A stretch of DNA of 64,000 nucleotides from Roseobacter insulae (lineage in GTDB: Bacteria > Pseudomonadota > Alphaproteobacteria > Rhodobacterales > Rhodobacteraceae). The stretch is from assembly GCF_019375555.1 (NCBI RefSeq), contig NZ_JAHXDN010000001.1:535501-599500 (forward strand), written 5' to 3'. Both the position numbers and the translations under genes were made by a program. Positions 1 to 64,000 of this stretch are shown in pieces (positions within the stretch are counted from its first letter, which is position 1; the number at the start of each line of letters is the position of its first letter). The notes beneath the pieces were generated by a model. That model saw nothing but the letters and a program-made list of their open reading frames with translations. It searched no databases and had not been told where the DNA came from.

Positions 1-149
1 AGCATCGCCACAAGGGATATGCAGGCCGCATCCGTGTCGGCGTGATCCACACTGCCAAGCCGGTCACGGCTCCAGTCATCCAGATCGCGAGCCAGCGTGC
101 GATGCCGGTCCTCAAAAAATGGCCAGGACAGGAATGAGCTATCCGGCAT
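1..149 (-). CDS. acyl-CoA dehydrogenase family protein, N-terminal part (runs off the window)
   Basis: Only the first 49 codons are present; the gene continues past position 1. ATG is at 149, three bases after the TGA of the enoyl-CoA hydratase gene, so it is the next gene of the same operon. The visible protein starts MPDSSFLSWPFFEDRHRTL and goes on with LARDLDDW, which resembles the N-terminal helix of acyl-CoA dehydrogenases found in CoA-dependent aromatic degradation clusters. These flavoproteins oxidise an acyl-CoA to the enoyl-CoA. The identity rests on a short segment plus context, so the family is likely but the substrate is unknown. A plus-strand frame over the same bases is open but has no start in view. 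Confidence 0.65.
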   Translation of the reverse strand, partial: MPDSSFLSWPFFEDRHRTLARDLDDWSRDRLGSVDHADTDAACISLVAM

Positions 150-152
150 CGC

Positions 153-944
153 TCAATTTCCCTCGAACACGGGTTTTTCACGGGCGACGAAAGCCTCGTA
201 AGCGCGCCGGAAATCCTGCGTCTGCATGCAAATCGCCTGCGCCTGCGCTTCGGCTTCGATGGCCTGATCCAAGGTCATGGACCATTCCTGATTGAGCATT
301 GTCTTTGTCATCATATGTGCAAAATTCGGCCCGGTAGACACTGTTATTGCGAAATTCACCGCTTCTTCTTTCAGGTCCTTCGCGGCGATCACGCGATTGA
401 AAAACCCCCATGCTTCGCCCTCGCCGGCAGTCATCGACCGCCCCGTATAGAGCAACTCTGCGGCCCGCCCCTGTCCTATGATACGGGGCAGCATCGCACA
501 GGCGCCCATGTCACATCCGGCCAGACCCACCCGCGTGAACAGGAAAGCCGTTTTCGCGTCGGGTGCTGCGAACCTGATGTCCGAGGCCATCGCGATGATG
601 GCCCCTGCCCCAACGCATATGCCCTCGACAGCGGCGATGACGGGCTTGCCACACTGCAACATCGCCTTGACCAGATCGCCGGTCATGCGGGTGAAGCGCA
701 AAAGATCCTTCATATCCATGTCGACCAGCGGACCAATGATGTCATGCACATCACCGCCCGAGGAAAAGTTGCCGCCATTCGACGCAAAAACAACCGCCGT
801 TGTCTTGTCGTCATAGTTCAGATCGCGAAACCAGTCGCGCAGCGCCGCGTAGCTTTCGAAGGTCAGCGGGTTTTTCCGGTCCGGCCGATCCAGCGACACG
901 ATTGCGACAGTACCCTCGACCGTCAGATTGAAGTGCTCCGGCAT
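153..944 (-). CDS. enoyl-CoA hydratase/isomerase family protein
   Basis: A 263-residue crotonase-fold protein, the usual length for the family. The oxyanion-hole segments are visible: [15 protein letters not shown] around residue 60 and the stretch [15 protein letters not shown] followed by GLAGCDMGA further on. It probably hydrates an enoyl-CoA, or opens or isomerises a ring-derived CoA ester, in the aromatic acyl-CoA pathway encoded around it. I chose the ATG at 944 because it overlaps the TGA of the marR gene (TGATG); a TTG one codon upstream (947) is also in frame. It lies between the MarR regulator and an acyl-CoA dehydrogenase in one operon. The exact reaction cannot be read from sequence. 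Confidence 0.85.
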
Positions 945-1411
945 CAATCCTTTTCCTCCAGTTTATCGGTGATCCGTCCCAGGCGCGTGTGCACGGTGCT
1001 CAACCCCTGCGCGCCGATCGGCGACAAGAGCTCATCGACCCACTGTTCATGAACAGCGGCCATTTCATCGAACATCCTGCGCCCGTTGCCCGTCAGCAAC
1101 ACCCGCATGGCACGGCGATCCCCCTCGACGCTGCGGCGCTCGACCAGACCGTCGCCCTCCAACCTGTCGACGATCCCGGTGACGTTTCCGTTCGACACCC
1201 TGAGCACGCCGGACAGATCGCTCATTTTCATGCCTGCCTCTTCCCGCCGCAGCGCGGCCATGACGTCGAACCGCGGCAAGGTGATGTCCCATGTCCGGCG
1301 CATGCGTTCTCTCAGTTCCGCCTCGATCATACGGGTTACCTTCAGCATGCGCAGCCAGACACGCAGGCGATCCTTGCTGAGATCAGAGGGGAGGCTGGTT
1401 GTGTCCGTCAC
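944..1411 (-). CDS. MarR family transcriptional regulator
   Basis: A 155-residue winged-helix protein of typical MarR size. The helix-turn-helix region reads [19 protein letters not shown] and is followed by the wing with the usual D-R motif ([11 protein letters not shown]). I take GTG at 1411 as start because it overlaps the SDR stop as GTGA; a longer upstream reading would cover the SDR gene. MarR proteins in CoA-dependent aromatic clusters commonly repress the operon and are released by an aromatic acyl-CoA. Its place inside the operon supports autogenous control of this pathway; the ligand is inferred, not seen. A candidate operator lies at 4504-4528, ahead of the hydroxylase gene. Confidence 0.88.
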
Positions 1412-2160
1412 ATGACTTCTCCGCCGGATATGGAAATGGATTGACCCGTGACCGCAGATGCGCCCGCCCCGGACAGCCACAAGACAGCGTCCGCGACCTC
1501 CTCGGGTTGCACAAACCGCTGTTGGGGGTTGCCGGACGACAGCGCCTTCTCCGCCTCTTGCAGACTTCTGCCTGTCTTGGTCATGATGTTTTGCACGGAA
1601 GCGCGCAGCATCGGTGTTTCGGTAAATCCGGGGCAAACGGCGTTGACGGTAATAGATGTCCGCGCAAGCTCTAGCGCCAGGGATCGGGTCAGCCCGACAA
1701 CAGCATGTTTCGCCGCGACATAGGCACTAACATAGGGATAACCCTTCAGTCCTGCCGTAGAGGCGATGGCGATCAGGCGGCCATCGTTCACCTCTGACAT
1801 CTGAGCGAGAGCCGCCTGATAGATGTTGAAAACACCCGTAAGGTTGACCGAAAGCATGGTGTTCAGGTCATCCGCCGTGGTCTTCTGGAACGGTTTTGAG
1901 GTCGACGCACCGGCATTGGCCACAATGATTCGAGGGGTCCCGGCAGTGGCAATCATCCGGGCGCAATCATCGGCGTTTGTGACGTCGCCGGTGACCGCAT
2001 GAATGTTTTTCGATGTGTTGGCGAGGGCCTCCAGAGGGTCGGCGCGACGCCCGGTTATCCACACCTGTACACCCTCGGCAGCCAGCGTTTTGGCCACGGC
2101 GGCGCCTACCCCTGTGCCGCCGCCGGTAACCAGGGCGCGGTGTCCCGTCAGGCTGCTCAC
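1408..2160 (-). CDS. SDR family NAD(P)-dependent oxidoreductase
   Basis: A 250-residue short-chain dehydrogenase/reductase. It shows the nucleotide-binding TGGGTGVG motif near residue 12, the NAGAS motif, and the catalytic Ser with [10 protein letters not shown] (the YxxxK tetrad) near residue 155. The C-terminal ITGQS-type segment ([11 protein letters not shown]) is also typical. The start is GTG at 2160, overlapping the hydroxylase stop by GTGA. It probably oxidises a 3-hydroxyacyl-CoA or alicyclic hydroxy-CoA intermediate after the hydratase step. This role is inferred from its position between the two-domain flavoprotein and the MarR gene. Confidence 0.88.
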
Positions 2161-4454
2161 ACTTGTTCCTCGGACATCTGCGCTTCCTTGTCAGCCAGAC
2201 GCCAGGCCTGATCGCGTCCCGCGATATAGGGGTCAGGCCATTTCTCGGTCCGGTCGCCAAGATCCGTCGCCGCGCGCAGCAACCAATAGGGGTCGGCCAG
2301 ATGCGGCCGCGCGAGGCACACGAGATCCGCCCGCCCCGCCATCAGAATGGAATTGACGTGATCCGGCTCAAAGATATTGCCGACGGCCATGGTGGCCATA
2401 TCGGCCTCGTTACGAATCCGGTCGGAAAACGGGGTCTGGAACATACGTCCATAAACCGGCTGCGCCTCAATGGAGGTTTGCCCGGCTGACACGTCGCAGA
2501 TATCGACGCCGTGGTCGCGAAAGGCTTTGGCGATCGCGACAGCCTCTTGGGGCGTGACCCCAAGGTCACCAACCCAGTCGTTCGCCGATATCCGCACGGA
2601 CATCGGGCGTTCCGCCGGCCATGCCGCGCGTATCGCGTCAAACACCTCCAGCGGATATCGCAGGCGGTTTTCAAGGCTGCCGCCGTACTCATCGGTGCGC
2701 CTGTTCTGCATCGGCGTGATGAAGCTGGAAATAAGGTAGCCATGGGCTGCATGCAGTTCGATCATATCGAACCCGGCGCGCGCGGCGCGCTCGGTCGCGG
2801 CAACAAAAAGGGCTTTGATATCGTCCATGTCTTTCCGGGTCATCGGTCGTGGGACGGCATTACGCGGCGACCATGGCACATCGGAAGCTGCAATCAGCGG
2901 CCAGTTGCCATCTTTCAGAGGCGCATCCATTTCTTCCCAACCCAATTGCGTGGATCCCTTGGCTCCCGCGTGCCCGAGTTGCAGGCAAATCTTTGCTTCC
3001 GTCTCACCGTGCACGAAATCCACAAGGCGCTTCCAGGCCGCCTCCTGCGCGTCGCTGTAAAGACCCGGACAGCCCGGGGTGATCCGCCCGTCGGCACTGA
3101 CACAGGTCATTTCGGTATATACAAGACCCGCGCCACCCTTGGCGCGTTCGCCGTAATGGATCAGGTGCCAGTCGGTCGGGGTCCCGTCGACGGCCTTGTA
3201 TTGCGCCATCGGCGACACGACGACCCGGTTCTTCAGACGCATGTCGCGCATCTGGAATGGCGCAAAAATTGGGTGGCGCACGATGTTGGTGTCGCTCGCA
3301 CCAGCCTGCGCCTGAAACCACTTTTCAGCGGACCCAAGCCATTCTGCGTCCCGCTCTCGCAGATTTTCGTGGCTGATCCGTTGTGATCGTGTCAGCAGTG
3401 AATAGTTGAACTGCACGGGATCAAGATCAAGGTAACGTTCGACTTCCTCGAACCATTCCAGAGAGTTTCGCGCCGCCGACTGCAGTTTCAGAACCTCGAC
3501 GCGGCGCTCATCCTCATATTTGCGGAAGGCCGCTTCCATACTGTCTTCCTGGGTCACGTAATCCGCAAGCGCGATGCTAGATTCGAGCGCCAGCTTTGAC
3601 CCCGACCCGATGGAGAAATGGGCCGTCGCCGCAGCATCGCCCATCAACACGATATTCTCGTGATGCCATTTTTCGCAAAGAACCCGCGGGAACTTGATCC
3701 AGGCAGAACCGCGCACGTGATTGGCATTGGACATCAAAGCATGCCCGCCAAGATACGTCGCAAAAATCCCTTCGCAGGTGGCGATGCTCTCTTCCTTCGA
3801 CATCTGGGCAAAACCCCAGTTGTCATAGGTTTCCTGCGAGCATTCGACGATGAAAGTCGCCGTATCAGGGTCGAACTGATAAGCATGCGCCCAGACCCAT
3901 CCATGTTGCGTTTTTTCAAAAATGAATGTGAAGGCATCATCGAACTTCTGATGCGTTCCCAACCATGTGAACTGGCATTTGCGAATGTCGATGTCAGGTT
4001 TGAAGTGATCCTCGAACTCCATTCGAGTCCGCGAGTTCAACCCGTCGGATGCGAGGACAAGATCGTGGTCTTTTGCCAGATCAGCCGCGCTTTCGACCAC
4101 GGTTTCAAACTGCAAATCCACCCCCAGTTCACGGGCGCGTTCCTGCAGGAGAAGCAATAATCGCTTGCGTCCGATGCCGCAAAAGCCATGGCCCGTTGAT
4201 ACTGTGCGATGTCCGTCGTGAATGACGGCTATATCATCCCAATAGGCAAAATGCGCGCGGATCATCTCGGCGCTTCGGGGGTCGTTTGCAGCAAGATTTG
4301 TCAGCGTTTCGTCAGACAGCACAACACCCCAGCCAAAGGTGTCATCCGCCTTGTTGCGCTCCATCACGACAACCTGATGGTCCGGGTTCCGCAGCTTCAT
4401 GGAAATGGCAAAGTAGAGCCCCGCCGGCCCACCGCCCAGACATGCAATCTTCAT
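2157..4454 (-). CDS. two-domain aromatic-CoA monooxygenase/oxidoreductase (salicylyl-CoA 5-hydroxylase / 2-aminobenzoyl-CoA monooxygenase-reductase type)
   Basis: A 765-residue fusion flavoprotein. Residues 1 to about 375 form an FAD monooxygenase with the Rossmann motif [15 protein letters not shown] and the second FAD motif [17 protein letters not shown]. Residues from about 395 form an Old-Yellow-Enzyme-like FMN domain with [20 protein letters not shown], the active-site [14 protein letters not shown], and [17 protein letters not shown] near the end. This architecture is known from 2-aminobenzoyl-CoA monooxygenase/reductase of Azoarcus, which hydroxylates and dearomatises the ring of the CoA thioester. 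Whether the substrate here is 2-aminobenzoyl-CoA or salicylyl-CoA cannot be told. I prefer ATG 4454; an in-frame ATG at 4472 would add six residues. It leads the SDR-MarR-hydratase operon. Confidence 0.88.
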
Positions 4455-4503
4455 CGCCAGTACCCAATTCATGATTCATCTGGGGCAAGGGTAGCGATAC
4501 GCA

Positions 4504-4528
4504 AAAATGTTTCAAGCTTAAAATGTTT
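4504..4528. promoter_or_regulatory. candidate MarR operator upstream of the hydroxylase gene
   Basis: In the gap between the thioesterase stop and the hydroxylase start there are two direct copies of AAAATGTTT (4504-4512 and 4520-4528), 16 bp apart, flanking AAGCTT. The centre TTTCAAGCTTAAAA (4510-4523) is a near palindrome. AT-rich short palindromes are typical MarR operators and this operon encodes a MarR protein. Binding is inferred only. Confidence 0.35.
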
Positions 4529-4538
4529 ATGTGTGAAG

Positions 4539-4961
4539 TTACTCGCTAGGTGCGAGGTACTGCTGCATGCGGTGTCTGATCTCGTCCGACCAGGGCACGG
4601 GGCGTCCGGTTTCCATGTGGACAGACACCAGAACCGGGGTTGCGGTCATGCGCAGTTCGTCACGGCACCTTGCCTCTATGTGAAGATGCGCAGAGGTCCG
4701 CCCCAGTTTCGTGACGATCAGGGACCAGCTGAGAACATCGCCCATTTTGCTGGGTGCGGTGAACTCTGCCCCAATGGACACGGTCGGAACGCCATATCCG
4801 GAGTCCAGATGCATTTGCGAAAACGAGTGTTTCAGACCGACTTCGTGCCATTCTTCGACCGTCTGGTTGACCATCTCGAAGTAGCGTGGATAGAAAACAA
4901 TGCCTGCCGGATCGCAATGCTGGAATAGTACTTTGATAGTGTGTTCAAATATCTGGGCCAT
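4539..4961 (-). CDS. acyl-CoA thioesterase, 4-hydroxybenzoyl-CoA thioesterase-like hotdog fold
   Basis: A 140-residue single hotdog-domain protein. The active-site signature HCDPAGIVFYPRYFEMVNQ lies near residues 15-33, with the catalytic Asp that defines the 4-hydroxybenzoyl-CoA thioesterase family. It would hydrolyse an aromatic or dead-end acyl-CoA and so release free CoA. It is transcribed in the same direction as the hydroxylase, 84 bp upstream of it, and belongs to the same degradation locus. The substrate is not determinable here; members of this family also act on other acyl-CoAs. Confidence 0.85.
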   Translation of the reverse strand: MAQIFEHTIKVLFQHCDPAGIVFYPRYFEMVNQTVEEWHEVGLKHSFSQMHLDSGYGVPTVSIGAEFTAPSKMGDVLSWSLIVTKLGRTSAHLHIEARCRDELRMTATPVLVSVHMETGRPVPWSDEIRHRMQQYLAPSE

Positions 4962-5006
4962 GGCGATTAACCTGACGCATCCGTCTTTGGCGTCAAGGCC
5001 CCTGCA

Positions 5007-5396
5007 TCAAGCCTGTGACGCAAGATCCGCGAGGATCGGACAATCGGGGCGATCATTGCCCGCGCAGGTATCCACCAGATGCGACAGGGTATCCCGCATC
5101 TGGTTCAACTCCGCCAGCTTCTGATCGATCTCCGCCAAATGGGCCTGCGCCAGCTTTTTGACGTCCGCACTGGCGCGGGACTTGTCGTTGTAAAGCCTGA
5201 GCAAACTGCGACACGCGTCAATCCCGAATCCCAGCGACCGGGCCCGACCCAGAAAGGCGAGCATATGCAGATCGCTTTCCGAGAAGCTGCGGTATCCATT
5301 TGCGCTGCGCGCGGGAGAGATCAGACCAATGTCTTCGTAGTAGCGGATGGTCTTGACCGGCAGGCCCGTCCGGTCGGCCACATCGGAAATATTCAT
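5007..5396 (-). CDS. cueR: CueR-type copper-responsive MerR family regulator
   Basis: A 129-residue MerR-family activator. The N-terminal winged helix is typical (MNISDVADRTGLPVKTIRYY), followed by a long dimerisation helix, and the C-terminal metal loop reads CAGNDRPDCPIL. The two Cys with this spacing are the Cu(I)-binding pair of CueR, as distinct from Hg or Zn sensors. It overlaps the end of copA by ATGA, so the regulator is the second gene of the operon it controls. The copA promoter carries the expected 19-bp spacer dyad. CueR untwists this promoter when it binds Cu(I). Confidence 0.92.
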   Translation of the reverse strand: MNISDVADRTGLPVKTIRYYEDIGLISPARSANGYRSFSESDLHMLAFLGRARSLGFGIDACRSLLRLYNDKSRASADVKKLAQAHLAEIDQKLAELNQMRDTLSHLVDTCAGNDRPDCPILADLASQA

Positions 5397-7648
5397 GATT
5401 TACTCCTGTTCAGCCCGCGCAGGCGCAGGGCGTTGCCGACTACAAACAGACTCGAAAGCGCCATGGCGCCGGCGGCAAGCTGGGGCGACAGCAACAGGCC
5501 GAAACTGGCAAAAAGCGCGCCCGCCGCAATCGGAATAAGCGCCACGTTATAGCCAAAAGCCCAGAACAGGTTTTGCTTGATATTGCGCATCGCCGCCCTG
5601 GCCGTCGACATCGCCGACAGCACACCGTTGAGATTGCCGGACATCAGTACAACATCGGCCGCCTCGATGGCGATATCCGTGCCCGTCCCGATTGCAACAC
5701 CAACGTCCGAGAACGCCAGCGCAGGCGCATCGTTGATTCCGTCCCCGACGAACGCAATCTTGTCATGGGTGCCGCGCAAGGTTTCCAGCGCCCGCACCTT
5801 TTCGCCCGGCAGGACTTCGGCCACCACGGTCGTGATCCCGATCTCCCGCCCGACAGCCTGCGCCGTGGTATTCTTGTCGCCTGTGATCATCGCTGTTTCG
5901 ACACCGAGATCCGTCAGGGCGGCGATTACCCGCGCTGCCTCTGGCTTGATCCGGTCTGAGACGGCAATCATCGCAACGACATCACTGTCTATTGCCGCGA
6001 AAAACACGGTTTTCCCCTGCGCCATCAGCCCGGCCATGTCGTGTTCGAAACCTGTCACATCAAGCCCATGCGTCGCCATCAGGCGATCGGACCCGATCAG
6101 CACGGTTTCTCCGTCGACGCGCCCTTCGATCCCAAGGCCGCTGTGGGCGACCGTGTGGGATGCTGATTTCAACACAACTTCATCCCGATTTGCCGCCTCG
6201 ACTATGGCTTTCGCCACGGGATGCTCGGCACGGGATTCGACACTCGCAACCAGCGTCAGAACGGTTGCCCTGTCGACTCCACTGCGCACAATCAGGTCCG
6301 TCATTTCAGGGCGTCCCACCGTCAGGGTGCCTGTCTTGTCGAATGCGACGAGGTCTACGTCGGCAAGGGTTTGCAGCGCATCGCCCTTTCGAAAAAGCAC
6401 GCCAAGCTCCGCCGCACGGCCTGTCGCCACCATGATGGAGGTCGGCGTGGCCAGTCCCATCGCACAGGGGCAAGCGATGATCAGGACCGCAACGCCCGCG
6501 ACCAGCGCGTGGGAGACGACAGGCGCAGGGCCCAGAAGGATCCACAAGAGCACCGTCAGCGTCGCAATGGCAAGAACGACGGGCACGAACCAGAGAGTAA
6601 TCCGGTCCACCAGCCCCTGAATCGGCAGCTTGGCGCCCTGCGCCTCCTGAACCATCCGGACGATCCCGGACAGAACACTGTCGGATCCCGCATGCTCAAC
6701 CCGTAACGTGAGACTGCCAAAGCCGTTCACGGTGCCGCCGGTCACCGCGTCACCAATTGCCTTTTCCACGGGCATCGGTTCTCCGGTGATCATGCTTTCA
6801 TCGACATGGGTGGTCCCTTCGGTGATAATCGCGTCGGCAGGCACGCGCTCGCCCGGGTGCAGCAGGACAATGTCACCGGCCTTCAATGTCTCAATCGCCA
6901 CGGTCTGAGGCCCTGCGGTGGTCTGCAGCCGCGCGGTTTTGGGCTGCAGATCCAGCAACGACCGAATGGCGACACCGGTATGCCCCTTGGCGCGCGCTTC
7001 CAGCCAGCGCCCCAGCAGAATGAAGACGACAATTACCGCCGCGGCTTCAAAATAGACGGCCTGGGCCTGTGCGGGAACAACCTCTGGCAAGAGCAATACG
7101 CACAGCGAAAAGAAGTACGCCGCCCCGGTGCCAATGGCCACGAGGCTGTTCATATCCGGTGCACGTTTGATCAGAGCAGGAAGGCCGATAGCATAGAACT
7201 GCCGGCCGGGTCCGGCCAGGATCAGCGTCGTCAACACCGCCTGAAGGGCCCAACTGGTCTGCATGCCAATGGTGCCGTCAATGAAATGATGAAAGGCCGG
7301 CACAAGGTGGCCGCCCATTTCGAGCACGACAACAGGCAAAGCAAGCACAACTGCGAAGGCCGTGCGTTTTGCCAGGTCTTTGGCGCGATCCTGCTGTTTT
7401 ACCTGCTGATCGACAATGCTGCGTTCTTCGATCACCTGGGCCGGGTACCCCGCGCCGGTCACCGCCTGCGCCAGTTGCTGCCCGGTTACCTGTGCATTGG
7501 CAACATCCACGGTCGCCTCTTCGGTGGCCAGGTTCACCGCTACGCGCCGCACGCCCTGAATGGCTGCGAGCGCCCTGTCCACACGCCCCACGCAGGAGGC
7601 GCATGTCATCTTGTCGACGGATAGTTTTATGGTGTTTGACGCGGACAC
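5393..7648 (-). CDS. copA: Cu(I)-exporting P1B-type ATPase
   Basis: A 751-residue heavy-metal P-type ATPase in the inner membrane that exports Cu(I) from the cytoplasm. There is one N-terminal metal-binding domain (KMTCASCV, residues 13-20). The membrane metal site IACPCAMG carries CPC. The TM7 signature FWAFGYNVALIP and TM8 signature MALSSLFVVGN match the Cu(I)-specific P1B-1 class. The phosphorylation motif DKTGTLT, the SRAEHP nucleotide motif and GDGINDAP are all intact. The start is GTG at 7648. It is the first gene of copA-cueR, behind a CueR promoter. Nothing looks broken. Confidence 0.95.
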   Translation of the reverse strand: MSASNTIKLSVDKMTCASCVGRVDRALAAIQGVRRVAVNLATEEATVDVANAQVTGQQLAQAVTGAGYPAQVIEERSIVDQQVKQQDRAKDLAKRTAFAVVLALPVVVLEMGGHLVPAFHHFIDGTIGMQTSWALQAVLTTLILAGPGRQFYAIGLPALIKRAPDMNSLVAIGTGAAYFFSLCVLLLPEVVPAQAQAVYFEAAAVIVVFILLGRWLEARAKGHTGVAIRSLLDLQPKTARLQTTAGPQTVAIETLKAGDIVLLHPGERVPADAIITEGTTHVDESMITGEPMPVEKAIGDAVTGGTVNGFGSLTLRVEHAGSDSVLSGIVRMVQEAQGAKLPIQGLVDRITLWFVPVVLAIATLTVLLWILLGPAPVVSHALVAGVAVLIIACPCAMGLATPTSIMVATGRAAELGVLFRKGDALQTLADVDLVAFDKTGTLTVGRPEMTDLIVRSGVDRATVLTLVASVESRAEHPVAKAIVEAANRDEVVLKSASHTVAHSGLGIEGRVDGETVLIGSDRLMATHGLDVTGFEHDMAGLMAQGKTVFFAAIDSDVVAMIAVSDRIKPEAARVIAALTDLGVETAMITGDKNTTAQAVGREIGITTVVAEVLPGEKVRALETLRGTHDKIAFVGDGINDAPALAFSDVGVAIGTGTDIAIEAADVVLMSGNLNGVLSAMSTARAAMRNIKQNLFWAFGYNVALIPIAAGALFASFGLLLSPQLAAGAMALSSLFVVGNALRLRGLNRSKS

Positions 7649-7677
7649 GTGAATGGCCTCTTGACTGTTTCAAGAGG

Positions 7678-7708
7678 GATATAGGGCTTCCAGTAACTGG
7701 AAGGTCAA
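7678..7708 (-). promoter_or_regulatory. CueR-controlled copA promoter
   Basis: Read on the minus strand, the -35 TTGACC (7708-7703) and -10 TATATC (7683-7678) are separated by 19 bp. The spacer holds the dyad TTCCAGTTACTGGAA. A 19-bp spacer with this dyad is the hallmark of MerR/CueR-activated copper promoters. The predicted transcription start is near 7671, about 23 bases before the GTG of copA. Confidence 0.85.
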
Positions 7709-7711
7709 GAC

Positions 7712-9211
7712 CTAGCTTGTCTTAACCGCCTCGGGCGCCTCGTCTTCTGGCGCAGGCATTTCATCTGCAGGCAAAAGCTCGGCATCTTCGATACCCTCTT
7801 CCGAGGGCGGCTCTTCGGCTTTTTCCTCTGCTTTCGGTGTCCCGACGATCAGGGGCAGCATCTGTACTCCGCCGGGCATTGCCACTTCGGACAGCGGGGG
7901 TTTTTTCCACGACAACGTGTCGAAGCTCTCGCAGTTTTCGCAGATTGGTGCCCACTCCGCATGAATGTGCTGACAATTGTCGCAGATCCACTGCGGTCCA
8001 CGCGACACCGTCAGCGCGCGGGCCAACCAACCGCGCACGATCGCATCTTCGGCACCTTCGCCGCGTTCGATCGCCGCCATCAGGGTCACTGACCGTGCCG
8101 TGGGGTCGGTCTCGACCAGATCGCCCAAGGCCCGGCGGGCTTCCGGGAAGTCCTCGTTGGCGATGTGCAATTCGGCAAGCAGCATCCGCGTCTCGGGATC
8201 TGTCGGATTTGTACGCGTCAAGGCAACGAACCGTATGATCCGCTGAGCCGGGGTTTCGTCAGGTTCGATCGCAGCAAATGCCGCCGCGAGATCGGGATGC
8301 GGATGCGTCTCCCATGCTTTCTTGAGCAATCGCGTCGCAAGGCGCGGCTTGTTTTTCTGAATGTAGCTTTGCGCGGCCATCACCGCCGCCGGGATCAGGT
8401 CAGGGGAAAGCTTGTTGGCTTCGATCGCCTTTTCCTGCGTGTCTATCGAACTGTCATCCGACACGATGTCCTTGGCCTCCGACAGCGCCAGAACCGCGTC
8501 GCGTCGTTTGTGAACATCGCGCGGCAAATGCCCGTGTTTCAGCTTGGCGCTCAATGTCTGGCGGGCACCGGACCAATCTTCTTTCTGCGCCTGCAAGCGC
8601 AACAGCACATCCTGCGTTTCCTCGTGCTTCGGCTTCAGCGCAAATGCCCGCTCCGCCAGCTTGAGCGCGGTATCCGTATCTCCATCCGCCAGCTTCTGTT
8701 TGAGAATGCCGCGCACGCCGACAAACCGCGTGGCATCGTCGGACACCAGCTTCTTGTAGGTTTCTTCCGCCTTGTGCCGGTCTCCGGCCATCTCGGCTGC
8801 CTGGGCGGTCAACAGGTTGGTGAGAGCGGGTTTGTTGAGATACTTGTCCGCCTTGGCCGCCTTTGTCATGGCAAGACGTCCCTCGCCGCTTGCGAGCGCC
8901 ATCATGCCTTCGGACAGCGCCTCAAAACCTTTGCGCTCCCGGTTGCGGTCGAAATATCGCGACAGGGCTGTTTCATCGCCGTTCAGAAATTTCCATGTCG
9001 CCAGCGTCAGAGACAGCAGCTTGAGCAGAATCCAGACGGCAACAACCAGCACGATGACCGCGATAACCGACTGGATGGGGCTGAACGTATACTCGCTGCC
9101 CATCATCGTGACCTGCACACCGCCCTGGCTTTCAAGCAGGAACCCCGCCCCTAACGCCAGCAGCGCGACAGCGGCAACAAACAGGACGATCTTTATGAGG
9201 GACCAGAGCAT
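7712..9211 (-). CDS. hemY: HemY-type TPR inner-membrane protein with C-terminal zinc ribbon
   Basis: A 499-residue protein with two N-terminal membrane helices (residues about 5-25 and 45-68) and a long TPR-rich cytoplasmic or periplasmic part. It matches the HemY N-terminal family found in haem biosynthesis operons; its biochemical role is not settled. Near residues 405-440 there is a CDNCQHIHAEW followed by CENCESFDTLSW, two CxxC pairs that look like a rubredoxin/zinc-ribbon domain. The tail is acidic. It lies 10 bp after the mitofilin-like gene and downstream of hemD, the standard alphaproteobacterial order. Confidence 0.85.
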   Translation of the reverse strand: MLWSLIKIVLFVAAVALLALGAGFLLESQGGVQVTMMGSEYTFSPIQSVIAVIVLVVAVWILLKLLSLTLATWKFLNGDETALSRYFDRNRERKGFEALSEGMMALASGEGRLAMTKAAKADKYLNKPALTNLLTAQAAEMAGDRHKAEETYKKLVSDDATRFVGVRGILKQKLADGDTDTALKLAERAFALKPKHEETQDVLLRLQAQKEDWSGARQTLSAKLKHGHLPRDVHKRRDAVLALSEAKDIVSDDSSIDTQEKAIEANKLSPDLIPAAVMAAQSYIQKNKPRLATRLLKKAWETHPHPDLAAAFAAIEPDETPAQRIIRFVALTRTNPTDPETRMLLAELHIANEDFPEARRALGDLVETDPTARSVTLMAAIERGEGAEDAIVRGWLARALTVSRGPQWICDNCQHIHAEWAPICENCESFDTLSWKKPPLSEVAMPGGVQMLPLIVGTPKAEEKAEEPPSEEGIEDAELLPADEMPAPEDEAPEAVKTS

Positions 9212-9221
9212 AACGTATTCC

Positions 9222-10532
9222 TTAGTTAACTGTCAGACTGTCGGAGAGAGACTTCGTTGCCGCGCGCGCGGCCTGACGCGCTCTGGCACCCTCCAGCCAA
9301 TCCTGCATGGCTGACTTCGCAGCCTCCGGCAGTGCGTCCATTTCACCCAAGGCCGCATCAAGGTCGCCCGACTTGAGCGCCGCTTCGGCTCGGGACAGTA
9401 CCGCGTCGGGGTCCGAGCCTTCGCGCGGCGACACCGACCGGGCATTCAACTGCCGTCGCAAGAAACCCCCGATACCCTGCACATCTGTCTCGGGTACGTC
9501 GGCGCGCGCTGCCGACAGACCCGCGCGCGCAGCGTCAGGGAAGCCATCGCGCAACGCGGCCATCGTCGGCACACCCTCCGCTGCGGCGGCCCGCAACGCA
9601 TCGGGCACCTCGACGGGGGCGACCTCTTCCAACGCCCCGAGCGCCGGTTCAAATGCCTCGCCAGCGTCAACCGCCGTCACCACGCGTGTCAGCGCCGCCT
9701 GGGCAAGCGCGCGTTCGGCCTCGGTTCTCTCGCGTGCGTCGTCATCGCTCAGACGGGCCTGCAATTCCGCCAATACAGACTGCAGAGCCGCGATTTCTTC
9801 ACTGTTGTCTGCGACCGGTTCGCTGGGGGCTGGCGCAGGTTGTGCCTCCAGGGTTTCCAGCCGCGTCGTCAACTGGACCACAGAAGACTGGAGCGCATCC
9901 ACCGATGCCATCAAAGCCTCATCCGGTGCGACGCTCTGGGTGGTCGGGATGGCCGCCGCGGCCTCTTCCACCGCCTCCAACCGCGCTGCCAATGCCTCGT
10001 CTGTCTCTGCCAACGCGGCAGTTTGCGCTTCGACAGGCGCGAGATCGACAGTCTGGCGCTGCATGGAGGCTGGCAGATAAGCTTCGAGCATATCGCCCCG
10101 CCCGGCAATAAAGCCCAATAGCGCCGCAATTACGCCACCAAAAACCGCAGGCCAGATGCTGCCCTGATGTTGAGCCGGCGGAGGGGACGCAGGTTGTTGT
10201 TCAGCGTCGGTGTTTGTTGACGCGTCGTCATGGTGCAACGGTTCTTCTTGCAGCGCCTCGGCCGCAGCGCGAGCTTCGGCATCGTCGCTCATGATATCCG
10301 CCTCCGGCTCCGCTTCCAGGAGCTCGTGCGGCACCTCTTCGGTCTCGGTACGGCTGTCTTCCGTGACCGGGTCGCCGGGCGGTTCATCGGCTTTTTCGTC
10401 GGGCGTGGTGTGCGGTTCTTCGGCCGGGATCTCGCTGGCGGCTTCCTTCAGCTTCTCGTCGGTTTCGTTCCGTGCCGCGTCTTTGGCGGAATCGTCAGCA
10501 CTCAGATCTTTTTGGTTTTTCGACTTCGCCAC
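9222..10532 (-). CDS. mitofilin/HemX-like inner-membrane protein
   Basis: A 436-residue protein. The first ~145 residues are highly charged and Glu-rich, probably disordered. One membrane helix follows (IWPAVFGGVIAALLGFIAG), then a coiled-coil-prone region with many Ala, Glu and Leu (residues about 170-290) and a C-terminal helical domain ending in DWLEGARARQAARAA. This is the bacterial counterpart of mitochondrial Mic60/mitofilin (COG4223), which sits between hemD and hemY in alphaproteobacteria and is linked to shaping of the inner membrane. The function here is by family and context only. The low-complexity Ala/Glu content makes homology calls weaker in the middle. Confidence 0.8.
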   Translation of the reverse strand: MAKSKNQKDLSADDSAKDAARNETDEKLKEAASEIPAEEPHTTPDEKADEPPGDPVTEDSRTETEEVPHELLEAEPEADIMSDDAEARAAAEALQEEPLHHDDASTNTDAEQQPASPPPAQHQGSIWPAVFGGVIAALLGFIAGRGDMLEAYLPASMQRQTVDLAPVEAQTAALAETDEALAARLEAVEEAAAAIPTTQSVAPDEALMASVDALQSSVVQLTTRLETLEAQPAPAPSEPVADNSEEIAALQSVLAELQARLSDDDARERTEAERALAQAALTRVVTAVDAGEAFEPALGALEEVAPVEVPDALRAAAAEGVPTMAALRDGFPDAARAGLSAARADVPETDVQGIGGFLRRQLNARSVSPREGSDPDAVLSRAEAALKSGDLDAALGEMDALPEAAKSAMQDWLEGARARQAARAATKSLSDSLTVN

Positions 10533-10600
10533 ACCCTATACCTTTTCGAATCTACCCCCGAAGGTCCGCCCAAGAACCTTACTCGGGCATACACATCCTC

Positions 10601-11311
10601 TCAACCCAACGTGATGCGCACGCCCACCTTTTCAATAGCGTGCCACATTGCCTCGGCGGTCGGCTGTTCTGCCACATCGACCGAGGAGACATCGAGTGTC
10701 GATACAGGCTCTGCGACCGCAGAACTGAGCGCCACAACATACGGGCGCGCGTCACGAGGACATGCGCGCACGAAATGCGCTGCCGTCCGGGGCGAGAACA
10801 GGGGCACAACAACCGGATCAGGGCCTGTAAGCAGGGCGCGCGCCTCTTGTGTCATGGGCACGTGTTGCTGATCGTAGACTACCCGTCGTTCAACGGTCAG
10901 CCCTGCGGCGCAAAGCTTTTCCCGCACGGCCCCGCGGCTATAAACGCCGGACAGATGCCAGAGTTTCCGGTCGGGTTTCCGGTCGATCAAAAAACGGATC
11001 AGGGCGTCCGCATTTGCTCCAGCGCATTGGCTGTCCCAGCCTGCCTGCGATGCTGCACGTGTCGTGGCCTGCCCGATGCAATAGGCCGGTCGACCTGCGC
11101 CCGACGGGCCGAAGCTGACACCGTTTGCGGAAGTGAAAATAACCCCGTCATTCACGGGTATCTCAAGATCAACGCGGGACCCGACGATCTCGATCAACGG
11201 GCTCAACACAGCACGGAAACGACTGATGAGTTCGGGCGGGGCGCCATCGATAAACTGCTCATTTGATCCCGCGGGCCGGGTCATCAGCAATGGGATGGTG
11301 GTAGCGCCCAT
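10601..11311 (-). CDS. hemD: uroporphyrinogen-III synthase
   Basis: A 236-residue HemD-like protein. It starts [20 protein letters not shown], the usual 'LLxTRP' opening, followed by a [10 protein letters not shown] segment and a second lobe with [15 protein letters not shown] and VALSSAVAE, which are the recognisable landmarks of this divergent family. HemD closes hydroxymethylbilane to uroporphyrinogen III in tetrapyrrole synthesis. The ATG at 11311 gives family length; the reading frame stays open much further upstream but that part covers tsaD. It is divergent from tsaD (76-bp gap) and precedes the mitofilin-like gene and hemY. Confidence 0.85.
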
Positions 11312-11387
11312 GAATAACCCTTGGCATTGTTTGCGACCCATTACGGTGTTACCTGCCTGCTTGAAAGCATGCAACTGGGGTCTCCCC

Positions 11388-12485
11388 TTGTCAAAATCGG
11401 TGATCGTTCTGGGATTGGAAAGCAGCTGTGACGACACGGCTGCCGCCGTGGTGCGCCGCGATCCAACCGGGCAGACCGAGATACTGTCGTCAATTGTGCG
11501 AACCCAGACCAGTTTGCACGCGGATTTCGGTGGTGTGGTCCCCGAGATCGCTGCGCGGGCCCATGCCGAGATACTCGACCATTGCGTCGAAGAGGCTCTA
11601 ACGCAAGCGAAAACGCCGTTATCGCTGATCGATGGTATCGCCGTCACCTCCGGTCCCGGTCTGATCGGGGGTGTTGTGTCTGGGGTCATGTGCGCCAAGG
11701 GGCTGTCTGCGGCCCTCGGCATCCCGCTTTACGGGGTCAACCATCTGGCCGGACATGCCCTGACGCCCCGATTGACCGACGACATCCCCTACCCTTACCT
11801 GATGCTGCTGGTGTCGGGGGGGCATTGTCAGTTTCTCATCGCGCACGGGCCGGACGCGTTTGAGCGCCTTGGGGGCACCATCGATGACGCGCCCGGCGAA
11901 GCCTTCGACAAGGTCGCCCGGCTTGTCGGTCTGCCACAGCCCGGTGGTCCGTCGGTGGAGAGCGCTGCACAGGCGGGGCGTGACGGCACGTTTACATTGC
12001 CGCGACCCCTGCTCGACCGCGCCGGGTGTGATATGTCCTTCTCCGGCCTGAAAACGGCTGTCTTGCGAACGAGGGACAGGATCGTTGCCGAACACGGCGG
12101 GTTGCCAAGCCAATTGCGCGCCGATCTCTGTGCAGAGTTTCAGGCGGCCGTGGTTGACGTTCTGGCCGAGAAAACCCGGCGCGCGCTTTCGGTTTACCTG
12201 CAAGCAGCGCCTGCGCGCGCGACCCTCTGCGTCGCGGGTGGTGTTGCCGCAAATACCGCGATCCGATCCGCGTTAGAGAATGTTTCGGCGGAATTCGATG
12301 CCAGCTTTGTTGCCCCACCCCTGTCCCTGTGCACCGATAACGCGGCCATGATCGCCTTTGCGGCGATAGAACAAATGCCACATCGGCGCGCAGACGATCT
12401 TACCCTCACCGCCCGCCCGCGCTGGCCGTTGGACAAAACCAGCCCGGCAATGCTGGGCAGCGGCAAAAAAGGCGCCAAGGCATGA
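11388..12485 (+). CDS. tsaD: tRNA N6-adenosine threonylcarbamoyltransferase
   Basis: A 365-residue TsaD (Kae1/Gcp) protein, the catalytic subunit that transfers threonylcarbamoyl to A37 of ANN-decoding tRNAs. Visible motifs are [14 protein letters not shown] at the start, the metal-binding [17 protein letters not shown], and [14 protein letters not shown]. The start is uncertain: no ATG fits, TTG at 11388 has a GGGG Shine-Dalgarno-like stretch 7 bp upstream and gives family length, while GTG at 11400 is the alternative. It is translationally coupled to gpsA by an ATGA overlap. Its partner TsaE is encoded at 23450. Confidence 0.93.
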
Positions 12486-13444
12486 CCGTCGCCGTGCTCG
12501 GATCCGGGGCGTTCGGCACGGCTTTGGCCATCACCCTGGGCCAGAAAGCACCTACCCTGCTGTGGTCGCGCGATCCGCATCAGGCCGCCGAAATGCAAAA
12601 GGCGGGGGAAAACGCCCGCCGCCTGCCCGGGCGTCCGCTGCCGGGCGCGGTGACTGTCACAGCCGATATGGCGCTGGCGTCATCCGCCGATGTGTTGCTT
12701 TTGACGGTTCCGATGCAGCAGCTTCGGCAGTTCCTTAAAGAGCATCGCGCCGCCTTCAAGAACAAAGTGCTTGTCGCCTGTTGCAAGGGCATGGAACTGG
12801 AAACGGGCCTTGGACCGATTGACATCATGGTGCAGGTATCGCCGGAGACCTCTCATGCCCTGCTGACCGGCCCCAGCTTTGCCTCCGACATCGCGGCTGG
12901 CCTGCCAACGGGCCTGACGCTTGCCTGTGCGGATGACGCATTGGGCCGCAGGTTGCAGGCTTTGCTGTCGACCCCTGCCCTGCGGCTTTACCGCAGTCAG
13001 GATGTGATTGGCGCTTCTCTGGGCGGTGCGCTGAAAAACGTCATCGCCATTGCCTGCGGCACCGTCATGGGGGCCGGTTTGGGTGAAAGCGCACGGGCCG
13101 CACTGCTGACACGTGGTTTCGCAGAGATGCAGAGACTTGCCCTGCATCGCGGTGCCTTGCCTGACACGCTCGCCGGGTTGTCGGGCTTCGGAGATCTGGT
13201 TCTGACCTGCACCTCTGCGCAGTCGCGCAACTACCGGCTGGGGCTGTCCATCGGGCGCGGCGAAGGTTTCGACGCCTCGGTCACTGTAGAAGGTGCCGCG
13301 ACAGCCCAAGCGGCAAACGCGCTGGCACAGGAACTGGCGCTGGATCTGCCCATCACTTCGGCAGTTGCAGGTCTTTTGGAAAAACGGTTGGATGTGACGG
13401 AGGCTATGACCAGCCTTCTGTCCCGCGCTTTGAAGGAAGAATGA
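12482..13444 (+). CDS. gpsA: NAD(P)H-dependent glycerol-3-phosphate dehydrogenase
   Basis: A 320-residue cytosolic enzyme that reduces dihydroxyacetone phosphate to sn-glycerol-3-phosphate for phospholipid synthesis. The N-terminal dinucleotide motif is [12 protein letters not shown]; the conserved [12 protein letters not shown], the catalytic Lys in [13 protein letters not shown] and the [14 protein letters not shown] segment are all present. Length is normal. The ATG overlaps the tsaD stop (ATGA). It is followed 1 bp later by the YciI-like gene, so the four genes tsaD-gpsA-yciI-EVE probably form one operon. Confidence 0.95.
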
Positions 13445-13445
13445 C

Positions 13446-13718
13446 ATGCTTGTTGCGTTGATCGCCCACGACAAACCCGGCGCCCTGCCCCTGCGGCAAG
13501 AAAACCGCCCGGCACATGTCGCCTATCTGAAGACAGGCACCGCTGTTCAGCAGGCCGGCCCCTTGCTGAATGATGCTGGCGAAATGGCCGGATCGCTGAT
13601 CATTCTGGATGTACCGGACATGGCTGCGGCAGAGGCCTGGGTTGCAGACGACCCTTACGGCAAGGCGGGATTGTTCGACAGTGTACAATTGATCCCGTGG
13701 AACAGGGTGATCGGCTGA
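13446..13718 (+). CDS. YciI family protein
   Basis: A 90-residue ferredoxin-like alpha/beta-barrel protein. It has the YciI features: an early His-Asp (LIAHDKPG), RPAHVAYLK, GSLIILDVPDMAAAEAWVADDPY and the ending VQLIPWNRVIG. YciI proteins resemble muconolactone isomerase-like dimers; their function in bacteria is mostly unknown. It follows gpsA after one base and overlaps the EVE gene by TGATG, so it is translated with them. Confidence 0.85.
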   Translation: MLVALIAHDKPGALPLRQENRPAHVAYLKTGTAVQQAGPLLNDAGEMAGSLIILDVPDMAAAEAWVADDPYGKAGLFDSVQLIPWNRVIG

Positions 13719-14137
13719 TGGCGTATTGGCTTTTCAAATCCGAACCATCGACATGGAGCTGGGACGATCAGGTCGCGAAGGGCGACATGGGGGAAGAATG
13801 GGATGGCGTGCGAAACTATCAGGCGCGCAACTTCATGCGGCAGATGGCGCTTGGTGATCGCGGTTTCTTCTACCATTCTCAGAAAGAGCGTGCCGTGGTC
13901 GGGATTGTAGAGGTCATTGCCAAAGCGCACCCTGACAGCACAACAGATGATGAACGCTGGGAATGCGTTGATATCAAAGCGATAAAGTCTGTCAAAACGC
14001 CGGTTACGCTGGATGACATCAAGCAGGTCGAGGCCTTGTCAGAGATGGTTCTCGTCCGGAACTCTCGCCTGTCGGTGCAGCCGGTGACAGAGGAGGAATG
14101 GGCCATTGTGTGCGAGATGGCGGGCATTTCGGGCTAG
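13718..14137 (+). CDS. EVE domain-containing protein
   Basis: A 139-residue single EVE-domain protein. The domain opening AYWLFKSEPSTWSWDDQ, the WDGVRNYQARNFMR motif, and GDRGFFYHS are diagnostic. EVE domains belong to the PUA-like fold that can recognise modified bases in DNA or RNA. The ATG at 13718 overlaps the YciI stop and gives the usual start; a GTG-type start 21 bp upstream would extend it inside yciI. The link to TsaD, an RNA modification enzyme upstream, is suggestive but the target here is not known. Confidence 0.88.
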   Translation: MAYWLFKSEPSTWSWDDQVAKGDMGEEWDGVRNYQARNFMRQMALGDRGFFYHSQKERAVVGIVEVIAKAHPDSTTDDERWECVDIKAIKSVKTPVTLDDIKQVEALSEMVLVRNSRLSVQPVTEEEWAIVCEMAGISG

Positions 14138-14188
14138 CCGGATCAGGCCTCTGGTGGCACTCTGCCCGCATGAACGAGGGAGATTTCC

Positions 14189-14584
14189 ATGGAATACATC
14201 AGTGTCGCCATTGCCGGTGTCGCAGGATTTATATTTGGCGCAGTCTGGTACACTTTGCTTGCAAATCGTTGGATGGCCGCATCGGGTGTGCCGCTGGATG
14301 AAAGCGGTGCACCGGCCAATCGATCAGACCCTGTGCCTTACATCACAAGCCTTTTGGGTGCGATCCTCGTGGCCGGAATGATGCGGCATATGTTTGTTCT
14401 CAGCGGCATCGACACGGTTGACAAGGGCCTTGTGTCCGGCCTTGGCATCGGCCTGTTTCTGGTCAGCCCATGGATTGCAACATTCTACAGCTTTGGCGCA
14501 CGACCGCGCAGCCTGATCCTGATCGACGGGGGATATGCGACCTTTGGATGTATGGTCATCGGCATCGTTTTGACGCTGTTTTAG
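14189..14584 (+). CDS. DUF1761 family small membrane protein
   Basis: A 131-residue protein with four predicted membrane helices: residues about 3-24, 50-70, 84-104 and 112-130. The spacing and the conserved AGVAGFIFGAVWYTLLANRWM opening (an N-terminal helix with GxxWY) match DUF1761. Function is unknown. A good Shine-Dalgarno (GAGGGAG) precedes the ATG. It is followed by a strong hairpin at 14606-14640. Confidence 0.7.
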   Translation: MEYISVAIAGVAGFIFGAVWYTLLANRWMAASGVPLDESGAPANRSDPVPYITSLLGAILVAGMMRHMFVLSGIDTVDKGLVSGLGIGLFLVSPWIATFYSFGARPRSLILIDGGYATFGCMVIGIVLTLF

Positions 14585-14605
14585 CAATCACGCGTGCCGT
14601 CAATA

Positions 14606-14640
14606 AAGAAGGGTTCTGGCACAGCGCCAGAACCCTTCTT
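14606..14640. terminator. strong perfect hairpin, transcription terminator
   Basis: Two perfect 15-base arms (14606-14620 and 14626-14640) flank the loop ACAGC. It stands 22 bp after the DUF1761 stop. On the plus strand the tail is TTCTTC rather than a clean T-run; on the minus strand the exit is TTCTTTATTG. It can work in both directions. Confidence 0.75.
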
Positions 14641-14763
14641 CACCCCACGTGCACTCTAACCCACCACACGTGTTTGAATCTGGTCCTGGCCATACTGGCC
14701 GGATGAAACAGCAATAGCGCAACGCGCGAAAAATCGCAATTCTTCAATAGTTTAAAAGCAGTA

Positions 14764-14795
14764 CAAAAAAGAAACGCCTCTTTAACAAAGAGGCG
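14764..14795 (-). terminator. rho-independent terminator of the DUF2853 gene
   Basis: On the minus strand a 9-bp stem (arms 14795-14787 and 14783-14775, loop of 3) is followed by TTTCTTTTTTG. It lies 26 bp past the stop of the DUF2853 gene, with the classic stem plus T-run. Confidence 0.85.
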
Positions 14796-14820
14796 CTTCC
14801 CCACTGAATTTCAACACGGC

Positions 14821-15162
14821 TCAGCCGTAGACAGCTTCTTTGCCGAAATGCTTGGTCAGCATGTAATAAATCACGGCGCGGTACTTGTTGCGCTCGGATT
14901 GGCCGTACGTCTGGATCACTTTGCTGATCGCCGCATCCAATTCCGGTCCGTCGGACAAGCCCAGTTTCTTCATCAAAAAGTTGTTTTTGACCGTCTCGAT
15001 TTCCCCGGCCTGACTGCCTGCAACGGTCGACGCATCCGCATCGTAGATTGCCGGACCGCAACCAATGGTCACCTTCGTCAGCAAGTCCATATCGGGCGTC
15101 ATGCCACATTTGTTTTTCAGATCATCCGCATATTGCGCGATCAAATCGTCTCTTTTTCCCAC
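14821..15162 (-). CDS. DUF2853 family protein
   Basis: A 113-residue soluble protein. It starts GKRDDLIAQYADDLKNKCG and ends TYGQSERNKYRAVIYYMLTKHF, which matches the small DUF2853 family found mainly in marine alphaproteobacteria and Bacteroidetes. The two Cys (CGMTPD and IGCGPAIYD) are the only notable residues. Function is unknown. It is a single gene, with its own terminator, and is divergent from the LysM gene across a 180-bp gap. Confidence 0.8.
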   Translation of the reverse strand: MGKRDDLIAQYADDLKNKCGMTPDMDLLTKVTIGCGPAIYDADASTVAGSQAGEIETVKNNFLMKKLGLSDGPELDAAISKVIQTYGQSERNKYRAVIYYMLTKHFGKEAVYG

Positions 15163-15342
15163 TTTACACTCCCAATTTATTACCGAGGAAATCCCTGTCG
15201 TCTGTCCCCTCGCCGGACATTGCGGAAAGACTAGTCAAGAAATCACACGATAACAAAGGGAAATAATGCGCCGAGTTTCCCCTAGGATGATACCTGCCGA
15301 AGACATAGCATCCGTGGATCATCTACTTATCAGGAGCGTAGG

Positions 15343-15768
15343 ATGGGACTTTGGAATTTTATCAAATCAGCGGGGTCATCTCTTGTCGGTGGTGCCGAAG
15401 CGGGCGAGGCCCCGACAGAAGCAGCGTTGACGCAAGAACTTGAGAACATCGGGCTTGATGCAAAAGGGGCCGACATCAAGGTCGACGGGGACAAGGTCAC
15501 CGTGTCCGGAGGCGCCTTGTCTGTCGAGGAACGGGAAAAGATCATTCTGGCCGTCGGCAACGTCGAGGGGGTCGCGGCGGTAGAAGCTGACACAGAAGCT
15601 GATCCGGTGTTCCACACGGTCGAAAAAGGTGACACGCTCTGGGCAATCTCCTCCAAGACGCTTGGTGACGGCAACCGGTACAAAGAGATTTTCGAGGCCA
15701 ACACGCCGATGCTAAGTGACCCCGACAAGATCTACCCCGGTCAGGTCCTGCGCATCCCGCAGGCATAA
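15343..15768 (+). CDS. BON + LysM domain protein (Kbp/YgaU-like)
   Basis: A 141-residue protein with a BON domain (residues about 25-85, including VDGDKVTVSGGALS) and a C-terminal LysM domain (residues about 90-140, TVEKGDTLWAISSKTLGDGN and the ending YPGQVLRIP). This matches E. coli Kbp, a cytosolic potassium-binding protein; other members bind peptidoglycan. There is no signal peptide, so a cytosolic role fits better. The Shine-Dalgarno is GGAGCGTAGG. A strong bidirectional terminator separates it from ahcY. Confidence 0.85.
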   Translation: MGLWNFIKSAGSSLVGGAEAGEAPTEAALTQELENIGLDAKGADIKVDGDKVTVSGGALSVEEREKIILAVGNVEGVAAVEADTEADPVFHTVEKGDTLWAISSKTLGDGNRYKEIFEANTPMLSDPDKIYPGQVLRIPQA

Positions 15769-15772
15769 ACAG

Positions 15773-15807
15773 AAAAAGCCCGAAACAGAGACTGTCTCGG
15801 GCTTTTT
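15773..15807. terminator. bidirectional rho-independent terminator between the LysM gene and ahcY
   Basis: Arms AAAAAGCCCGA (15773-15783) and TCGGGCTTTTT (15797-15807) give an 11-bp stem with T-runs on both strands. It serves the convergent genes on either side. Confidence 0.9.
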
Positions 15808-15827
15808 CCTTCTTATTCAGCAGATCA

Positions 15828-17216
15828 TCAGTAACGGTAGTGTTCGGGTTTGAAGGGCCCTTCCGGTGCCACACCGATATAGGCCGCCTGATCCTTATCG
15901 AGCTGCGTCAGCTTAACACCGATGCGACCAAGGTGAAGGCGGGCAACTTTCTCGTCCAGATGTTTTGGCAGGATGTAGACGTCGTTCTTATACTCATCGC
16001 CCTTCGTCCACAGTTCGATCTGCGCCAGCACTTGGTTGGTGAAGGAGGCGGACATCACGAAGGATGGGTGCCCGGTTGCGTTGCCCAGGTTCAGCAGACG
16101 CCCTTCGGACAGCAGGATCAGACGATTGCCGTTCGGCATCTCGATCATGTCCACCTGTTCCTTGATGTTTGTCCACTTGTGGTTCTTGAGCGCTGCCACC
16201 TGAATCTCATTATCGAAGTGGCCGATATTTCCGACAATCGCCATGTCCTTCATCTCGCGCATGTGCTCGATGCGGATCACGTCCTTGTTGCCTGTGGTTG
16301 TGATGAAGATGTCCGCGCTGTCGACGACATCTTCGAGCAGCACAACCTCGAAACCGTCCATGGCGGCCTGCAACGCGCAGATCGGGTCCACTTCGGTCAC
16401 TTTCACACGGGCACCGGCACCCCGCAGGGATGCGGCTGACCCTTTACCCACATCGCCATAGCCCATAACAACAGCCACTTTACCGGCCATCATCGTGTCC
16501 GTGGCGCGACGGATGCCATCCACAAGCGATTCCTTGCAGCCGTATTTGTTGTCGAACTTCGACTTGGTGACGGAATCATTCACGTTAATCGCAGGGAAAG
16601 GCAGTTGTCCCTGTTTCACCAGATCATAAAGCCTGTGCACGCCGGTTGTCGTTTCCTCGGAAACGCCTTTGATCTGGTCCCGCATCCTTGTGAACCAGCC
16701 CGGTGAGGCTTCCATGCGTTTTTTGATCTGCTCCTTGATCACGGCTTCTTCTTCGGAAGTCGGGACAGGAATGATATCTTCGCCCGCCTCTGCGCGTGCC
16801 CCCATCAGGACGTAGAGCGTCGCATCGCCGCCATCGTCGAGGATCATGTTGGGCCCGTCCTCGAACATGAATGACTTGTCGAGGTAATCCCAATGCTCTT
16901 CCAGCGACTGACCCTTGATGGCAAAGACCGGTGTTCCGCCAGCGGCGATGGCCGCGGCCGCATGATCCTGTGTTGAAAAGATGTTGCACGACGCCCAACG
17001 CACATCGGCACCCAGTGCCACCAGCGTTTCGATCAGAACAGCCGTCTGGATCGTCATGTGCAGCGATCCAACGATTCGCGCGCCATTCAGCGGTTTGCTG
17101 TCGCCGTATTCTTCCCGCAGCGCCATCAAGCCCGGCATTTCGGTCTCGGCGATATTGAGCTCCTTGCGCCCATAGTCTGCGAGAGAGATGTCTTTTACGA
17201 TATAGTCGTTGGCCAT
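15828..17216 (-). CDS. ahcY: adenosylhomocysteinase (S-adenosylhomocysteine hydrolase)
   Basis: A 462-residue NAD-dependent enzyme that splits S-adenosylhomocysteine into adenosine and homocysteine, so removing the inhibitor of methyltransferases. Visible are [20 protein letters not shown], the substrate segment [14 protein letters not shown], the NAD motif [13 protein letters not shown] and the C-terminal KPEHYRY. I start at ATG 17216; an ATG three codons upstream is possible. In Rhodobacter, ahcY lies next to regA, and that association is partly kept here (regA is 1.8 kb away). No SAH riboswitch fold is evident in the 120 bp upstream. Confidence 0.96.
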
Positions 17217-17249
17217 CGGGTGCATATCCTATCCGTGCGATTTCAAGCG

Positions 17250-17278
17250 CAGATAGCACCGTGACTGTCCTGAGACAA
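17250..17278 (-). promoter_or_regulatory. predicted housekeeping promoter of ahcY
   Basis: On the minus strand TTGTCT (17278-17273) and TATCTG (17255-17250) are 17 bp apart. The start of transcription would be near 17243, about 27 bases before the ahcY ATG. It is a good match for a sigma-70-type promoter but is only predicted. Confidence 0.5.
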
Positions 17279-17352
17279 TGCGTTAGCTCGCATCGGCCCG
17301 AATGCGCGCGAAAGGTTAACGCCGCAAGGCCCGTTCCGACCTGTCCGAAGGT

Positions 17353-17667
17353 CTAGCTAGCCGTTCCATCCACGGGTGAAACTTCCGGACCTTCAAAGAA
17401 ATCCGTGCCTGCCGCAACAACGCAGCTGATACCGTTCGGGCTGGTCAGCAGCACCGTGAAAGTTCCGGTATCAGGGGACGACCAGATTTCCATTATCGAT
17501 TGCGCAGCGCGCGTTTTTTGCAGCCCGCCTGCGGTGAAATGCTCCGCGTATTTTGACTTTAGACTTTCGATGACCGCGTCTCGCGGACCGCAGTTTGCAG
17601 CCGCAGCCGGCGGTGGGATACCTGCCAGTCCAAGGGTCAGGCAGGCGAAGATGAGATACTTGAACAC
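17353..17667 (-). CDS. small secreted protein of unknown function
   Basis: A 104-residue protein with a clear signal peptide: FKYLIFACLTLGLAGI, then a cleavage site probably after PPPAAAA. The mature part of about 80 residues has two Cys (NCGPRD and GISCVV) that could form a disulfide, and a segment SIMEIWSSPDTGTFTVLLTSP. Similar short proteins are common in Rhodobacterales and carry no assigned function. It is transcribed alone on the minus strand, downstream of nothing obvious and divergent from the HD hydrolase gene. Confidence 0.65.
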   Translation of the reverse strand: MFKYLIFACLTLGLAGIPPPAAAANCGPRDAVIESLKSKYAEHFTAGGLQKTRAAQSIMEIWSSPDTGTFTVLLTSPNGISCVVAAGTDFFEGPEVSPVDGTAS

Positions 17668-17714
17668 AGCAAGATCCTTTCGTTTTCGCTTCTGACATTG
17701 GAGAAGGCGACCAT

Positions 17715-17825
17715 ATGGAAAAGGACGCGCCTTCCCCCATGGTACACATCGTGATCACAGAGCCTGTTTACAAAACACAGCCCGTCAATAACCTGTGGCA
17801 GCTTGTGATCAGATGCGTTTTATAG
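17715..17825 (+). CDS. possible small ORF (36 codons), uncertain
   Basis: The reading frame starts MEKDAPSPMVHIVI and ends IRCVL before TAG. It has a good Shine-Dalgarno, GGAGAAGG, 7 bases ahead of the ATG. The spacing is convincing but codon use is mixed and I recognise no family. It fills much of the 207-bp gap between the secreted-protein gene and the HD hydrolase gene. It could instead be a leader or pure chance. Confidence 0.2.
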   Translation: MEKDAPSPMVHIVITEPVYKTQPVNNLWQLVIRCVL

Positions 17826-17874
17826 TGCTCCTGAATTATGGCGAAATCGTGACGCGAAAACGGACCGTAACATC

Positions 17875-18471
17875 ATGGCAACACCTAAACGCGCATGGCA
17901 GCGCATGCTTTCAGGGCGCAGGCTGGACCTTCTGGACCCCACGCCGGTGGATGTGGAGATTGAAGACATCGCGCATGGTCTTGCTTTCGTTGCGCGCTGG
18001 AACGGCCAGACCAGAGGCGACCACGCCTATTCTGTTGCAGAGCATTCCCTTTTGGTAGAGACGCTTTTTGGCCGGATTGCCCCCAAAGCGCCGCCAAAGT
18101 GGCGGTTGGCCGCGCTTCTGCATGATGCGCCTGAATACGTGATCGGCGACATGATTTCGCCGGTCAAGGCTGCCGTGGGACCGGGTTATGGCGCCTTGGA
18201 TGACAGGCTGGCTGCTGCGGTGCACATCCGCTTTGGCCTGCCCGCAACGCTCCCGGTACAAATCAAGAAGCAGATCAAGAAGGCCGACAAAATCAGTGCC
18301 TGGATGGAAGCGACCCAAATCGCGGGGTTTTCGGAAACAGAGGCGAGCAAGTTCTTCGGCAAGCCCGACACTGTCATCATGAACGACCTGCGCATCGTGC
18401 TGCGTGCGCCGGTGGACGCGCGCGCCGCTTTCACGCAACGTCACCTCGAATTGCTGGCGGAGATGCAATGA
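17875..18471 (+). CDS. HD-domain hydrolase (YfbR/5'-nucleotidase-like)
   Basis: A 198-residue HD-superfamily phosphohydrolase. The metal ligands are seen as EHSLLVETL (the first His, in DHAYSVAEH), LLHDAPEYVIGD (the HD pair) and a distal KKADKISAWMEAT. This resembles YfbR-type 5'-deoxynucleotidases, which act on nucleoside monophosphates, but the substrate is not known. Its last codons overlap the next gene (ATGA), so the HD enzyme and the acetyltransferase are translated together. Confidence 0.82.
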   Translation: MATPKRAWQRMLSGRRLDLLDPTPVDVEIEDIAHGLAFVARWNGQTRGDHAYSVAEHSLLVETLFGRIAPKAPPKWRLAALLHDAPEYVIGDMISPVKAAVGPGYGALDDRLAAAVHIRFGLPATLPVQIKKQIKKADKISAWMEATQIAGFSETEASKFFGKPDTVIMNDLRIVLRAPVDARAAFTQRHLELLAEMQ

Positions 18472-18953
18472 CACGTGTACGCCGCGCCATGGCGCTGGAC
18501 GCCGCGTCAATGGCGCGCCTTCTCAATCAGATCATTGAAAAGGGCGGTACAACCGCGCTGACCCGAGCCGTGACCTCCCAGGATCTGACAGAGTGGATGG
18601 CCAGCGACGCGGCCAGATCCGCGTGGCACGTCGCCTTGGCCGAAGATGAGTCTGTTGTTGGGTTTCAATGGCTTTCACCACATCCCGATCTGCCGCCGGA
18701 GGCTGTCGATATCGCGACGTTCGTGCAAGTGGGGCAGACCGGGCTCGGGATCGGATCAGCCTTGTTCGCCGCGACGGCCCGGGCTGCAAACGCGCTTGGA
18801 TATGTGTGGATCAACGCCACTATTCGCGCCGACAACGAAGGCGGGCTGACCTATTACCAGAGCAGAGGGTTCAGGGACTGGCACATCGACGAAGGTGTCG
18901 AACTGGAGTCGGGCCAGATCGTCGACAAAATCAGCAAACGGTACGATATCTGA
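18468..18953 (+). CDS. GNAT family N-acetyltransferase
   Basis: A 161-residue acetyltransferase. The acetyl-CoA-binding loop is GQTGLGIGSALFAATARAA and the C-terminal part has TIRADNEGGLTYYQSRGF, the usual GNAT motif B with YYxxxGF. The substrate is unknown. It is coupled to the HD hydrolase. A G9 homopolymer (18960-18968) lies just after the stop. Confidence 0.85.
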   Translation: MTRVRRAMALDAASMARLLNQIIEKGGTTALTRAVTSQDLTEWMASDAARSAWHVALAEDESVVGFQWLSPHPDLPPEAVDIATFVQVGQTGLGIGSALFAATARAANALGYVWINATIRADNEGGLTYYQSRGFRDWHIDEGVELESGQIVDKISKRYDI

Positions 18954-18974
18954 TACTGCGGGGGGGGGCGCTGT

Positions 18975-18994
18975 CGGTCTGACCGTGCAGACCG
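18975..18994. terminator. hairpin between GNAT and regA (convergent)
   Basis: Arms CGGTCTG (18975-18981) and CAGACCG (18988-18994) with a 6-base loop. There is no T-run, so termination may be partial or rho-assisted. It lies between two convergent genes. Confidence 0.4.
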
Positions 18995-19011
18995 CCCGGC
19001 GCTGCCGCAAA

Positions 19012-19566
19012 TCAGCGTGGCGAGCGCTTGGCCAGGATGCGTTGTAACGTCCGGCGGTGCATGTTCAGGCGACGCGCTGTTTCACTGACATTCCGGTCGC
19101 ATAGCTCAAACACACGTTGAATGTGTTCCCAGCGTACCCGGTCCGCGCTCATCGGGTTTTCGGGGGGTGGCGGCAGATCATCCCCATTTGCGAGCAGGGC
19201 GTTCACGATATCAGCTGCATCCGCGGGCTTGGACAAATAGTCCGTCGCGCCGATTTTAACCGCCGCCACGGCTGTCGCGATCGCCCCGTAACCGGTCAGG
19301 ACCACGACACGCGCATCAGGCCGTCTTTCGCGAAGTATTTCGACAACATCAAGGCCGTTACCGTCTTCCAGTCTCAGGTCGACAACTGCGTAGGCAGGTG
19401 GCCGCGCTGTGGCAATGGCGCTTCCTGCAGCCACCGATTCAGCTGTTTCGACCAGAAAACCGCGCTTTTCCATGGCCTTGGCCAGGCGGCGCAAAAACGG
19501 CTCGTCATCATCGACCAGCAACAGACTTTTGTCTTCGCCCAGGGTCATTTCAGCTGCATCCTGCAT
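19012..19566 (-). CDS. regA: redox response regulator RegA/PrrA/ActR
   Basis: A 184-residue two-domain response regulator. The receiver domain has LLLVDDDEPF, the phosphorylated Asp in AVVDLRLEDGNGLDVVEIL, the Thr in VVLTGYGAIATA and the Lys in YLSKPADA. A proline linker (LPPPPENPMSADRVRWEHIQ) leads to the Fis-type DNA-binding helix-turn-helix NVSETARRLNMHRRTLQRIL. RegA/PrrA is the global redox regulator of Rhodobacterales and it controls respiration, photosynthesis (where present) and CO2 and N2 fixation. ATG 19566 gives 184 residues as in Rhodobacter PrrA; a longer reading begins at 19587. Confidence 0.96.
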   Translation of the reverse strand: MQDAAEMTLGEDKSLLLVDDDEPFLRRLAKAMEKRGFLVETAESVAAGSAIATARPPAYAVVDLRLEDGNGLDVVEILRERRPDARVVVLTGYGAIATAVAAVKIGATDYLSKPADAADIVNALLANGDDLPPPPENPMSADRVRWEHIQRVFELCDRNVSETARRLNMHRRTLQRILAKRSPR

Positions 19567-19659
19567 CGGTCGCCTTTCCGTAAGCACATCTCATTGTGTC
19601 AGACTATATGTGCCACGCACGGCATTTCGTCAAATACGACCGGGGAGTGCCCGCTGCAC

Positions 19660-20277
19660 TCAGCTGTTTTCGACAAAACAGGAAACCGTATCCGCGACAT
19701 CCTGTGCCGTCGCCTCGCGCCGGAAAAACTCGACAAAACCAAGTTCTGGCAACACGAGATAGCTAAAGGTCGAGTGGTCGACCAGGTAGTAATCATCGTC
19801 GCCGTCATGTGCTTTGTAATATGTCCGATACGCTTCGCTGGCGGCTTTGACCTGCTCGGGTGATCCGGTCAGGCCGATCATCCGTTCATGCAGGTTTTCA
19901 GCAAAATCACCAACCACGTCCGGCGTATCCCGTTTGGGGTCAATGGAAATGAAGACCGGCGTGACGGAGATATTTTTCCCGGCCAGAATATCCACCGCAT
20001 CAGCGTTGCGCGCGGTGTCGATGGGGCAGACATCCGGGCAGAAGGTGTATCCGAAATAGATCAGCGCCGGCTCCTTGATGACATCGCGGTCCGTGACGGT
20101 CTGGCCTTGCGCGTTCACAAGCTCGAATGGTCCGCCGATCGTTGCAGCGCCGCCCGCGATCTGGCTGGTGCGACATTGCGCGAAGACATCATCACTTTTC
20201 GACGACTGGGTCGCATACCAGACGCCTGCGAGAAGGCCAACAACGGCGACGGCAGCAATGGGGGCGATATAGCGCAT
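19660..20277 (-). CDS. senC: SCO1/SenC/PrrC copper chaperone
   Basis: A 205-residue protein anchored by one N-terminal helix (IAPIAAVAVVGLLAGVWYA) with a thioredoxin-fold domain in the periplasm. The copper-binding motif is FGYTFCPDVCPID, and the third ligand His lies in YYLVDHSTFSYL. SenC/PrrC delivers copper to the CuA or CuB site of cytochrome oxidases and is the standard companion of regA in this group. It is upstream of regA on the same strand and divergent from regB across 96 bp. Confidence 0.93.
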   Translation of the reverse strand: MRYIAPIAAVAVVGLLAGVWYATQSSKSDDVFAQCRTSQIAGGAATIGGPFELVNAQGQTVTDRDVIKEPALIYFGYTFCPDVCPIDTARNADAVDILAGKNISVTPVFISIDPKRDTPDVVGDFAENLHERMIGLTGSPEQVKAASEAYRTYYKAHDGDDDYYLVDHSTFSYLVLPELGFVEFFRREATAQDVADTVSCFVENS

Positions 20278-20373
20278 GGGTGTTGCTTCTCCTAAAGTGC
20301 GTTAGGGTGTCTTTATCAAGAAGCAGTCGTACCGTCCTGCGACATCTATGCAACTCAAGAAGCGGTGAGACCG

Positions 20374-21762
20374 ATGCCCGAGACCAGCGTCCGACCCCTG
20401 AGCGGTGATACCCGCGCAAACTGGATCAGGCTGAGAACCATGATTCTGCTGCGCTGGTTTGCCATTGGCGGCCAATTGACGGCCATCACCGTGGCGCAAC
20501 ACTGGTACGGGCTGCAATTGGAACTGGGCCTCTGTTACTTCGTGATCGGGGCATCGGTTATCGCGAATCTCGTGGCGATTTTCGTCTTTCCCGAAAACAA
20601 GCGCCTGAGTGAGGTCGAAAACATGCTGATGGTCATGTTCGACCTGCTGCAGTTGAGTTTCCTGCTGTTCCTGACAGGTGGCCTGCACAATCCCTTCGCG
20701 CTGCTGATGCTGGGGCCTGTGACCATATCGGCCGCTGTCCTGACGCTAAGATCGACGGTGCTGCTGGGCAGTACCGCCATACTAATGGTCTCCATCCTGT
20801 CCCAGTTTCATCTGCCTTTGCGGACCGAGGCAGGAATGATTCTGGAAATCCCGCAGCTCTTTGTATTTGGCAACTGGATCGCCCTGATCATCGCGATTAT
20901 CTTTATTAGTGCCTATTCCGTGCGGGTTACGTCCGAGATTCATTCGATGTCGGATGCTTTGGCGGCTACGCAGATGGCTTTGGCGCGCGAGCAAAAGCTG
21001 ACCGATCTTGGTGGCGTCGTCGCGGCAGCCGCCCATGAGCTGGGAACGCCGCTTGCCACCATTAAACTGGCGAGCGGCGAACTTTACGAGGAGCTGACCG
21101 ACCAGCCGGACCTGCAGGAAGATGCTGCGTTGATCCGCGAACAGGCAGACAGGTGCCGGGATATTCTCCGCGATATGGGTCGTGCGGGAAAGGACGACCT
21201 GCACATGCATCATGCGCCCTTGATGGCGGTGGTGGAAGAAGCGGCGGAACCACATATGGGGCGCGGCAAAACCGTGCATTTCCATCATCTGGGCGATCCC
21301 ATGTTACAGCCCAGGATCCTGCGGAAACCGGAAGTGATCCATGGCCTGCGAAACCTCATCCAGAATGCGGTGGATTTTGCCGATTCGGATGTCTGGATCG
21401 AAGCGGGCTGGTCGGATGACAGTATTTCGCTGCGCATCATGGATGACGGTCTGGGCTTTCCTCCACATTTGCTGGGCCGGATCGGCGACCCGTTCATGCG
21501 CCGCCGACGCACCGATGGCGACCGGCGGTTGCGCCCTGAGTACGAGGGCATGGGGCTTGGCCTTTTCATCGCGAAAACACTGTTGGAGCGTTCGGGGGCC
21601 GAACTGCGTTTTGCCAACGGTCGCGACCCGCTGGACCCATCGAATGTGCCGCAGACGAATATGGGCGCAATCGTCGAGGTTACCTGGAACCGCCAAAAAA
21701 TTGATGCGCCCCGGGCCGAAACAGCTGCTGGCCTGGGTGAAAACCAACCGAACGTGGCTTAA
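20374..21762 (+). CDS. regB: redox sensor histidine kinase RegB/PrrB
   Basis: A 462-residue membrane kinase with about six N-terminal helices, including the ubiquinone-linked segment GGLHNPFALLML. The H-box is AAAAHELGTPLATIKLA, followed by the redox-active Cys region EQADRCRDILRDMG, and the ATPase domain has NLIQNAVDFA, DDGLGFP and GMGLGLFIAKTLLERSGA. It phosphorylates RegA when respiration slows. ATG 20374 is preferred; a GTG three codons before it is also in frame. It is divergent from senC, as in Rhodobacter. Confidence 0.95.
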   Translation: MPETSVRPLSGDTRANWIRLRTMILLRWFAIGGQLTAITVAQHWYGLQLELGLCYFVIGASVIANLVAIFVFPENKRLSEVENMLMVMFDLLQLSFLLFLTGGLHNPFALLMLGPVTISAAVLTLRSTVLLGSTAILMVSILSQFHLPLRTEAGMILEIPQLFVFGNWIALIIAIIFISAYSVRVTSEIHSMSDALAATQMALAREQKLTDLGGVVAAAAHELGTPLATIKLASGELYEELTDQPDLQEDAALIREQADRCRDILRDMGRAGKDDLHMHHAPLMAVVEEAAEPHMGRGKTVHFHHLGDPMLQPRILRKPEVIHGLRNLIQNAVDFADSDVWIEAGWSDDSISLRIMDDGLGFPPHLLGRIGDPFMRRRRTDGDRRLRPEYEGMGLGLFIAKTLLERSGAELRFANGRDPLDPSNVPQTNMGAIVEVTWNRQKIDAPRAETAAGLGENQPNVA

Positions 21763-21784
21763 ACCCAATCTTCCGGACCCGACG

Positions 21785-21799
21785 TTAACCAGTCATTAA
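21785..21799. promoter_or_regulatory. predicted CtrA full binding site (TTAA-N7-TTAA)
   Basis: The sequence TTAACCAGTCATTAA is a perfect TTAA-N7-TTAA, the consensus for the cell-cycle regulator CtrA. It is 53 bp upstream of the DivL-like gene (ATG 21852), a position suited to promoter control. CtrA itself is not in the window. Confidence 0.6.
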
Positions 21800-21851
21800 C
21801 CACGCAAGCCGGATAGTGATCCGGTAGAAATAGGAGATAAGGTTCCGGCTC

Positions 21852-23402
21852 ATGCCTTTTTGGGACATTGCAGCCATCGCCACCACCGCCGGTCTCAGCA
21901 CAATCGCTGGTCTTGCTTGGATTTCGCGCACGCAACGTCAACCCGATACACCCGCCGTGCGCCCCTCGACCGAGCCGGTGACAGACGGGATTTTCTTTCT
22001 CTTTGACAACAACGATCTGCATCATGCGTCAGACACCGCGCAACAGCTCTATCGCCTGATCCCCGGTCAGGATGACTGGCAGTCGTGGCGGGAACGGATG
22101 CTGAACCGCTTCCCGTCATTGCCCGAACGCCCGCCGCTGGAGCAGCCCGGAACGATGACCGTACAGGCCCGCCATGCAGAAGACACCGCGACGCTGAGCC
22201 TGACCCCACGCGGCCAGTACACCCAGATACATATGGATGATGACCGTATGGTGACTGCGGCGCAGGCCCAAAAACTGCGGGTCCTGCATCAGGAGCTTGC
22301 CGATCTGCGCCGGGCCAGCGATACCACCCCGCATGCCGTCTGGCAGGTCGATACGCAAGGCAAGGTGACCTGGCACAACGCGGCCTACGAAGACCTGTAC
22401 AACCGGCTCCACAACACGGCTCCCGTGCCCGTCAAACCGGTTTTCGAGGTAAACGATGCCTTGAACGAACAGACCGGGCGTCAACGTGTTTCAACCCAAT
22501 CCGGACCGGATGGCAAAAAGGACTGGTATGACGTCAATGCGGTAACGGTCGGCGATATTACGATTTTTCACGCCGTCGACGTCAATGCGGTGGTCAAATC
22601 CGAAGTGGCCCAGCGCAATTTTGTCCAGACACTCGCCAAGACCTTTGCGCAGCTATCCATTGGCCTGGCGATCTTTGACCGCAACGGACAACTGGCGCTC
22701 TTTAACCCTGCGCTGATTGATCTGACCGATCTGCCCGCAGATTTCCTGAGCGGCCGGCCCACCTTGCTGTCCTTCTTTGATCGCATGCGCGAGAACCGAC
22801 GCATGCCGGAGCCCAAGAATTACCATTCCTGGCGACAGGAAATCTCCGAAGTTATCGCCGCGGCCACCGATGGTCGCTACCAGGAAACCTGGACCTTGGA
22901 GACCGGACAGACCTACCGGGTGCGCGGACGCCCTCATCCCGATGGGGCGATTGCCTTTCTGATTGAGGATATCAGTGCGGAAGTGTCTCTAACAAGGAAC
23001 TTTCGGGCAGAACTGGAGCTTGGGCAGTCCCTTATGGATACGTTCGAAGAGGCGCTTGTCGTGTTTTCCTCGACCGGCGTCCTGACGTTTTGCAATGCTG
23101 CGTACCGGGAGCTGTGGGGGCTGGACCCCGACAACTCCTTTGCGGATGTGACAATCGCGGATTCCGTGCGGGAATGGAAACGCCTGTGCAAACCAGGCGC
23201 CCGCTGGGCAGCCCTGACCGATTTCGTGCTTGATTATGGAGAACGCGCCTCGTGGGAAATGCCGGCGGCATTGACCACCGGGCCCGCCGTGAACTGCACC
23301 ATTTCACGGATTGCTTCCGGCGCAACCGTGATCCGCTTTACAAAGTCTGAAGCTGCCCGACGCAAGTCGGCCATTTCCAAACCATCGCCAAGAGCGTCTT
23401 AA
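21852..23402 (+). CDS. membrane-anchored PAS-domain protein, DivL-like without a kinase domain
   Basis: A 516-residue protein with one N-terminal helix (residues about 5-25) and three successive PAS-like modules: residues about 155-260 (AVWQVDTQGKVTWHNAAY), 275-385 (LAIFDRNGQLALFNPAL) and 400-500 (ALVVFSSTGVLTFCNAAY). Unlike Caulobacter DivL, it ends after the last PAS module and has no DHp/HATPase domain. The next gene is tsaE, which is also the neighbour of divL in Caulobacter, and amgK and murU follow. A perfect CtrA site precedes it. The DivL relationship is an inference from position and architecture. It could act as a scaffold in the CtrA phosphorelay. Confidence 0.75.
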   Translation: MPFWDIAAIATTAGLSTIAGLAWISRTQRQPDTPAVRPSTEPVTDGIFFLFDNNDLHHASDTAQQLYRLIPGQDDWQSWRERMLNRFPSLPERPPLEQPGTMTVQARHAEDTATLSLTPRGQYTQIHMDDDRMVTAAQAQKLRVLHQELADLRRASDTTPHAVWQVDTQGKVTWHNAAYEDLYNRLHNTAPVPVKPVFEVNDALNEQTGRQRVSTQSGPDGKKDWYDVNAVTVGDITIFHAVDVNAVVKSEVAQRNFVQTLAKTFAQLSIGLAIFDRNGQLALFNPALIDLTDLPADFLSGRPTLLSFFDRMRENRRMPEPKNYHSWRQEISEVIAAATDGRYQETWTLETGQTYRVRGRPHPDGAIAFLIEDISAEVSLTRNFRAELELGQSLMDTFEEALVVFSSTGVLTFCNAAYRELWGLDPDNSFADVTIADSVREWKRLCKPGARWAALTDFVLDYGERASWEMPAALTTGPAVNCTISRIASGATVIRFTKSEAARRKSAISKPSPRAS

Positions 23403-23449
23403 ACGCGCTTAACTCTTGCAGACCTGCCTGCACAGAGTAAGCATGTGCC

Positions 23450-23923
23450 ATGGTAGAAAACCCCCATGTTCTGGTACTGAAATCGAGCGATGAGACGGCT
23501 TCTGCCGCGACGCGGCTGGCCGCATTGCTTGAGGTGGGGGACATCGTCCTGTTGAGCGGTCCGGTAGGGGCCGGGAAAACGCACTTCGCGCGACATCTGA
23601 TCCAGTCGGCTCTCGCCGAGCCCGAAGACATACCATCCCCTACATTCACCCTTGTTCAGACGTATGAAACGACGATTGGACCGATCTGGCACGCGGATCT
23701 CTATCGGCTTGGGACTCTCGGGGAAATCGAGGAGTTGGGTCTGACGGATGCTTTTGAAGAGGCGATATGCCTTGTCGAATGGCCTGACAGGCTGGGGCCG
23801 TTGCGCCCGCCATCGGCATTGGAGTTGTGGTTGTCGCACGGGAATGCCGAAAATGAGCGTATCCTCAAGGCCACCTGGCAGGACAGCCGGTGGGAAGAGA
23901 AAGTGCGCCGATGGATGTCATGA
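23450..23923 (+). CDS. tsaE: tRNA threonylcarbamoyladenosine biosynthesis ATPase
   Basis: A 157-residue P-loop ATPase with LLSGPVGAGKTHFAR (Walker A), the SPTFTLVQTYE segment, and WHADLYRLG (Walker-B-like region). TsaE drives turnover of the TsaB-TsaD complex in t6A synthesis. Length is normal. The gene overlaps amgK by ATGA. A near-CtrA motif with N6 spacing overlaps the stop of the previous gene but does not match the consensus. Confidence 0.93.
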   Translation: MVENPHVLVLKSSDETASAATRLAALLEVGDIVLLSGPVGAGKTHFARHLIQSALAEPEDIPSPTFTLVQTYETTIGPIWHADLYRLGTLGEIEELGLTDAFEEAICLVEWPDRLGPLRPPSALELWLSHGNAENERILKATWQDSRWEEKVRRWMS

Positions 23924-24942
23924 CAGCCAGATCCGATGCAGCACGGACGTTTCTTGCGCGGGCAGGGTGGTCGGATGCCGAAGTGACCACCTTGGCGGGG
24001 GATGCCTCCAACCGTCGCTACGATCGTCTGACCAAAGCCAATGGCGACCGCGCCGTATTGATGGATGCACCACCGGACAAGGGCGAGAAGATTTTGCCGT
24101 TCGTCAGGATCGCCGCGCATCTTTCCGGCCTTGGCCTCAGCGCGCCGCGCGTCTTGGCACAGGACGACGCCGCGGGGTTCCTGCTACTGGAAGATCTGGG
24201 CGACGACCTTTTTGCCCGGATCATGAAGGACAATCCGCAACGGGAAGAGATGCTTTATGCGGCGGCGGTGGATGTGTTGACCCACGTGCACCACAGCCAA
24301 CCGCCATCATTGGTGCCCTACGACGCGAAGTTCATGACACCTTTGGCTGCCTTGGCTTTCGACTGGTTTCAATTCGGTGCCACCGGCCAGACGGATACAA
24401 AGGCGCGATCCCGGTTCACAGCTGAATTCGAAGCGCTGCTGACGCCCCTGGCCGACGTGCCGCAGGTTCTTGTCCAGCGCGACTTTCATGCGGAAAACCT
24501 GCTCTGGCTGCCGGATCGGGCAGGACCCGCAAGAGTTGGGCTGCTTGATTTTCAGGACGCCATGCTGGGGCATCCTGCCTACGATCTCATGTCCGTACTT
24601 CAAGATGCGCGACGGGATGTGGCTGCATTAACGGAAGCGGCGATGATCGACCGGTATCTGGCACAAAACCCGCAAGACCCGGCTGCTTTTAAAGCCGCAT
24701 ATGCACTATTGGGCGCGCAGCGAAACCTGCGCATCATGGGTGGTTTTTCACGGCTCTGCATGCGGAACGGCAAGGTTCACTACATCGACCTGATCCCCCG
24801 CGTCTGGGCGCATGTAATGACAAACCTGAAGCACCCCGCGCTGGGCAGCGTGGCGCAGATCATCACGGATGCGTTGCCGGTGCCCACCCCCGAAGTTCTG
24901 ACCACGTTGAGATCGAAATGCGCGACATACCCCGATCGGTAA
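23920..24942 (+). CDS. amgK: anomeric MurNAc/GlcNAc kinase
   Basis: A 340-residue APH-like sugar kinase. Motifs are TTLAGDASNRRYDR near the start, FLLLEDLGDDLF, the catalytic loop VQRDFHAENLLWL and the metal ligand in LLDFQDAMLGHPAYDL. AmgK phosphorylates the anomeric carbon of N-acetylmuramate and is the first step of the MurU bypass of cell-wall recycling. ATG 23920 overlaps the tsaE stop (ATGA); ATG 23911 is an alternative. The adjacent murU provides the next step. Confidence 0.9.
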   Translation: MTARSDAARTFLARAGWSDAEVTTLAGDASNRRYDRLTKANGDRAVLMDAPPDKGEKILPFVRIAAHLSGLGLSAPRVLAQDDAAGFLLLEDLGDDLFARIMKDNPQREEMLYAAAVDVLTHVHHSQPPSLVPYDAKFMTPLAALAFDWFQFGATGQTDTKARSRFTAEFEALLTPLADVPQVLVQRDFHAENLLWLPDRAGPARVGLLDFQDAMLGHPAYDLMSVLQDARRDVAALTEAAMIDRYLAQNPQDPAAFKAAYALLGAQRNLRIMGGFSRLCMRNGKVHYIDLIPRVWAHVMTNLKHPALGSVAQIITDALPVPTPEVLTTLRSKCATYPDR

Positions 24943-25610
24943 TGCTCTTTGCGGCGGGCTTCGGTACACGGATGAAGCCGCTGACCGATGACCGGCCCAA
25001 GCCCCTGATCCGCGTCGCTGGCACGCCGCTGATTGATCACGCTTTGGCGTTGACCAAAGCGGTCGCCCCCCGGAAAGTTGTCGCAAACCTGCACTACAAA
25101 CCGGAAATGCTGGAACAGCATCTGGCGCCCCTTGGGGTTCAGACGGTGCTGGAAAGCCCCGATATTCTCGACACCGGCGGCGGTCTGCGCAATGCGCTGC
25201 CGACCTTGGGCGGGGGGCCGGTTTACACGCTCAACCCCGATGCGATCTGGAAGGGCGCAAACCCCTTGGCCTTGTTACAAAATGCGTGGCAACCTGACCG
25301 GATGGATGCCTTGCTTGCATGTGTGCCTGTTGCGCGGACCTGTGCCTATGAAGGTAACGGTGATTTTGAGATAGACGGGCAGGGGCGGCTCGCACGCGGC
25401 ACCGGTGTCGTTTACGGTGGTGCACAGATTATCAAGACCGGTCGGTTACGTGACATTGCCCCGCACAGGTTTTCACTGAACGTCCTTTGGGACATGATGC
25501 TGGACGACAAGCGTGTCTTCGGGCTGATCTATCCCGGTCAGTGGTGTGATGTCGGGCACCCCGGCGGCATCGCCATCGCCGAAGCGATGCTGGAAAACGC
25601 GGATGTTTGA
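24918..25610 (+). CDS. murU: N-acetylmuramate alpha-1-phosphate uridylyltransferase
   Basis: A 230-residue nucleotidyltransferase with the nucleotide motif MLFAAGFGTRMKPLT and RPKPLIRVAG, then DTGGGLRNALP and YPGQWCDVGHPG. MurU turns MurNAc-1-phosphate into UDP-MurNAc, so with AmgK it recycles peptidoglycan sugars while bypassing the de novo, fosfomycin-sensitive steps. The start may be ATG 24918 (used here) or ATG 24942, which overlaps the amgK stop as TAATG. It overlaps addB at its end. Confidence 0.9.
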   Translation: MRDIPRSVMLFAAGFGTRMKPLTDDRPKPLIRVAGTPLIDHALALTKAVAPRKVVANLHYKPEMLEQHLAPLGVQTVLESPDILDTGGGLRNALPTLGGGPVYTLNPDAIWKGANPLALLQNAWQPDRMDALLACVPVARTCAYEGNGDFEIDGQGRLARGTGVVYGGAQIIKTGRLRDIAPHRFSLNVLWDMMLDDKRVFGLIYPGQWCDVGHPGGIAIAEAMLENADV

Positions 25611-28560
25611 CAGCGGTTCGGAACCCAGACTGTTTGGAGTTGACCCCGGAGCCGACTTCCCACGCGCCCTCGTCGACGGGGTGATCGCACGCATGGCGGA
25701 CAGGCCGCCAGAGGCGATGGCGCGCGTCCAGCTTATCGTGAACACGCGTCGTATGCAGAGACGGTTGCGTGGGCTGTTCGAGGATGGCCCGGCCAGACTG
25801 CTGCCGAAAATCCGGCTGATTACCGATCTTGACGCCCTTGATCCAGCGGTCGTGGTGCCACAGGCCGTCTCGCCGCTGCGCCGACGTCTGGAGCTCATTG
25901 CTCTTGTGTCGCGCCTGCTGTCGCGGGAAAGAGATCTCGCGCCGCGCAGTTCATTGTTTGACCTGACCGATAGCCTCGCCGCCCTGATGGATGAAATGCA
26001 GGGCGAAGGTGTGACGGCCAGGACAATTGCAGATCTCGATGTCACCGATCAGTCCGGTCACTGGCAACGCGCGCTGCAGTTCATTCAGATTGCGCAGGAA
26101 TACATGGATGGTTCGGGCACATTGCCCGATGCAGAAGCGCGCCAGCGCCTGCTGATTTCTGCGCTGGCCGAGAAATGGCGCGTTTCCCCACCGGCTGATC
26201 CGGTGATTATCGCGGGGTCCACCGGGTCGCGCGGGACGACCATGTTACTGATGCAGGCGGTTGCAAAGCTTCCCCAAGGTGCGCTGGTCCTGCCTGGTTT
26301 CGACTTTGAAATGCCTGCGGCTGTCTGGTCTCATCTGGACAATGCGATGCTGGCCGAAGACCATCCGCAATACCGGTTTCAAAAGCTGATGAACACTCTG
26401 GGCGTTGGCCGCAGCACGGTCACCCGCTGGCATCAGGTGGATGTCCCCTCGCGCGACCGAAATGCGCTTGTCTCGCTGTCGCTGCGCCCGGCACCGGTGA
26501 CTGACGCGTGGCTGACGGAGGGAAAGACGCTATCCAATATCGCGACTGCCACGCAGGACATTACCCTGCTCGAAGCGCCGGGCCCAAGGGACGAGGCGCT
26601 GGCGATCGCGATGCGTCTGCGACAGGCGGCGGAGACAGGGGAGACGGCGGCCCTGATCACACCCGACAGAATGCTGACGCGGCAGGTTACCGCCGCGCTG
26701 GATCAGTGGAACATCCTGCCGGACGATTCCGCCGGCACCCCGTTACACCTGTCTCCGCCCGGGCGATTTCTGCGCCACGTCAGTAGCCTTTTTGTCCGGC
26801 GGTTGGATGCGGAATCGTTACTGACACTGCTCAAACACCCGTTGACGCACTCCGGCACCAACCGCGGGCACCACGTGCTCAACACACAGCGGCTGGAGTT
26901 GAAGATCCGAAAACACGGGCTGCCGTATCCCGACAGCAAAGGTATCGCGCAGTTGATGCAGCGGGCCGTTGCTTCTGCCGATGACCAACGCGCAATAGAC
27001 GATTGGGCCGATCACGTCGGCCAGGTCTACACCGGTCACATGATGACGGACCTCAGACCTCTGTCCGATTGGGTTGCGGATCACATCGCCGTGGCAGAAG
27101 CGATTGCGGGGGGGTTGAACGCGGAAGATCCGGGCGAACTCTGGCAGAAGAAGGCGGGGCAAAAGGCGAGGGCGGTGATGCAGAACCTCGCGGATCAGGC
27201 CGGGTTCGGCACGGATATGTCAGCTGCCGATTACAGCGATCTGGTCGGCGCGCTGTTGTCTGGCGAAGAGGTCCGGGACCGCGATGCACCGCACCCCAAC
27301 ATCATGATCTGGGGAACGCTCGAAGCGCGCGTACAGGGTGCTGATCTGGTGATCCTGGCCGGGCTGAACGACGGCACCTGGCCGGAGGTGCCGGCACCTG
27401 ATCCGTGGCTGAACCGTGCGCTGCGCCATCAGGCAGCATTACTGCTGCCGGAACGGCGCATTGGGCTTTCGGCGCATGATTACCAACAGGCGATCGGCGC
27501 CAAAGAAGTGTGGCTGACCCGCGCCATTCGTTCTGACGATGCAGAGACCGTCGCGTCGAGATGGATTAACAGGCTGTGCAACCTACTGGCCGGATTACAG
27601 GAGCAGGGCGGTCGCGTCGCACTGGACGGTATGAGGGCGCGGGGCGAGACGTGGCTTCGCCTGGCTTCTGCCTTTGAAGCGACAGACCGTATTCAACCGG
27701 CTCATCGACCCTCCCCACGGCCGCCGGTTGCCGCCCGGCCTCCTGCGCTCTCCGTCACCGAAATCAAGCGCCTGATCCGCGATCCCTATGCCATTTACGC
27801 CAGACACGTGCTGCGATTGGCCAAGCTCGGCCCCCTTGTCCAGAGCCCGGACGCGCTGATGCGGGGGACCTTGGCGCATGAGATCATGGAGCGCTTTGTC
27901 AAGGAAACGGTGGCGGACCCACACCTGTTGACAGCGGAACATCTGGCGTTTGTCGCGCGTGACATGCTGGAGCAGGGCGTACCCTGGCCTGCGGCACGCG
28001 CAATGTGGCTGGCGCGGATCGAGAAGATCGCCGATTGGTTTGTTGCCCGCGAAAAGGAGCGGCGGCACTTTTCCCACCCGGTTGCATTTGAAGGGCAAGC
28101 CAAGGGCAAACTGGCGTGGCCCGACCTAGGCTTTACCCTGACGGCCCGTGCCGACCGCCTTGACAGAACGGAGGCGGGGGACGTGTTGATCTACGACTAC
28201 AAAACCGGGAAACCGCCCAGCGCAAGGGAGCAGGCGACGTTTGACAAGCAACTGCTGATCGAAGCCGCGATGGTTGAGCAGGGGGCGTTCGAAACGCTGG
28301 GCATCTGCCATGTTGCAATGGCGGTGTTCATCGGATTGGGCGCCTCGCCAAGCGAGGTTCCGGCCCCTTTGGACGAGGAACCGCCACAGAAGGTCCTCGA
28401 CCACCTGCGCAAGCTGATCGGGGCTTATTTATCTCAGGAGCAGGGGTTCACATCCCGGCGCATGATGCAGCAGGACAAATTTGCGGGAGACTATGATCAG
28501 CTGGCGCGCTTTGGCGAATGGGATGCAACCATGGACCCAACGCCGGAGGATCTGACATGA
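25603..28560 (+). CDS. addB: double-strand break repair protein AddB
   Basis: A 985-residue AddB of the alphaproteobacterial type. The N-terminal half is helicase-like without obvious intact motor motifs; MFDSGSEPRLFGVDPGADF begins the protein. The C-terminal nuclease domain has ALMRGTLAHEIMERF and the active-site VLIYDYKTGKPPS of the PD-(D/E)XK family. AddB works with AddA to process broken DNA ends to a 3' overhang. The ATG at 25603 lies eight bases inside the murU end. The TGA overlaps addA by ATGA. Confidence 0.93.
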   Translation: MFDSGSEPRLFGVDPGADFPRALVDGVIARMADRPPEAMARVQLIVNTRRMQRRLRGLFEDGPARLLPKIRLITDLDALDPAVVVPQAVSPLRRRLELIALVSRLLSRERDLAPRSSLFDLTDSLAALMDEMQGEGVTARTIADLDVTDQSGHWQRALQFIQIAQEYMDGSGTLPDAEARQRLLISALAEKWRVSPPADPVIIAGSTGSRGTTMLLMQAVAKLPQGALVLPGFDFEMPAAVWSHLDNAMLAEDHPQYRFQKLMNTLGVGRSTVTRWHQVDVPSRDRNALVSLSLRPAPVTDAWLTEGKTLSNIATATQDITLLEAPGPRDEALAIAMRLRQAAETGETAALITPDRMLTRQVTAALDQWNILPDDSAGTPLHLSPPGRFLRHVSSLFVRRLDAESLLTLLKHPLTHSGTNRGHHVLNTQRLELKIRKHGLPYPDSKGIAQLMQRAVASADDQRAIDDWADHVGQVYTGHMMTDLRPLSDWVADHIAVAEAIAGGLNAEDPGELWQKKAGQKARAVMQNLADQAGFGTDMSAADYSDLVGALLSGEEVRDRDAPHPNIMIWGTLEARVQGADLVILAGLNDGTWPEVPAPDPWLNRALRHQAALLLPERRIGLSAHDYQQAIGAKEVWLTRAIRSDDAETVASRWINRLCNLLAGLQEQGGRVALDGMRARGETWLRLASAFEATDRIQPAHRPSPRPPVAARPPALSVTEIKRLIRDPYAIYARHVLRLAKLGPLVQSPDALMRGTLAHEIMERFVKETVADPHLLTAEHLAFVARDMLEQGVPWPAARAMWLARIEKIADWFVAREKERRHFSHPVAFEGQAKGKLAWPDLGFTLTARADRLDRTEAGDVLIYDYKTGKPPSAREQATFDKQLLIEAAMVEQGAFETLGICHVAMAVFIGLGASPSEVPAPLDEEPPQKVLDHLRKLIGAYLSQEQGFTSRRMMQQDKFAGDYDQLARFGEWDATMDPTPEDLT

Positions 28561-31500
28561 CGCCCCGCGATGATGCCACCAAAGCGCAAATTCGCGCGTC
28601 ACGTCCGGATGCGTCGACCTGGCTTGCCGCGAATGCCGGGTCGGGCAAAACGCGGGTGCTGACCGACCGGGTGGCGCGTTTGCTGCTGGAAGGCGTGCAA
28701 CCGCAACACATCCTGTGCCTGACCTACACCAAGGCCGCTGCGTCGGAAATGCAGAACCGCCTGTTCAGACGCCTGGGCGCATGGGCAATGCTGGCAGACA
28801 CTGATCTGGAGCATGCCTTGCGCGAACTCGGGGTGTCAGGGCAGATCAATGCAGACCGTTTGCGCGACGCCCGAACGCTGTTTGCCCGCGCCATCGAAAC
28901 GCCCGGTGGTCTGAAAATTCAGACCATCCACTCATTCTGCGCCTCCTTGCTGCGACGGTTCCCGCTGGAAGCGCAGGTCAGCCCGCAATTTACCGAAATC
29001 GAAGACCGGGCCGCGGACCTGTTGCGCGCCGAAATCATCGACCAGATGGCCGATGGGCCGGGCGCTGATTTGATCCATGGCCTTGCGCGCCACTACACCG
29101 GGGAGGACTTTGGCCAACTGACCCGTGCCATCGTGCGAAACCGTGAGGCGCTGGCAAAGCCCTTGGCGTGGGAGGCAATCCTTGCCCTCTTTGACCAGCC
29201 AGGGGATCTGACGGAAGAGCGTATTCAGAATACCGTGTTTCTGGGGGGTGAAAGCAAGCTGATCGACGCCATTGTGCCGGCCTTGATGGACAAGGGCGGT
29301 ACGGATGCGCGGGCGGGTGCGAAACTGTCGCGAATTTCCGATCCGGGCTACACCGCGCTGCCGGATCTGGAAGCCGTATTCCTGACCGGTGCCACTGCCA
29401 AGTCGCCCCACACCGCGAAAATCGGTAGTTTCCCGACGAAGCCGACACAGGACATTCTGAGTGAACATCTGCCTGATCTGAACGATTTCATGCAAAGGGT
29501 CGAGGATGCGCGGCCCGAACGCCTTGCCCTGAATGCCGCGCGCAAGACGCTGGCGCTGCATGCTTTTGCGGCCCGGTTTCTGCCTCTTTACGAGGAGCAG
29601 AAACTGTTGCGCGGTTGGCTTGATTTCGACGACCTGATTTTCAAGGCGCGAGCACTGCTGACGGACAGCGCTGTCGCGGCATGGGTGCTTTTCCGCATCG
29701 ACGGCGGCATTGACCACATCCTTGTGGATGAGGCGCAGGACACCAGCCCGGCGCAGTGGGATGTGATCCGCAGACTCGCGGCGGAGTTTTCAAGCGGGGA
29801 AGGCGCGCGCAAGGATGTGAAGCGCACGCTTTTCGTGGTGGGGGACAAGAAACAGTCGATCTATTCCTTTCAGGGGGCCGACCCGCGTGAATTCGACCGT
29901 ATGGAGGAAGACTTTAAAGCCAAGCTGGAGGCTGCGGGGCACGTTTTTCAGAGCCTCACGCTGGCCTATTCCTTCCGGTCTTCAAGCGCCGTTCTCGGTG
30001 TCGTCGATCAGGCCTTTGATGGCAAGGAGGCCGCGGGGTTTTCCAAATCCTCGGAGCACATCGCCTTCAAGGCGGCGTTGCCGGGGCGTGTTGATCTATG
30101 GCCTGTGGTTGAAAAGCAGGCCGATGATGATGATCGGGAATGGTATGATCCGCTGGACCGCCGCGGGACGAGACATCACACGGTAATTCTCGCCCGGCAG
30201 ATTGCCGATCAAATCAGGCGGATGATCGATACGCGGCAGACCGTTCCGGTGGATGGGGACACAGGCGACACGCTTGGCAAACGCCCGGTCCGGCCCGGTG
30301 ACTTCCTGATCCTCGTGCAGCGCCGGTCTGATCTGTTTTCCGAAATCATCCGCGCCTGCAAAGCCCACGACCTGCCGATTGCCGGGGCCGATCGCCTCAA
30401 GGTGGGTGGCGAATTGGCAGTGCGCGACCTTGCGGCGCTCCTGTCCTTCCTGACCGTGGCTGAGGACAGCCTGTCATTGGCAACAGCGTTGAAATCGCCG
30501 TTGTTTGGCTGGTCGGAGCAGGATCTTTTTGACCTCGCGCACCGCCGCAGCGAAGAGCATTTGTGGCAGGCCCTGCGGAACAGGGCGGAGGATTTTCCCG
30601 AAACACTCGCCATTCTGAATGATATGCGCGCACATGTCGATTTCCTGCGCCCCTACGACCTTGTCGAGCGTGTCCTCACCCGGCATGGCGGGCGGAAAAG
30701 GCTGCTCGCGCAGCTTGGCAATGAAGCCGAAGATGGCATCAATGCGCTGCTGTCCCAGGCGCTGGCCTACGAGCGCACTGCGATCCCCAGCCTGACCGGG
30801 TTCCTCGTCTGGATGGAAACCGATGATCTGGAGATCAAGCGCCAGATCGACAGCGCGTCCGACCAGATCAGGGTAATGACTGTCCATGGCGCCAAGGGTC
30901 TCGAAGCGCCCATCGTGATCTTGCCCGACACCGGCAAACGCGACGTCCAGATCAAGGACGACATCGTGAAAATCGGCGACACGCCGGTGTGGAAGACGAC
31001 AGCATCGGATATGCCGATGCCCATGTCTCAAAGCGTCGACGCGATGAAAAAGGCACAAACGGAAGAGCGTTTGCGACTGCTTTACGTGGCGCTGACCCGT
31101 GCCGAGAAATGGCTGATCATCGCGGCCTGCGGCGAGCTGTCGAAGCAGAACGACAGCTGGTATCAGATTGTCGACACCGCGCTTGAGACCACGGCCGCGA
31201 CGACGGTGTCTTTTCAGGGTCTGGAAATCAAGCGACACGCTTTTGCAGATTGGGACGCACTGCCCGACATCGCGACCGAAGAGCCGTCGGCGGCCCCTGT
31301 GAAACTGGACCCGCTGTTCCACCGTCCCGCGCCGGACACGCCACCCACCCGCGAAATCCTGTCGCCCTCCGATCTGGGGGGGGCCAAGGCCCTGCCGGGC
31401 GATACCGGGCGCACCGAAGAAGAGGCAAAAATATACGGCACCCTGGTGCATCGGTACCTGGAGCATCTGAGCGCCGTTCCCCAGGCAGACTGGCCGGATG

Positions 31501-31943
31501 CATTCGCAGGGCTTGTTGCCTCTGATGTCGCGAACCCGGATCATCACGAAGCGTTCAGGGAAGCTTGCAACATCCTGAAATCAGAGGAGCTGCGGTTCCT
31601 GTTCGATCATGTCTCGCTTGCGGAGGTCCCTCTGTGCGCCCGTCTTGGCCAGCAAAAGATGTACGGGGTGATCGACAGGCTTATCCTGTCCGATACGCGG
31701 GTTCTGGCCGTGGATTTCAAGACAAACCAGACCGTTCCAGCCAGCCCAGAGCTCTGCCCGGAGGGGCTTTTGCGGCAGATGGGGGCCTATGCGCATGCCT
31801 TGCATCAGATCTATCCGGCCCATGACATCAGCACCGCAATCCTGTGGACAAAGACCGGCGCGCTTATGTATTTGCCGCACGAAATCGTGACGCGGTCGTT
31901 ACAAAGCACGCTACATCTTGACGTCGGGGGCAGCGCTACATAG
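28557..31943 (+). CDS. addA: double-strand break repair helicase/nuclease AddA
   Basis: A 1128-residue UvrD-like helicase-nuclease. Motif I is ANAGSGKTRVLTDRV, motif II LVDEAQDTSPAQWD, then FVVGDKKQSIYSFQGADP, MTVHGAKGLEAP and LLYVALTRAEKWL. The C-terminal nuclease has the active-site stretch VLAVDFKTNQTV. AddA is the motor subunit of the AddAB end-processing complex. The chosen ATG overlaps the addB stop, so the two subunits are translated together. The trxA gene follows 36 bp later. Confidence 0.95.
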   Translation: MTPRDDATKAQIRASRPDASTWLAANAGSGKTRVLTDRVARLLLEGVQPQHILCLTYTKAAASEMQNRLFRRLGAWAMLADTDLEHALRELGVSGQINADRLRDARTLFARAIETPGGLKIQTIHSFCASLLRRFPLEAQVSPQFTEIEDRAADLLRAEIIDQMADGPGADLIHGLARHYTGEDFGQLTRAIVRNREALAKPLAWEAILALFDQPGDLTEERIQNTVFLGGESKLIDAIVPALMDKGGTDARAGAKLSRISDPGYTALPDLEAVFLTGATAKSPHTAKIGSFPTKPTQDILSEHLPDLNDFMQRVEDARPERLALNAARKTLALHAFAARFLPLYEEQKLLRGWLDFDDLIFKARALLTDSAVAAWVLFRIDGGIDHILVDEAQDTSPAQWDVIRRLAAEFSSGEGARKDVKRTLFVVGDKKQSIYSFQGADPREFDRMEEDFKAKLEAAGHVFQSLTLAYSFRSSSAVLGVVDQAFDGKEAAGFSKSSEHIAFKAALPGRVDLWPVVEKQADDDDREWYDPLDRRGTRHHTVILARQIADQIRRMIDTRQTVPVDGDTGDTLGKRPVRPGDFLILVQRRSDLFSEIIRACKAHDLPIAGADRLKVGGELAVRDLAALLSFLTVAEDSLSLATALKSPLFGWSEQDLFDLAHRRSEEHLWQALRNRAEDFPETLAILNDMRAHVDFLRPYDLVERVLTRHGGRKRLLAQLGNEAEDGINALLSQALAYERTAIPSLTGFLVWMETDDLEIKRQIDSASDQIRVMTVHGAKGLEAPIVILPDTGKRDVQIKDDIVKIGDTPVWKTTASDMPMPMSQSVDAMKKAQTEERLRLLYVALTRAEKWLIIAACGELSKQNDSWYQIVDTALETTAATTVSFQGLEIKRHAFADWDALPDIATEEPSAAPVKLDPLFHRPAPDTPPTREILSPSDLGGAKALPGDTGRTEEEAKIYGTLVHRYLEHLSAVPQADWPDAFAGLVASDVANPDHHEAFREACNILKSEELRFLFDHVSLAEVPLCARLGQQKMYGVIDRLILSDTRVLAVDFKTNQTVPASPELCPEGLLRQMGAYAHALHQIYPAHDISTAILWTKTGALMYLPHEIVTRSLQSTLHLDVGGSAT

Positions 31944-31979
31944 GTTCGCCGTCCAAGCATAGCCTGTCAGGAGAGTATC

Positions 31980-32300
31980 ATGGCCACACTTGCTGTAACC
32001 GATGAAACATTCGACGCTGAAGTGAAGAACTCCGATATCCCCGTTGTGGTGGATTTCTGGGCGGAGTGGTGTGGCCCGTGTAAACAGATTGGCCCGTCGC
32101 TCGAAGAACTGTCTGCAGAAATGGATGGCAAGGTGAAAATCGTCAAAGTTAATGTGGACGACAATCCGAATTCGCCAGCCCAGATGGGAGTGCGTGGCAT
32201 TCCCGCGCTCTTCATTTTCAAGGATGGCCAGGTCGTGTCCAACATGGCGGGCGCCAAGCCCAAAGCAGCTTTGCAAAGCTGGATCGAAGAATCGATCTGA
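31980..32300 (+). CDS. trxA: thioredoxin
   Basis: A 106-residue thioredoxin with the active site [14 protein letters not shown] and the cis-proline [12 protein letters not shown]. It reduces disulfides of cytosolic proteins. The ATG has a GGAGAG Shine-Dalgarno. It follows addA and ends before a weak hairpin at 32322-32345. Confidence 0.96.
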
Positions 32301-32321
32301 CCGGACAGCTTGCGGCTTTCG

Positions 32322-32350
32322 AGGGCGTTCCAAGCGGGGCGCCCTTATTT
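32322..32350 (+). terminator. weak hairpin terminator after trxA
   Basis: Arms AGGGCG (32322-32327) and CGCCCT (32340-32345) with a 12-base loop, followed by TATTTTA. It overlaps the end of the convergent gene at 32345. The stem is short, so confidence is moderate. Confidence 0.45.
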
Positions 32351-33259
32351 TATGGGCCAGTCAAACCTGCGCAAACGATCGGCAATCCTGTTGTCCACAT
32401 CTTTTCGGCCTGCATTGATCGCATGGTTGTGCCAGAACCACCACACGTATCGCGCCCATTCCGGTCTGTGTTTCATGACCTTTCTGAATGCGGCCAGCTC
32501 GTCCGCCGATGCGGTCAGCGCCGCATGATGAAAATCGGTCTTTGCGAACAGGATGCTCGGCTTGCCGAAGAACAGCCCGTTGAACCCTACCGTCGCATTT
32601 TGCGTCACCACGTAATCGCAGGTGCGTAGCAGCTCCTTCATCGCGCCGATGCGCACGGTCAGCCGGTCGTTTTCAGTGTCCAGGTGGTTCAGGGCGGTCA
32701 GCTCCGCATCGGAATAGGTTTCCTTCGGATGCAGCGAGGCCACGATGGTGCGTTCAGGCTCTGCCCTGAGACAGCTCGCGATCATTTCCAACTGGGTTGA
32801 GCGCGCAGACGCAGCGCGCGCCGTCAATTGGCGCTGCAACGGAACAAAGACAAAACCATCCTGCGAGGTCCGCAACGGCGCGTCGCCAAACAGTCTTTCG
32901 CGCCAGTAGTGATAGAATCGCATCGCATCGTTTCTGGGAACGGACTGCGGGTCGAAATCGGCCTTCGAGACATCCCAGTCGCACGCTTCCGCCGCCTGGT
33001 CAATTTGCCAGAAGGGTGCGTGGTGGCACGCTCTGATGATCAGGCCATTGCGCCCGACCGGCGCGGGCAGATCAGTCAGGGAGAACTCTCCCCTGCGATG
33101 CGAGGCGGACGATGCATCTTCGTGGCGCAGGTATGCCACCTCAAACCCTGAGCGCCGCGCGACAGACGCCACTCGTGTCACGAAATGATGACGACCTGCC
33201 AAAACCGCGTTGCGCAGTTTAGGTTCTAAATAGAACCGCAGGACATTTCCCCCAACCAT
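32345..33259 (-). CDS. capsule polysaccharide synthesis (KpsC/KpsS-like) glycosyltransferase, orphan
   Basis: A 304-residue protein that I assign to the capsular Kdo-transferase/KpsC-like group with moderate confidence. The region [14 protein letters not shown] and a following VASLHPKE resemble the nucleotide-sugar half of these enzymes, and [25 protein letters not shown] matches the typical 'stvGlEALlxGkP' motif (here with the Glu replaced). There is no signal peptide or membrane helix. It stands alone, with no capsule or export genes around, convergent with trxA and divergent from hslV. It could modify a surface glycan. Other possible folds include GT-B families of similar layout. Confidence 0.55.
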
Positions 33260-33303
33260 GTAGCGAAGCTAGGCGGATAAAGGGGTTTGAACAAGGCCGC
33301 ACT

Positions 33304-33333
33304 CTTGTGCCGCCTATTGGGGCGGGCCATATA
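33304..33333 (+). promoter_or_regulatory. candidate promoter of hslV
   Basis: TTGTGC (33305-33310) and CATATA (33328-33333) are 17 bp apart, 25 bp before the hslV ATG. The C-T-T-G start of the -35 region recalls alphaproteobacterial heat-shock (RpoH) promoters, but the -10 does not match CYTATNT cleanly. Heat-shock control is the known behaviour of hslVU; here it is only suggested. Confidence 0.35.
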
Positions 33334-33357
33334 GGCACCACGAAAAAGGAGACGACG

Positions 33358-33915
33358 ATGGCGCAGGACGAATTCCCCGGCTGGCATGGAACGACAATTA
33401 TTGGCGTCAAGAAGGCGGGTGAGGTCGTCATCGCAGGCGACGGGCAGGTGTCGCTAGGTCAAACCGTGATCAAGGGAACGGCCCGCAAGGTACGCCGTTT
33501 GTCACCGGGCGGGTACGATGTGGTTGCCGGGTTTGCCGGATCCACAGCGGATGCCTTCACGTTGCTCGAACGTCTGGAGGCCAAGCTGGAAGCCACGCCC
33601 GGCCAACTGGCCCGCGCCAGTGTCGAGCTGGCGAAGGACTGGCGGACCGACAAGTACCTGCAGAAGCTCGAAGCGATGCTGATCGTGTCGGACGGCAAGG
33701 ATATCTTCGTCATCACCGGCGCGGGTGACGTGCTGGAGCCGGAAAACGATGTCGCTGCCATCGGATCGGGCGGGAACTTTGCGCTCGCCGCGGCGCGCGG
33801 CATGATGGACAGCGATCGGTCAGCCGAGGATGTTGCCCGGGACGCGATGGCAATTGCTGCTGATATCTGCGTCTATACCAATGGCAATCTGACGGTGGAG
33901 AAGATCACCGCATGA
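33358..33915 (+). CDS. hslV: ATP-dependent protease subunit HslV (ClpQ)
   Basis: A 185-residue proteasome-like peptidase subunit. The catalytic Thr comes after a short prosegment: [17 protein letters not shown], so cleavage before the T of TTIIG is expected. The usual [25 protein letters not shown] and [16 protein letters not shown] motifs follow. With HslU it degrades misfolded proteins. ATG 33358 has a strong Shine-Dalgarno (AAGGAGACG). It overlaps the next gene by ATGA. Confidence 0.95.
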
Positions 33916-34988
33916 TTGATCGCGACGATCTTCGGGCCTCTGTCAGTGCCGGGATCGTGACGGAGGCACAGGCCGCTGCCCTGATAAACCTTGCGCATAG
34001 TCGCAGTGGCGCGCGCGAGAATCTCGCCCCCGGAGATGAACCCTTCGAGCTGTTTCGGGGATTTAACGAGATTTTCATTGTGGTGGGCATGATCATTCTG
34101 GCCATCGGCTGGGTGGGTGTTGTGACTTACTACATGACGAGCGACCCGCTGAGCATTCGCAATACGCTGATCTATTCAGGCATTGCCGCTGCCGTGGCGC
34201 TGTGGTTGCTGTCGGAATACTTCATCCGCAGGCGTCGCATGGTCGCCCCTGCAATTGCGCTTTCCATCATGTTCGCCGTCAATGCAGCTTACGCGTTCGC
34301 CGGAGCGTTTTCAGAGCTTTTCATGATCGCGCAAGGAGATAACAGCAGCTTGCCGCTGCCTTTCAGCCTCGCGACAGCCGCACTGCTGGTCTATTGGTTC
34401 CGGTTCCGCGTTCCTTTTGCACTGGCGTTGATCGCTTTGGCGGCCTTTGGGATCGCAATCCTGATTGCCGGCAACAGCAGCGGCACGCCGGCCTCGACAG
34501 AAGAACTGTTTCTACTTTCCGCAGGGGGTCCGTTCGCGTGGATCACGCTGGCGCTTGGTCTGGTGGTTTTCGCCGTCGCAATGATGTTTGACATGTCCGA
34601 CCCGCACCGCGTGACCCGACGCTCCGCAAATGGGTTTTGGCTGCATGTCGTGGCGGCACCCGCGCTGGTGAACACCATCGCGCTGTCACTGCTGGACCGG
34701 GACACGAGCGGCGCGAACGCTGTGCTGATCGCCGTGCTGACTCTCATCGCGCTGGTGGCCATCGTGATTGACCGGCGGTCCTTCCTGATTGCCGCCATCG
34801 GCTACACGGTTATCCTGACCACCACGATCTTTGAGGGCGAAGGCGCGGTCTACACCGTGTTTTTCCTCGGGATCGTCCTGCTTTTTCTGGGCGCGCGCTG
34901 GGAACGTATCCGCGCCCGTCTTCTGGCACTGATGCCCGGGTTTGTCCCACTGCACAGATTGCCGCCTTCCCATATGACAAAGGCTTAA
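33912..34988 (+). CDS. polytopic membrane protein, DUF2157-like
   Basis: A 358-residue protein with a short cytosolic N-terminal part (about 50 residues, [20 protein letters not shown]) and roughly nine or ten predicted membrane helices, starting [19 protein letters not shown]. The N-terminal pattern of a small helical part before many helices resembles DUF2157. Function is unknown. It is translated between hslV (ATGA overlap) and hslU (one base gap), so it is part of the hslV-hslU operon, which is uncommon. A membrane link to the protease is a guess. Confidence 0.6.
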
Positions 34989-34989
34989 A

Positions 34990-36297
34990 ATGACCGACCT
35001 GACCCCCCGCGAGATCGTCTCTGAACTCGATCGTTTCATCATTGGGCAAAAAGACGCGAAACGCGCCGTCGCCGTGGCCTTGCGCAACCGTTGGCGGCGC
35101 AAGCAATTGTCCGATGACCTGCGGGACGAGGTGTATCCCAAAAACATACTGATGATCGGGCCGACCGGGGTAGGCAAGACGGAGATCAGCCGCAGGCTGG
35201 CGAAACTCGCGCGCGCGCCCTTTCTGAAGGTCGAGGCCACCAAGTTTACCGAAGTGGGCTATGTCGGCCGCGATGTGGAACAGATTATCCGGGATCTGGT
35301 CGACAGCGCTATCGTGATGACCCGCGAACATATGCGTGAGGACGTCAAGGCGAATGCGCGCCACGCGGCAGAGGAACGGGTGATTGATGCCATTGCCGGT
35401 GAGGACGCGCGCGAAGGCACCCGCGAGATGTTCCGCAAGAAGCTGAAGTCCGGCGAACTGGATAACGAAATGATCGAGCTTGAAATCGCCGACACCTCCA
35501 ATCCGTTTCCGACGATGGATATTCCAGGCCAGCCCGGCGGCGGCATGGGGATGCTGAACCTTGGCGACATCTTCGGCAAGGCGCTGGGGGGGCGGATGAC
35601 GCGCAAACGGCTGTCGGTCGCAGACAGCTACGACGTTCTGATCGGCGAGGAAGCCGACAAGCTGCTGGACGACGAGACCGTAACGCGCGCCGCCATCGAA
35701 GCGGTGGAACAGAACGGCATCGTTTTCCTCGACGAGATCGACAAGGTCTGCGCCAGAACCGATGCGCGCGGCGGCGACGTCAGCCGGGAAGGGGTGCAGC
35801 GTGACCTGTTGCCCCTGATCGAAGGCACGACCGTCAGCACCAAGCACGGACCGGTGAAAACCGATCATGTGCTCTTTATCGCCTCCGGGGCCTTCCACAT
35901 CGCCAAACCCTCCGATCTGCTGCCCGAGCTACAGGGCCGTCTGCCGATCCGGGTGGAATTGCGTGCCCTGACGGAAGAAGACTTCGTACGCATCCTGACG
36001 GAAACGGATAATGCGCTGACACTGCAATATACCGCGCTGATGGGCACCGAAGAGGTCACGGTCAGTTTTGAACCAGAGGGCATTGCCGCGCTTGCCAAGA
36101 TTGCAGCGGACGTGAACCAATCCATCGAAAACATCGGTGCCCGGCGGCTTTACACCGTGATGGAACGCGTGTTCGAGGAATTGTCGTTCAACGCGCCGGA
36201 CGAGGCCGGTAGCAAAGTGGTCGTCGATGCGGCATTTGTCGAAAAGAATCTCGGCGAACTGACGCGGTCCACCGATCTTAGCCGCTACGTGCTTTAA
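34990..36297 (+). CDS. hslU: ATP-dependent protease ATPase subunit HslU
   Basis: A 435-residue AAA+ unfoldase, normal in length. [23 protein letters not shown] at the start, Walker [16 protein letters not shown], Walker [13 protein letters not shown], the sensor region [29 protein letters not shown] (shown in parts: [12 protein letters not shown]) and the C-terminal LSRYVL that docks on HslV are seen. It works with HslV, encoded two genes upstream, with one membrane gene between. Confidence 0.96.
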
Positions 36298-36335
36298 CGC
36301 TTCCCATCCGGGCCTGTGCCTGCGACACCGGGCGC

Positions 36336-37562
36336 ATGGGGTACCTGCGCTTTCTCGTCGACAACAGGCTGTTCCTTCTGGCGGGGTTCTTGCTGTGCTT
36401 CACCTCGTCCTTTGGGCAGACCTATTTCATTGCGCTCTTCGCGGGCGAGATCAAGCAGGCGTATTCGCTGACCGACGGCGGTTGGGGTGCAACCTATACA
36501 ATCGGAACAACCCTGTCGGCGATTGCGATGATCTGGGTTGGTGCGCTGACCGACAGGTTCCGGGTCCGGCAGTTGTCTCTGGGCGTGATGATCTTGCTTG
36601 CGGTGGCCTGTGTTGCGATGGCCGTTGTCCCCAGCGGGGCACCACTGGTGCTGGTCATTTTTGCCCTCAGATTGATGGGACAGGGCATGATGTCTCAACT
36701 GGGCGCGGTCGCCATGTCGCGGTGGTTTGTGGCGGCGCGGGGGCGGGCGATTTCCCTTGCCTCGATGGGTTTTTCTGTCGGGCAGGCGGTGTTGCCGATC
36801 ATCTTCGTGACCTTGCTGACGCAATTTGACTGGCGTGCCTTATGGTGGATCGCGGCGCTTTGCGTTCTGGCGGTCATTCCGGTCATACAGGTCCTGCTGC
36901 GCCGGGAACGCACGCCCCAATCCATGGCTGAGAGCACGCAGAGCCTCGGTATGGCAGGCAAGCACTGGACCCGGACCGAGCTGCTGCGCCATCCGCTGTT
37001 CTACATGCTGGTACCGCTGGTTCTGGGGCCGGCCGCCTGGGGCACCGCGTTGTTTTTTCAGCAGGTGCACCTGACAGAGGTGAAAGGCTGGAGCCTCGTG
37101 TCCTTTGTCGCGCTTATGCCGATCTACACGATGGTCACCGTCGTTTTCACCTTTGCGACCGGCTGGGCCGTGGATCGCTTTGGGGTGAAGTGGATCGTGC
37201 CTTTCCAGATGCTGCCTTTCGGCCTGTCATTTCTGGTTCTGGCCTATGCCGATACAATCTGGATGGCGGGTGTCGGGCTTGTCATCTTTGGAATCGGCCA
37301 GGGGATGCAAGGCACCGCCACCGCCGCCTTCTGGGCGGTGTTCTACGGCACCCGCCATCTGGGTGCGATCAAAGCGGCGGCCGCAGCACTGATGGTCTTT
37401 GGCTCGGCCATTGGACCGGGGATTACCGGGGCCCTCATTGATCTCGGGATCAATTTTCCCGACCAGATGATCCCCATTGCCGCGTTCTACTTCTGCGGTG
37501 CGCTGCTCGCCGGGTTTGGAATCCTGCGGTATCAGCGTGATCTGCCTACCGCCGTCGCCTAA
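36336..37562 (+). CDS. MFS transporter
   Basis: A 408-residue major facilitator transporter with 12 predicted membrane helices. The loop 2-3 signature is GALTDRFRVRQL, and the second half has GWAVDRFGVKWIV. Substrates of this subgroup (often metabolite:H+ symporters or exporters) cannot be named. It starts 38 bp after hslU. Its last 17 bases overlap the convergent smr gene. Confidence 0.85.
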   Translation: MGYLRFLVDNRLFLLAGFLLCFTSSFGQTYFIALFAGEIKQAYSLTDGGWGATYTIGTTLSAIAMIWVGALTDRFRVRQLSLGVMILLAVACVAMAVVPSGAPLVLVIFALRLMGQGMMSQLGAVAMSRWFVAARGRAISLASMGFSVGQAVLPIIFVTLLTQFDWRALWWIAALCVLAVIPVIQVLLRRERTPQSMAESTQSLGMAGKHWTRTELLRHPLFYMLVPLVLGPAAWGTALFFQQVHLTEVKGWSLVSFVALMPIYTMVTVVFTFATGWAVDRFGVKWIVPFQMLPFGLSFLVLAYADTIWMAGVGLVIFGIGQGMQGTATAAFWAVFYGTRHLGAIKAAAAALMVFGSAIGPGITGALIDLGINFPDQMIPIAAFYFCGALLAGFGILRYQRDLPTAVA

Positions 37563-38145
37563 GGTACACATAATACGCACCGCCGCCGCCATGGCTGATG
37601 TGCGCCTCGCTCACCTGCAGAACAAGTGACGCCAGCGGCGGGGTGCTGAGCCATTGCGGCACCTGATGGCGCAACACACCAAACCTGACCGGAATAGGGC
37701 CGCCCGCGTCGCGGTTTTTGCCTTTGCCGGTGATCACCAGAACCAGACGCTTTCCCGATCCATGCGCATTCAGAACGAACTTGGTCAGGGCAGCATGCGC
37801 CCGGTCAAGGGTCATGCCGTGCAGGTCAATCCGGCCCTCCGGTTTCATCTTTCCCCGGGTCATTTTCCCGAAGGCCTTCTGATCCATCTGCACGGGTGAT
37901 TTCTGCAATTCTGCGGGCAGGGAGGGTACAAGAGTGTACCGGGTTTTGCGCGGCGCGGGTTTGGGGGGGGAAGTGCCATCGAGCCGGCCCAGATCGGCCT
38001 TTGGGGCCGTGTCCGTTTTTGGCTTGCCCACAGGCGCATAGGCGGCGGGGTCAAATGTCTCTTGAGCGGTCAGCTTCTCTGTCTTCTCGGTGACTTTCTG
38101 CCAAAGTGCAACTTCATCCGGCGACAGCTTGCGCCGCCGCGTCAC
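37546..38145 (-). CDS. Smr/MutS2-type DNA/RNA endonuclease domain protein
   Basis: A 199-residue protein with a charged, proline-rich N-terminal half and a C-terminal Smr domain: GRIDLHGMTLDRAHAAL (the LDLHG motif), then LVLVITGKGKN and a GGGGAYYVYLRR ending. Smr domains nick DNA or cleave RNA. In alphaproteobacteria the gene follows mltA, as here. The start is GTG at 38145, overlapping the mltA stop (GTGA). Confidence 0.88.
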   Translation of the reverse strand: MTRRRKLSPDEVALWQKVTEKTEKLTAQETFDPAAYAPVGKPKTDTAPKADLGRLDGTSPPKPAPRKTRYTLVPSLPAELQKSPVQMDQKAFGKMTRGKMKPEGRIDLHGMTLDRAHAALTKFVLNAHGSGKRLVLVITGKGKNRDAGGPIPVRFGVLRHQVPQWLSTPPLASLVLQVSEAHISHGGGGAYYVYLRRRR

Positions 38146-39179
38146 AAGGCACCTTCGGGCGCCATCGCATAGGCGCGCTGGATCGGCAGCAGGACAATCA
38201 TGCGACCGGGATCCTTCAGCTTGCCCGCCGCACGCCCGGCCTGATCGCCTGTGCCGAAGAAGATGTCGGCGCGTTGCGCCCCCTTGATTGCCGAGCCTGT
38301 ATCCTGCGCGATCATCAGGCGTCGCAAAGGCTCCCTGCCATCTTTCTCGATCCAGACCGGAGCCCCAAGCGGCGTGAACCTGGGATCGACCGCGATGGTG
38401 CGCATCGGCGTGACCGACCGGTTCATCGCACCAAGCGGCCCCTTGCTGGCTGGCACCTCGCTGACTTCCCGGAAAAAGACGTAAGAGGGGTTGTGGAACA
38501 GAAGCTCCTTGCCCGCCGCCGGGTTGCGACGCACCCAGTTCTTGATCACATCCGCACTGACCTGATGGGCCTGGTACGTTCCGCGACGCACCAGTTCCGC
38601 CCCGATAGAGCGATAAGGATGCCCGTTTGCACCCGCGTATCCGACCCGCAACTTGCCGCCATCCGGCAGATTGACCCGGCCTGACCCCTGAATTTGCAGA
38701 AAAAACAACTCTACCGGATCATCGACCCAGGCGATTTCGAGACCCCGCCCGCTCAGCCGGTTTCCGTCCAGTATCTCGCGGCGCGAGAACCAGGGGGCGG
38801 ACGCCTTGGCTTCCTGGGGCATGGCGTAAAGTGGAAATCTGTACCGCGCTGACCGTGTCCGCGACCCGTCCAGTTCAGGCTCGAAATACCCGGTGAACAG
38901 CATGTCCGCGCCATCTTCGATCAGGACCGGACGAAACAGCAGCTCAAAGAACGAACGTGGTTCTGGATTTGACGTGGCATAGGCGCAGACAGCGCGCCAG
39001 TCCGGGTCCGGCATGTCCTGACAGGTGTTCCGAAATGTCTCGAAGGCCTCGGCGTGATCGTCGTCTGCCCATCCCGAAAGATCGTCAAACGACAGCACCT
39101 CTATCCTTGTCTCGGCATTGGTCGGATGTGTCATACTGAACATCCCCGCGATCAATGCCAAGACAAGCGCGGGCTTCAT
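38142..39179 (-). CDS. mltA: membrane-bound lytic murein transglycosylase A
   Basis: A 345-residue secreted lytic transglycosylase. A signal peptide (KPALVLALIAGMFSM) leads to the MltA/3D domain: LFTGYFEPELDGSRT, IAWVDDPVELFFLQIQGSG, and the C-terminal LMIAQDTGSAIKGAQRADIFFG where the catalytic Asp lies. No lipobox Cys is seen. It cleaves the glycan strands of peptidoglycan. ATG 39179 overlaps the Tim44 stop (ATGA), which favours it over the longer reading from 39203. Confidence 0.92.
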   Translation of the reverse strand: MKPALVLALIAGMFSMTHPTNAETRIEVLSFDDLSGWADDDHAEAFETFRNTCQDMPDPDWRAVCAYATSNPEPRSFFELLFRPVLIEDGADMLFTGYFEPELDGSRTRSARYRFPLYAMPQEAKASAPWFSRREILDGNRLSGRGLEIAWVDDPVELFFLQIQGSGRVNLPDGGKLRVGYAGANGHPYRSIGAELVRRGTYQAHQVSADVIKNWVRRNPAAGKELLFHNPSYVFFREVSEVPASKGPLGAMNRSVTPMRTIAVDPRFTPLGAPVWIEKDGREPLRRLMIAQDTGSAIKGAQRADIFFGTGDQAGRAAGKLKDPGRMIVLLPIQRAYAMAPEGAL

Positions 39180-39835
39180 GCGTCTGTGGAAACGAGCTGC
39201 CAATTCGGATCATCCGAACCCATGTCACGCGCAAAGATCCATGTATCCGTCTGGCGCTTCACTTGTGATGTGCTGCCTTCAATGATCTCGCCCTCGCTGT
39301 TGCGCACTGCGGAGGTCAGTTCGGCAACAAAGCGGATGGTAAGCTCAGCCTCGTTCGATGCCTCGTTGAACGTCGCATCCATCAGCTTGAGTTCCCTTAC
39401 ACCGATAAAGCTCGCCTCGATCGTCAGGCCCTGATCCTCACGCGCGGCAACACCATCCACGAAGGATTCGTAAATGTCCTCGGCCAAGAACGGCTGAATG
39501 TCCGACAACTCTCCTGTCTCATATCCCATTACGATCATCTCGTAGGCGCCGCGCGCGCCGCCCAGAAACTCGGTGACGTTGAAAGAAGGCTCAACCCGTT
39601 TCATCGCCGCAAGCGCCTTGGCCGCGTCGGAATCCTCGTCCACGTGATCCACGATATCGAGGTCAGGCCCGCCTTCGATCACTTCGAATTCGCGGCCGCT
39701 GCGGCGGCTGGGTTGCTGGTTGGTGACAGGAGGTTGTTCAAAGCCGTCCCGTGTCCCCAGCACGTTTTTCAGACGGAGAATCAAAAAAACAGCAATGCCA
39801 GCAAGCACCAGAAGCTGTATCAGGGGCGAATTCAT
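39176..39835 (-). CDS. Tim44/TimA domain protein
   Basis: A 219-residue protein with one N-terminal membrane helix (IQLLVLAGIAVFLILRL) and a C-terminal Tim44-like domain (residues about 90-215) with GARGAYEMIVMGYETGEL and QVKRQTDTWIFARD. The fold is shared with mitochondrial Tim44; the alphaproteobacterial protein (TimA) is anchored to the inner membrane. It is the first gene of a minus-strand operon with mltA and smr, and is divergent from fxsA. Confidence 0.88.
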   Translation of the reverse strand: MNSPLIQLLVLAGIAVFLILRLKNVLGTRDGFEQPPVTNQQPSRRSGREFEVIEGGPDLDIVDHVDEDSDAAKALAAMKRVEPSFNVTEFLGGARGAYEMIVMGYETGELSDIQPFLAEDIYESFVDGVAAREDQGLTIEASFIGVRELKLMDATFNEASNEAELTIRFVAELTSAVRNSEGEIIEGSTSQVKRQTDTWIFARDMGSDDPNWQLVSTDA

Positions 39836-39940
39836 ATGGACCTCATGTCGGGCAAAACGTGGAAACAGGTGTATACTGACCTTATGTAGGTGTCGGACTA
39901 CGCCAAGTCCACTACAGGCTCCACGAAAGGAAGCATCAAA

Positions 39941-40420
39941 ATGTGGCTATTTATCGCTTTTCTTGCGGTACCACTGATCGAAATCACCCTTTTTATTCAA
40001 ATCGGTGGCGTGATCGGTCTTGGGTGGACCCTGGTGACGGTCGTGCTGACCGCCATCGCGGGGACATGGCTGGTGCGGAATCAGGGGATTCTCGCGCTCT
40101 CCCAGCTTAAGTCTTCTTTCTCCGATCTCAAAGACCCAACCGAACCTCTGGTGCATGGCGCGATGATCCTTTTTTCCGGCGCTTTACTGCTGACACCCGG
40201 GTTTTTCACGGATGCGGTCGGCTTTTTGCTGCTGATCCCGGCTTTTCGAACGGCGATGTTCAAAGCAATCCGGTCGCGGATCAAGGTGCAGACCTTTGAC
40301 GCCCGCCCACATCATCCGCGCCACCGCAACCCGGACGGGGACATCATCGATGGCGAGTACTCCGAGGTCCCGCCGAATTATGACCAGATCAAGCGCCCAT
40401 CCGGATGGACCGACCATTGA
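39941..40420 (+). CDS. fxsA: FxsA family membrane protein
   Basis: A 159-residue protein with the FxsA pattern: WLFIAFLAVPLIEITLFIQI, then VRNQGILALSQLKSS, a middle loop with LVHGAMILFSGALLLTPGFFTD and a hydrophilic tail. In E. coli, FxsA reduces F-plasmid exclusion of phage T7; the normal role is unknown. ATG 39941 has an AGGAAG Shine-Dalgarno; the frame is open further upstream. secB follows. Confidence 0.9.
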   Translation: MWLFIAFLAVPLIEITLFIQIGGVIGLGWTLVTVVLTAIAGTWLVRNQGILALSQLKSSFSDLKDPTEPLVHGAMILFSGALLLTPGFFTDAVGFLLLIPAFRTAMFKAIRSRIKVQTFDARPHHPRHRNPDGDIIDGEYSEVPPNYDQIKRPSGWTDH

Positions 40421-40479
40421 GAACCGCAGACCAAGCTGCTAAGGCTCGCCCGATTTATTTTGCACTGTAGGAGTGACCC

Positions 40480-40959
40480 ATGGCCGAAGCCGAAGCACAA
40501 CAACAAGGGCCGCAGATGCGTGTTCTTGGGCAATTCATTCGTGACATGTCTTTCGAGAACATCATGGCGCAAAAAGGCGCCCCCGCTGACGTGACCCCGG
40601 ATGTCCAGGTTCAGGTCAATCTGGACGCCAAAAAGCGCAGCGCGGATAACCAGTACGAGACATCCATCAAGCTGAACGTGACATCGAAAGCCAAGGATGG
40701 CGACGCGACATTGTTCGTTCTGGAAATTGATTACGCCGGTATTTTCCATGTGGAAAACGTGCCCGAAGACCAGCTGCATCCCTTCTTGTTGATTGAATGC
40801 CCACGAATGATCTTCCCGTTTCTGCGCCGGATCGTCAGCGATGTGACGCGTGACGGCGGGTTCCCGCCGCTGAACCTTGAAAACATCGATTTCCTGTCGC
40901 TCTACCGGAACGAGCTGGCCCGTCGTCAGGCGGAAGATGCGCCCAAAATGGACGCCTGA
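40480..40959 (+). CDS. secB: protein-export chaperone SecB
   Basis: A 159-residue SecB with the typical core: VLGQFIRDMSFENIMAQ, VQVNLDAKKRS, and the SecA/peptide-binding end ECPRMIFPFLRRIVSDVTR and GGFPPLNLENIDFLSLY. It holds preproteins unfolded for SecA. It is convergent with dnaQ, ending 3 bp before dnaQ's stop codon. Confidence 0.96.
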   Translation: MAEAEAQQQGPQMRVLGQFIRDMSFENIMAQKGAPADVTPDVQVQVNLDAKKRSADNQYETSIKLNVTSKAKDGDATLFVLEIDYAGIFHVENVPEDQLHPFLLIECPRMIFPFLRRIVSDVTRDGGFPPLNLENIDFLSLYRNELARRQAEDAPKMDA

Positions 40960-40962
40960 CCG

Positions 40963-41649
40963 TCAGGATTTCAACCAAAGCGCCCCGTCGCCCAGTTTCG
41001 CTACAAATTCCGAATGGGCGGCGGCTTCCTTCTCGGTGATCCGGGGCGCCAATGGGGTCGGACGCGGGCGCGGTGTCCAGTCTTGCGATCCCTGACCCGC
41101 TCTGTGCTGCGCTGTCGTCGACAGGCCGAAATCCGGCTGACGCCCGCCAATCAGTTCCAGATACACCTCGGCCAGAATTTCACTGTCCAGCAACGCGCCG
41201 TGCAACGTGCGCGACGAATTGTCGATGTTGAACCGACGGCAGAGCGCATCCAGAGACGCCGGTGACCCGGGAAACCGCTTGCGCGCGATTTCCAGTGTAT
41301 CGATTGCCTGCTCCCACGGGATTTGCGGCAGACCCATCCACCGCAGTTCCGCGTTGAGAAACTTGATGTCAAACGCCGCGTTGTGGATCACCAGATTGGC
41401 ATCGCCGATGAAATCAAGAAAGGCCTGACCCACCTGGGCAAACTTCGGCTTGTCGCGCAGAAAATCATCCCCCAACCCATGGACCTGAAAGGCTTCTTCG
41501 GGCATCGCGCGTTCGGGGTTGATGTATTGATGGTAGGTTTTGCCGGTGGCCATGTGACCCATCAGTTCAACTGCACCGATCTCGACAATCCGGTCGCCTT
41601 TTTCGGGGTCGAATCCAGTGGTTTCTGTGTCGAGGACAACTTCACGCAT
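40963..41649 (-). CDS. dnaQ: DNA polymerase III epsilon subunit (proofreading exonuclease)
   Basis: A 228-residue DEDDh 3'-5' exonuclease. It shows Exo I VVLDTETTGFDP, Exo II VIHNAAFDIKFLNAEL and Exo III with TLHGALLDSEILAEVY. The C-terminal part binds the alpha subunit. ATG 41649 overlaps the coaE stop by eight bases. The longer 41709 reading is a start inside coaE. The order maf-aroE-coaE-dnaQ is the left arm of the origin region in alphaproteobacteria. Confidence 0.95.
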   Translation of the reverse strand: MREVVLDTETTGFDPEKGDRIVEIGAVELMGHMATGKTYHQYINPERAMPEEAFQVHGLGDDFLRDKPKFAQVGQAFLDFIGDANLVIHNAAFDIKFLNAELRWMGLPQIPWEQAIDTLEIARKRFPGSPASLDALCRRFNIDNSSRTLHGALLDSEILAEVYLELIGGRQPDFGLSTTAQHRAGQGSQDWTPRPRPTPLAPRITEKEAAAHSEFVAKLGDGALWLKS

Positions 41650-42232
41650 CGCGCAATCTCTTTCTGATCTGCTCGACGATATTCTGAACCTGTACGCGGG
41701 CATGTTCAACCGTGTCCGTCTCGATAACGAAATCTGACCGGGCGCATTTTTCCACGTTGGGCAGCTGCTTTTCGCGAATTTTCAGGAAGGTTTCGCGGGT
41801 CATTGTTCCGCGCTCCAGGACACGTCTTTCCTGCTCATCCGGCGGAATGGAGACGCATGCCACGGCGTCCATGCCGGTTTCGCCGCCGGTTTCGAACAGC
41901 AAGGGGATATCCAGAACCGCAATATCCGCAACAGGCGTGCGAAGAAACCGAGCCCGGTCTTCTGCAACAAGCGGATGCACAATTGCCTCCACTTGTCTGA
42001 GCGCTTGGGGGTCAGTCGAAATGCGCGCTCGCAGCGCATCCCGGGACACCGCACCGTCGATGATGACCTTCGGGAAAAGCTCGGCAATCGGCGCAACTGC
42101 TGCACCACCCTTGGCATAGAGCCGATGCACGGCTTCATCCGCATCCCAGAGCGCGCAGCCTTCATCAACGAACATCCGGGCGGTTGTCGATTTGCCCATC
42201 CCGATGGATCCGGTCAGACCAAGCCTGAACAC
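41642..42232 (-). CDS. coaE: dephospho-CoA kinase
   Basis: A 196-residue P-loop kinase, the last step of CoA synthesis. The N-terminal motif is RLGLTGSIGMGKSTTARMF, and DADEAVHRLY and AVLDIPLLFETG are the usual CoaE marks. The start is GTG at 42232, overlapping the aroE stop by one base. It is in the maf-aroE-coaE-dnaQ operon. Confidence 0.94.
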   Translation of the reverse strand: MFRLGLTGSIGMGKSTTARMFVDEGCALWDADEAVHRLYAKGGAAVAPIAELFPKVIIDGAVSRDALRARISTDPQALRQVEAIVHPLVAEDRARFLRTPVADIAVLDIPLLFETGGETGMDAVACVSIPPDEQERRVLERGTMTRETFLKIREKQLPNVEKCARSDFVIETDTVEHARVQVQNIVEQIRKRLRDA

Positions 42233-43077
42233 TACCGCAATACCGCCGCGCGCGCTTCCCGGTCGACCTCCGGACGTGGACCAAACCAGCGTTCAAAGCC
42301 CGGGACCGCCTGATGCAGCAACATGCCCAGGCCGTCCACTGTGACGCAGCCCTTTTCATCGGCCGTTTCAATCAGCCGGGTCTTCAACGGTGTATACACC
42401 AGATCCGTCACAACGGTTTCTTTTCGCAACCCGTCGAGAGGCACCCGCATTTCCGGTTTCCCCACCATTCCGAGCGAGGACGTATTGACGACGAGGCTTG
42501 CTTCTTCGAGCATATTTCCCGCCTGCACCCAATCAATCACGGTAATGCGGTTGCCAAAATCGGATTGTAGTTTTTCTGCCCGCACGCGCGTTCGGTTGGA
42601 AAGCAGGATTTCAGGCACCCCCGCTTCAAGCAGGGATGCGATCACAGCGCGGGAGGCGCCTCCCGCGCCGAGGATTGCCGCGGCGCCTTGTGTAGGGTTC
42701 CATTTCGGCGCACCGGCTTTCAGATTTTCAAGAAAACCGTAACCATCTGTATTATCTGCATGAATCTTCCCATCTTTGCGAAAGATCAGCGTATTCGCCG
42801 CACCGATCAGCGTGGCCCTATCAGTAACCAGATCGGCAATTTCCAAAACCGCTTCTTTGTGAGGGATGGTGATGTTGACACCAACAAATCCGGCCTTCGG
42901 CAGGGTGATCAGGACGTCCCGCAAATCTCGGGCCGCCACATCCATGGGAATGTAAAACCCGCGCACGCCGTACTTGCTCAGCCAGTGACGATGCAGTTGA
43001 GGCGATTTGGAATGCGAAATCGGCGATCCGATCACCCCGGCGAGAGGAATGCTGGAAGGCGCTTGTGTGTCGGTCAT
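42232..43077 (-). CDS. aroE: shikimate dehydrogenase
   Basis: A 281-residue NADPH-dependent enzyme. IGSPISHSKSPQLHRHWL is the shikimate-binding end, NITIPHKEAVL holds the catalytic Lys, NTDGYGFLENL is conserved, and the cofactor site is ILGAGGASRAV with NRTRVRAE. It reduces 3-dehydroshikimate in aromatic amino acid synthesis. It overlaps maf by ATGA and coaE by one base. Confidence 0.94.
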   Translation of the reverse strand: MTDTQAPSSIPLAGVIGSPISHSKSPQLHRHWLSKYGVRGFYIPMDVAARDLRDVLITLPKAGFVGVNITIPHKEAVLEIADLVTDRATLIGAANTLIFRKDGKIHADNTDGYGFLENLKAGAPKWNPTQGAAAILGAGGASRAVIASLLEAGVPEILLSNRTRVRAEKLQSDFGNRITVIDWVQAGNMLEEASLVVNTSSLGMVGKPEMRVPLDGLRKETVVTDLVYTPLKTRLIETADEKGCVTVDGLGMLLHQAVPGFERWFGPRPEVDREARAAVLR

Positions 43078-43673
43078 GTCTCTAGGTCTCCGCGCAGCGT
43101 CAGGTAGGATAACAGCTCAAGCAAAGGCAAGCCGAGGACGTTGAAATAGTCGCCCTCGATACCGGTAAAGAGGCGCACACCTTCTTCTTCCAGTTTGTAG
43201 GCGCCCACCGCATGACGAATACTCTCCCAGTTTCGGGCGACATATCCTTCGATGTAGTCATCGGACGCTGCCCGCATCCTCAATCGGACGGTGCCGACAT
43301 GTCGCCAGATCGGTCGACCCGCTTCGCAGATCACGGCTGCGGACAACAGCATATGGCGGTCATTGCGCAGCGCCCGCAGTTGATCAACTGCCTCATCTTT
43401 TGTTTGCGGCTTGGACAGAAGCTGCCCCTTGTAATCCAGCACCTGATCACACCCCAGGACAAGCGCATGCGGGTTTTTTTCGCTGATCTTCCTTGCCTTC
43501 AGCTCCGCCAGGGCGTCGGCGATATTGCGCGGTGGCTCTGCTTCTGCCAGCATGGCGTCACGCACCATTTCTTCGTCCACGCGGGCCGGCACAACCGTGA
43601 AATCAACTGCTGCCTGACCCAAGAGCTGCGCTCTGATGTCCGAGGTGGAGGCGAGGATGAAAGGCTGGGTCAT
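43074..43673 (-). CDS. maf: Maf family nucleotide pyrophosphatase
   Basis: A 199-residue Maf-like protein that hydrolyses non-canonical or surplus nucleoside triphosphates. LASTSDIRAQLL, VPARVDEE, LVLGCDQVLDY and AVGAYKLEEEGVRLF are family landmarks. It is the first gene of the leftward operon and its start codon abuts a perfect DnaA box (43673-43681). It marks the left edge of the predicted origin. Confidence 0.92.
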   Translation of the reverse strand: MTQPFILASTSDIRAQLLGQAAVDFTVVPARVDEEMVRDAMLAEAEPPRNIADALAELKARKISEKNPHALVLGCDQVLDYKGQLLSKPQTKDEAVDQLRALRNDRHMLLSAAVICEAGRPIWRHVGTVRLRMRAASDDYIEGYVARNWESIRHAVGAYKLEEEGVRLFTGIEGDYFNVLGLPLLELLSYLTLRGDLET

Positions 43674-43681
43674 GTGGATAA
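43673..43681 (-). promoter_or_regulatory. perfect DnaA box
   Basis: The sequence TGTGGATAA, reverse complement TTATCCACA, is an exact DnaA box. It sits at the start codon of maf, on the edge of the predicted origin. Confidence 0.75.
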
Positions 43682-43695
43682 GCCTGTGTGCGGCG

Positions 43696-43710
43696 TTAAG
43701 ATATTCTTAA
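43696..43710. promoter_or_regulatory. predicted CtrA full binding site (TTAA-N7-TTAA) in oriC
   Basis: TTAAGATATTCTTAA is an exact TTAA-N7-TTAA and also a near-perfect palindrome. It lies 15 bp from the perfect DnaA box. In Caulobacter CtrA binds the origin and blocks re-initiation. A role here is inferred. Confidence 0.55.
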
Positions 43711-43818
43711 TATGTTCTTCTGAGCAAAAGAACGGTTTGACGCAAGAGGCTCGGTTGATGGGGGTAACACCTCTGAACACAAAAACGACACCACTGCGCA
43801 TAATAACAACTGCGAACC

Positions 43819-43852
43819 TGTGCATAAGAAAATGGTGTTGGAATTACCCACA
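43819..43852. promoter_or_regulatory. pair of DnaA-box-like sites
   Basis: TGTGCATAA (43819-43827, minus orientation) and TTACCCACA (43844-43852, plus orientation) each differ from TTATCCACA by one base. They face each other inside the predicted origin, near the AT-rich run. Confidence 0.5.
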
Positions 43853-43984
43853 GGGTTATACCTGACATCCGTATAGAAGGCTAGTTTTAAGTAATTGTAA
43901 TAATTATATTTTTTATGATATTTTGGTTATCCTGAAAAAGGATGGCCGGGGTTTTCCATCGGTAGAAATCATGGGAGAAAACCA

Positions 43985-43993
43985 TAATCCACA
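43985..43993 (+). promoter_or_regulatory. DnaA-box-like site
   Basis: TAATCCACA is one base from the DnaA box consensus. It lies to the right of the main AT-rich run of the predicted origin. Confidence 0.45.
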
Positions 43994-44075
43994 GAAGTTC
44001 GGATCCCTACATAATCATCATCCTTTTATCTTTCTTTATTAATTAATATGAGAGGCGAACGGATCGGAGAATTTC

Positions 44076-44525
44076 ATGTCGGACTTTCTTGCCCTCGCCT
44101 ACCCGTGGATCAAGTCCTTTCACATCATGGCGGTGATTGCATGGATGGCCGGGTTGTTCTACATGCCGCGGCTTTTCGTTTATCACGCGGAACAGGTGGG
44201 GCAGACGGGTGACACGCACAGGCTGTTTCAAACCATGGAAGTCAAACTGCTGCGCGTCATTATGAACCCGGCAATGATCGCGACATGGGTTTTTGGGTTG
44301 TGCCTGGTTTTCACTCCGGGTGTCGTGGACTGGTCCGACATCTGGCCATGGACCAAGGCGATCGGTGTCTCGGCCATGACCGTCTTTCATCATTGGCTTG
44401 GAAGGCGTCGCAGGGATTTTGCGAACGGCGCGAATGTTCTGACCGGTCGGCAGTATCGCATGATGAACGAGGTTCCGACCGTCTTGATGGTGCTGATCGT
44501 GCTGTCGGTCGTGGTCCGCTTCTGA
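44076..44525 (+). CDS. hemJ: protoporphyrinogen oxidase HemJ
   Basis: A 149-residue inner-membrane protein with four predicted helices. KSFHIMAVIAWMAGLFYMPRL carries the conserved His (seen here as SFHIMAVIAW) and YMPRLFVYH, and GRRRRDFANG and RMMNEVPTVLM follow. HemJ oxidises protoporphyrinogen IX in bacteria lacking HemG/HemY-type oxidases. It is the first gene right of the origin and is followed by rho, an order conserved in alphaproteobacteria. Confidence 0.92.
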   Translation: MSDFLALAYPWIKSFHIMAVIAWMAGLFYMPRLFVYHAEQVGQTGDTHRLFQTMEVKLLRVIMNPAMIATWVFGLCLVFTPGVVDWSDIWPWTKAIGVSAMTVFHHWLGRRRRDFANGANVLTGRQYRMMNEVPTVLMVLIVLSVVVRF

Positions 44526-44530
44526 ACGAT

Positions 44531-44559
44531 TTGACTCGCGCCGGGCGCGCGCTTATGTA
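44531..44559 (+). promoter_or_regulatory. predicted promoter of rho
   Basis: TTGACT (44531-44536) and TATGTA (44554-44559) are 17 bp apart, a strong sigma-70-type match. It lies just after the hemJ stop and leaves a leader of about 85 nt before the rho ATG. Confidence 0.6.
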
Positions 44560-44651
44560 GAAAGCACCACCCCGTCCGGGGATGGCGCAGACCTACAATT
44601 TCCAAATCACTCCAGTCGGCAGCTTTGCTCCGGCTGCTTACGGGTATTTTC

Positions 44652-45959
44652 ATGACATCTGACGTGACCGACACCAAACCTGTTCCAGACACGCTGGAAA
44701 CGCTGAACCTTGCCGATCTGAAGCGCAAAAGCCCCAAAGACCTTTTGTCCATGGCCGAGGATCTCGAAATCGAGAACGCGTCGACGATGCGCAAGGGCGA
44801 GATGATGTTCCAGATTCTGCGTGAACGCGCGGATGAAGGCTGGGAAATCTCCGGGGATGGCGTGCTCGAAGTGCTGCAGGACGGGTTCGGATTCCTCCGC
44901 TCGCCGGAGGCGAACTACCTTCCCGGCCCGGATGATATTTATGTGTCGCCCGAGATGATCCGTAAATACTCGCTGCGCACGGGCGATACGATCGAGGGGG
45001 TGATCAAGGCACCGGACGATAATGAACGCTACTTCGCGCTGTTGGATGTCACTCAAATCAACTTTGAAGAGCCCGAGAAAGCCCGTCACAAAGTGGCGTT
45101 CGAGAACCTGACACCGCTTTACCCGGATGAGCGCCTGACCATGGAAGTTGATGACCCAACGGTTAAGGATCGCTCGTCGCGCATCATTGACCTGGTCGCA
45201 CCCATCGGGAAGGGGCAGCGCTCGCTGATCGTGGCACCGCCGAGAACCGGTAAGACCGTGCTGCTGCAAAACATCGCGAACTCGATCGAAAAGAACCATC
45301 CGGAATGTTACCTCATCGTTTTGTTGATCGATGAACGCCCCGAAGAGGTGACGGACATGCAGCGCTCGGTGAAGGGTGAGGTCGTGTCCTCGACCTTTGA
45401 CGAACCGGCCACACGTCACGTGGCGGTGTCGGATATGGTGATTGAAAAGGCCAAGCGGCTCGTTGAGCACAAGCGCGACGTGGTGATCCTGCTCGATTCG
45501 ATCACACGACTTGGACGCGCCTTCAACACGGTTGTCCCATCGTCGGGCAAGGTTCTGACCGGTGGTGTCGATGCAAACGCCCTGCAGCGCCCAAAACGGT
45601 TCTTTGGCGCCGCGCGGAATATCGAGGAAGGCGGGTCGCTGACCATCATCGCGACAGCACTGATTGATACCGGCAGCCGGATGGATGAAGTCATCTTCGA
45701 AGAGTTCAAGGGTACCGGTAACTCCGAGATCGTGCTGGATCGCAAGATCGCGGACAAACGTGTTTTCCCGGCAATGGATATTCTCAAGTCCGGAACGCGC
45801 AAAGAGGATCTGTTGGTCGATAAGGTGGATCTGCAGAAAACCTTTGTCCTGCGCCGTATTCTCAACCCGATGGGCACCACGGATGCGATCGAATTCCTGA
45901 TCTCCAAGCTGAAACAGACCAAGACCAATTCGGACTTCTTCGATTCCATGAATACGTAA
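44652..45959 (+). CDS. rho: transcription termination factor Rho
   Basis: A 435-residue hexameric RNA helicase, normal size. The N-terminal RNA-binding domain has [30 protein letters not shown] and [16 protein letters not shown]; Walker A is [15 protein letters not shown]; and [16 protein letters not shown] and the Q/R-loop region follow. ATG 44652 gives the usual start; an upstream in-frame start at 44625 would add nine residues. It is the second gene right of the predicted origin. Confidence 0.96.
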
Positions 45960-45989
45960 CTTATTGTTTTAAAACAGTGAGTTAGATTT

Positions 45990-47276
45990 ATGAATACGAT
46001 TTTTGCTCTGGCGTCTGCTCAGGGGCGCGCGGGGGTATCCGTTATCCGGATTTCGGGGCCGGATGCTTGGGATGTTGCACGGGGTCTTTCCAGTGAACTG
46101 CCCTTGGCCCGGCACTCTGCGACCCGCAAGCTGACGGATCAGGCGGGCGCGGTGCTGGACCATGCGCTGGTGTTGAGCTTTCAGGCGCCACATAGCTTTA
46201 CCGGCGAAGACGTCGTTGAGTTTCATGTTCATGGCAGCGTTTCGGTTGTTCAGGCGGTGTTGGCGGAATTGTCCGCCAGCCCGGTTGCGCGCATGGCGGA
46301 GCCCGGAGAATTCACCCGCAGAGCGATGGAGAACGGCAAGCTGGATCTGGCGCAGGTCGAAGGCCTGGCGGATCTCATCGATGCGGAAACCGAGGCACAG
46401 CGCAAGCAAGCCGTGCGGGTTTTTTCCGGCGTACTGGGGGAGCGCGTGGAGACCTGGCGGCGCAAGCTGATCCGCGCCGCGGCTCTGCTTGAAGCGACGA
46501 TTGATTTCGCTGATGAGGATGTGCCGGTTGACGTCGGTCCGGAGGTGATCGCGCTGACCGATGACGTGCGGGGGGAGTTACAAAATGAAATTGATGGGTC
46601 CTACGTGGCCGAGCGCATCCGCAGCGGTTTCGAAGTTGCCTTGGTCGGCCCCCCAAATGCCGGGAAATCCACCTTGCTCAATCGGCTTGCGGGCAGGGAC
46701 GCTGCGATCACGTCGGAAATTGCAGGAACGACCCGGGATGTGATCGAGGTGCGTATGGATCTGGGTGGATTGCCGGTCACATTCCTCGACACAGCGGGGT
46801 TACGCGACAGCGACGACGAGATCGAAACCATCGGTGTGTCGCGCGCAATGCAACGCGCAGCGGCCGCTGACTTGCGCGTCTTTCTGGCCGAAGATGACAG
46901 CAGTTTGCTGCTGAAGCCCTCCGGCATGGATATCGTGTTGCGTCCCAAAGCTGATCTTGCAGATGATCCCGCCGCCGGGATTTCAGGAAAAACGGGGCAG
47001 GGCGTGCCAGAGCTGATTGCCGAAATACAGGGAATTCTGGCGGAGAGGTCAACATCGGCCGGGATCGCAACGCATGAGCGCCACAGGGTCGCGATGGAAC
47101 GGGCGCTGGCTGGTCTTGAGGCGGCTGGCGCAATCATTGTTCAGGGGCCGGACCTCTATGATATAGCGGCAGAGGAATTGCGCAGCGCGATTCGAGCTTT
47201 GGAAGCGGTGGTCGGCCGCATTGACGTTGAAAACCTGCTGGACGAGATATTCGCCAGCTTCTGTCTGGGGAAGTAA
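45990..47276 (+). CDS. mnmE: tRNA uridine-5-carboxymethylaminomethyl modification GTPase MnmE
   Basis: A 428-residue GTPase that, with MnmG, modifies U34 of tRNAs. N-terminal formyl-folate domain: [21 protein letters not shown] and [14 protein letters not shown] domain: [18 protein letters not shown] (G1), TTRDV (G2), DTAGLRD (G3). The G4 motif usually reads NKxD; here it is PKADL, so the Asn is replaced. The C-terminal Cys motif FCLGK is intact. The gene ends four bases before mnmG starts. Confidence 0.95.
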
Positions 47277-47280
47277 TGGA

Positions 47281-49152
47281 GTGTTTCACGTGAAACATTT
47301 TGATGTTGTGGTGATCGGCGGTGGTCATGCGGGCACCGAGGCGGCCCACGCTGCCGCGCGGCTCGGTGCCCAAACGGCCCTGGTTACAATGTCAGAAACC
47401 GGGATTGGCGTGATGTCGTGCAATCCAGCTATCGGAGGGCTCGGGAAAGGGCATCTTGTACGGGAGATCGACGCGCTGGATGGTGTGATGGGATGTGTCG
47501 CTGACAAGGCTGGCATCCAGTTCCGGTTGTTGAACCGGCGTAAAGGGCCAGCTGTTCAGGGACCCCGCGCGCAGGCTGATCGCGACATTTACCGGAGCGA
47601 GATGCTTAAGGAGACCAGGAACCAACCCGACTTGTCGATTGTGGTTGGGGAGGTGATTGATTTCCTGTTGGAAAAGGGGCGGATATGTGGGGTTTTGCTG
47701 CATGATGGCTCGGAAATCCGCGCGACATCGGTCGTATTGACCACCGGAACCTTTCTGCGGGGGGTAATCCATATTGGTGACGTGTCGCGCTCCGGTGGCA
47801 GGATGGGCGACAAGGCGTCAGTAAAGCTGGCAGAACGCATCGACTCGTTTGAGTTGCCACTGGGCCGTTTGAAAACGGGTACGCCGCCGCGGCTGGATGG
47901 TAGAACAATTCGCTGGGAGGTGTTGGAAAATCAGCCGGGTGATGATGATCCGACCATGTTCTCATTCCTCTCAACGGGAGTGTCAGCGCGCCAGATATCC
48001 TGCGGGATCACGCACACAAACACCAGAACGCATGATATTATTCGGGAAAACCTTTCCAGATCAGCGATGTACGGGGGTCACATTGATGGAATTGGCCCGC
48101 GCTACTGTCCGTCGATCGAAGATAAAATCGTGCGCTTCTCCGACAAGGAATCGCACCAGATCTTTCTGGAACCAGAGGGCCTGACAACAAATACGGTCTA
48201 TCCCAACGGGATCTCAACCTCTCTGCCCGAAGAGGTCCAGCAAGACTATGTTCACTCGATTTTCGGTCTGGAACAGGCGGTCATTCTACAGCCCGGATAT
48301 GCGATTGAGTACGATTACGTCGACCCACGGGCCCTGGACGCCGATCTTGGGGTGTCGAAAGTTCCCGGATTGTATCTTGCGGGCCAGATCAACGGAACAA
48401 CGGGCTACGAGGAGGCGGCAGCGCAAGGCATGGTAGCCGGGCTGAATGCTGCGCTCAAGGCTCAGGGAAATGACCCCCTGCATTTCTCGCGATCACAGAG
48501 CTATATCGGTGTGATGATTGACGATTTGACGATTCGGGGGGTCAGCGAGCCCTACCGGATGTTCACCTCGCGTGCGGAATTTCGGCTGTCCCTGCGCGCC
48601 GACAATGCTGATCAGCGGCTGACACCTGTCGGCATGGTGATTGGTTGCGTGGGAGAGGCCCGCGCTGCGCAATTCTCCGAAAAAGTGGAGAAGCTTGAGC
48701 AAGCACGCGAAATGCTGGATGCATCCTCTTTCACGCCGTCGCAGGTGGCAGATGTAGGTATCAGGATCAATCAGGACGGCGCCCGGCGCACGGCGATGCA
48801 ACTGCTCGCGTTTCCCGATGTGACCTTCTGCGAAGTGGAGAGTTTGGATGCCGGGTTTTCCACGATCCCGCCTGATATCAAACGTCAGATGGAGCGCGAG
48901 GCGCTGTACGCCAATTACATCCAGCGGCAGCAGCGTGACATTGACATGCTGAAGAAAGATGAAGCGCAGGTTATTCCGGCTGATTTTGACTACGATGCCT
49001 TGAACGGGCTGTCGAATGAACTGAAATCAAAGCTGGTGGCCACCCGTCCTTCCACTTTGGCGCAGGTTGGTCGCATCGACGGGATGACGCCAGCAGCCTT
49101 AACGCTGATCCTTGCAAAACTGCGTCAAAGAAAAAGAAGGCAATCCGCCTGA
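47281..49152 (+). CDS. mnmG: tRNA uridine-5-carboxymethylaminomethyl modification enzyme MnmG (GidA)
   Basis: A 623-residue FAD protein, partner of MnmE. The dinucleotide motif is [16 protein letters not shown], with [22 protein letters not shown] (in part: [13 protein letters not shown]), [16 protein letters not shown] and [16 protein letters not shown]. The start is GTG at 47281, with GGGGAAG 7 bp upstream. The first codons (VFHVKH) are formed by a parS palindrome at 47282-47297. A GTG at 47290 is the other possible start. It overlaps rsmG by one base. Confidence 0.95.
47282..47297. promoter_or_regulatory. parS: parS centromere site 1
   Basis: TGTTTCACGTGAAACA is a perfect 16-bp palindrome identical to the consensus parS bound by chromosomal ParB. 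It lies in codons 1-6 of mnmG. The parB gene starts 3.3 kb to the right. Confidence 0.92.
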
Positions 49153-49754
49153 TGATGTCAGAATGCGATGTTTCACGTGAAACATTGGAGAAACTCCAGA
49201 CCTACCACGATCTCATACACAAATGGAATCCAACGATTAATTTGGTCTCCAGGGCAAGCCTGGCCGAAATCTGGGAGCGCCATATCTGGGATTCGGCGCA
49301 GATTTATGATGTGGCTGGCAACGCAGACCATTGGGCGGATATCGGCAGCGGCGGTGGATTGCCCGGCATTGTGGTCGCCATTCTGGCCTGTGAAAAACAT
49401 CTGGGTCGCCATGTCACCCTGATTGAAAGCGATAGACGAAAGGCCACCTTCCTGCGGACAGTAATTCGCGAGGTTGGTTTGAACGCCTCCGTCATCGTGT
49501 CGCGCATCGAAGACGTGCCGCCGCTTGATGCGGACGTACTGTCCGCACGCGCGCTGGCAGATCTGCCCATTCTTCTGGGTTTTGCGGATCGGCACGTAAA
49601 GGCTGGCGGCAAATCACTCTTCTTCAAAGGGCAAACCTGGGAAAAAGAGGTCGCGGATGCACGTGAGTCGTGGTCTTTTGATTTGCTAGCGCATAAAAGT
49701 AAAACAAACCCGCAGGCCGCCATTCTTGAGGTGAAGGATATCCGACGTGACTGA
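49152..49754 (+). CDS. rsmG: 16S rRNA (guanine-527-N7)-methyltransferase RsmG (GidB)
   Basis: A 200-residue SAM-dependent methyltransferase. [19 protein letters not shown] opens the domain, [15 protein letters not shown] is the SAM motif, then [15 protein letters not shown]. It methylates G527 of 16S rRNA. The ATG at 49152 overlaps the mnmG stop (TGATG). The segment DVSRET near residue 6 is encoded by a second parS. It overlaps parA by eight bases. Confidence 0.94.
49169..49184. promoter_or_regulatory. parS: parS centromere site 2
   Basis: A second exact TGTTTCACGTGAAACA, 1.9 kb from the first and 563 bp before the parA start. It is read in a different frame from site 1 (VSRET in rsmG against FHVKH in mnmG), so the DNA motif rather than the peptide is conserved. 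Confidence 0.92.
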
Positions 49755-50556
49755 CTTGTCCCGCCCCGCCGGACCGAAAATTATCGCGGTTGCAAACCAG
49801 AAGGGCGGCGTCGGTAAGACGACCACAACAATCAATCTGGCAGCTGCCTTGGCGGAAGCGGGCAAACGGGTTCTTGTCGTGGATCTTGATCCGCAGGGAA
49901 ATGCGTCCACAGGTCTGGGGATCGAGATGGAGGATCGGGAATTCACCACCTACGAGCTGCTACTGGAGGATATCGACCTGAAATCGGTCGTCCTGCCGTC
50001 GGTGACGCCCGGATTGATGATCATCCCCGCCACGGTCGATCTGAGCTCGGCGGATATCGAGCTGATTTCAAACGAAAAACGCAGCTTCCTGTTGCATGAT
50101 GCGCTGCGTCAGACGGCAATGGACGATTTCGCGCTCGATTACATCCTGATTGATTGCCCACCGTCGCTTAATCTGCTGACCGTGAATGCGATGATTGCAT
50201 CGCACTCGGTGCTCGTCCCGCTGCAAAGTGAGTTCTTTGCCCTAGAAGGGTTGTCACAGCTTATGCTGACGATCCGCGAAGTGCGACAGAGTGGGAATAA
50301 GGACTTGCGCATCGAAGGTATTGTGTTGACCATGTATGACCAACGCAACAACTTGTCTTTGCAAGTCGAACAGGATGCACGGGACAATCTGGGAGAGTTG
50401 GTTTTCGATACCCGAATTCCGCGGAATGTGAGGGTCAGCGAGGCACCCTCTTTCGCAATGCCGGTTCTGACCTACGATACCGCATCCAAGGGCGCGCAGG
50501 CGTATCGGTTGCTGGCACGCGAAGTACTGAGCAGAAACAGCGTAAAAGTCGCATAA
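49747..50556 (+). CDS. parA: chromosome partitioning ATPase ParA (Soj)
   Basis: A 269-residue deviant Walker-A ATPase. [19 protein letters not shown] is the P-loop, [14 protein letters not shown] and [15 protein letters not shown] are Walker A' and B. ParA forms the gradient that pulls ParB-parS complexes apart. The start is GTG at 49747, overlapping rsmG. parB follows 10 bp later. Confidence 0.96.
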
Positions 50557-50566
50557 GGGGGCAGTC

Positions 50567-51469
50567 ATGGCAGGTGGAGCGGATCGTAAACGTGGGTTGG
50601 GGCGCGGCTTGTCAGCGCTGATGTCCGATGTTGCGGAAACTGAAAAGGTGACCAGCGCCGGGCCCGCGTCGGCGGACCGGATGATCCCGATTGAGCAGAT
50701 TACGCCGAACCCGGACCAGCCACGCAAGCGGTTTGCCGTGGATGATCTGGGTGATCTCGCGTCCTCAATCCGCGAAAAAGGGATAATTCAGCCACTTGTG
50801 GTTCGCGCTATGGCGGATGGGCGATACGAAATTGTCGCTGGCGAGCGCCGCTGGCGGGCAGCGCAGATGGCTAAACTGCATGAATTGCCGGTTGTCATCC
50901 GGTCCTTTACCGACGTCGAAGTGCTCGAAGTCGCGATCATCGAGAATATCCAGCGTGCTGACCTGAACCCAATCGAAGAAGCCGCGGGCTACCGCCAGTT
51001 GATGGATCGATTTGGCCACACCCAGGAAAAGATGGCAGAGGCGCTGGGGAAAAGCAGGAGCCATATTGCCAACCTTCTGCGACTTCTGAACCTGCCTGAC
51101 GCGGTGTTGGACATGGTCCGCACCGGTGACTTGAGCGCCGGGCACGCCCGCACGCTGATCACTGCCGACAACCCGCTGCGGCTTGCGCAACAGATCGTCA
51201 AGGGCGGGTTGTCGGTGCGCGCGGCCGAAGCACTGGTGAAGAAAGAGCAGGCGGGCGCGGCCGGGAACATCTTCGGCAGCAAGGATACCAAGCCCAAACC
51301 TGACGGGAAAGACGCTGATACGAAGGCGTTGGAAGGCGATCTGTCCGCATCCCTTGGGATGAAAGTCAGCCTGACCCATAAGCCCGGTCAAGAATCCGGA
51401 CAAATGACACTGCATTACACGTCGTTGGATGAATTGGATGAATTGTGCCGGTTGCTCAGCAGCCGTTAA
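50567..51469 (+). CDS. parB: chromosome partitioning CTPase/DNA-binding protein ParB
   Basis: A 300-residue ParB. RGLGRGLSALMSD is the ParA-interacting tail, then ITPNPDQPRKRF, the CTP/arginine-patch motif VAGERRWRAAQMAKL, the helix-turn-helix AEALGKSRSHIANLLRL, and GHARTLITADNPL. The C-terminal domain dimerises. ParB binds the parS sites in mnmG and rsmG. Its stop codon overlaps that of hemW by four bases (convergent). Confidence 0.96.
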   Translation: MAGGADRKRGLGRGLSALMSDVAETEKVTSAGPASADRMIPIEQITPNPDQPRKRFAVDDLGDLASSIREKGIIQPLVVRAMADGRYEIVAGERRWRAAQMAKLHELPVVIRSFTDVEVLEVAIIENIQRADLNPIEEAAGYRQLMDRFGHTQEKMAEALGKSRSHIANLLRLLNLPDAVLDMVRTGDLSAGHARTLITADNPLRLAQQIVKGGLSVRAAEALVKKEQAGAAGNIFGSKDTKPKPDGKDADTKALEGDLSASLGMKVSLTHKPGQESGQMTLHYTSLDELDELCRLLSSR

Positions 51470-52635
51470 GCATCCAGAAGTTCGGCAATAACTGCGTTTA
51501 ATACTATAAATCCTTGATCTAAAACGATAATTTTACCAGCATCCATGCTAATCATGCCAAGATCTACAAGCTCTGTCACCGTGGACGGATGCAGGGGCGC
51601 GCCCGCCAGTTCTTCATAGCGTTTCAGATCGACGCCCTCTTTCAGCCGCAGTCCCATCAGCAGGAACTCACTTGCCTGATCGGCCCTGCCTAATTTCGTA
51701 CGGGGTTTTTCAGCGGACCCATCTGCCACAGAGGCCAGCCAGCGCGCCGGGTTGGAATAGCACTCGGTTGCCCAACGGTCGCCTTGCAGGGTGAGCCTGC
51801 CATGAGCCCCCGGGCCAACACCGATGTAATCGCCGTAGCGCCAATAGATCAGATTATGCCGCGACTGCGCGCCGTCACGCGCGTGGTTGGACACTTCGTA
51901 GGCCGGCATGCCCTGCGCGCCGCACAGATCCTGGGTCATTGTGTAAAGATCCGCACCCAGGTCTTCATCCGGCAGACCGTGCAGCTTTCCCGCAGTGTAG
52001 CGATCTCTGAAGGCGGTGCCCTGTTCGATCGTCAACTGGTAGAGCGACAGGTGATCCACCGCCATCGACAGCGCCCGTGAGAGTTCAGCCTGCCAATCGG
52101 CCAGTGACTGACCCTGACGCGCATAGATCAGATCAAAGCTGACACGGTCAAAGGTATTCCGGGCAATGTCGAACGCCTTCATGGCTTCGTCCGCCGTGTG
52201 CAGGCGGCCCAAACGACGAAGGTCCGCATCATTCAGGGCCTGAATGCCCATGGAAATGCGGTTGACCCCACCCGCGTGATACGCCCGAAACCGCCCGGCC
52301 TCGACGGAGCCGGGATTGGCCTCAAGTGTGATTTCGAGATCATTCGCGCAGGGCCACAACGCCCTGATCTTCTCGATCACGCGGGCAACGGTGTCGGGGT
52401 CCATCAGACTGGGTGTGCCGCCGCCAAGGAAAACAGACCTCAGGACACGGCCCGGTGTCTCTGCCGCCGCCCGGTCCAGTTCTGTCAGGTAGGCGCTGCA
52501 CCACGCCGCCTGATCAATCTGTCTGGAAACGTGGCTGTTGAAATCGCAATAGGGGCACTTTGCCTCGCAAAACGGCCAGTGCAGGTAAAGGCCAAAGCCA
52601 CCATTCTGCCAGTCCTCAGCCAAAGCACCCGGCAA
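51466..52635 (-). CDS. hemW: radical SAM haem chaperone HemW
   Basis: A 389-residue radical-SAM protein with the cluster motif HWPFCEAKCPYCDFNSHVS, VFLGGGTPSLMD, EANPGSVEAGRF and VGPGAHGRL. This is HemW (formerly HemN-like), a haem-trafficking protein rather than true coproporphyrinogen dehydrogenase; the missing HemN-specific residues cannot be confirmed by eye. The start is TTG at 52635 (or TTG at 52623), overlapping the end of rdgB; there is no ATG early enough. It is in the hemW-rdgB-rph operon. Confidence 0.9.
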   Translation of the reverse strand: MPGALAEDWQNGGFGLYLHWPFCEAKCPYCDFNSHVSRQIDQAAWCSAYLTELDRAAAETPGRVLRSVFLGGGTPSLMDPDTVARVIEKIRALWPCANDLEITLEANPGSVEAGRFRAYHAGGVNRISMGIQALNDADLRRLGRLHTADEAMKAFDIARNTFDRVSFDLIYARQGQSLADWQAELSRALSMAVDHLSLYQLTIEQGTAFRDRYTAGKLHGLPDEDLGADLYTMTQDLCGAQGMPAYEVSNHARDGAQSRHNLIYWRYGDYIGVGPGAHGRLTLQGDRWATECYSNPARWLASVADGSAEKPRTKLGRADQASEFLLMGLRLKEGVDLKRYEELAGAPLHPSTVTELVDLGMISMDAGKIIVLDQGFIVLNAVIAELLDA

Positions 52636-53227
52636 TCAGTTGGGAAAAGGCGTCCGCGCGGTGGCTGATCCGGTTCTTCTCCGCAGGGTCCATTTCCGCA
52701 AAGGTAACTTCATATCCGTCTGGCTGGAACATCGGGTCATAGCCATGGCCTGTTTGTCCGCGCATCGGCCACACCAGCGTTCCGTTGACTTTGCCCTCGA
52801 ACACCTCTTCATGCCCATCCGGCCAGGCGAGTACCAAGGTGGCGCGAAAGCGGGCCTTGTGCGGCCGTGGCGCGTTTTTCTCTTCCAGCAGGTCGTGAGT
52901 TTTGGTCATCGCCATCCCGAAATCTCTGCCATTCGGGGTTTCCGCCCAATCGGCGGTGTAGACACCCGGCGCATTATCCAGCGCTTCGACCTCGATCCCG
53001 GAATCGTCCGCGAGGGCAGGCAGGCCGGTTGCCCGCACCGCGGCCAGCGCCTTGATCCGGGCATTGCCAACGAAAGTGGTTTCGGTCTCTTCCGGCTCCG
53101 CCAGCTTCATCTCGGCGGCTCCGACAACGGCCACGCCATAGGGTTCGAACAGCTGCTGCATTTCCTCCAGCTTGCCCGCGTTATGCGTGGCGATCAGAAT
53201 GCGCTTGCCGTCGAACTTTCGGGTCAT
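52616..53227 (-). CDS. rdgB: dITP/XTP pyrophosphatase RdgB
   Basis: A 203-residue Ham1-family enzyme. [39 protein letters not shown] (in parts: [11 protein letters not shown]) and [10 protein letters not shown] are family motifs. It removes non-canonical purine triphosphates before they enter DNA. It overlaps rph by four bases and hemW by 20. Confidence 0.94.
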
Positions 53228-53937
53228 TGCGTGGCGGCTTTCTGTGCTGCTGCGAGTTCGGACACACCCTTTTCGGCCAGATCCACCAGGGCGTCCATCT
53301 GATTGCGGGAAAATACGGAGCCCTCCGCGCTCATTTGCACTTCGATCAGCTGGTGTGATCCTGTCATGATAAAATTGCCGTCAACGCCGGCCTCGGAATC
53401 CTCGGGGTAATCAAGGTCCAGCACGGGTTGGCCCGCATAGATTCCACAACTGATCGCCGCAACCGGATCAACCATCGGGTCGCTGATCACATCTCCGGCC
53501 TTCATGAGCTTGTTCACCGCGAGACGCAGCGCAATCCAGCCACCGGTGATCGAGGCGCAGCGGGTGCCGCCATCGGCCTGCAGGACATCGCAATCCACCG
53601 TGATCTGGCGCTCTCCCAAGGCGACACGGTCGACGCCCGCACGCAGAGACCTACCAATAAGCCTTTGAATTTCAACAGTTCTTCCGCCCTGCTTGCCTGA
53701 CGCAGCCTCGCGCCGCATCCGGGTGTTCGTGGCGCGCGGCAGCATGCCATATTCGGCGGTCACCCATCCAAGGCCCGATCCCTTGATAAAGGGCGGCACG
53801 CGGTCTTCGATGGTTGCCGTACACAGCACATGCGTATCACCCATCTTGATCAGGGCGGACCCTTCGGCATGTTTCGTGAAGCCCGTTTCGATGGAAACGG
53901 AACGCATTTCATCTAAAGCTCGACCAGAAGGGCGCAT
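53224..53937 (-). CDS. rph: ribonuclease PH
   Basis: A 237-residue phosphorolytic 3'-5' exoribonuclease that trims tRNA ends. [20 protein letters not shown] is the start, [22 protein letters not shown] and [18 protein letters not shown] are conserved. I use ATG 53937, with the Shine-Dalgarno AAGGAT. The frame is open upstream to 53991. It is divergent from hrcA and first in rph-rdgB-hemW. Confidence 0.95.
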
Positions 53938-53997
53938 GGGATATCCTTTGCTATATAACCCCCGATACCGTTCCGGACCGTCCAGATGCAACCCCGA

Positions 53998-54026
53998 TTG
54001 AAATCTCGCCCTCTTATGCTTTTATT
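53998..54026 (+). promoter_or_regulatory. predicted promoter of hrcA-grpE
   Basis: TTGAAA (53998-54003) and TTTATT (54021-54026) are 17 bp apart, 22 bp upstream of the hrcA ATG. No CIRCE inverted repeat (TTAGCACTC-N9-GAGTGCTAA) is seen in the gap, so self-repression by HrcA is not supported here. Confidence 0.4.
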
Positions 54027-54048
54027 CAGGAGCAGATAGGATACCTTC

Positions 54049-55113
54049 ATGAACGATGTGCCGAATATCCTCGGAGAAATGAACGAACGCTCGCGCGAAG
54101 TCTTTCGCCGGGTTGTCGAGGGGTATCTTGAAGACGGGTCTCCCGTCGGATCGCGTACGCTGACGCGCGAATTCAGCGAAAAGGTGAGCGCCGCCACCAT
54201 CCGCAACGTAATGCAGGATCTCGAATACCTGGGACTTCTCGACAGCCCGCACGTCAGCGCCGGGCGTGTGCCGACGCAACTGGGCCTGCGGATGTTCGTC
54301 GATGGCCTTCTGGAAATCGGCAACCCGGATGAAACCGACCGGGAAAAGATCGACGCAACGCTTGGCTCACATGAACAGGACGTCAGCGGGTTGCTGGACC
54401 GGGTGGGATCGGCGCTGTCGGGCGTCACCCATGGCGCGTCTCTTGTGCTGACGCCAAAACATGAAGCCCCGATCAAGCATATTGAATTTGTCTCTCTGTC
54501 GCCGGACCGGGCGCTGGTCGTTCTGGTCTTTGCCGATGGTCATGTCGAAAATCGCCTGTTCACCCCGCCACCCGGGCAAACGCCAAGCTCCATGCGGGAG
54601 GCGGCAAATTTCCTCAACGCCCTGATCGAGGGGAAAACGCTGAGCGAATTGCAGCAAACCATTGAGGCTGAAATTCAAAACAGGCGGCAGGAAATTGATT
54701 CGCTTGCGCAGGACCTCGTGAAAAGTGGTTTGGCCGTGTGGGAGGGCGAGGGCGATCAGATCGAACGCCTGATTGTCCGGGGCCGGTCGAATCTCCTCAG
54801 CGATGATGGTGAAGCCGAGGATTTGGAGCGGATCAGACGCCTCTTTGACGACCTTGAACGCAAGCGCGACATCGCGGAATTCCTTGAGCTCGCCGAGGAA
54901 GGCGACGGTGTGCGCATTTTTATTGGTTCTGAGAACAAACTTTTTTCACTTTCGGGTTCCTCTCTGGTGGTTTCCCCATATATGAACGCTGATCGAAAGA
55001 TCATTGGCGCCGTGGGCGTCATTGGTCCGACGAGACTGAATTATGGACGCATTGTGCCGATTGTGAATTACACGGCGCAGCTGGTCGGAAAGCTGATCTC
55101 CGACCGGAGCTAG
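54049..55113 (+). CDS. hrcA: heat-inducible transcription repressor HrcA
   Basis: A 354-residue repressor. The N-terminal winged helix reads ERSREVFRRVVEGYLEDGSPVGSRTL (in parts: GYLEDGSPVGSRTL), EFSEKVSAATIRNVMQDL, and SPHVSAGRVPTQLGLRMFVD follows. HrcA binds CIRCE elements, in alphaproteobacteria usually ahead of groESL. It is followed nine bases later by grpE. Confidence 0.95.
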   Translation: MNDVPNILGEMNERSREVFRRVVEGYLEDGSPVGSRTLTREFSEKVSAATIRNVMQDLEYLGLLDSPHVSAGRVPTQLGLRMFVDGLLEIGNPDETDREKIDATLGSHEQDVSGLLDRVGSALSGVTHGASLVLTPKHEAPIKHIEFVSLSPDRALVVLVFADGHVENRLFTPPPGQTPSSMREAANFLNALIEGKTLSELQQTIEAEIQNRRQEIDSLAQDLVKSGLAVWEGEGDQIERLIVRGRSNLLSDDGEAEDLERIRRLFDDLERKRDIAEFLELAEEGDGVRIFIGSENKLFSLSGSSLVVSPYMNADRKIIGAVGVIGPTRLNYGRIVPIVNYTAQLVGKLISDRS

Positions 55114-55122
55114 AGGTGAATT

Positions 55123-55686
55123 ATGGCAGAGCCCAAGAACGAAGAGTTTCTGGACGACATCGAAGACGCGGAAGCCCAGGCCTACGCCGAAGAGATGGAA
55201 GAGATTGACGACGAGGCGCTGGAACTGGACCAGCTGCGTGCGGAACGTGACCAATTGCGGGACCGTTTCATGCGCGCGCTGGCAGATGCGGAGAATGCCC
55301 GCAAACGGTCTGACCGGGACCGGCGGGAGGCAGAGAACTACGGCGGGTCGAAACTGTCGCGTGATATGCTGCCCGTTTACGACAACATGAAACGTGCCAT
55401 CGAAACCATTACGGATGAGCAGAAAGAAGCGAACTCCGCCCTGATCGAAGGCATTGAATTGACGATGCGCGAACTGCTCAGCGTTTTCAAAAAGCACGGG
55501 ATCGAGATCATCGCGCCCGAGGTAGGTGACCGGTTCGATCCGCAGCATCACCAGGCGATGTTCGAAGCACCGGTGCCAGGCACCAAGGCGGGCGACATTA
55601 TTCAGGTCGCTGCCGAAGGGTTCATGTTGCACGATCGCCTGTTGCGGCCGGCGCAGGTGGGTGTGTCGTCAACGCCTGCAAGCTGA
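55123..55686 (+). CDS. grpE: nucleotide exchange factor GrpE
   Basis: A 187-residue GrpE with a long charged helix (residues about 30-70), RFMRALADAENARKRSDRD, and the C-terminal four-helix/beta part ending HDRLLRPAQVGVS. It releases ADP from DnaK. It forms an operon with hrcA and is convergent with mutS. Confidence 0.95.
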   Translation: MAEPKNEEFLDDIEDAEAQAYAEEMEEIDDEALELDQLRAERDQLRDRFMRALADAENARKRSDRDRREAENYGGSKLSRDMLPVYDNMKRAIETITDEQKEANSALIEGIELTMRELLSVFKKHGIEIIAPEVGDRFDPQHHQAMFEAPVPGTKAGDIIQVAAEGFMLHDRLLRPAQVGVSSTPAS

Positions 55687-55711
55687 GCTGTGTATCGCCG
55701 AAACGTTCAGG

Positions 55712-55739
55712 GAGGCCGTCAGGATGTGGCGGCCTCTTT
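55712..55739 (+). terminator. terminator after grpE (inside the mutS 3' end)
   Basis: Arms GAGGCCG (55712-55718) and CGGCCTC (55730-55736), loop of 11, followed by TTT. It stands 26 bp after the grpE stop and covers the mutS stop codon. Confidence 0.6.
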
Positions 55740-58355
55740 CAGTTTGTAAAGCACCTCAAGCGCCTGTCTTGGGGAGAGTTCATCTGGGTGAACATTTGCC
55801 AGGGCGTCTTCGACAGCAGATGTCTTCGGCGCAGGTGGTGGCGGCGATGCGGCCGCGGAAAAGAGCGGCAGATCGTCGATCAGTGTTTTCTGAGTGGCCC
55901 CACCTTCGCGCTCACCCTTTTCCAGCGCATCGAGAACAACCCGCGCGCGGGTGATCACGGCGGGCGGTAATCCGGCCAGTTGCGCCACCTGCACACCATA
56001 TGACCTGTCCGCGGCGCCCTTATGCACCTCGTGCAGGAAGATCACTTCTCCTTCCCACTCCTTGACCGCAACGGTCGCGTTTTCAACGCCGTCCAGCTTG
56101 CCCGCAAGGGCGGTCATTTCGTGGTAATGCGTGGCGAAAAGCGCTCGGCTCCGGTTGGAATCGTGCAGGTGTTCCAGGGTCGCCCAGGCAATCGACAGCC
56201 CGTCATAGGTTGCCGTGCCGCGCCCGATTTCATCCAGAATGATCAGGGCCCGGTCGTCTGCCTGATTCAGGATCGCGGCGGTTTCGACCATTTCCACCAT
56301 GAAAGTAGACCGCCCCCGCGCAAGATCATCCGACGCCCCGACGCGACTAAAAAGCTGGCTGATCAGCCCGATATGCGCGGCCTCGGCGGGAACAAAACTG
56401 CCCATCTGGGCCAATAGTGCAATGATCGCGTTCTGCCGCAGAAAGGTGGATTTACCGGCCATGTTTGGGCCCGTCAGCAACCAGATTTTTGCTGCGCGAT
56501 CATCAGCGCTGAGATCACAGTCATTTGCGATGAAGGGGTCGCCGGTGGTTGCCCGCAAGGCGTTTTCGACAACTGGATGACGGCCCCGGGTGATCGTGAA
56601 GGCGCGGCTCTCGTCGACTTTCGGTTCCGCCCAGTTCTCGCAGGCGGCCAGTTCCGCCAACCCGGTCGTCAGATCGACCTCTGCAAGACCACTTGCCGCC
56701 TGACCGATCTTGCCCGCTGCCTGCAGAACATCGGCTTTCAGAAGGTCGAAATGGTGGCGTTCAATCTCCAGCGCGCGGGCACCAGCGTTGAGGATTTTCG
56801 TCTCCATTTCCGACAGCCCCACCGTGGTGAAACGCACCTGATTGGCGGTGGTCTGGCGATGAATGAATGTTTCTGACAGGGGCGGTGACAGCATCTTGTC
56901 CGCATGGGTCGCAGGCGTTTCGATGAAGTACCCAAGCACGTTGTTATGTTTGATTTTCAGGGACGAAATGCCCGTGTCAGAGACAAAATCAGCCTGCATT
57001 TGCGCGATAACGCCCCGACCCTCGTCCCGCAGTTTGCGGGCGTCGTCCAGATCAGGGTCGTGCCCGGGGGCGATAAAACCACCATCGCGGACCATCAAGG
57101 GCGGTTCGGCCACCAATGCAGTATCAAGCCGATCAATCAATTCGGCGTTGCCAATCATCCTTTTCGACGCGTCCGACAGAAGGGGCGGCAGGTCCGACCC
57201 TGACAGGTTGGCGCTGATGTCCCCTGCCTGGGTCAGCCCGTTCCGCAGTGCCGCCAGATCCCGGGGTCCGCCGCGATCCAGTGACAAGCGGGACAGCGCG
57301 CGGTCCAGATCGGGCACTTTGCGCAGCTGGTCCCGCACCTGGTGACGCAGGGAGGTTTCGGTCACCGCAAAACGCACCGCTTCCAGACGCGCCAACACCG
57401 TTGACAGAACGCGTGACGGGCTGGACAGCCGTCGCGCCAGCAATCGCGCACCGCCTGCCGTGACCGATCTATCGAGCACGGCAAGCAATGATCCCGCGCG
57501 CCCGCCGGACAAGGCCTGTGTCAGCTCAAGGTTTCGGCGCGTGGCGGCGTCGATCTGCACGGTGCGGGCTGCCGCCTCTCTTTGAGGCACGCGCAGCAGC
57601 GGCAGTTTACCCTTCTGGGTAATTTCCAGATACTGGATGATCGCACCCATCGCAGCGACCTCTGCCCGCGTAAATGCCCCATAGGCGTCGAGCGTTTCGA
57701 CGTTGAACAGCGCGCACAACCGAGCCTCGCCGCCCGTGCTGTCAAAGGCCGACCGCGCAATGCCCGTGAGAGCGATGCCGAAATCATCCGCAAGATCCCG
57801 CAGATCCGGCTCCTTGCTTTCGGAGACGATCAATTCGGATGGCGCCAGCCGCGCCAGTTCCGGCCCCAGCCGCAAGTCTGTCAGGGGCATGACGTGAAAC
57901 GCACCGGTAGAAATATCGACCCATGCAAGGGCTTGCGCATCCCGGACCTCGGCGAAGGCGGTAAGGTAGTTGTGCCGGCGCGCCTCGAGCAGGGATTCTT
58001 CGGTCAGCGTGCCCGGTGTGACCAGCCGCACGACGTCGCGCTTGACCACGGATTTTGACCCGCGTTTCTTGGCTTCCGCCGGGCTTTCCATCTGTTCGCA
58101 GACGGCCACGCGGAATCCTTTGCGGATCAGCGTCAGCAAATAGCCTTCGGCGGCATGCACCGGGACACCGCACATCGGGATATCCGCACCGTCGTGCTTG
58201 CCGCGTTTGGTCAGCGCGATATCCAGCGCTTCTGACGCGGCCACCGCATCCTCAAAAAACATCTCGTAAAAATCGCCCATGCGGTAGAACAGCAGGGCGT
58301 CCGAATACTCGGCTTTCAATTCGAGATATTGCGCCATCATCGGCGTGACGGTCAT
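55719..58355 (-). CDS. mutS: DNA mismatch repair protein MutS
   Basis: An 878-residue mismatch-recognition ATPase of normal length. The N-terminal mismatch clamp has YRMGDFYEMFFEDA (the Phe-Glu wedge motif in GDFYEMF), the ATPase has LLTGPNMAGKSTFLRQNA (Walker A), ALIILDEIGRGTATYDG (Walker B) and LFATHYHEMTAL. It finds mismatches after replication. It is convergent with grpE and divergent from the malic enzyme gene. Confidence 0.96.
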   Translation of the reverse strand: MTVTPMMAQYLELKAEYSDALLFYRMGDFYEMFFEDAVAASEALDIALTKRGKHDGADIPMCGVPVHAAEGYLLTLIRKGFRVAVCEQMESPAEAKKRGSKSVVKRDVVRLVTPGTLTEESLLEARRHNYLTAFAEVRDAQALAWVDISTGAFHVMPLTDLRLGPELARLAPSELIVSESKEPDLRDLADDFGIALTGIARSAFDSTGGEARLCALFNVETLDAYGAFTRAEVAAMGAIIQYLEITQKGKLPLLRVPQREAAARTVQIDAATRRNLELTQALSGGRAGSLLAVLDRSVTAGGARLLARRLSSPSRVLSTVLARLEAVRFAVTETSLRHQVRDQLRKVPDLDRALSRLSLDRGGPRDLAALRNGLTQAGDISANLSGSDLPPLLSDASKRMIGNAELIDRLDTALVAEPPLMVRDGGFIAPGHDPDLDDARKLRDEGRGVIAQMQADFVSDTGISSLKIKHNNVLGYFIETPATHADKMLSPPLSETFIHRQTTANQVRFTTVGLSEMETKILNAGARALEIERHHFDLLKADVLQAAGKIGQAASGLAEVDLTTGLAELAACENWAEPKVDESRAFTITRGRHPVVENALRATTGDPFIANDCDLSADDRAAKIWLLTGPNMAGKSTFLRQNAIIALLAQMGSFVPAEAAHIGLISQLFSRVGASDDLARGRSTFMVEMVETAAILNQADDRALIILDEIGRGTATYDGLSIAWATLEHLHDSNRSRALFATHYHEMTALAGKLDGVENATVAVKEWEGEVIFLHEVHKGAADRSYGVQVAQLAGLPPAVITRARVVLDALEKGEREGGATQKTLIDDLPLFSAAASPPPPAPKTSAVEDALANVHPDELSPRQALEVLYKLKEAATS

Positions 58356-58491
58356 AAGGCCCCCCGGCGGTTTCCGCAGACCTTACAAATCGGAGCGGGC
58401 AGGGAAAAGCCTCAAATGCTGTCTGCTTGAGGCGACCGGCGCGCTGGGCTAGAGGTTATGCGCTCGGAACATCAGTAAAGGCCTCAGCCCC

Positions 58492-60747
58492 ATGTCCAAA
58501 ACCCGCGTGACACCCGAAGAGGCATTGGCCTTTCACCTTGAACCAACGCCCGGCAAGTTCGAGATCACCGCAACGGTGCCCATGACCACACAGCGTGACC
58601 TGAGCCTTGCCTACTCCCCCGGGGTCGCGGTCCCTTGCGAGGCCATCGCGGCCAATCCCGAAACCGCCTATGATTACACCAACAAGGGCAATCTGGTCGC
58701 GGTGATCTCCAACGGTACGGCGGTTCTGGGCCTTGGCAATCTGGGCGCGCTGGCCTCCAAGCCGGTGATGGAAGGCAAGGCGGTGCTTTTCAAACGATTT
58801 GCCGACGTGAACAGCATTGATGTGGAACTGGATACCGAGGACACGGACGCCTTCATAAACGCGGTCAAGCTGATGGGTCCGACCTTTGGCGGTATCAACC
58901 TCGAAGACATCAAGGCGCCGGAGTGTTTCATCATCGAGCAGCGTCTGAAAGAAGAGATGGATATCCCGGTCTTTCATGACGATCAGCATGGCACGGCGGT
59001 GATTTGCGCGGCGGGGTTGCTGAACGCGCTCTACCTGTCGGGCAAGAAGATCGAGGATGTCCGCATCGTGCTGAATGGCGCGGGCGCAGCGGGCATCGCC
59101 TGTCTGGAACTGCTCAAGGCGATGGGCGCAAGGCATCAGAATTGCATCATGTGCGATACGAAGGGTGTTATCTATCAAGGTCGCGCCGAGGGCATGAACC
59201 AATGGAAATCGGCGCATGCCGTGGACACAAAATTACGCACGCTGGACGAGGCCATGGCCGGGGCGGATGTCTTTCTGGGCGTGTCCGTGAAAGGTGCTGT
59301 CACGCAGGATATGGTCAATAGCATGGCCGAGAACCCGGTGATTTTTGCGATGGCGAACCCGGACCCGGAAATCACCCCGGAAGATGCGCATGACGTACGG
59401 CCGGATGCGATTGTCGCCACGGGCCGCAGTGACTATCCAAATCAGGTCAATAACGTGCTCGGGTTTCCTTATCTCTTCCGCGGCGCGCTCGATATCAACG
59501 CGCGGGCCATCAATGACGAGATGAAAATCGCCTGCGCCCATGCACTTGCCAATCTTGCCCGCGAGGATGTGCCCGACGAAGTGGCGCTGGCCTATGGCAA
59601 GAACCTCACCTTTGGGCGGGATTACATCATTCCCACACCTTTCGACCCGCGTCTGATCCACCGCATTCCGCCCGCCGTTGCACTGGCGGGGATGAACACA
59701 GGCGCGGCGCGGCGACCGATTATCGACATGGAGGCATACGAGCTTTCGCTGAAATCACGGATGGACCCGACCGCAAGCATCCTGCGCGGCATCAACGCCC
59801 GCGCCCGCGCCAACCAGGCGCGCATGATTTTCGCCGAAGGTGACGACCCCCGGGTGTTGCGCGCTGCGGTCATGTATCAGCGCGCAGGTCTTGGAAAAGC
59901 GCTGGTCGTCGGACGCCCGGACGATGTGAAAACCAAGCTTGAAATGGCAGGCCTCGCTGATGCGGACCGTGAAATAGAAATCGTCAATGCGGCCAATACG
60001 CTCCATTTAGAGACTTATAAGCACTTTCTTTATGAACGTTTGCACCGCCGCGGATTTGACGCGCAGGATATTCACCGGCTGGCGGCCCGGGACCGGCATG
60101 TGTTCTCTGCGCTGATGCTGGCGCATGGTCATGGTGATGGATTGGTCACTGGGGCGACACGCAAGTCGGCGCATATTCTGGACCGGATCAACCATGTTTT
60201 TGATGCCGATATCGCCAGTGGTGCGGCGGGCATCACGGCGTTGCTGCACAAAGGGCGGATCATCTTTATTGCCGATACCCTGGTGCATGAATGGCCGGAC
60301 GAAGAGGATCTTGCCACGATTGCGGAACGGGCCGCCACGGTGGCCCAGAACATGGGGCTTGAACCGCGCGTGGCCTTTGTCAGTTTCTCAACCTTCGGCT
60401 ACCCGGTTTCGGAACGGGCAGAGAAAATGTACCTCGCGCCCAAGGTTCTGGATGCCCGGGGCGTCAGCTTTGAATACGAAGGGGAAATGACGGTCGATGT
60501 GGCGCTCAATGCCAAGGCGCAGGCCAGCTATCCGTTTTCGCGCCTGACCGGCCCCGCCAATATTCTGGTGGTGCCCGCCCGCCATTCCGCCAGCATTTCG
60601 GTCAAGCTGATGCAGGAAATGGCAGGGGCCACGGTCATTGGACCAATTCTGGCAGGTGTCAACGGCTCGATCCAGATGTGCTCCACCGTGTCGACGGCAA
60701 ACGACATTCTGAACATGGCCGTTCTGGCGGCCTGCAAGGTCGGGTAA
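58492..60747 (+). CDS. maeB: NADP-dependent malic enzyme with phosphotransacetylase-like domain
   Basis: A 751-residue two-domain protein. Residues 1 to about 430 are malic enzyme: SLAYSPGVAVPCEAI, VFHDDQHGTAVICAAGLLNAL (in parts: HDDQHGTAVICAAG) and the nucleotide motif VLNGAGAAGIACL. The C-terminal ~320 residues resemble phosphate acetyltransferase (LVTGATRKSAHIL and ANILVVPARHSASISVKL) and are usually regulatory. It decarboxylates malate to pyruvate with NADP. It ends two bases before the msrA stop. Confidence 0.94.
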   Translation: MSKTRVTPEEALAFHLEPTPGKFEITATVPMTTQRDLSLAYSPGVAVPCEAIAANPETAYDYTNKGNLVAVISNGTAVLGLGNLGALASKPVMEGKAVLFKRFADVNSIDVELDTEDTDAFINAVKLMGPTFGGINLEDIKAPECFIIEQRLKEEMDIPVFHDDQHGTAVICAAGLLNALYLSGKKIEDVRIVLNGAGAAGIACLELLKAMGARHQNCIMCDTKGVIYQGRAEGMNQWKSAHAVDTKLRTLDEAMAGADVFLGVSVKGAVTQDMVNSMAENPVIFAMANPDPEITPEDAHDVRPDAIVATGRSDYPNQVNNVLGFPYLFRGALDINARAINDEMKIACAHALANLAREDVPDEVALAYGKNLTFGRDYIIPTPFDPRLIHRIPPAVALAGMNTGAARRPIIDMEAYELSLKSRMDPTASILRGINARARANQARMIFAEGDDPRVLRAAVMYQRAGLGKALVVGRPDDVKTKLEMAGLADADREIEIVNAANTLHLETYKHFLYERLHRRGFDAQDIHRLAARDRHVFSALMLAHGHGDGLVTGATRKSAHILDRINHVFDADIASGAAGITALLHKGRIIFIADTLVHEWPDEEDLATIAERAATVAQNMGLEPRVAFVSFSTFGYPVSERAEKMYLAPKVLDARGVSFEYEGEMTVDVALNAKAQASYPFSRLTGPANILVVPARHSASISVKLMQEMAGATVIGPILAGVNGSIQMCSTVSTANDILNMAVLAACKVG

Positions 60748-60749
60748 GG

Positions 60750-61412
60750 TCAGCTGTTGATAAAGGGAGCGCTGCTGCCCCACAGCTCCCTGACCCGCGC
60801 GTCGCGACCGCACGCCTCGCGATAGGCCTTGTAGGCTGATGCCTTCCGTTTGGGTCCAAACCGCGTCAGCACCAGAGAGGACCCTTTGTAGTAGTCCTGG
60901 TGATAGGCGTCTGCAGGGTAGAAGGGTGCCGCACCCAGAATGGGTGTAACGATCGACTGGCCCAGATCGGCTGCGGCCCGGGCTTTTGCGTCTTGTGCAA
61001 TGCTTTTCTGTGCCGGTTTTTCAGCGAAGATGGCGGTGCGATAGCTGTCGCCGCGATCGCAAAACTGGCCGCCCGCATCTGTTGGATCCACGGAACGGAA
61101 AAAGAGATCAAGCAGCGTGCGGCGCGTGACGACGGATGGATCGAAAGAGATCTGCACCACCTCGTAGTGCCCCGTTCCGCCGCTTGTTACCTGTTTGTAG
61201 GTCGGGTTGGCCACGGTCCCGCCGGCAAAACCGGAAACAGCCTCCGTCACGCCTTTGACCTTCTCGAAGTCAGCTTCGACGCACCAGAAGCATCCGCCCG
61301 CCACGGTCAGTGTTTCGAGCTCCGCCGCGTGTGCCGTGCGCGCCTGCGCTACAAAGCCAAAGGCGATCATTCCTGCCAGGGCGATTGATTGCAACGTATA
61401 GAGTTTAAGCAT
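60750..61412 (-). CDS. msrA: peptide-methionine (S)-S-oxide reductase, exported
   Basis: A 220-residue MsrA with an N-terminal signal peptide (SIALAGMIAFGFVAQARTAHA). The catalytic Cys is in VAGGCFWCVEADFE, and the substrate segment GGTGHYEVVQISFDP and FFRSVDPTDAGGQFCDRGDSYRTAIF (in parts: GGQFCDRGDSY) follow. It repairs oxidised methionine, here probably in the periplasm. ATG 61412 has a strong AGGAGAT ribosome site. It is convergent with maeB. Confidence 0.92.
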   Translation of the reverse strand: MLKLYTLQSIALAGMIAFGFVAQARTAHAAELETLTVAGGCFWCVEADFEKVKGVTEAVSGFAGGTVANPTYKQVTSGGTGHYEVVQISFDPSVVTRRTLLDLFFRSVDPTDAGGQFCDRGDSYRTAIFAEKPAQKSIAQDAKARAAADLGQSIVTPILGAAPFYPADAYHQDYYKGSSLVLTRFGPKRKASAYKAYREACGRDARVRELWGSSAPFINS

Positions 61413-61562
61413 GTCGCATCTCCTTTTCCCGCAGTCTGTCGGCGGCGCATGCGCAGAACAATTCACGAGATTGCGATGTCACGGGCTGGTGAAGACAGTT
61501 TACGTCTTGGCAATCACAACGGCCGTTTTTAACCTGTTTTGAAACATCGGGAGGTTGGCGAA

Positions 61563-61604
61563 ATGAAGACCGAAACAATTGTGGCTACCGGGGGCGGGGT
61601 CTGA
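61563..61604 (+). CDS. possible 13-codon leader ORF coupled to the sulfotransferase gene
   Basis: MKTETIVATGGGV then TGA, whose A is the first base of the next ATG (TGATG). GGGAGG lies eight bases before its ATG, while the sulfotransferase ATG has no separate strong ribosome site. This suggests translational coupling. It may be chance, and nothing is recognised in the peptide. Confidence 0.3.
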   Translation: MKTETIVATGGGV

Positions 61605-62299
61605 TGCGGATCGCCATGTGGTCTGGGCCGCGCAACCTGTCGACGGCGATGATGTACAGTTTCGGCGCACGCCGCGACTTTTCGGTCATCGATGAGCCCT
61701 TTTATGCCGCGTATCTGGCTCATTCCGGAGTGGACCACCCGATGCGTGACGCAATCCTCGCCAGCCAGTCCAAGGACCCGCAAGAGGTGGCTTCGGCCTG
61801 CACCGCACCGATCACAACCCCGCATCTTTACATGAAGCACATGCCGCATCACATGCTGCAAGGGTTTCCGCTGGAGTGGGTGCAAGACTGTGTGAACGTC
61901 CACCTGATCCGACATCCTGCGCGGGTCATCGCCAGCTATGCGGCCAAGCGCGAGCAGCCGACGCTGGAGGACATCGGCTTCGTTCAGCAACAGGCCCTGT
62001 TCGAGAAAATCGGCGGCGTGGTCATCGACAGTACGGATATTCGCGCCAACCCGGAGCACATGTTGCGGTGCCTGTGTGACGCCATCGAGCTGCCGTTTGA
62101 CCCCGCGATGCTGTCATGGCCTGCGGGGCCGCGCGATGAAGACGGCATCTGGGCGGCGCATTGGTACGGGGCCGTTCACACAAGCACCGGTTTCTCCGGC
62201 GCAGAAGGCGAACTGCCCTTGTTAGATCCTGTTATGGCGGATCTCGCGGATCAGGCGCTCCCCTTCTACCACCAGCTTGAAGCGGTCAAACTGACCTGA
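61604..62299 (+). CDS. sulfotransferase-like P-loop protein
   Basis: A 231-residue protein with a phosphosulfate-binding-like loop at the N-terminus (WSGPRNLSTAMMYSFGAR) and a second conserved part LIRHPARVIASYAAKR that fits the 3'-phosphate-binding motif of sulfotransferases. It lacks a signal or membrane helix. Its acceptor is unknown; some relatives are annotated as branched-chain amino acid aminotransferase-linked proteins. It starts with ATG 61604, overlapping a short leader ORF. Confidence 0.7.
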   Translation: MRIAMWSGPRNLSTAMMYSFGARRDFSVIDEPFYAAYLAHSGVDHPMRDAILASQSKDPQEVASACTAPITTPHLYMKHMPHHMLQGFPLEWVQDCVNVHLIRHPARVIASYAAKREQPTLEDIGFVQQQALFEKIGGVVIDSTDIRANPEHMLRCLCDAIELPFDPAMLSWPAGPRDEDGIWAAHWYGAVHTSTGFSGAEGELPLLDPVMADLADQALPFYHQLEAVKLT

Positions 62300-62373
62300 T
62301 GGCTCTTGCGGTCTGGCACAGCGATGTTCCGATTGCGCGACGGAGGTCACGTCGACGCGCATAGACAGAGAGC

Positions 62374-62391
62374 GGCGGCAAATGCGCCGCC
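62374..62391. terminator. GC-rich hairpin between the sulfotransferase-like gene and argG
   Basis: GGCGGC (62374-62379) and GCCGCC (62386-62391) form a 6-bp stem, extendable with outer AGACA/TGTCT pairs. It separates two convergent genes. No T-run is seen. Confidence 0.4.
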
Positions 62392-62422
62392 TTGTCTCCG
62401 GACATCGGCTTTGGGTCGGGGG

Positions 62423-63643
62423 TTACTGCTTAAGTCGGCGATCCCGTGCGGCGAGCAGCTTCAGGCGCAGGGCGTTCAGCTGAATGAAGCCTGCGGCGTC
62501 TTTCTGATCATAGGCACCCGCGTCATCCTCGAAGGTGACATGCGCTTCGGAATAGAGACTGTGATCGGACCAGCGCCCGACCGTCCGCACATGCCCCTTG
62601 TAAAGTTTCAGGCGTACCGTGCCGGTGACGTGAGTTTGCGAGGCATCAATAGCTGCTTGCAGCATCGTCCGTTCAGGCGAAAACCAGAAACCATTGTAAA
62701 TCAGTTCCGCGTAGCGCGGCATCAGCTCATCCTTGAGGTGCATCGCGCCGCGGTCGAGCGTGATGGATTCAATCGCGCGGTGGGCTTCCAGCAAAAGTGT
62801 TCCACCCGGGGTTTCGTAGATGCCGCGGGATTTCATGCCGACGAAACGCCCCTCTACGAGATCGAGACGTCCGCAGCCATGCTTGCCGCCCAGTTCATTC
62901 AGCCGGGTCAGGATCGTGGCGGGGGACATTGCCTCGCCGTTGAGGCTCACCGCATCGCCTTTTTCAAACCCGATCTCCACGTACTCCGGCACATCGGGCG
63001 CGTCTTCGGGATTCACCGTGCGCTGGTACACGTAATCGGGCGCGTCGACGGCCGGATCTTCGAGCACCTTCCCTTCGGAAGAGGTATGCAGCAGGTTTGC
63101 ATCGACACTGAAAGGCGCCTCGCCGCGTTTATCCTTTGCGATGGGAATCTGGTTCTTCTCTGCGAAATCCAGCAGCTTTGTCCGGCTTGAGAGATCCCAT
63201 TCGCGCCATGGGGCAATGACCTTGATATCCGGGTTCAGCGCGTAGGCGGCGAGTTCGAACCGCACCTGATCGTTGCCCTTGCCGGTTGCGCCGTGCGCCA
63301 CCGCATCCGCGCCGGTTTCCTCCGCGATCTCGACAAGACGTTTGGAGATCAGCGGCCGTGCGATGGACGTGCCCAGCAGGTACAGCCCTTCGTAAACCGC
63401 ATTGGCGCGGAACATCGGGAAGACAAAGTCACGTACGAACTCTTCGCGCACGTCCTCGATGTAGATGTCCGATGCGCCCATCAGCTCTGCCTTTTTGCGG
63501 GCCGGTTCCAGTTCCTCGCCCTGACCCAGATCAGCCGTGAAGGTCACGACCTCGCAGCCGTATTCCGTTTGCAGCCATTTCAGAATGATCGACGTATCAA
63601 GGCCGCCGGAATAAGCGAGCACGACTTTTTTGGGCGCAGACAT
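62423..63643 (-). CDS. argG: argininosuccinate synthase
   Basis: A 406-residue enzyme that joins citrulline and aspartate with ATP in arginine synthesis. The ATP motif is [18 protein letters not shown], with [26 protein letters not shown] and [13 protein letters not shown]. Length is normal. It is divergent from ilvA and convergent with the sulfotransferase-like gene. Confidence 0.96.
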
Positions 63644-63774
63644 TGCATTCTTCCTTCGTCACATTGCCCGGTGCCGATACCGGGTTTTGCGCAGCGCAGC
63701 AAGGTTGAACCGCGTTGACCCGCGTCGCGCGCATGCCTACTGATCAGACACCCATGGACCAAAGGAGCGGGCAC

Positions 63775-64000
63775 ATGACCCTCACCGCCTTTGCAGCGGC
63801 GGCACGCAAGGCCGAACGGGAGATGCGCACCGTTTTTCCCGCGACCCCGTTGTTGCGCAATGATCATCTGTCCGACCGGTTTGGGGCCGATATCTACCTG
63901 AAGCGCGAAGACCTCAGCCCGGTGCGGTCTTACAAGTTGCGCGGCGCGTTCAATGCCATGCGCAAGGTGATCCCGGACCACGATCTTTTCGTCTGTGCGA
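63775..64000 (+). CDS. ilvA: threonine ammonia-lyase (threonine dehydratase), N-terminal part
   Basis: The first 75 codons are present; the gene leaves the window at 64000. The N-terminus [17 protein letters not shown] leads to [16 protein letters not shown], then [22 protein letters not shown], where the Lys of SYKLRGA binds PLP. This fits IlvA, which deaminates threonine to 2-oxobutanoate for isoleucine. The ATG has an AAAGGAG ribosome site. A related serine/threonine dehydratase cannot be excluded from the N-terminus alone. Confidence 0.85.

Follow-up and report, generated by a model that had tools for sequence, protein, structure and literature searches.

We identified the AT-rich, 402-bp intergenic region between maf and hemJ of Roseobacter insulae as, very probably, the replication origin (oriC) of the Roseobacter chromosome. 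The region lies at positions 43674..44075 of the window, that is, of the whole 64,000-nucleotide stretch of DNA analyzed here (C1:535501-599500, in a genome of 4.88 Mb and 17 contigs). This assignment, predicted from sequence features, is based on clustered DnaA boxes, a conserved succession of box, spacer, trinucleotide array and AT-rich tract, the proximity of parS and parAB, and the change in strand composition around the locus. A probable chromosome origin was already proposed here in the original prediction, and GC skew, parS, the conservation of the gap in all fetched relatives, an element found across the class and the location of the least stable 50-mers agree with that proposal. According to the main text of an Ori-Finder-based curation, the origins of 101 Rhodobacteraceae chromosomes have been predicted from the skew minimum, DnaA boxes and closeness of parAB (PMC6699656); an origin at the present gap, which belongs to the same family and displays the same kinds of features, is therefore to be expected. 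As far as its main text goes, that study names neither maf nor hemJ, and we found no replication or DnaA-binding experiment on the maf-hemJ locus in the literature. As an origin, the locus is of an ordinary kind, and its array variant is the part that deserves follow-up.

The GC content of the gap is 39.3% vs 59.1% for the whole window, and only 0.05% of the 402-bp windows in these 64 kb have a GC content as low, so that the gap essentially represents the GC floor for that size. Of all 50-mers in the window, the two least stable that do not overlap also start within it, at 43881 and 44003; the least stable one (43881..43930) is AT-rich and includes a conserved TAA-N4-TTG core. As originally noted, the gap carries one perfect and three near-perfect DnaA boxes: an exact TTATCCACA on the minus strand (43673..43681), which overlaps the maf start codon and whose position is conserved in the alignment of relatives, and three boxes with one mismatch each, namely, TTATGCACA on the minus strand (43819..43827), TTACCCACA on the plus strand (43844..43852), where the consensus of the relatives reads TTATCCACA, and TAATCCACA on the plus strand (43985..43993), adjoining the predicted unwinding site. 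Dinucleotide shuffles of the gap contained 0.17 such boxes on average and reached four in 0 of 500 rounds; the genome background is about 0.12 per kb (57 in 464 kb sampled), and no comparable cluster was seen elsewhere in the window. A search of the gap against Rfam returned just one chance match, far under the gathering score.

The flanking genes point away from the gap, with maf (43074..43673, TIGR00172) on the minus strand and hemJ (44076..44525, TIGR00701) on the plus strand. Profile searches recovered all the neighbors named in the original prediction, dnaQ, coaE, aroE and maf on the left and hemJ, rho, mnmE, mnmG, rsmG, a ParA-type ATPase and ParB on the right, and added secB to the origin region. 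The gene annotated as parA (49747..50556, plus strand) matches ParA-type ATPases under the curated ParA cut-off and is followed by parB (50567..51469, plus strand), which contains the Pfam domains ParB_N, HTH_ParB and ParB_C. Two exact parS sites, TGTTTCACGTGAAACA, are located at 47282..47297 and 49169..49184, 3.2 and 5.1 kb to the right of the gap, and these are the only two matches in the whole genome with up to two mismatches allowed. Two exact parS sites are likewise found 3-5 kb from the gap in the closed genomes of two relatives, G055 and G003.

This arrangement resembles that of Caulobacter. Beyond hemE and COG1806, the Caulobacter gene order, which we take to comprise rho on the hem side and maf-aroE-coaE-dnaQ-secB on the other side, with parAB nearby, recurs here: a hem gene and rho are on one side, maf-aroE-coaE-dnaQ-secB on the other, and parAB nearby. 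The origin of Caulobacter crescentus (Cori) is also an AT-rich intergenic region, about 400 bp long and containing DnaA boxes, and it is flanked by hemE and COG1806 in both Caulobacter and Rickettsia (PMC1914354). In contrast, hemJ adjoins the gap in Roseobacter insulae, hemE lies elsewhere, and a search that does detect COG1806 (ppsR) in Caulobacter did not find it in this genome; the genes that come next on either side are retained. The original remark that hemE is missing thus holds for the locus but not for the genome, where hemE is encoded on contig C12. Given that alphaproteobacterial origins with other flanks have also been reported (PMC1914354), hemE and COG1806 are a landmark rather than a strict requirement. 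The most parsimonious reading of the gene order is that hemE and COG1806 disappeared from this locus in the Rhodobacteraceae lineage, whereby hemJ and maf became the neighbors of the gap. The gap further differs from the Caulobacter origin in having one CtrA-type site, an exact TTAA-N7-TTAA (43696..43710) that is absent from the consensus of the relatives and of doubtful function, and no IHF-type site, WATCAANNNNTTR, with up to one mismatch allowed, IHF sites not being universal.

The divergent maf-gap-hemJ arrangement is conserved in all 80 fetched Rhodobacteraceae loci, with gap lengths of 359-452 bp (median, 405), and in every one of these the gap is richer in AT than its locus. By HemJ, the ten nearest named relatives are all Roseobacter (77-87% identity), in line with a place in the Roseobacter clade of the Rhodobacteraceae. 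A typical Rhodobacteraceae maf-origin-hemJ-rho locus is also present in JAAUPT010000331.1, labeled as a Nitrospira sp. MAG, where it is probably a contaminant. In the alignment of the relatives, the DnaA boxes are conserved, and the strongest footprint is a block before hemJ that consists of the box TAATCCACA, a spacer, CCCTACANAATCATCATC, and a pyrimidine-rich and then AT-rich tract.

In Roseobacter insulae, this block contains a trinucleotide array resembling DnaA-trios, CTA-CAT-AAT-CAT-CAT on the plus strand (44007..44021), which starts 13 bp after the box at 43985 and is followed by the conserved pyrimidine-rich, then AT-rich tract (44022..44055), the predicted DNA-unwinding element, a prediction supported by the second least stable 50-mer, which starts at 44003. 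In 41 of 81 sequences, exactly 13 bp separate the best box from the array that follows it. Anchoring on TAATCCACA, applied to 53 sequences, gives a lag-3 identity of 0.61 in the array; the control DNA that precedes the box gives 0.25, and lags 1, 2, 4, 5 and 7 of the array give 0.17-0.27. The letters of the array vary and the triplet rhythm stays, as in CTACAACAACAACAACATC of Nioella and CTACTTACATCATCATC of Sulfitobacter.

A similar element precedes hemE in other families. In a survey of the regions upstream of hemE, mostly with one genome per alphaproteobacterial family, many families display a box, such as TAATCCCCG or TTATCCCCA, then 11-14 bp, triplets of the form C-[T/A]-[A/C/T], AT-rich DNA and hemE. 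The triplet class was fixed on the first 29 loci. In 10 of a hold-out set of 39 genomes, the hemE strand then carried at least five of the six triplets (opposite strand, none; mean in shuffles, 0.8), and a box and four perfect triplets at 8-17 bp were present in 6 of the 39 (none in 30 rounds of shuffling). Under such strict criteria, the element is found in a minority of families; many others show arrays of a looser kind. The exact 21-base array pattern, searched across the class with two mismatches, gave mostly chance matches, one of which, in G137, is located about 55 bp upstream of hemE. The maf-hemJ gap contains no GANTC, the CcrM methylation motif; in other alphaproteobacteria, GATTC is frequent in the AT-rich tract between the array and hemE, and the density of GANTC upstream of hemE is 1.5 per 250 bp vs about 0.85 expected from base composition.

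The block before hemJ could instead be a promoter or regulatory element of heme genes, with the gap merely a divergent promoter of DnaA-regulated genes. Both hemJ here and hemE in the other families are heme genes, DnaA boxes occur in promoters too, and a site on contig C10, described below, shows such a case. We nevertheless rejected this explanation as very unlikely because the element does not follow the heme genes: neither an array nor a DnaA box is present upstream of the relocated hemE, on C12 here and in the relative G082, and hemJ of 24 genomes with a hemE-flanked gap has no upstream DnaA box and a low array score. The element is thus a feature of the locus rather than of the heme gene. 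Moreover, a heme-gene element would leave parS, the skew and the clustering of boxes unexplained.

GC skew, computed on stretches sampled along the genome, including the 1.27-Mb contig C1, is mostly negative to the left of the window on this contig and mostly positive to the right. In the closed genome G055, the roughly 2 Mb that follow the gap have positive skew and the roughly 2 Mb that precede it negative skew, and the sign changes a second time at 2.2-2.4 Mb, on the opposite side of the chromosome; in the closed genome G003, the sign change is located at the gap. The cumulative GC-skew minimum of Roseobacter insulae is at C1:558440 (22.9 kb in the window), which is left of the gap by about 21 kb; taken at face value, it would place the true origin there, up to about 20 kb from the gap, or else the origin might be at dnaA. 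We consider a displaced origin of either kind exceedingly improbable. At a scale of about 20 kb, gene orientation blurs skew minima; that of G003 lies just 1.5 kb from the gap (contiguous 100 kb); and the rest of the window lacks a comparable box cluster. Because an offset of about 21 kb is seen in this genome and, for the local minimum, also ahead of the origin of G055, skew alone resolves the origin site no more finely than about 20 kb; the offset may come from gene orientation or a small inversion. Minima of the keto skew are more scattered than those of the GC skew. The original prediction had staked the origin on a skew minimum not lying far from the gap, and it does not, though it is displaced to the left. 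The dnaA gene itself was rejected as the origin site since it is about 215 kb from the gap, inside a positive-skew stretch, and all sampled stretches between the gap and dnaA have the skew sign of the right arm. A second protein (C11:259470-259715; open frame of 166 aa) matches DnaA over its C-terminal DNA-binding part alone, and similar C-terminal DnaA fragments are present in other alphaproteobacteria.

The chance that the origin is instead in an AT-rich gap of contig C10, at about 701.1-701.2 kb, appears negligible: two exact DnaA boxes are found there 76 bp apart in AT-rich DNA (C10:701100-701240), but the site was rejected given that it has no parS, is flanked by an exonuclease-family gene and a DUF6902 gene rather than by origin neighbors, and resembles a promoter with several TTAA/GGTTAA motifs. 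It is perhaps a DnaA/CtrA-regulated promoter or a DnaA-titration site.

Returning to the array at the predicted origin, we compared it with the basal unwinding system (BUS) of Bacillus subtilis, which contains DnaA-trios. The published rule for a BUS demands a co-oriented DnaA box with no more than two mismatches, no more than 16 bp from an array of at least three consecutive 3'-NAN-5' trios; the commonest trio is 3'-GAT-5' (PMC6669920, PMC8287927, PMC10721633), and 13 bp is the commonest spacer between box and trio (PMC8287927). The Roseobacter element shares with the B. subtilis BUS the co-oriented box TAATCCACA, the 13-bp spacer, the trinucleotide periodicity and the AT-rich DNA that follows. 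The complementary strand of the array reads 3'-GAT GTA TTA GTA GTA-5', so that the first triplet is the canonical 3'-GAT-5' and the others have a middle T; unlike in the B. subtilis BUS, the later Roseobacter triplets are mostly 3'-GTA-5' or 3'-GTT-5'. Consequently, there is no match to the published rule at the array on the array strand, where three or more consecutive 3'-NAN-5' trios do not occur. On the other strand, matches to the rule start from the box at 43819 and from a box with two mismatches; these contain no GAT trio, and the region is little conserved among the relatives. The array may also be read in another register, ATC-ATC-ATC, with the middle A on the other strand, but this would require a spacer above the published 16 bp.

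In B. subtilis DnaA, Asn187 hydrogen-bonds the middle adenine, and thymine at that position initiates poorly (PMC10721633). Aligned to structure 8btg, the DnaA of Roseobacter insulae has Tyr at the site of Asn187 and Lys in place of Arg202. In 30 other alphaproteobacterial DnaA sequences, the Asn187 site is Tyr in 26 and Phe in 4, and the Arg202 site is Lys in all 30; the survey covers alphaproteobacteria alone (31 sequences) and thus does not address the covariation of residue and base. Tentatively, and with considerable doubt, we suggest from these comparisons that alphaproteobacterial origins might be opened by a variant trio array, 3'-G[A/T]N-5', read by DnaA with Tyr or Phe at the Asn187 site and Lys at the Arg202 site. 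The coexistence of canonical CTA triplets in other families counts against such a variant, as does the other register in which the array may be read. Deviant trios without the middle adenine have been suspected (PMC8287927), and that the present candidate array is one of them is a lead only. In the main texts of the open-licence literature, we found no report of a DnaA-trio in Alphaproteobacteria, only in epsilonproteobacteria; with a scope so limited, a missing report is no proof of novelty.

In the proposed working of this origin, DnaA-ATP would bind the boxes between 43673 and 43993. Its loading onto one strand of the triplet array (44007-44021) would start from the co-oriented box at 43985, and it would melt the adjacent AT-rich tract (44003-44055). 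Helicase loading would then start bidirectional replication, and ParB at the nearby parS sites would segregate the new origins.

If the array is a true variant, it would offer a simple test of how DnaA recognizes single-stranded origin DNA, with the recognized base and the residue reading it both altered in nature. Knowing the origin accurately fixes the chromosomal replication map of Roseobacter, and the origin locus predicted here would explain why, in Rhodobacteraceae, hemE does not serve as the landmark that it usually is for alphaproteobacterial origins.
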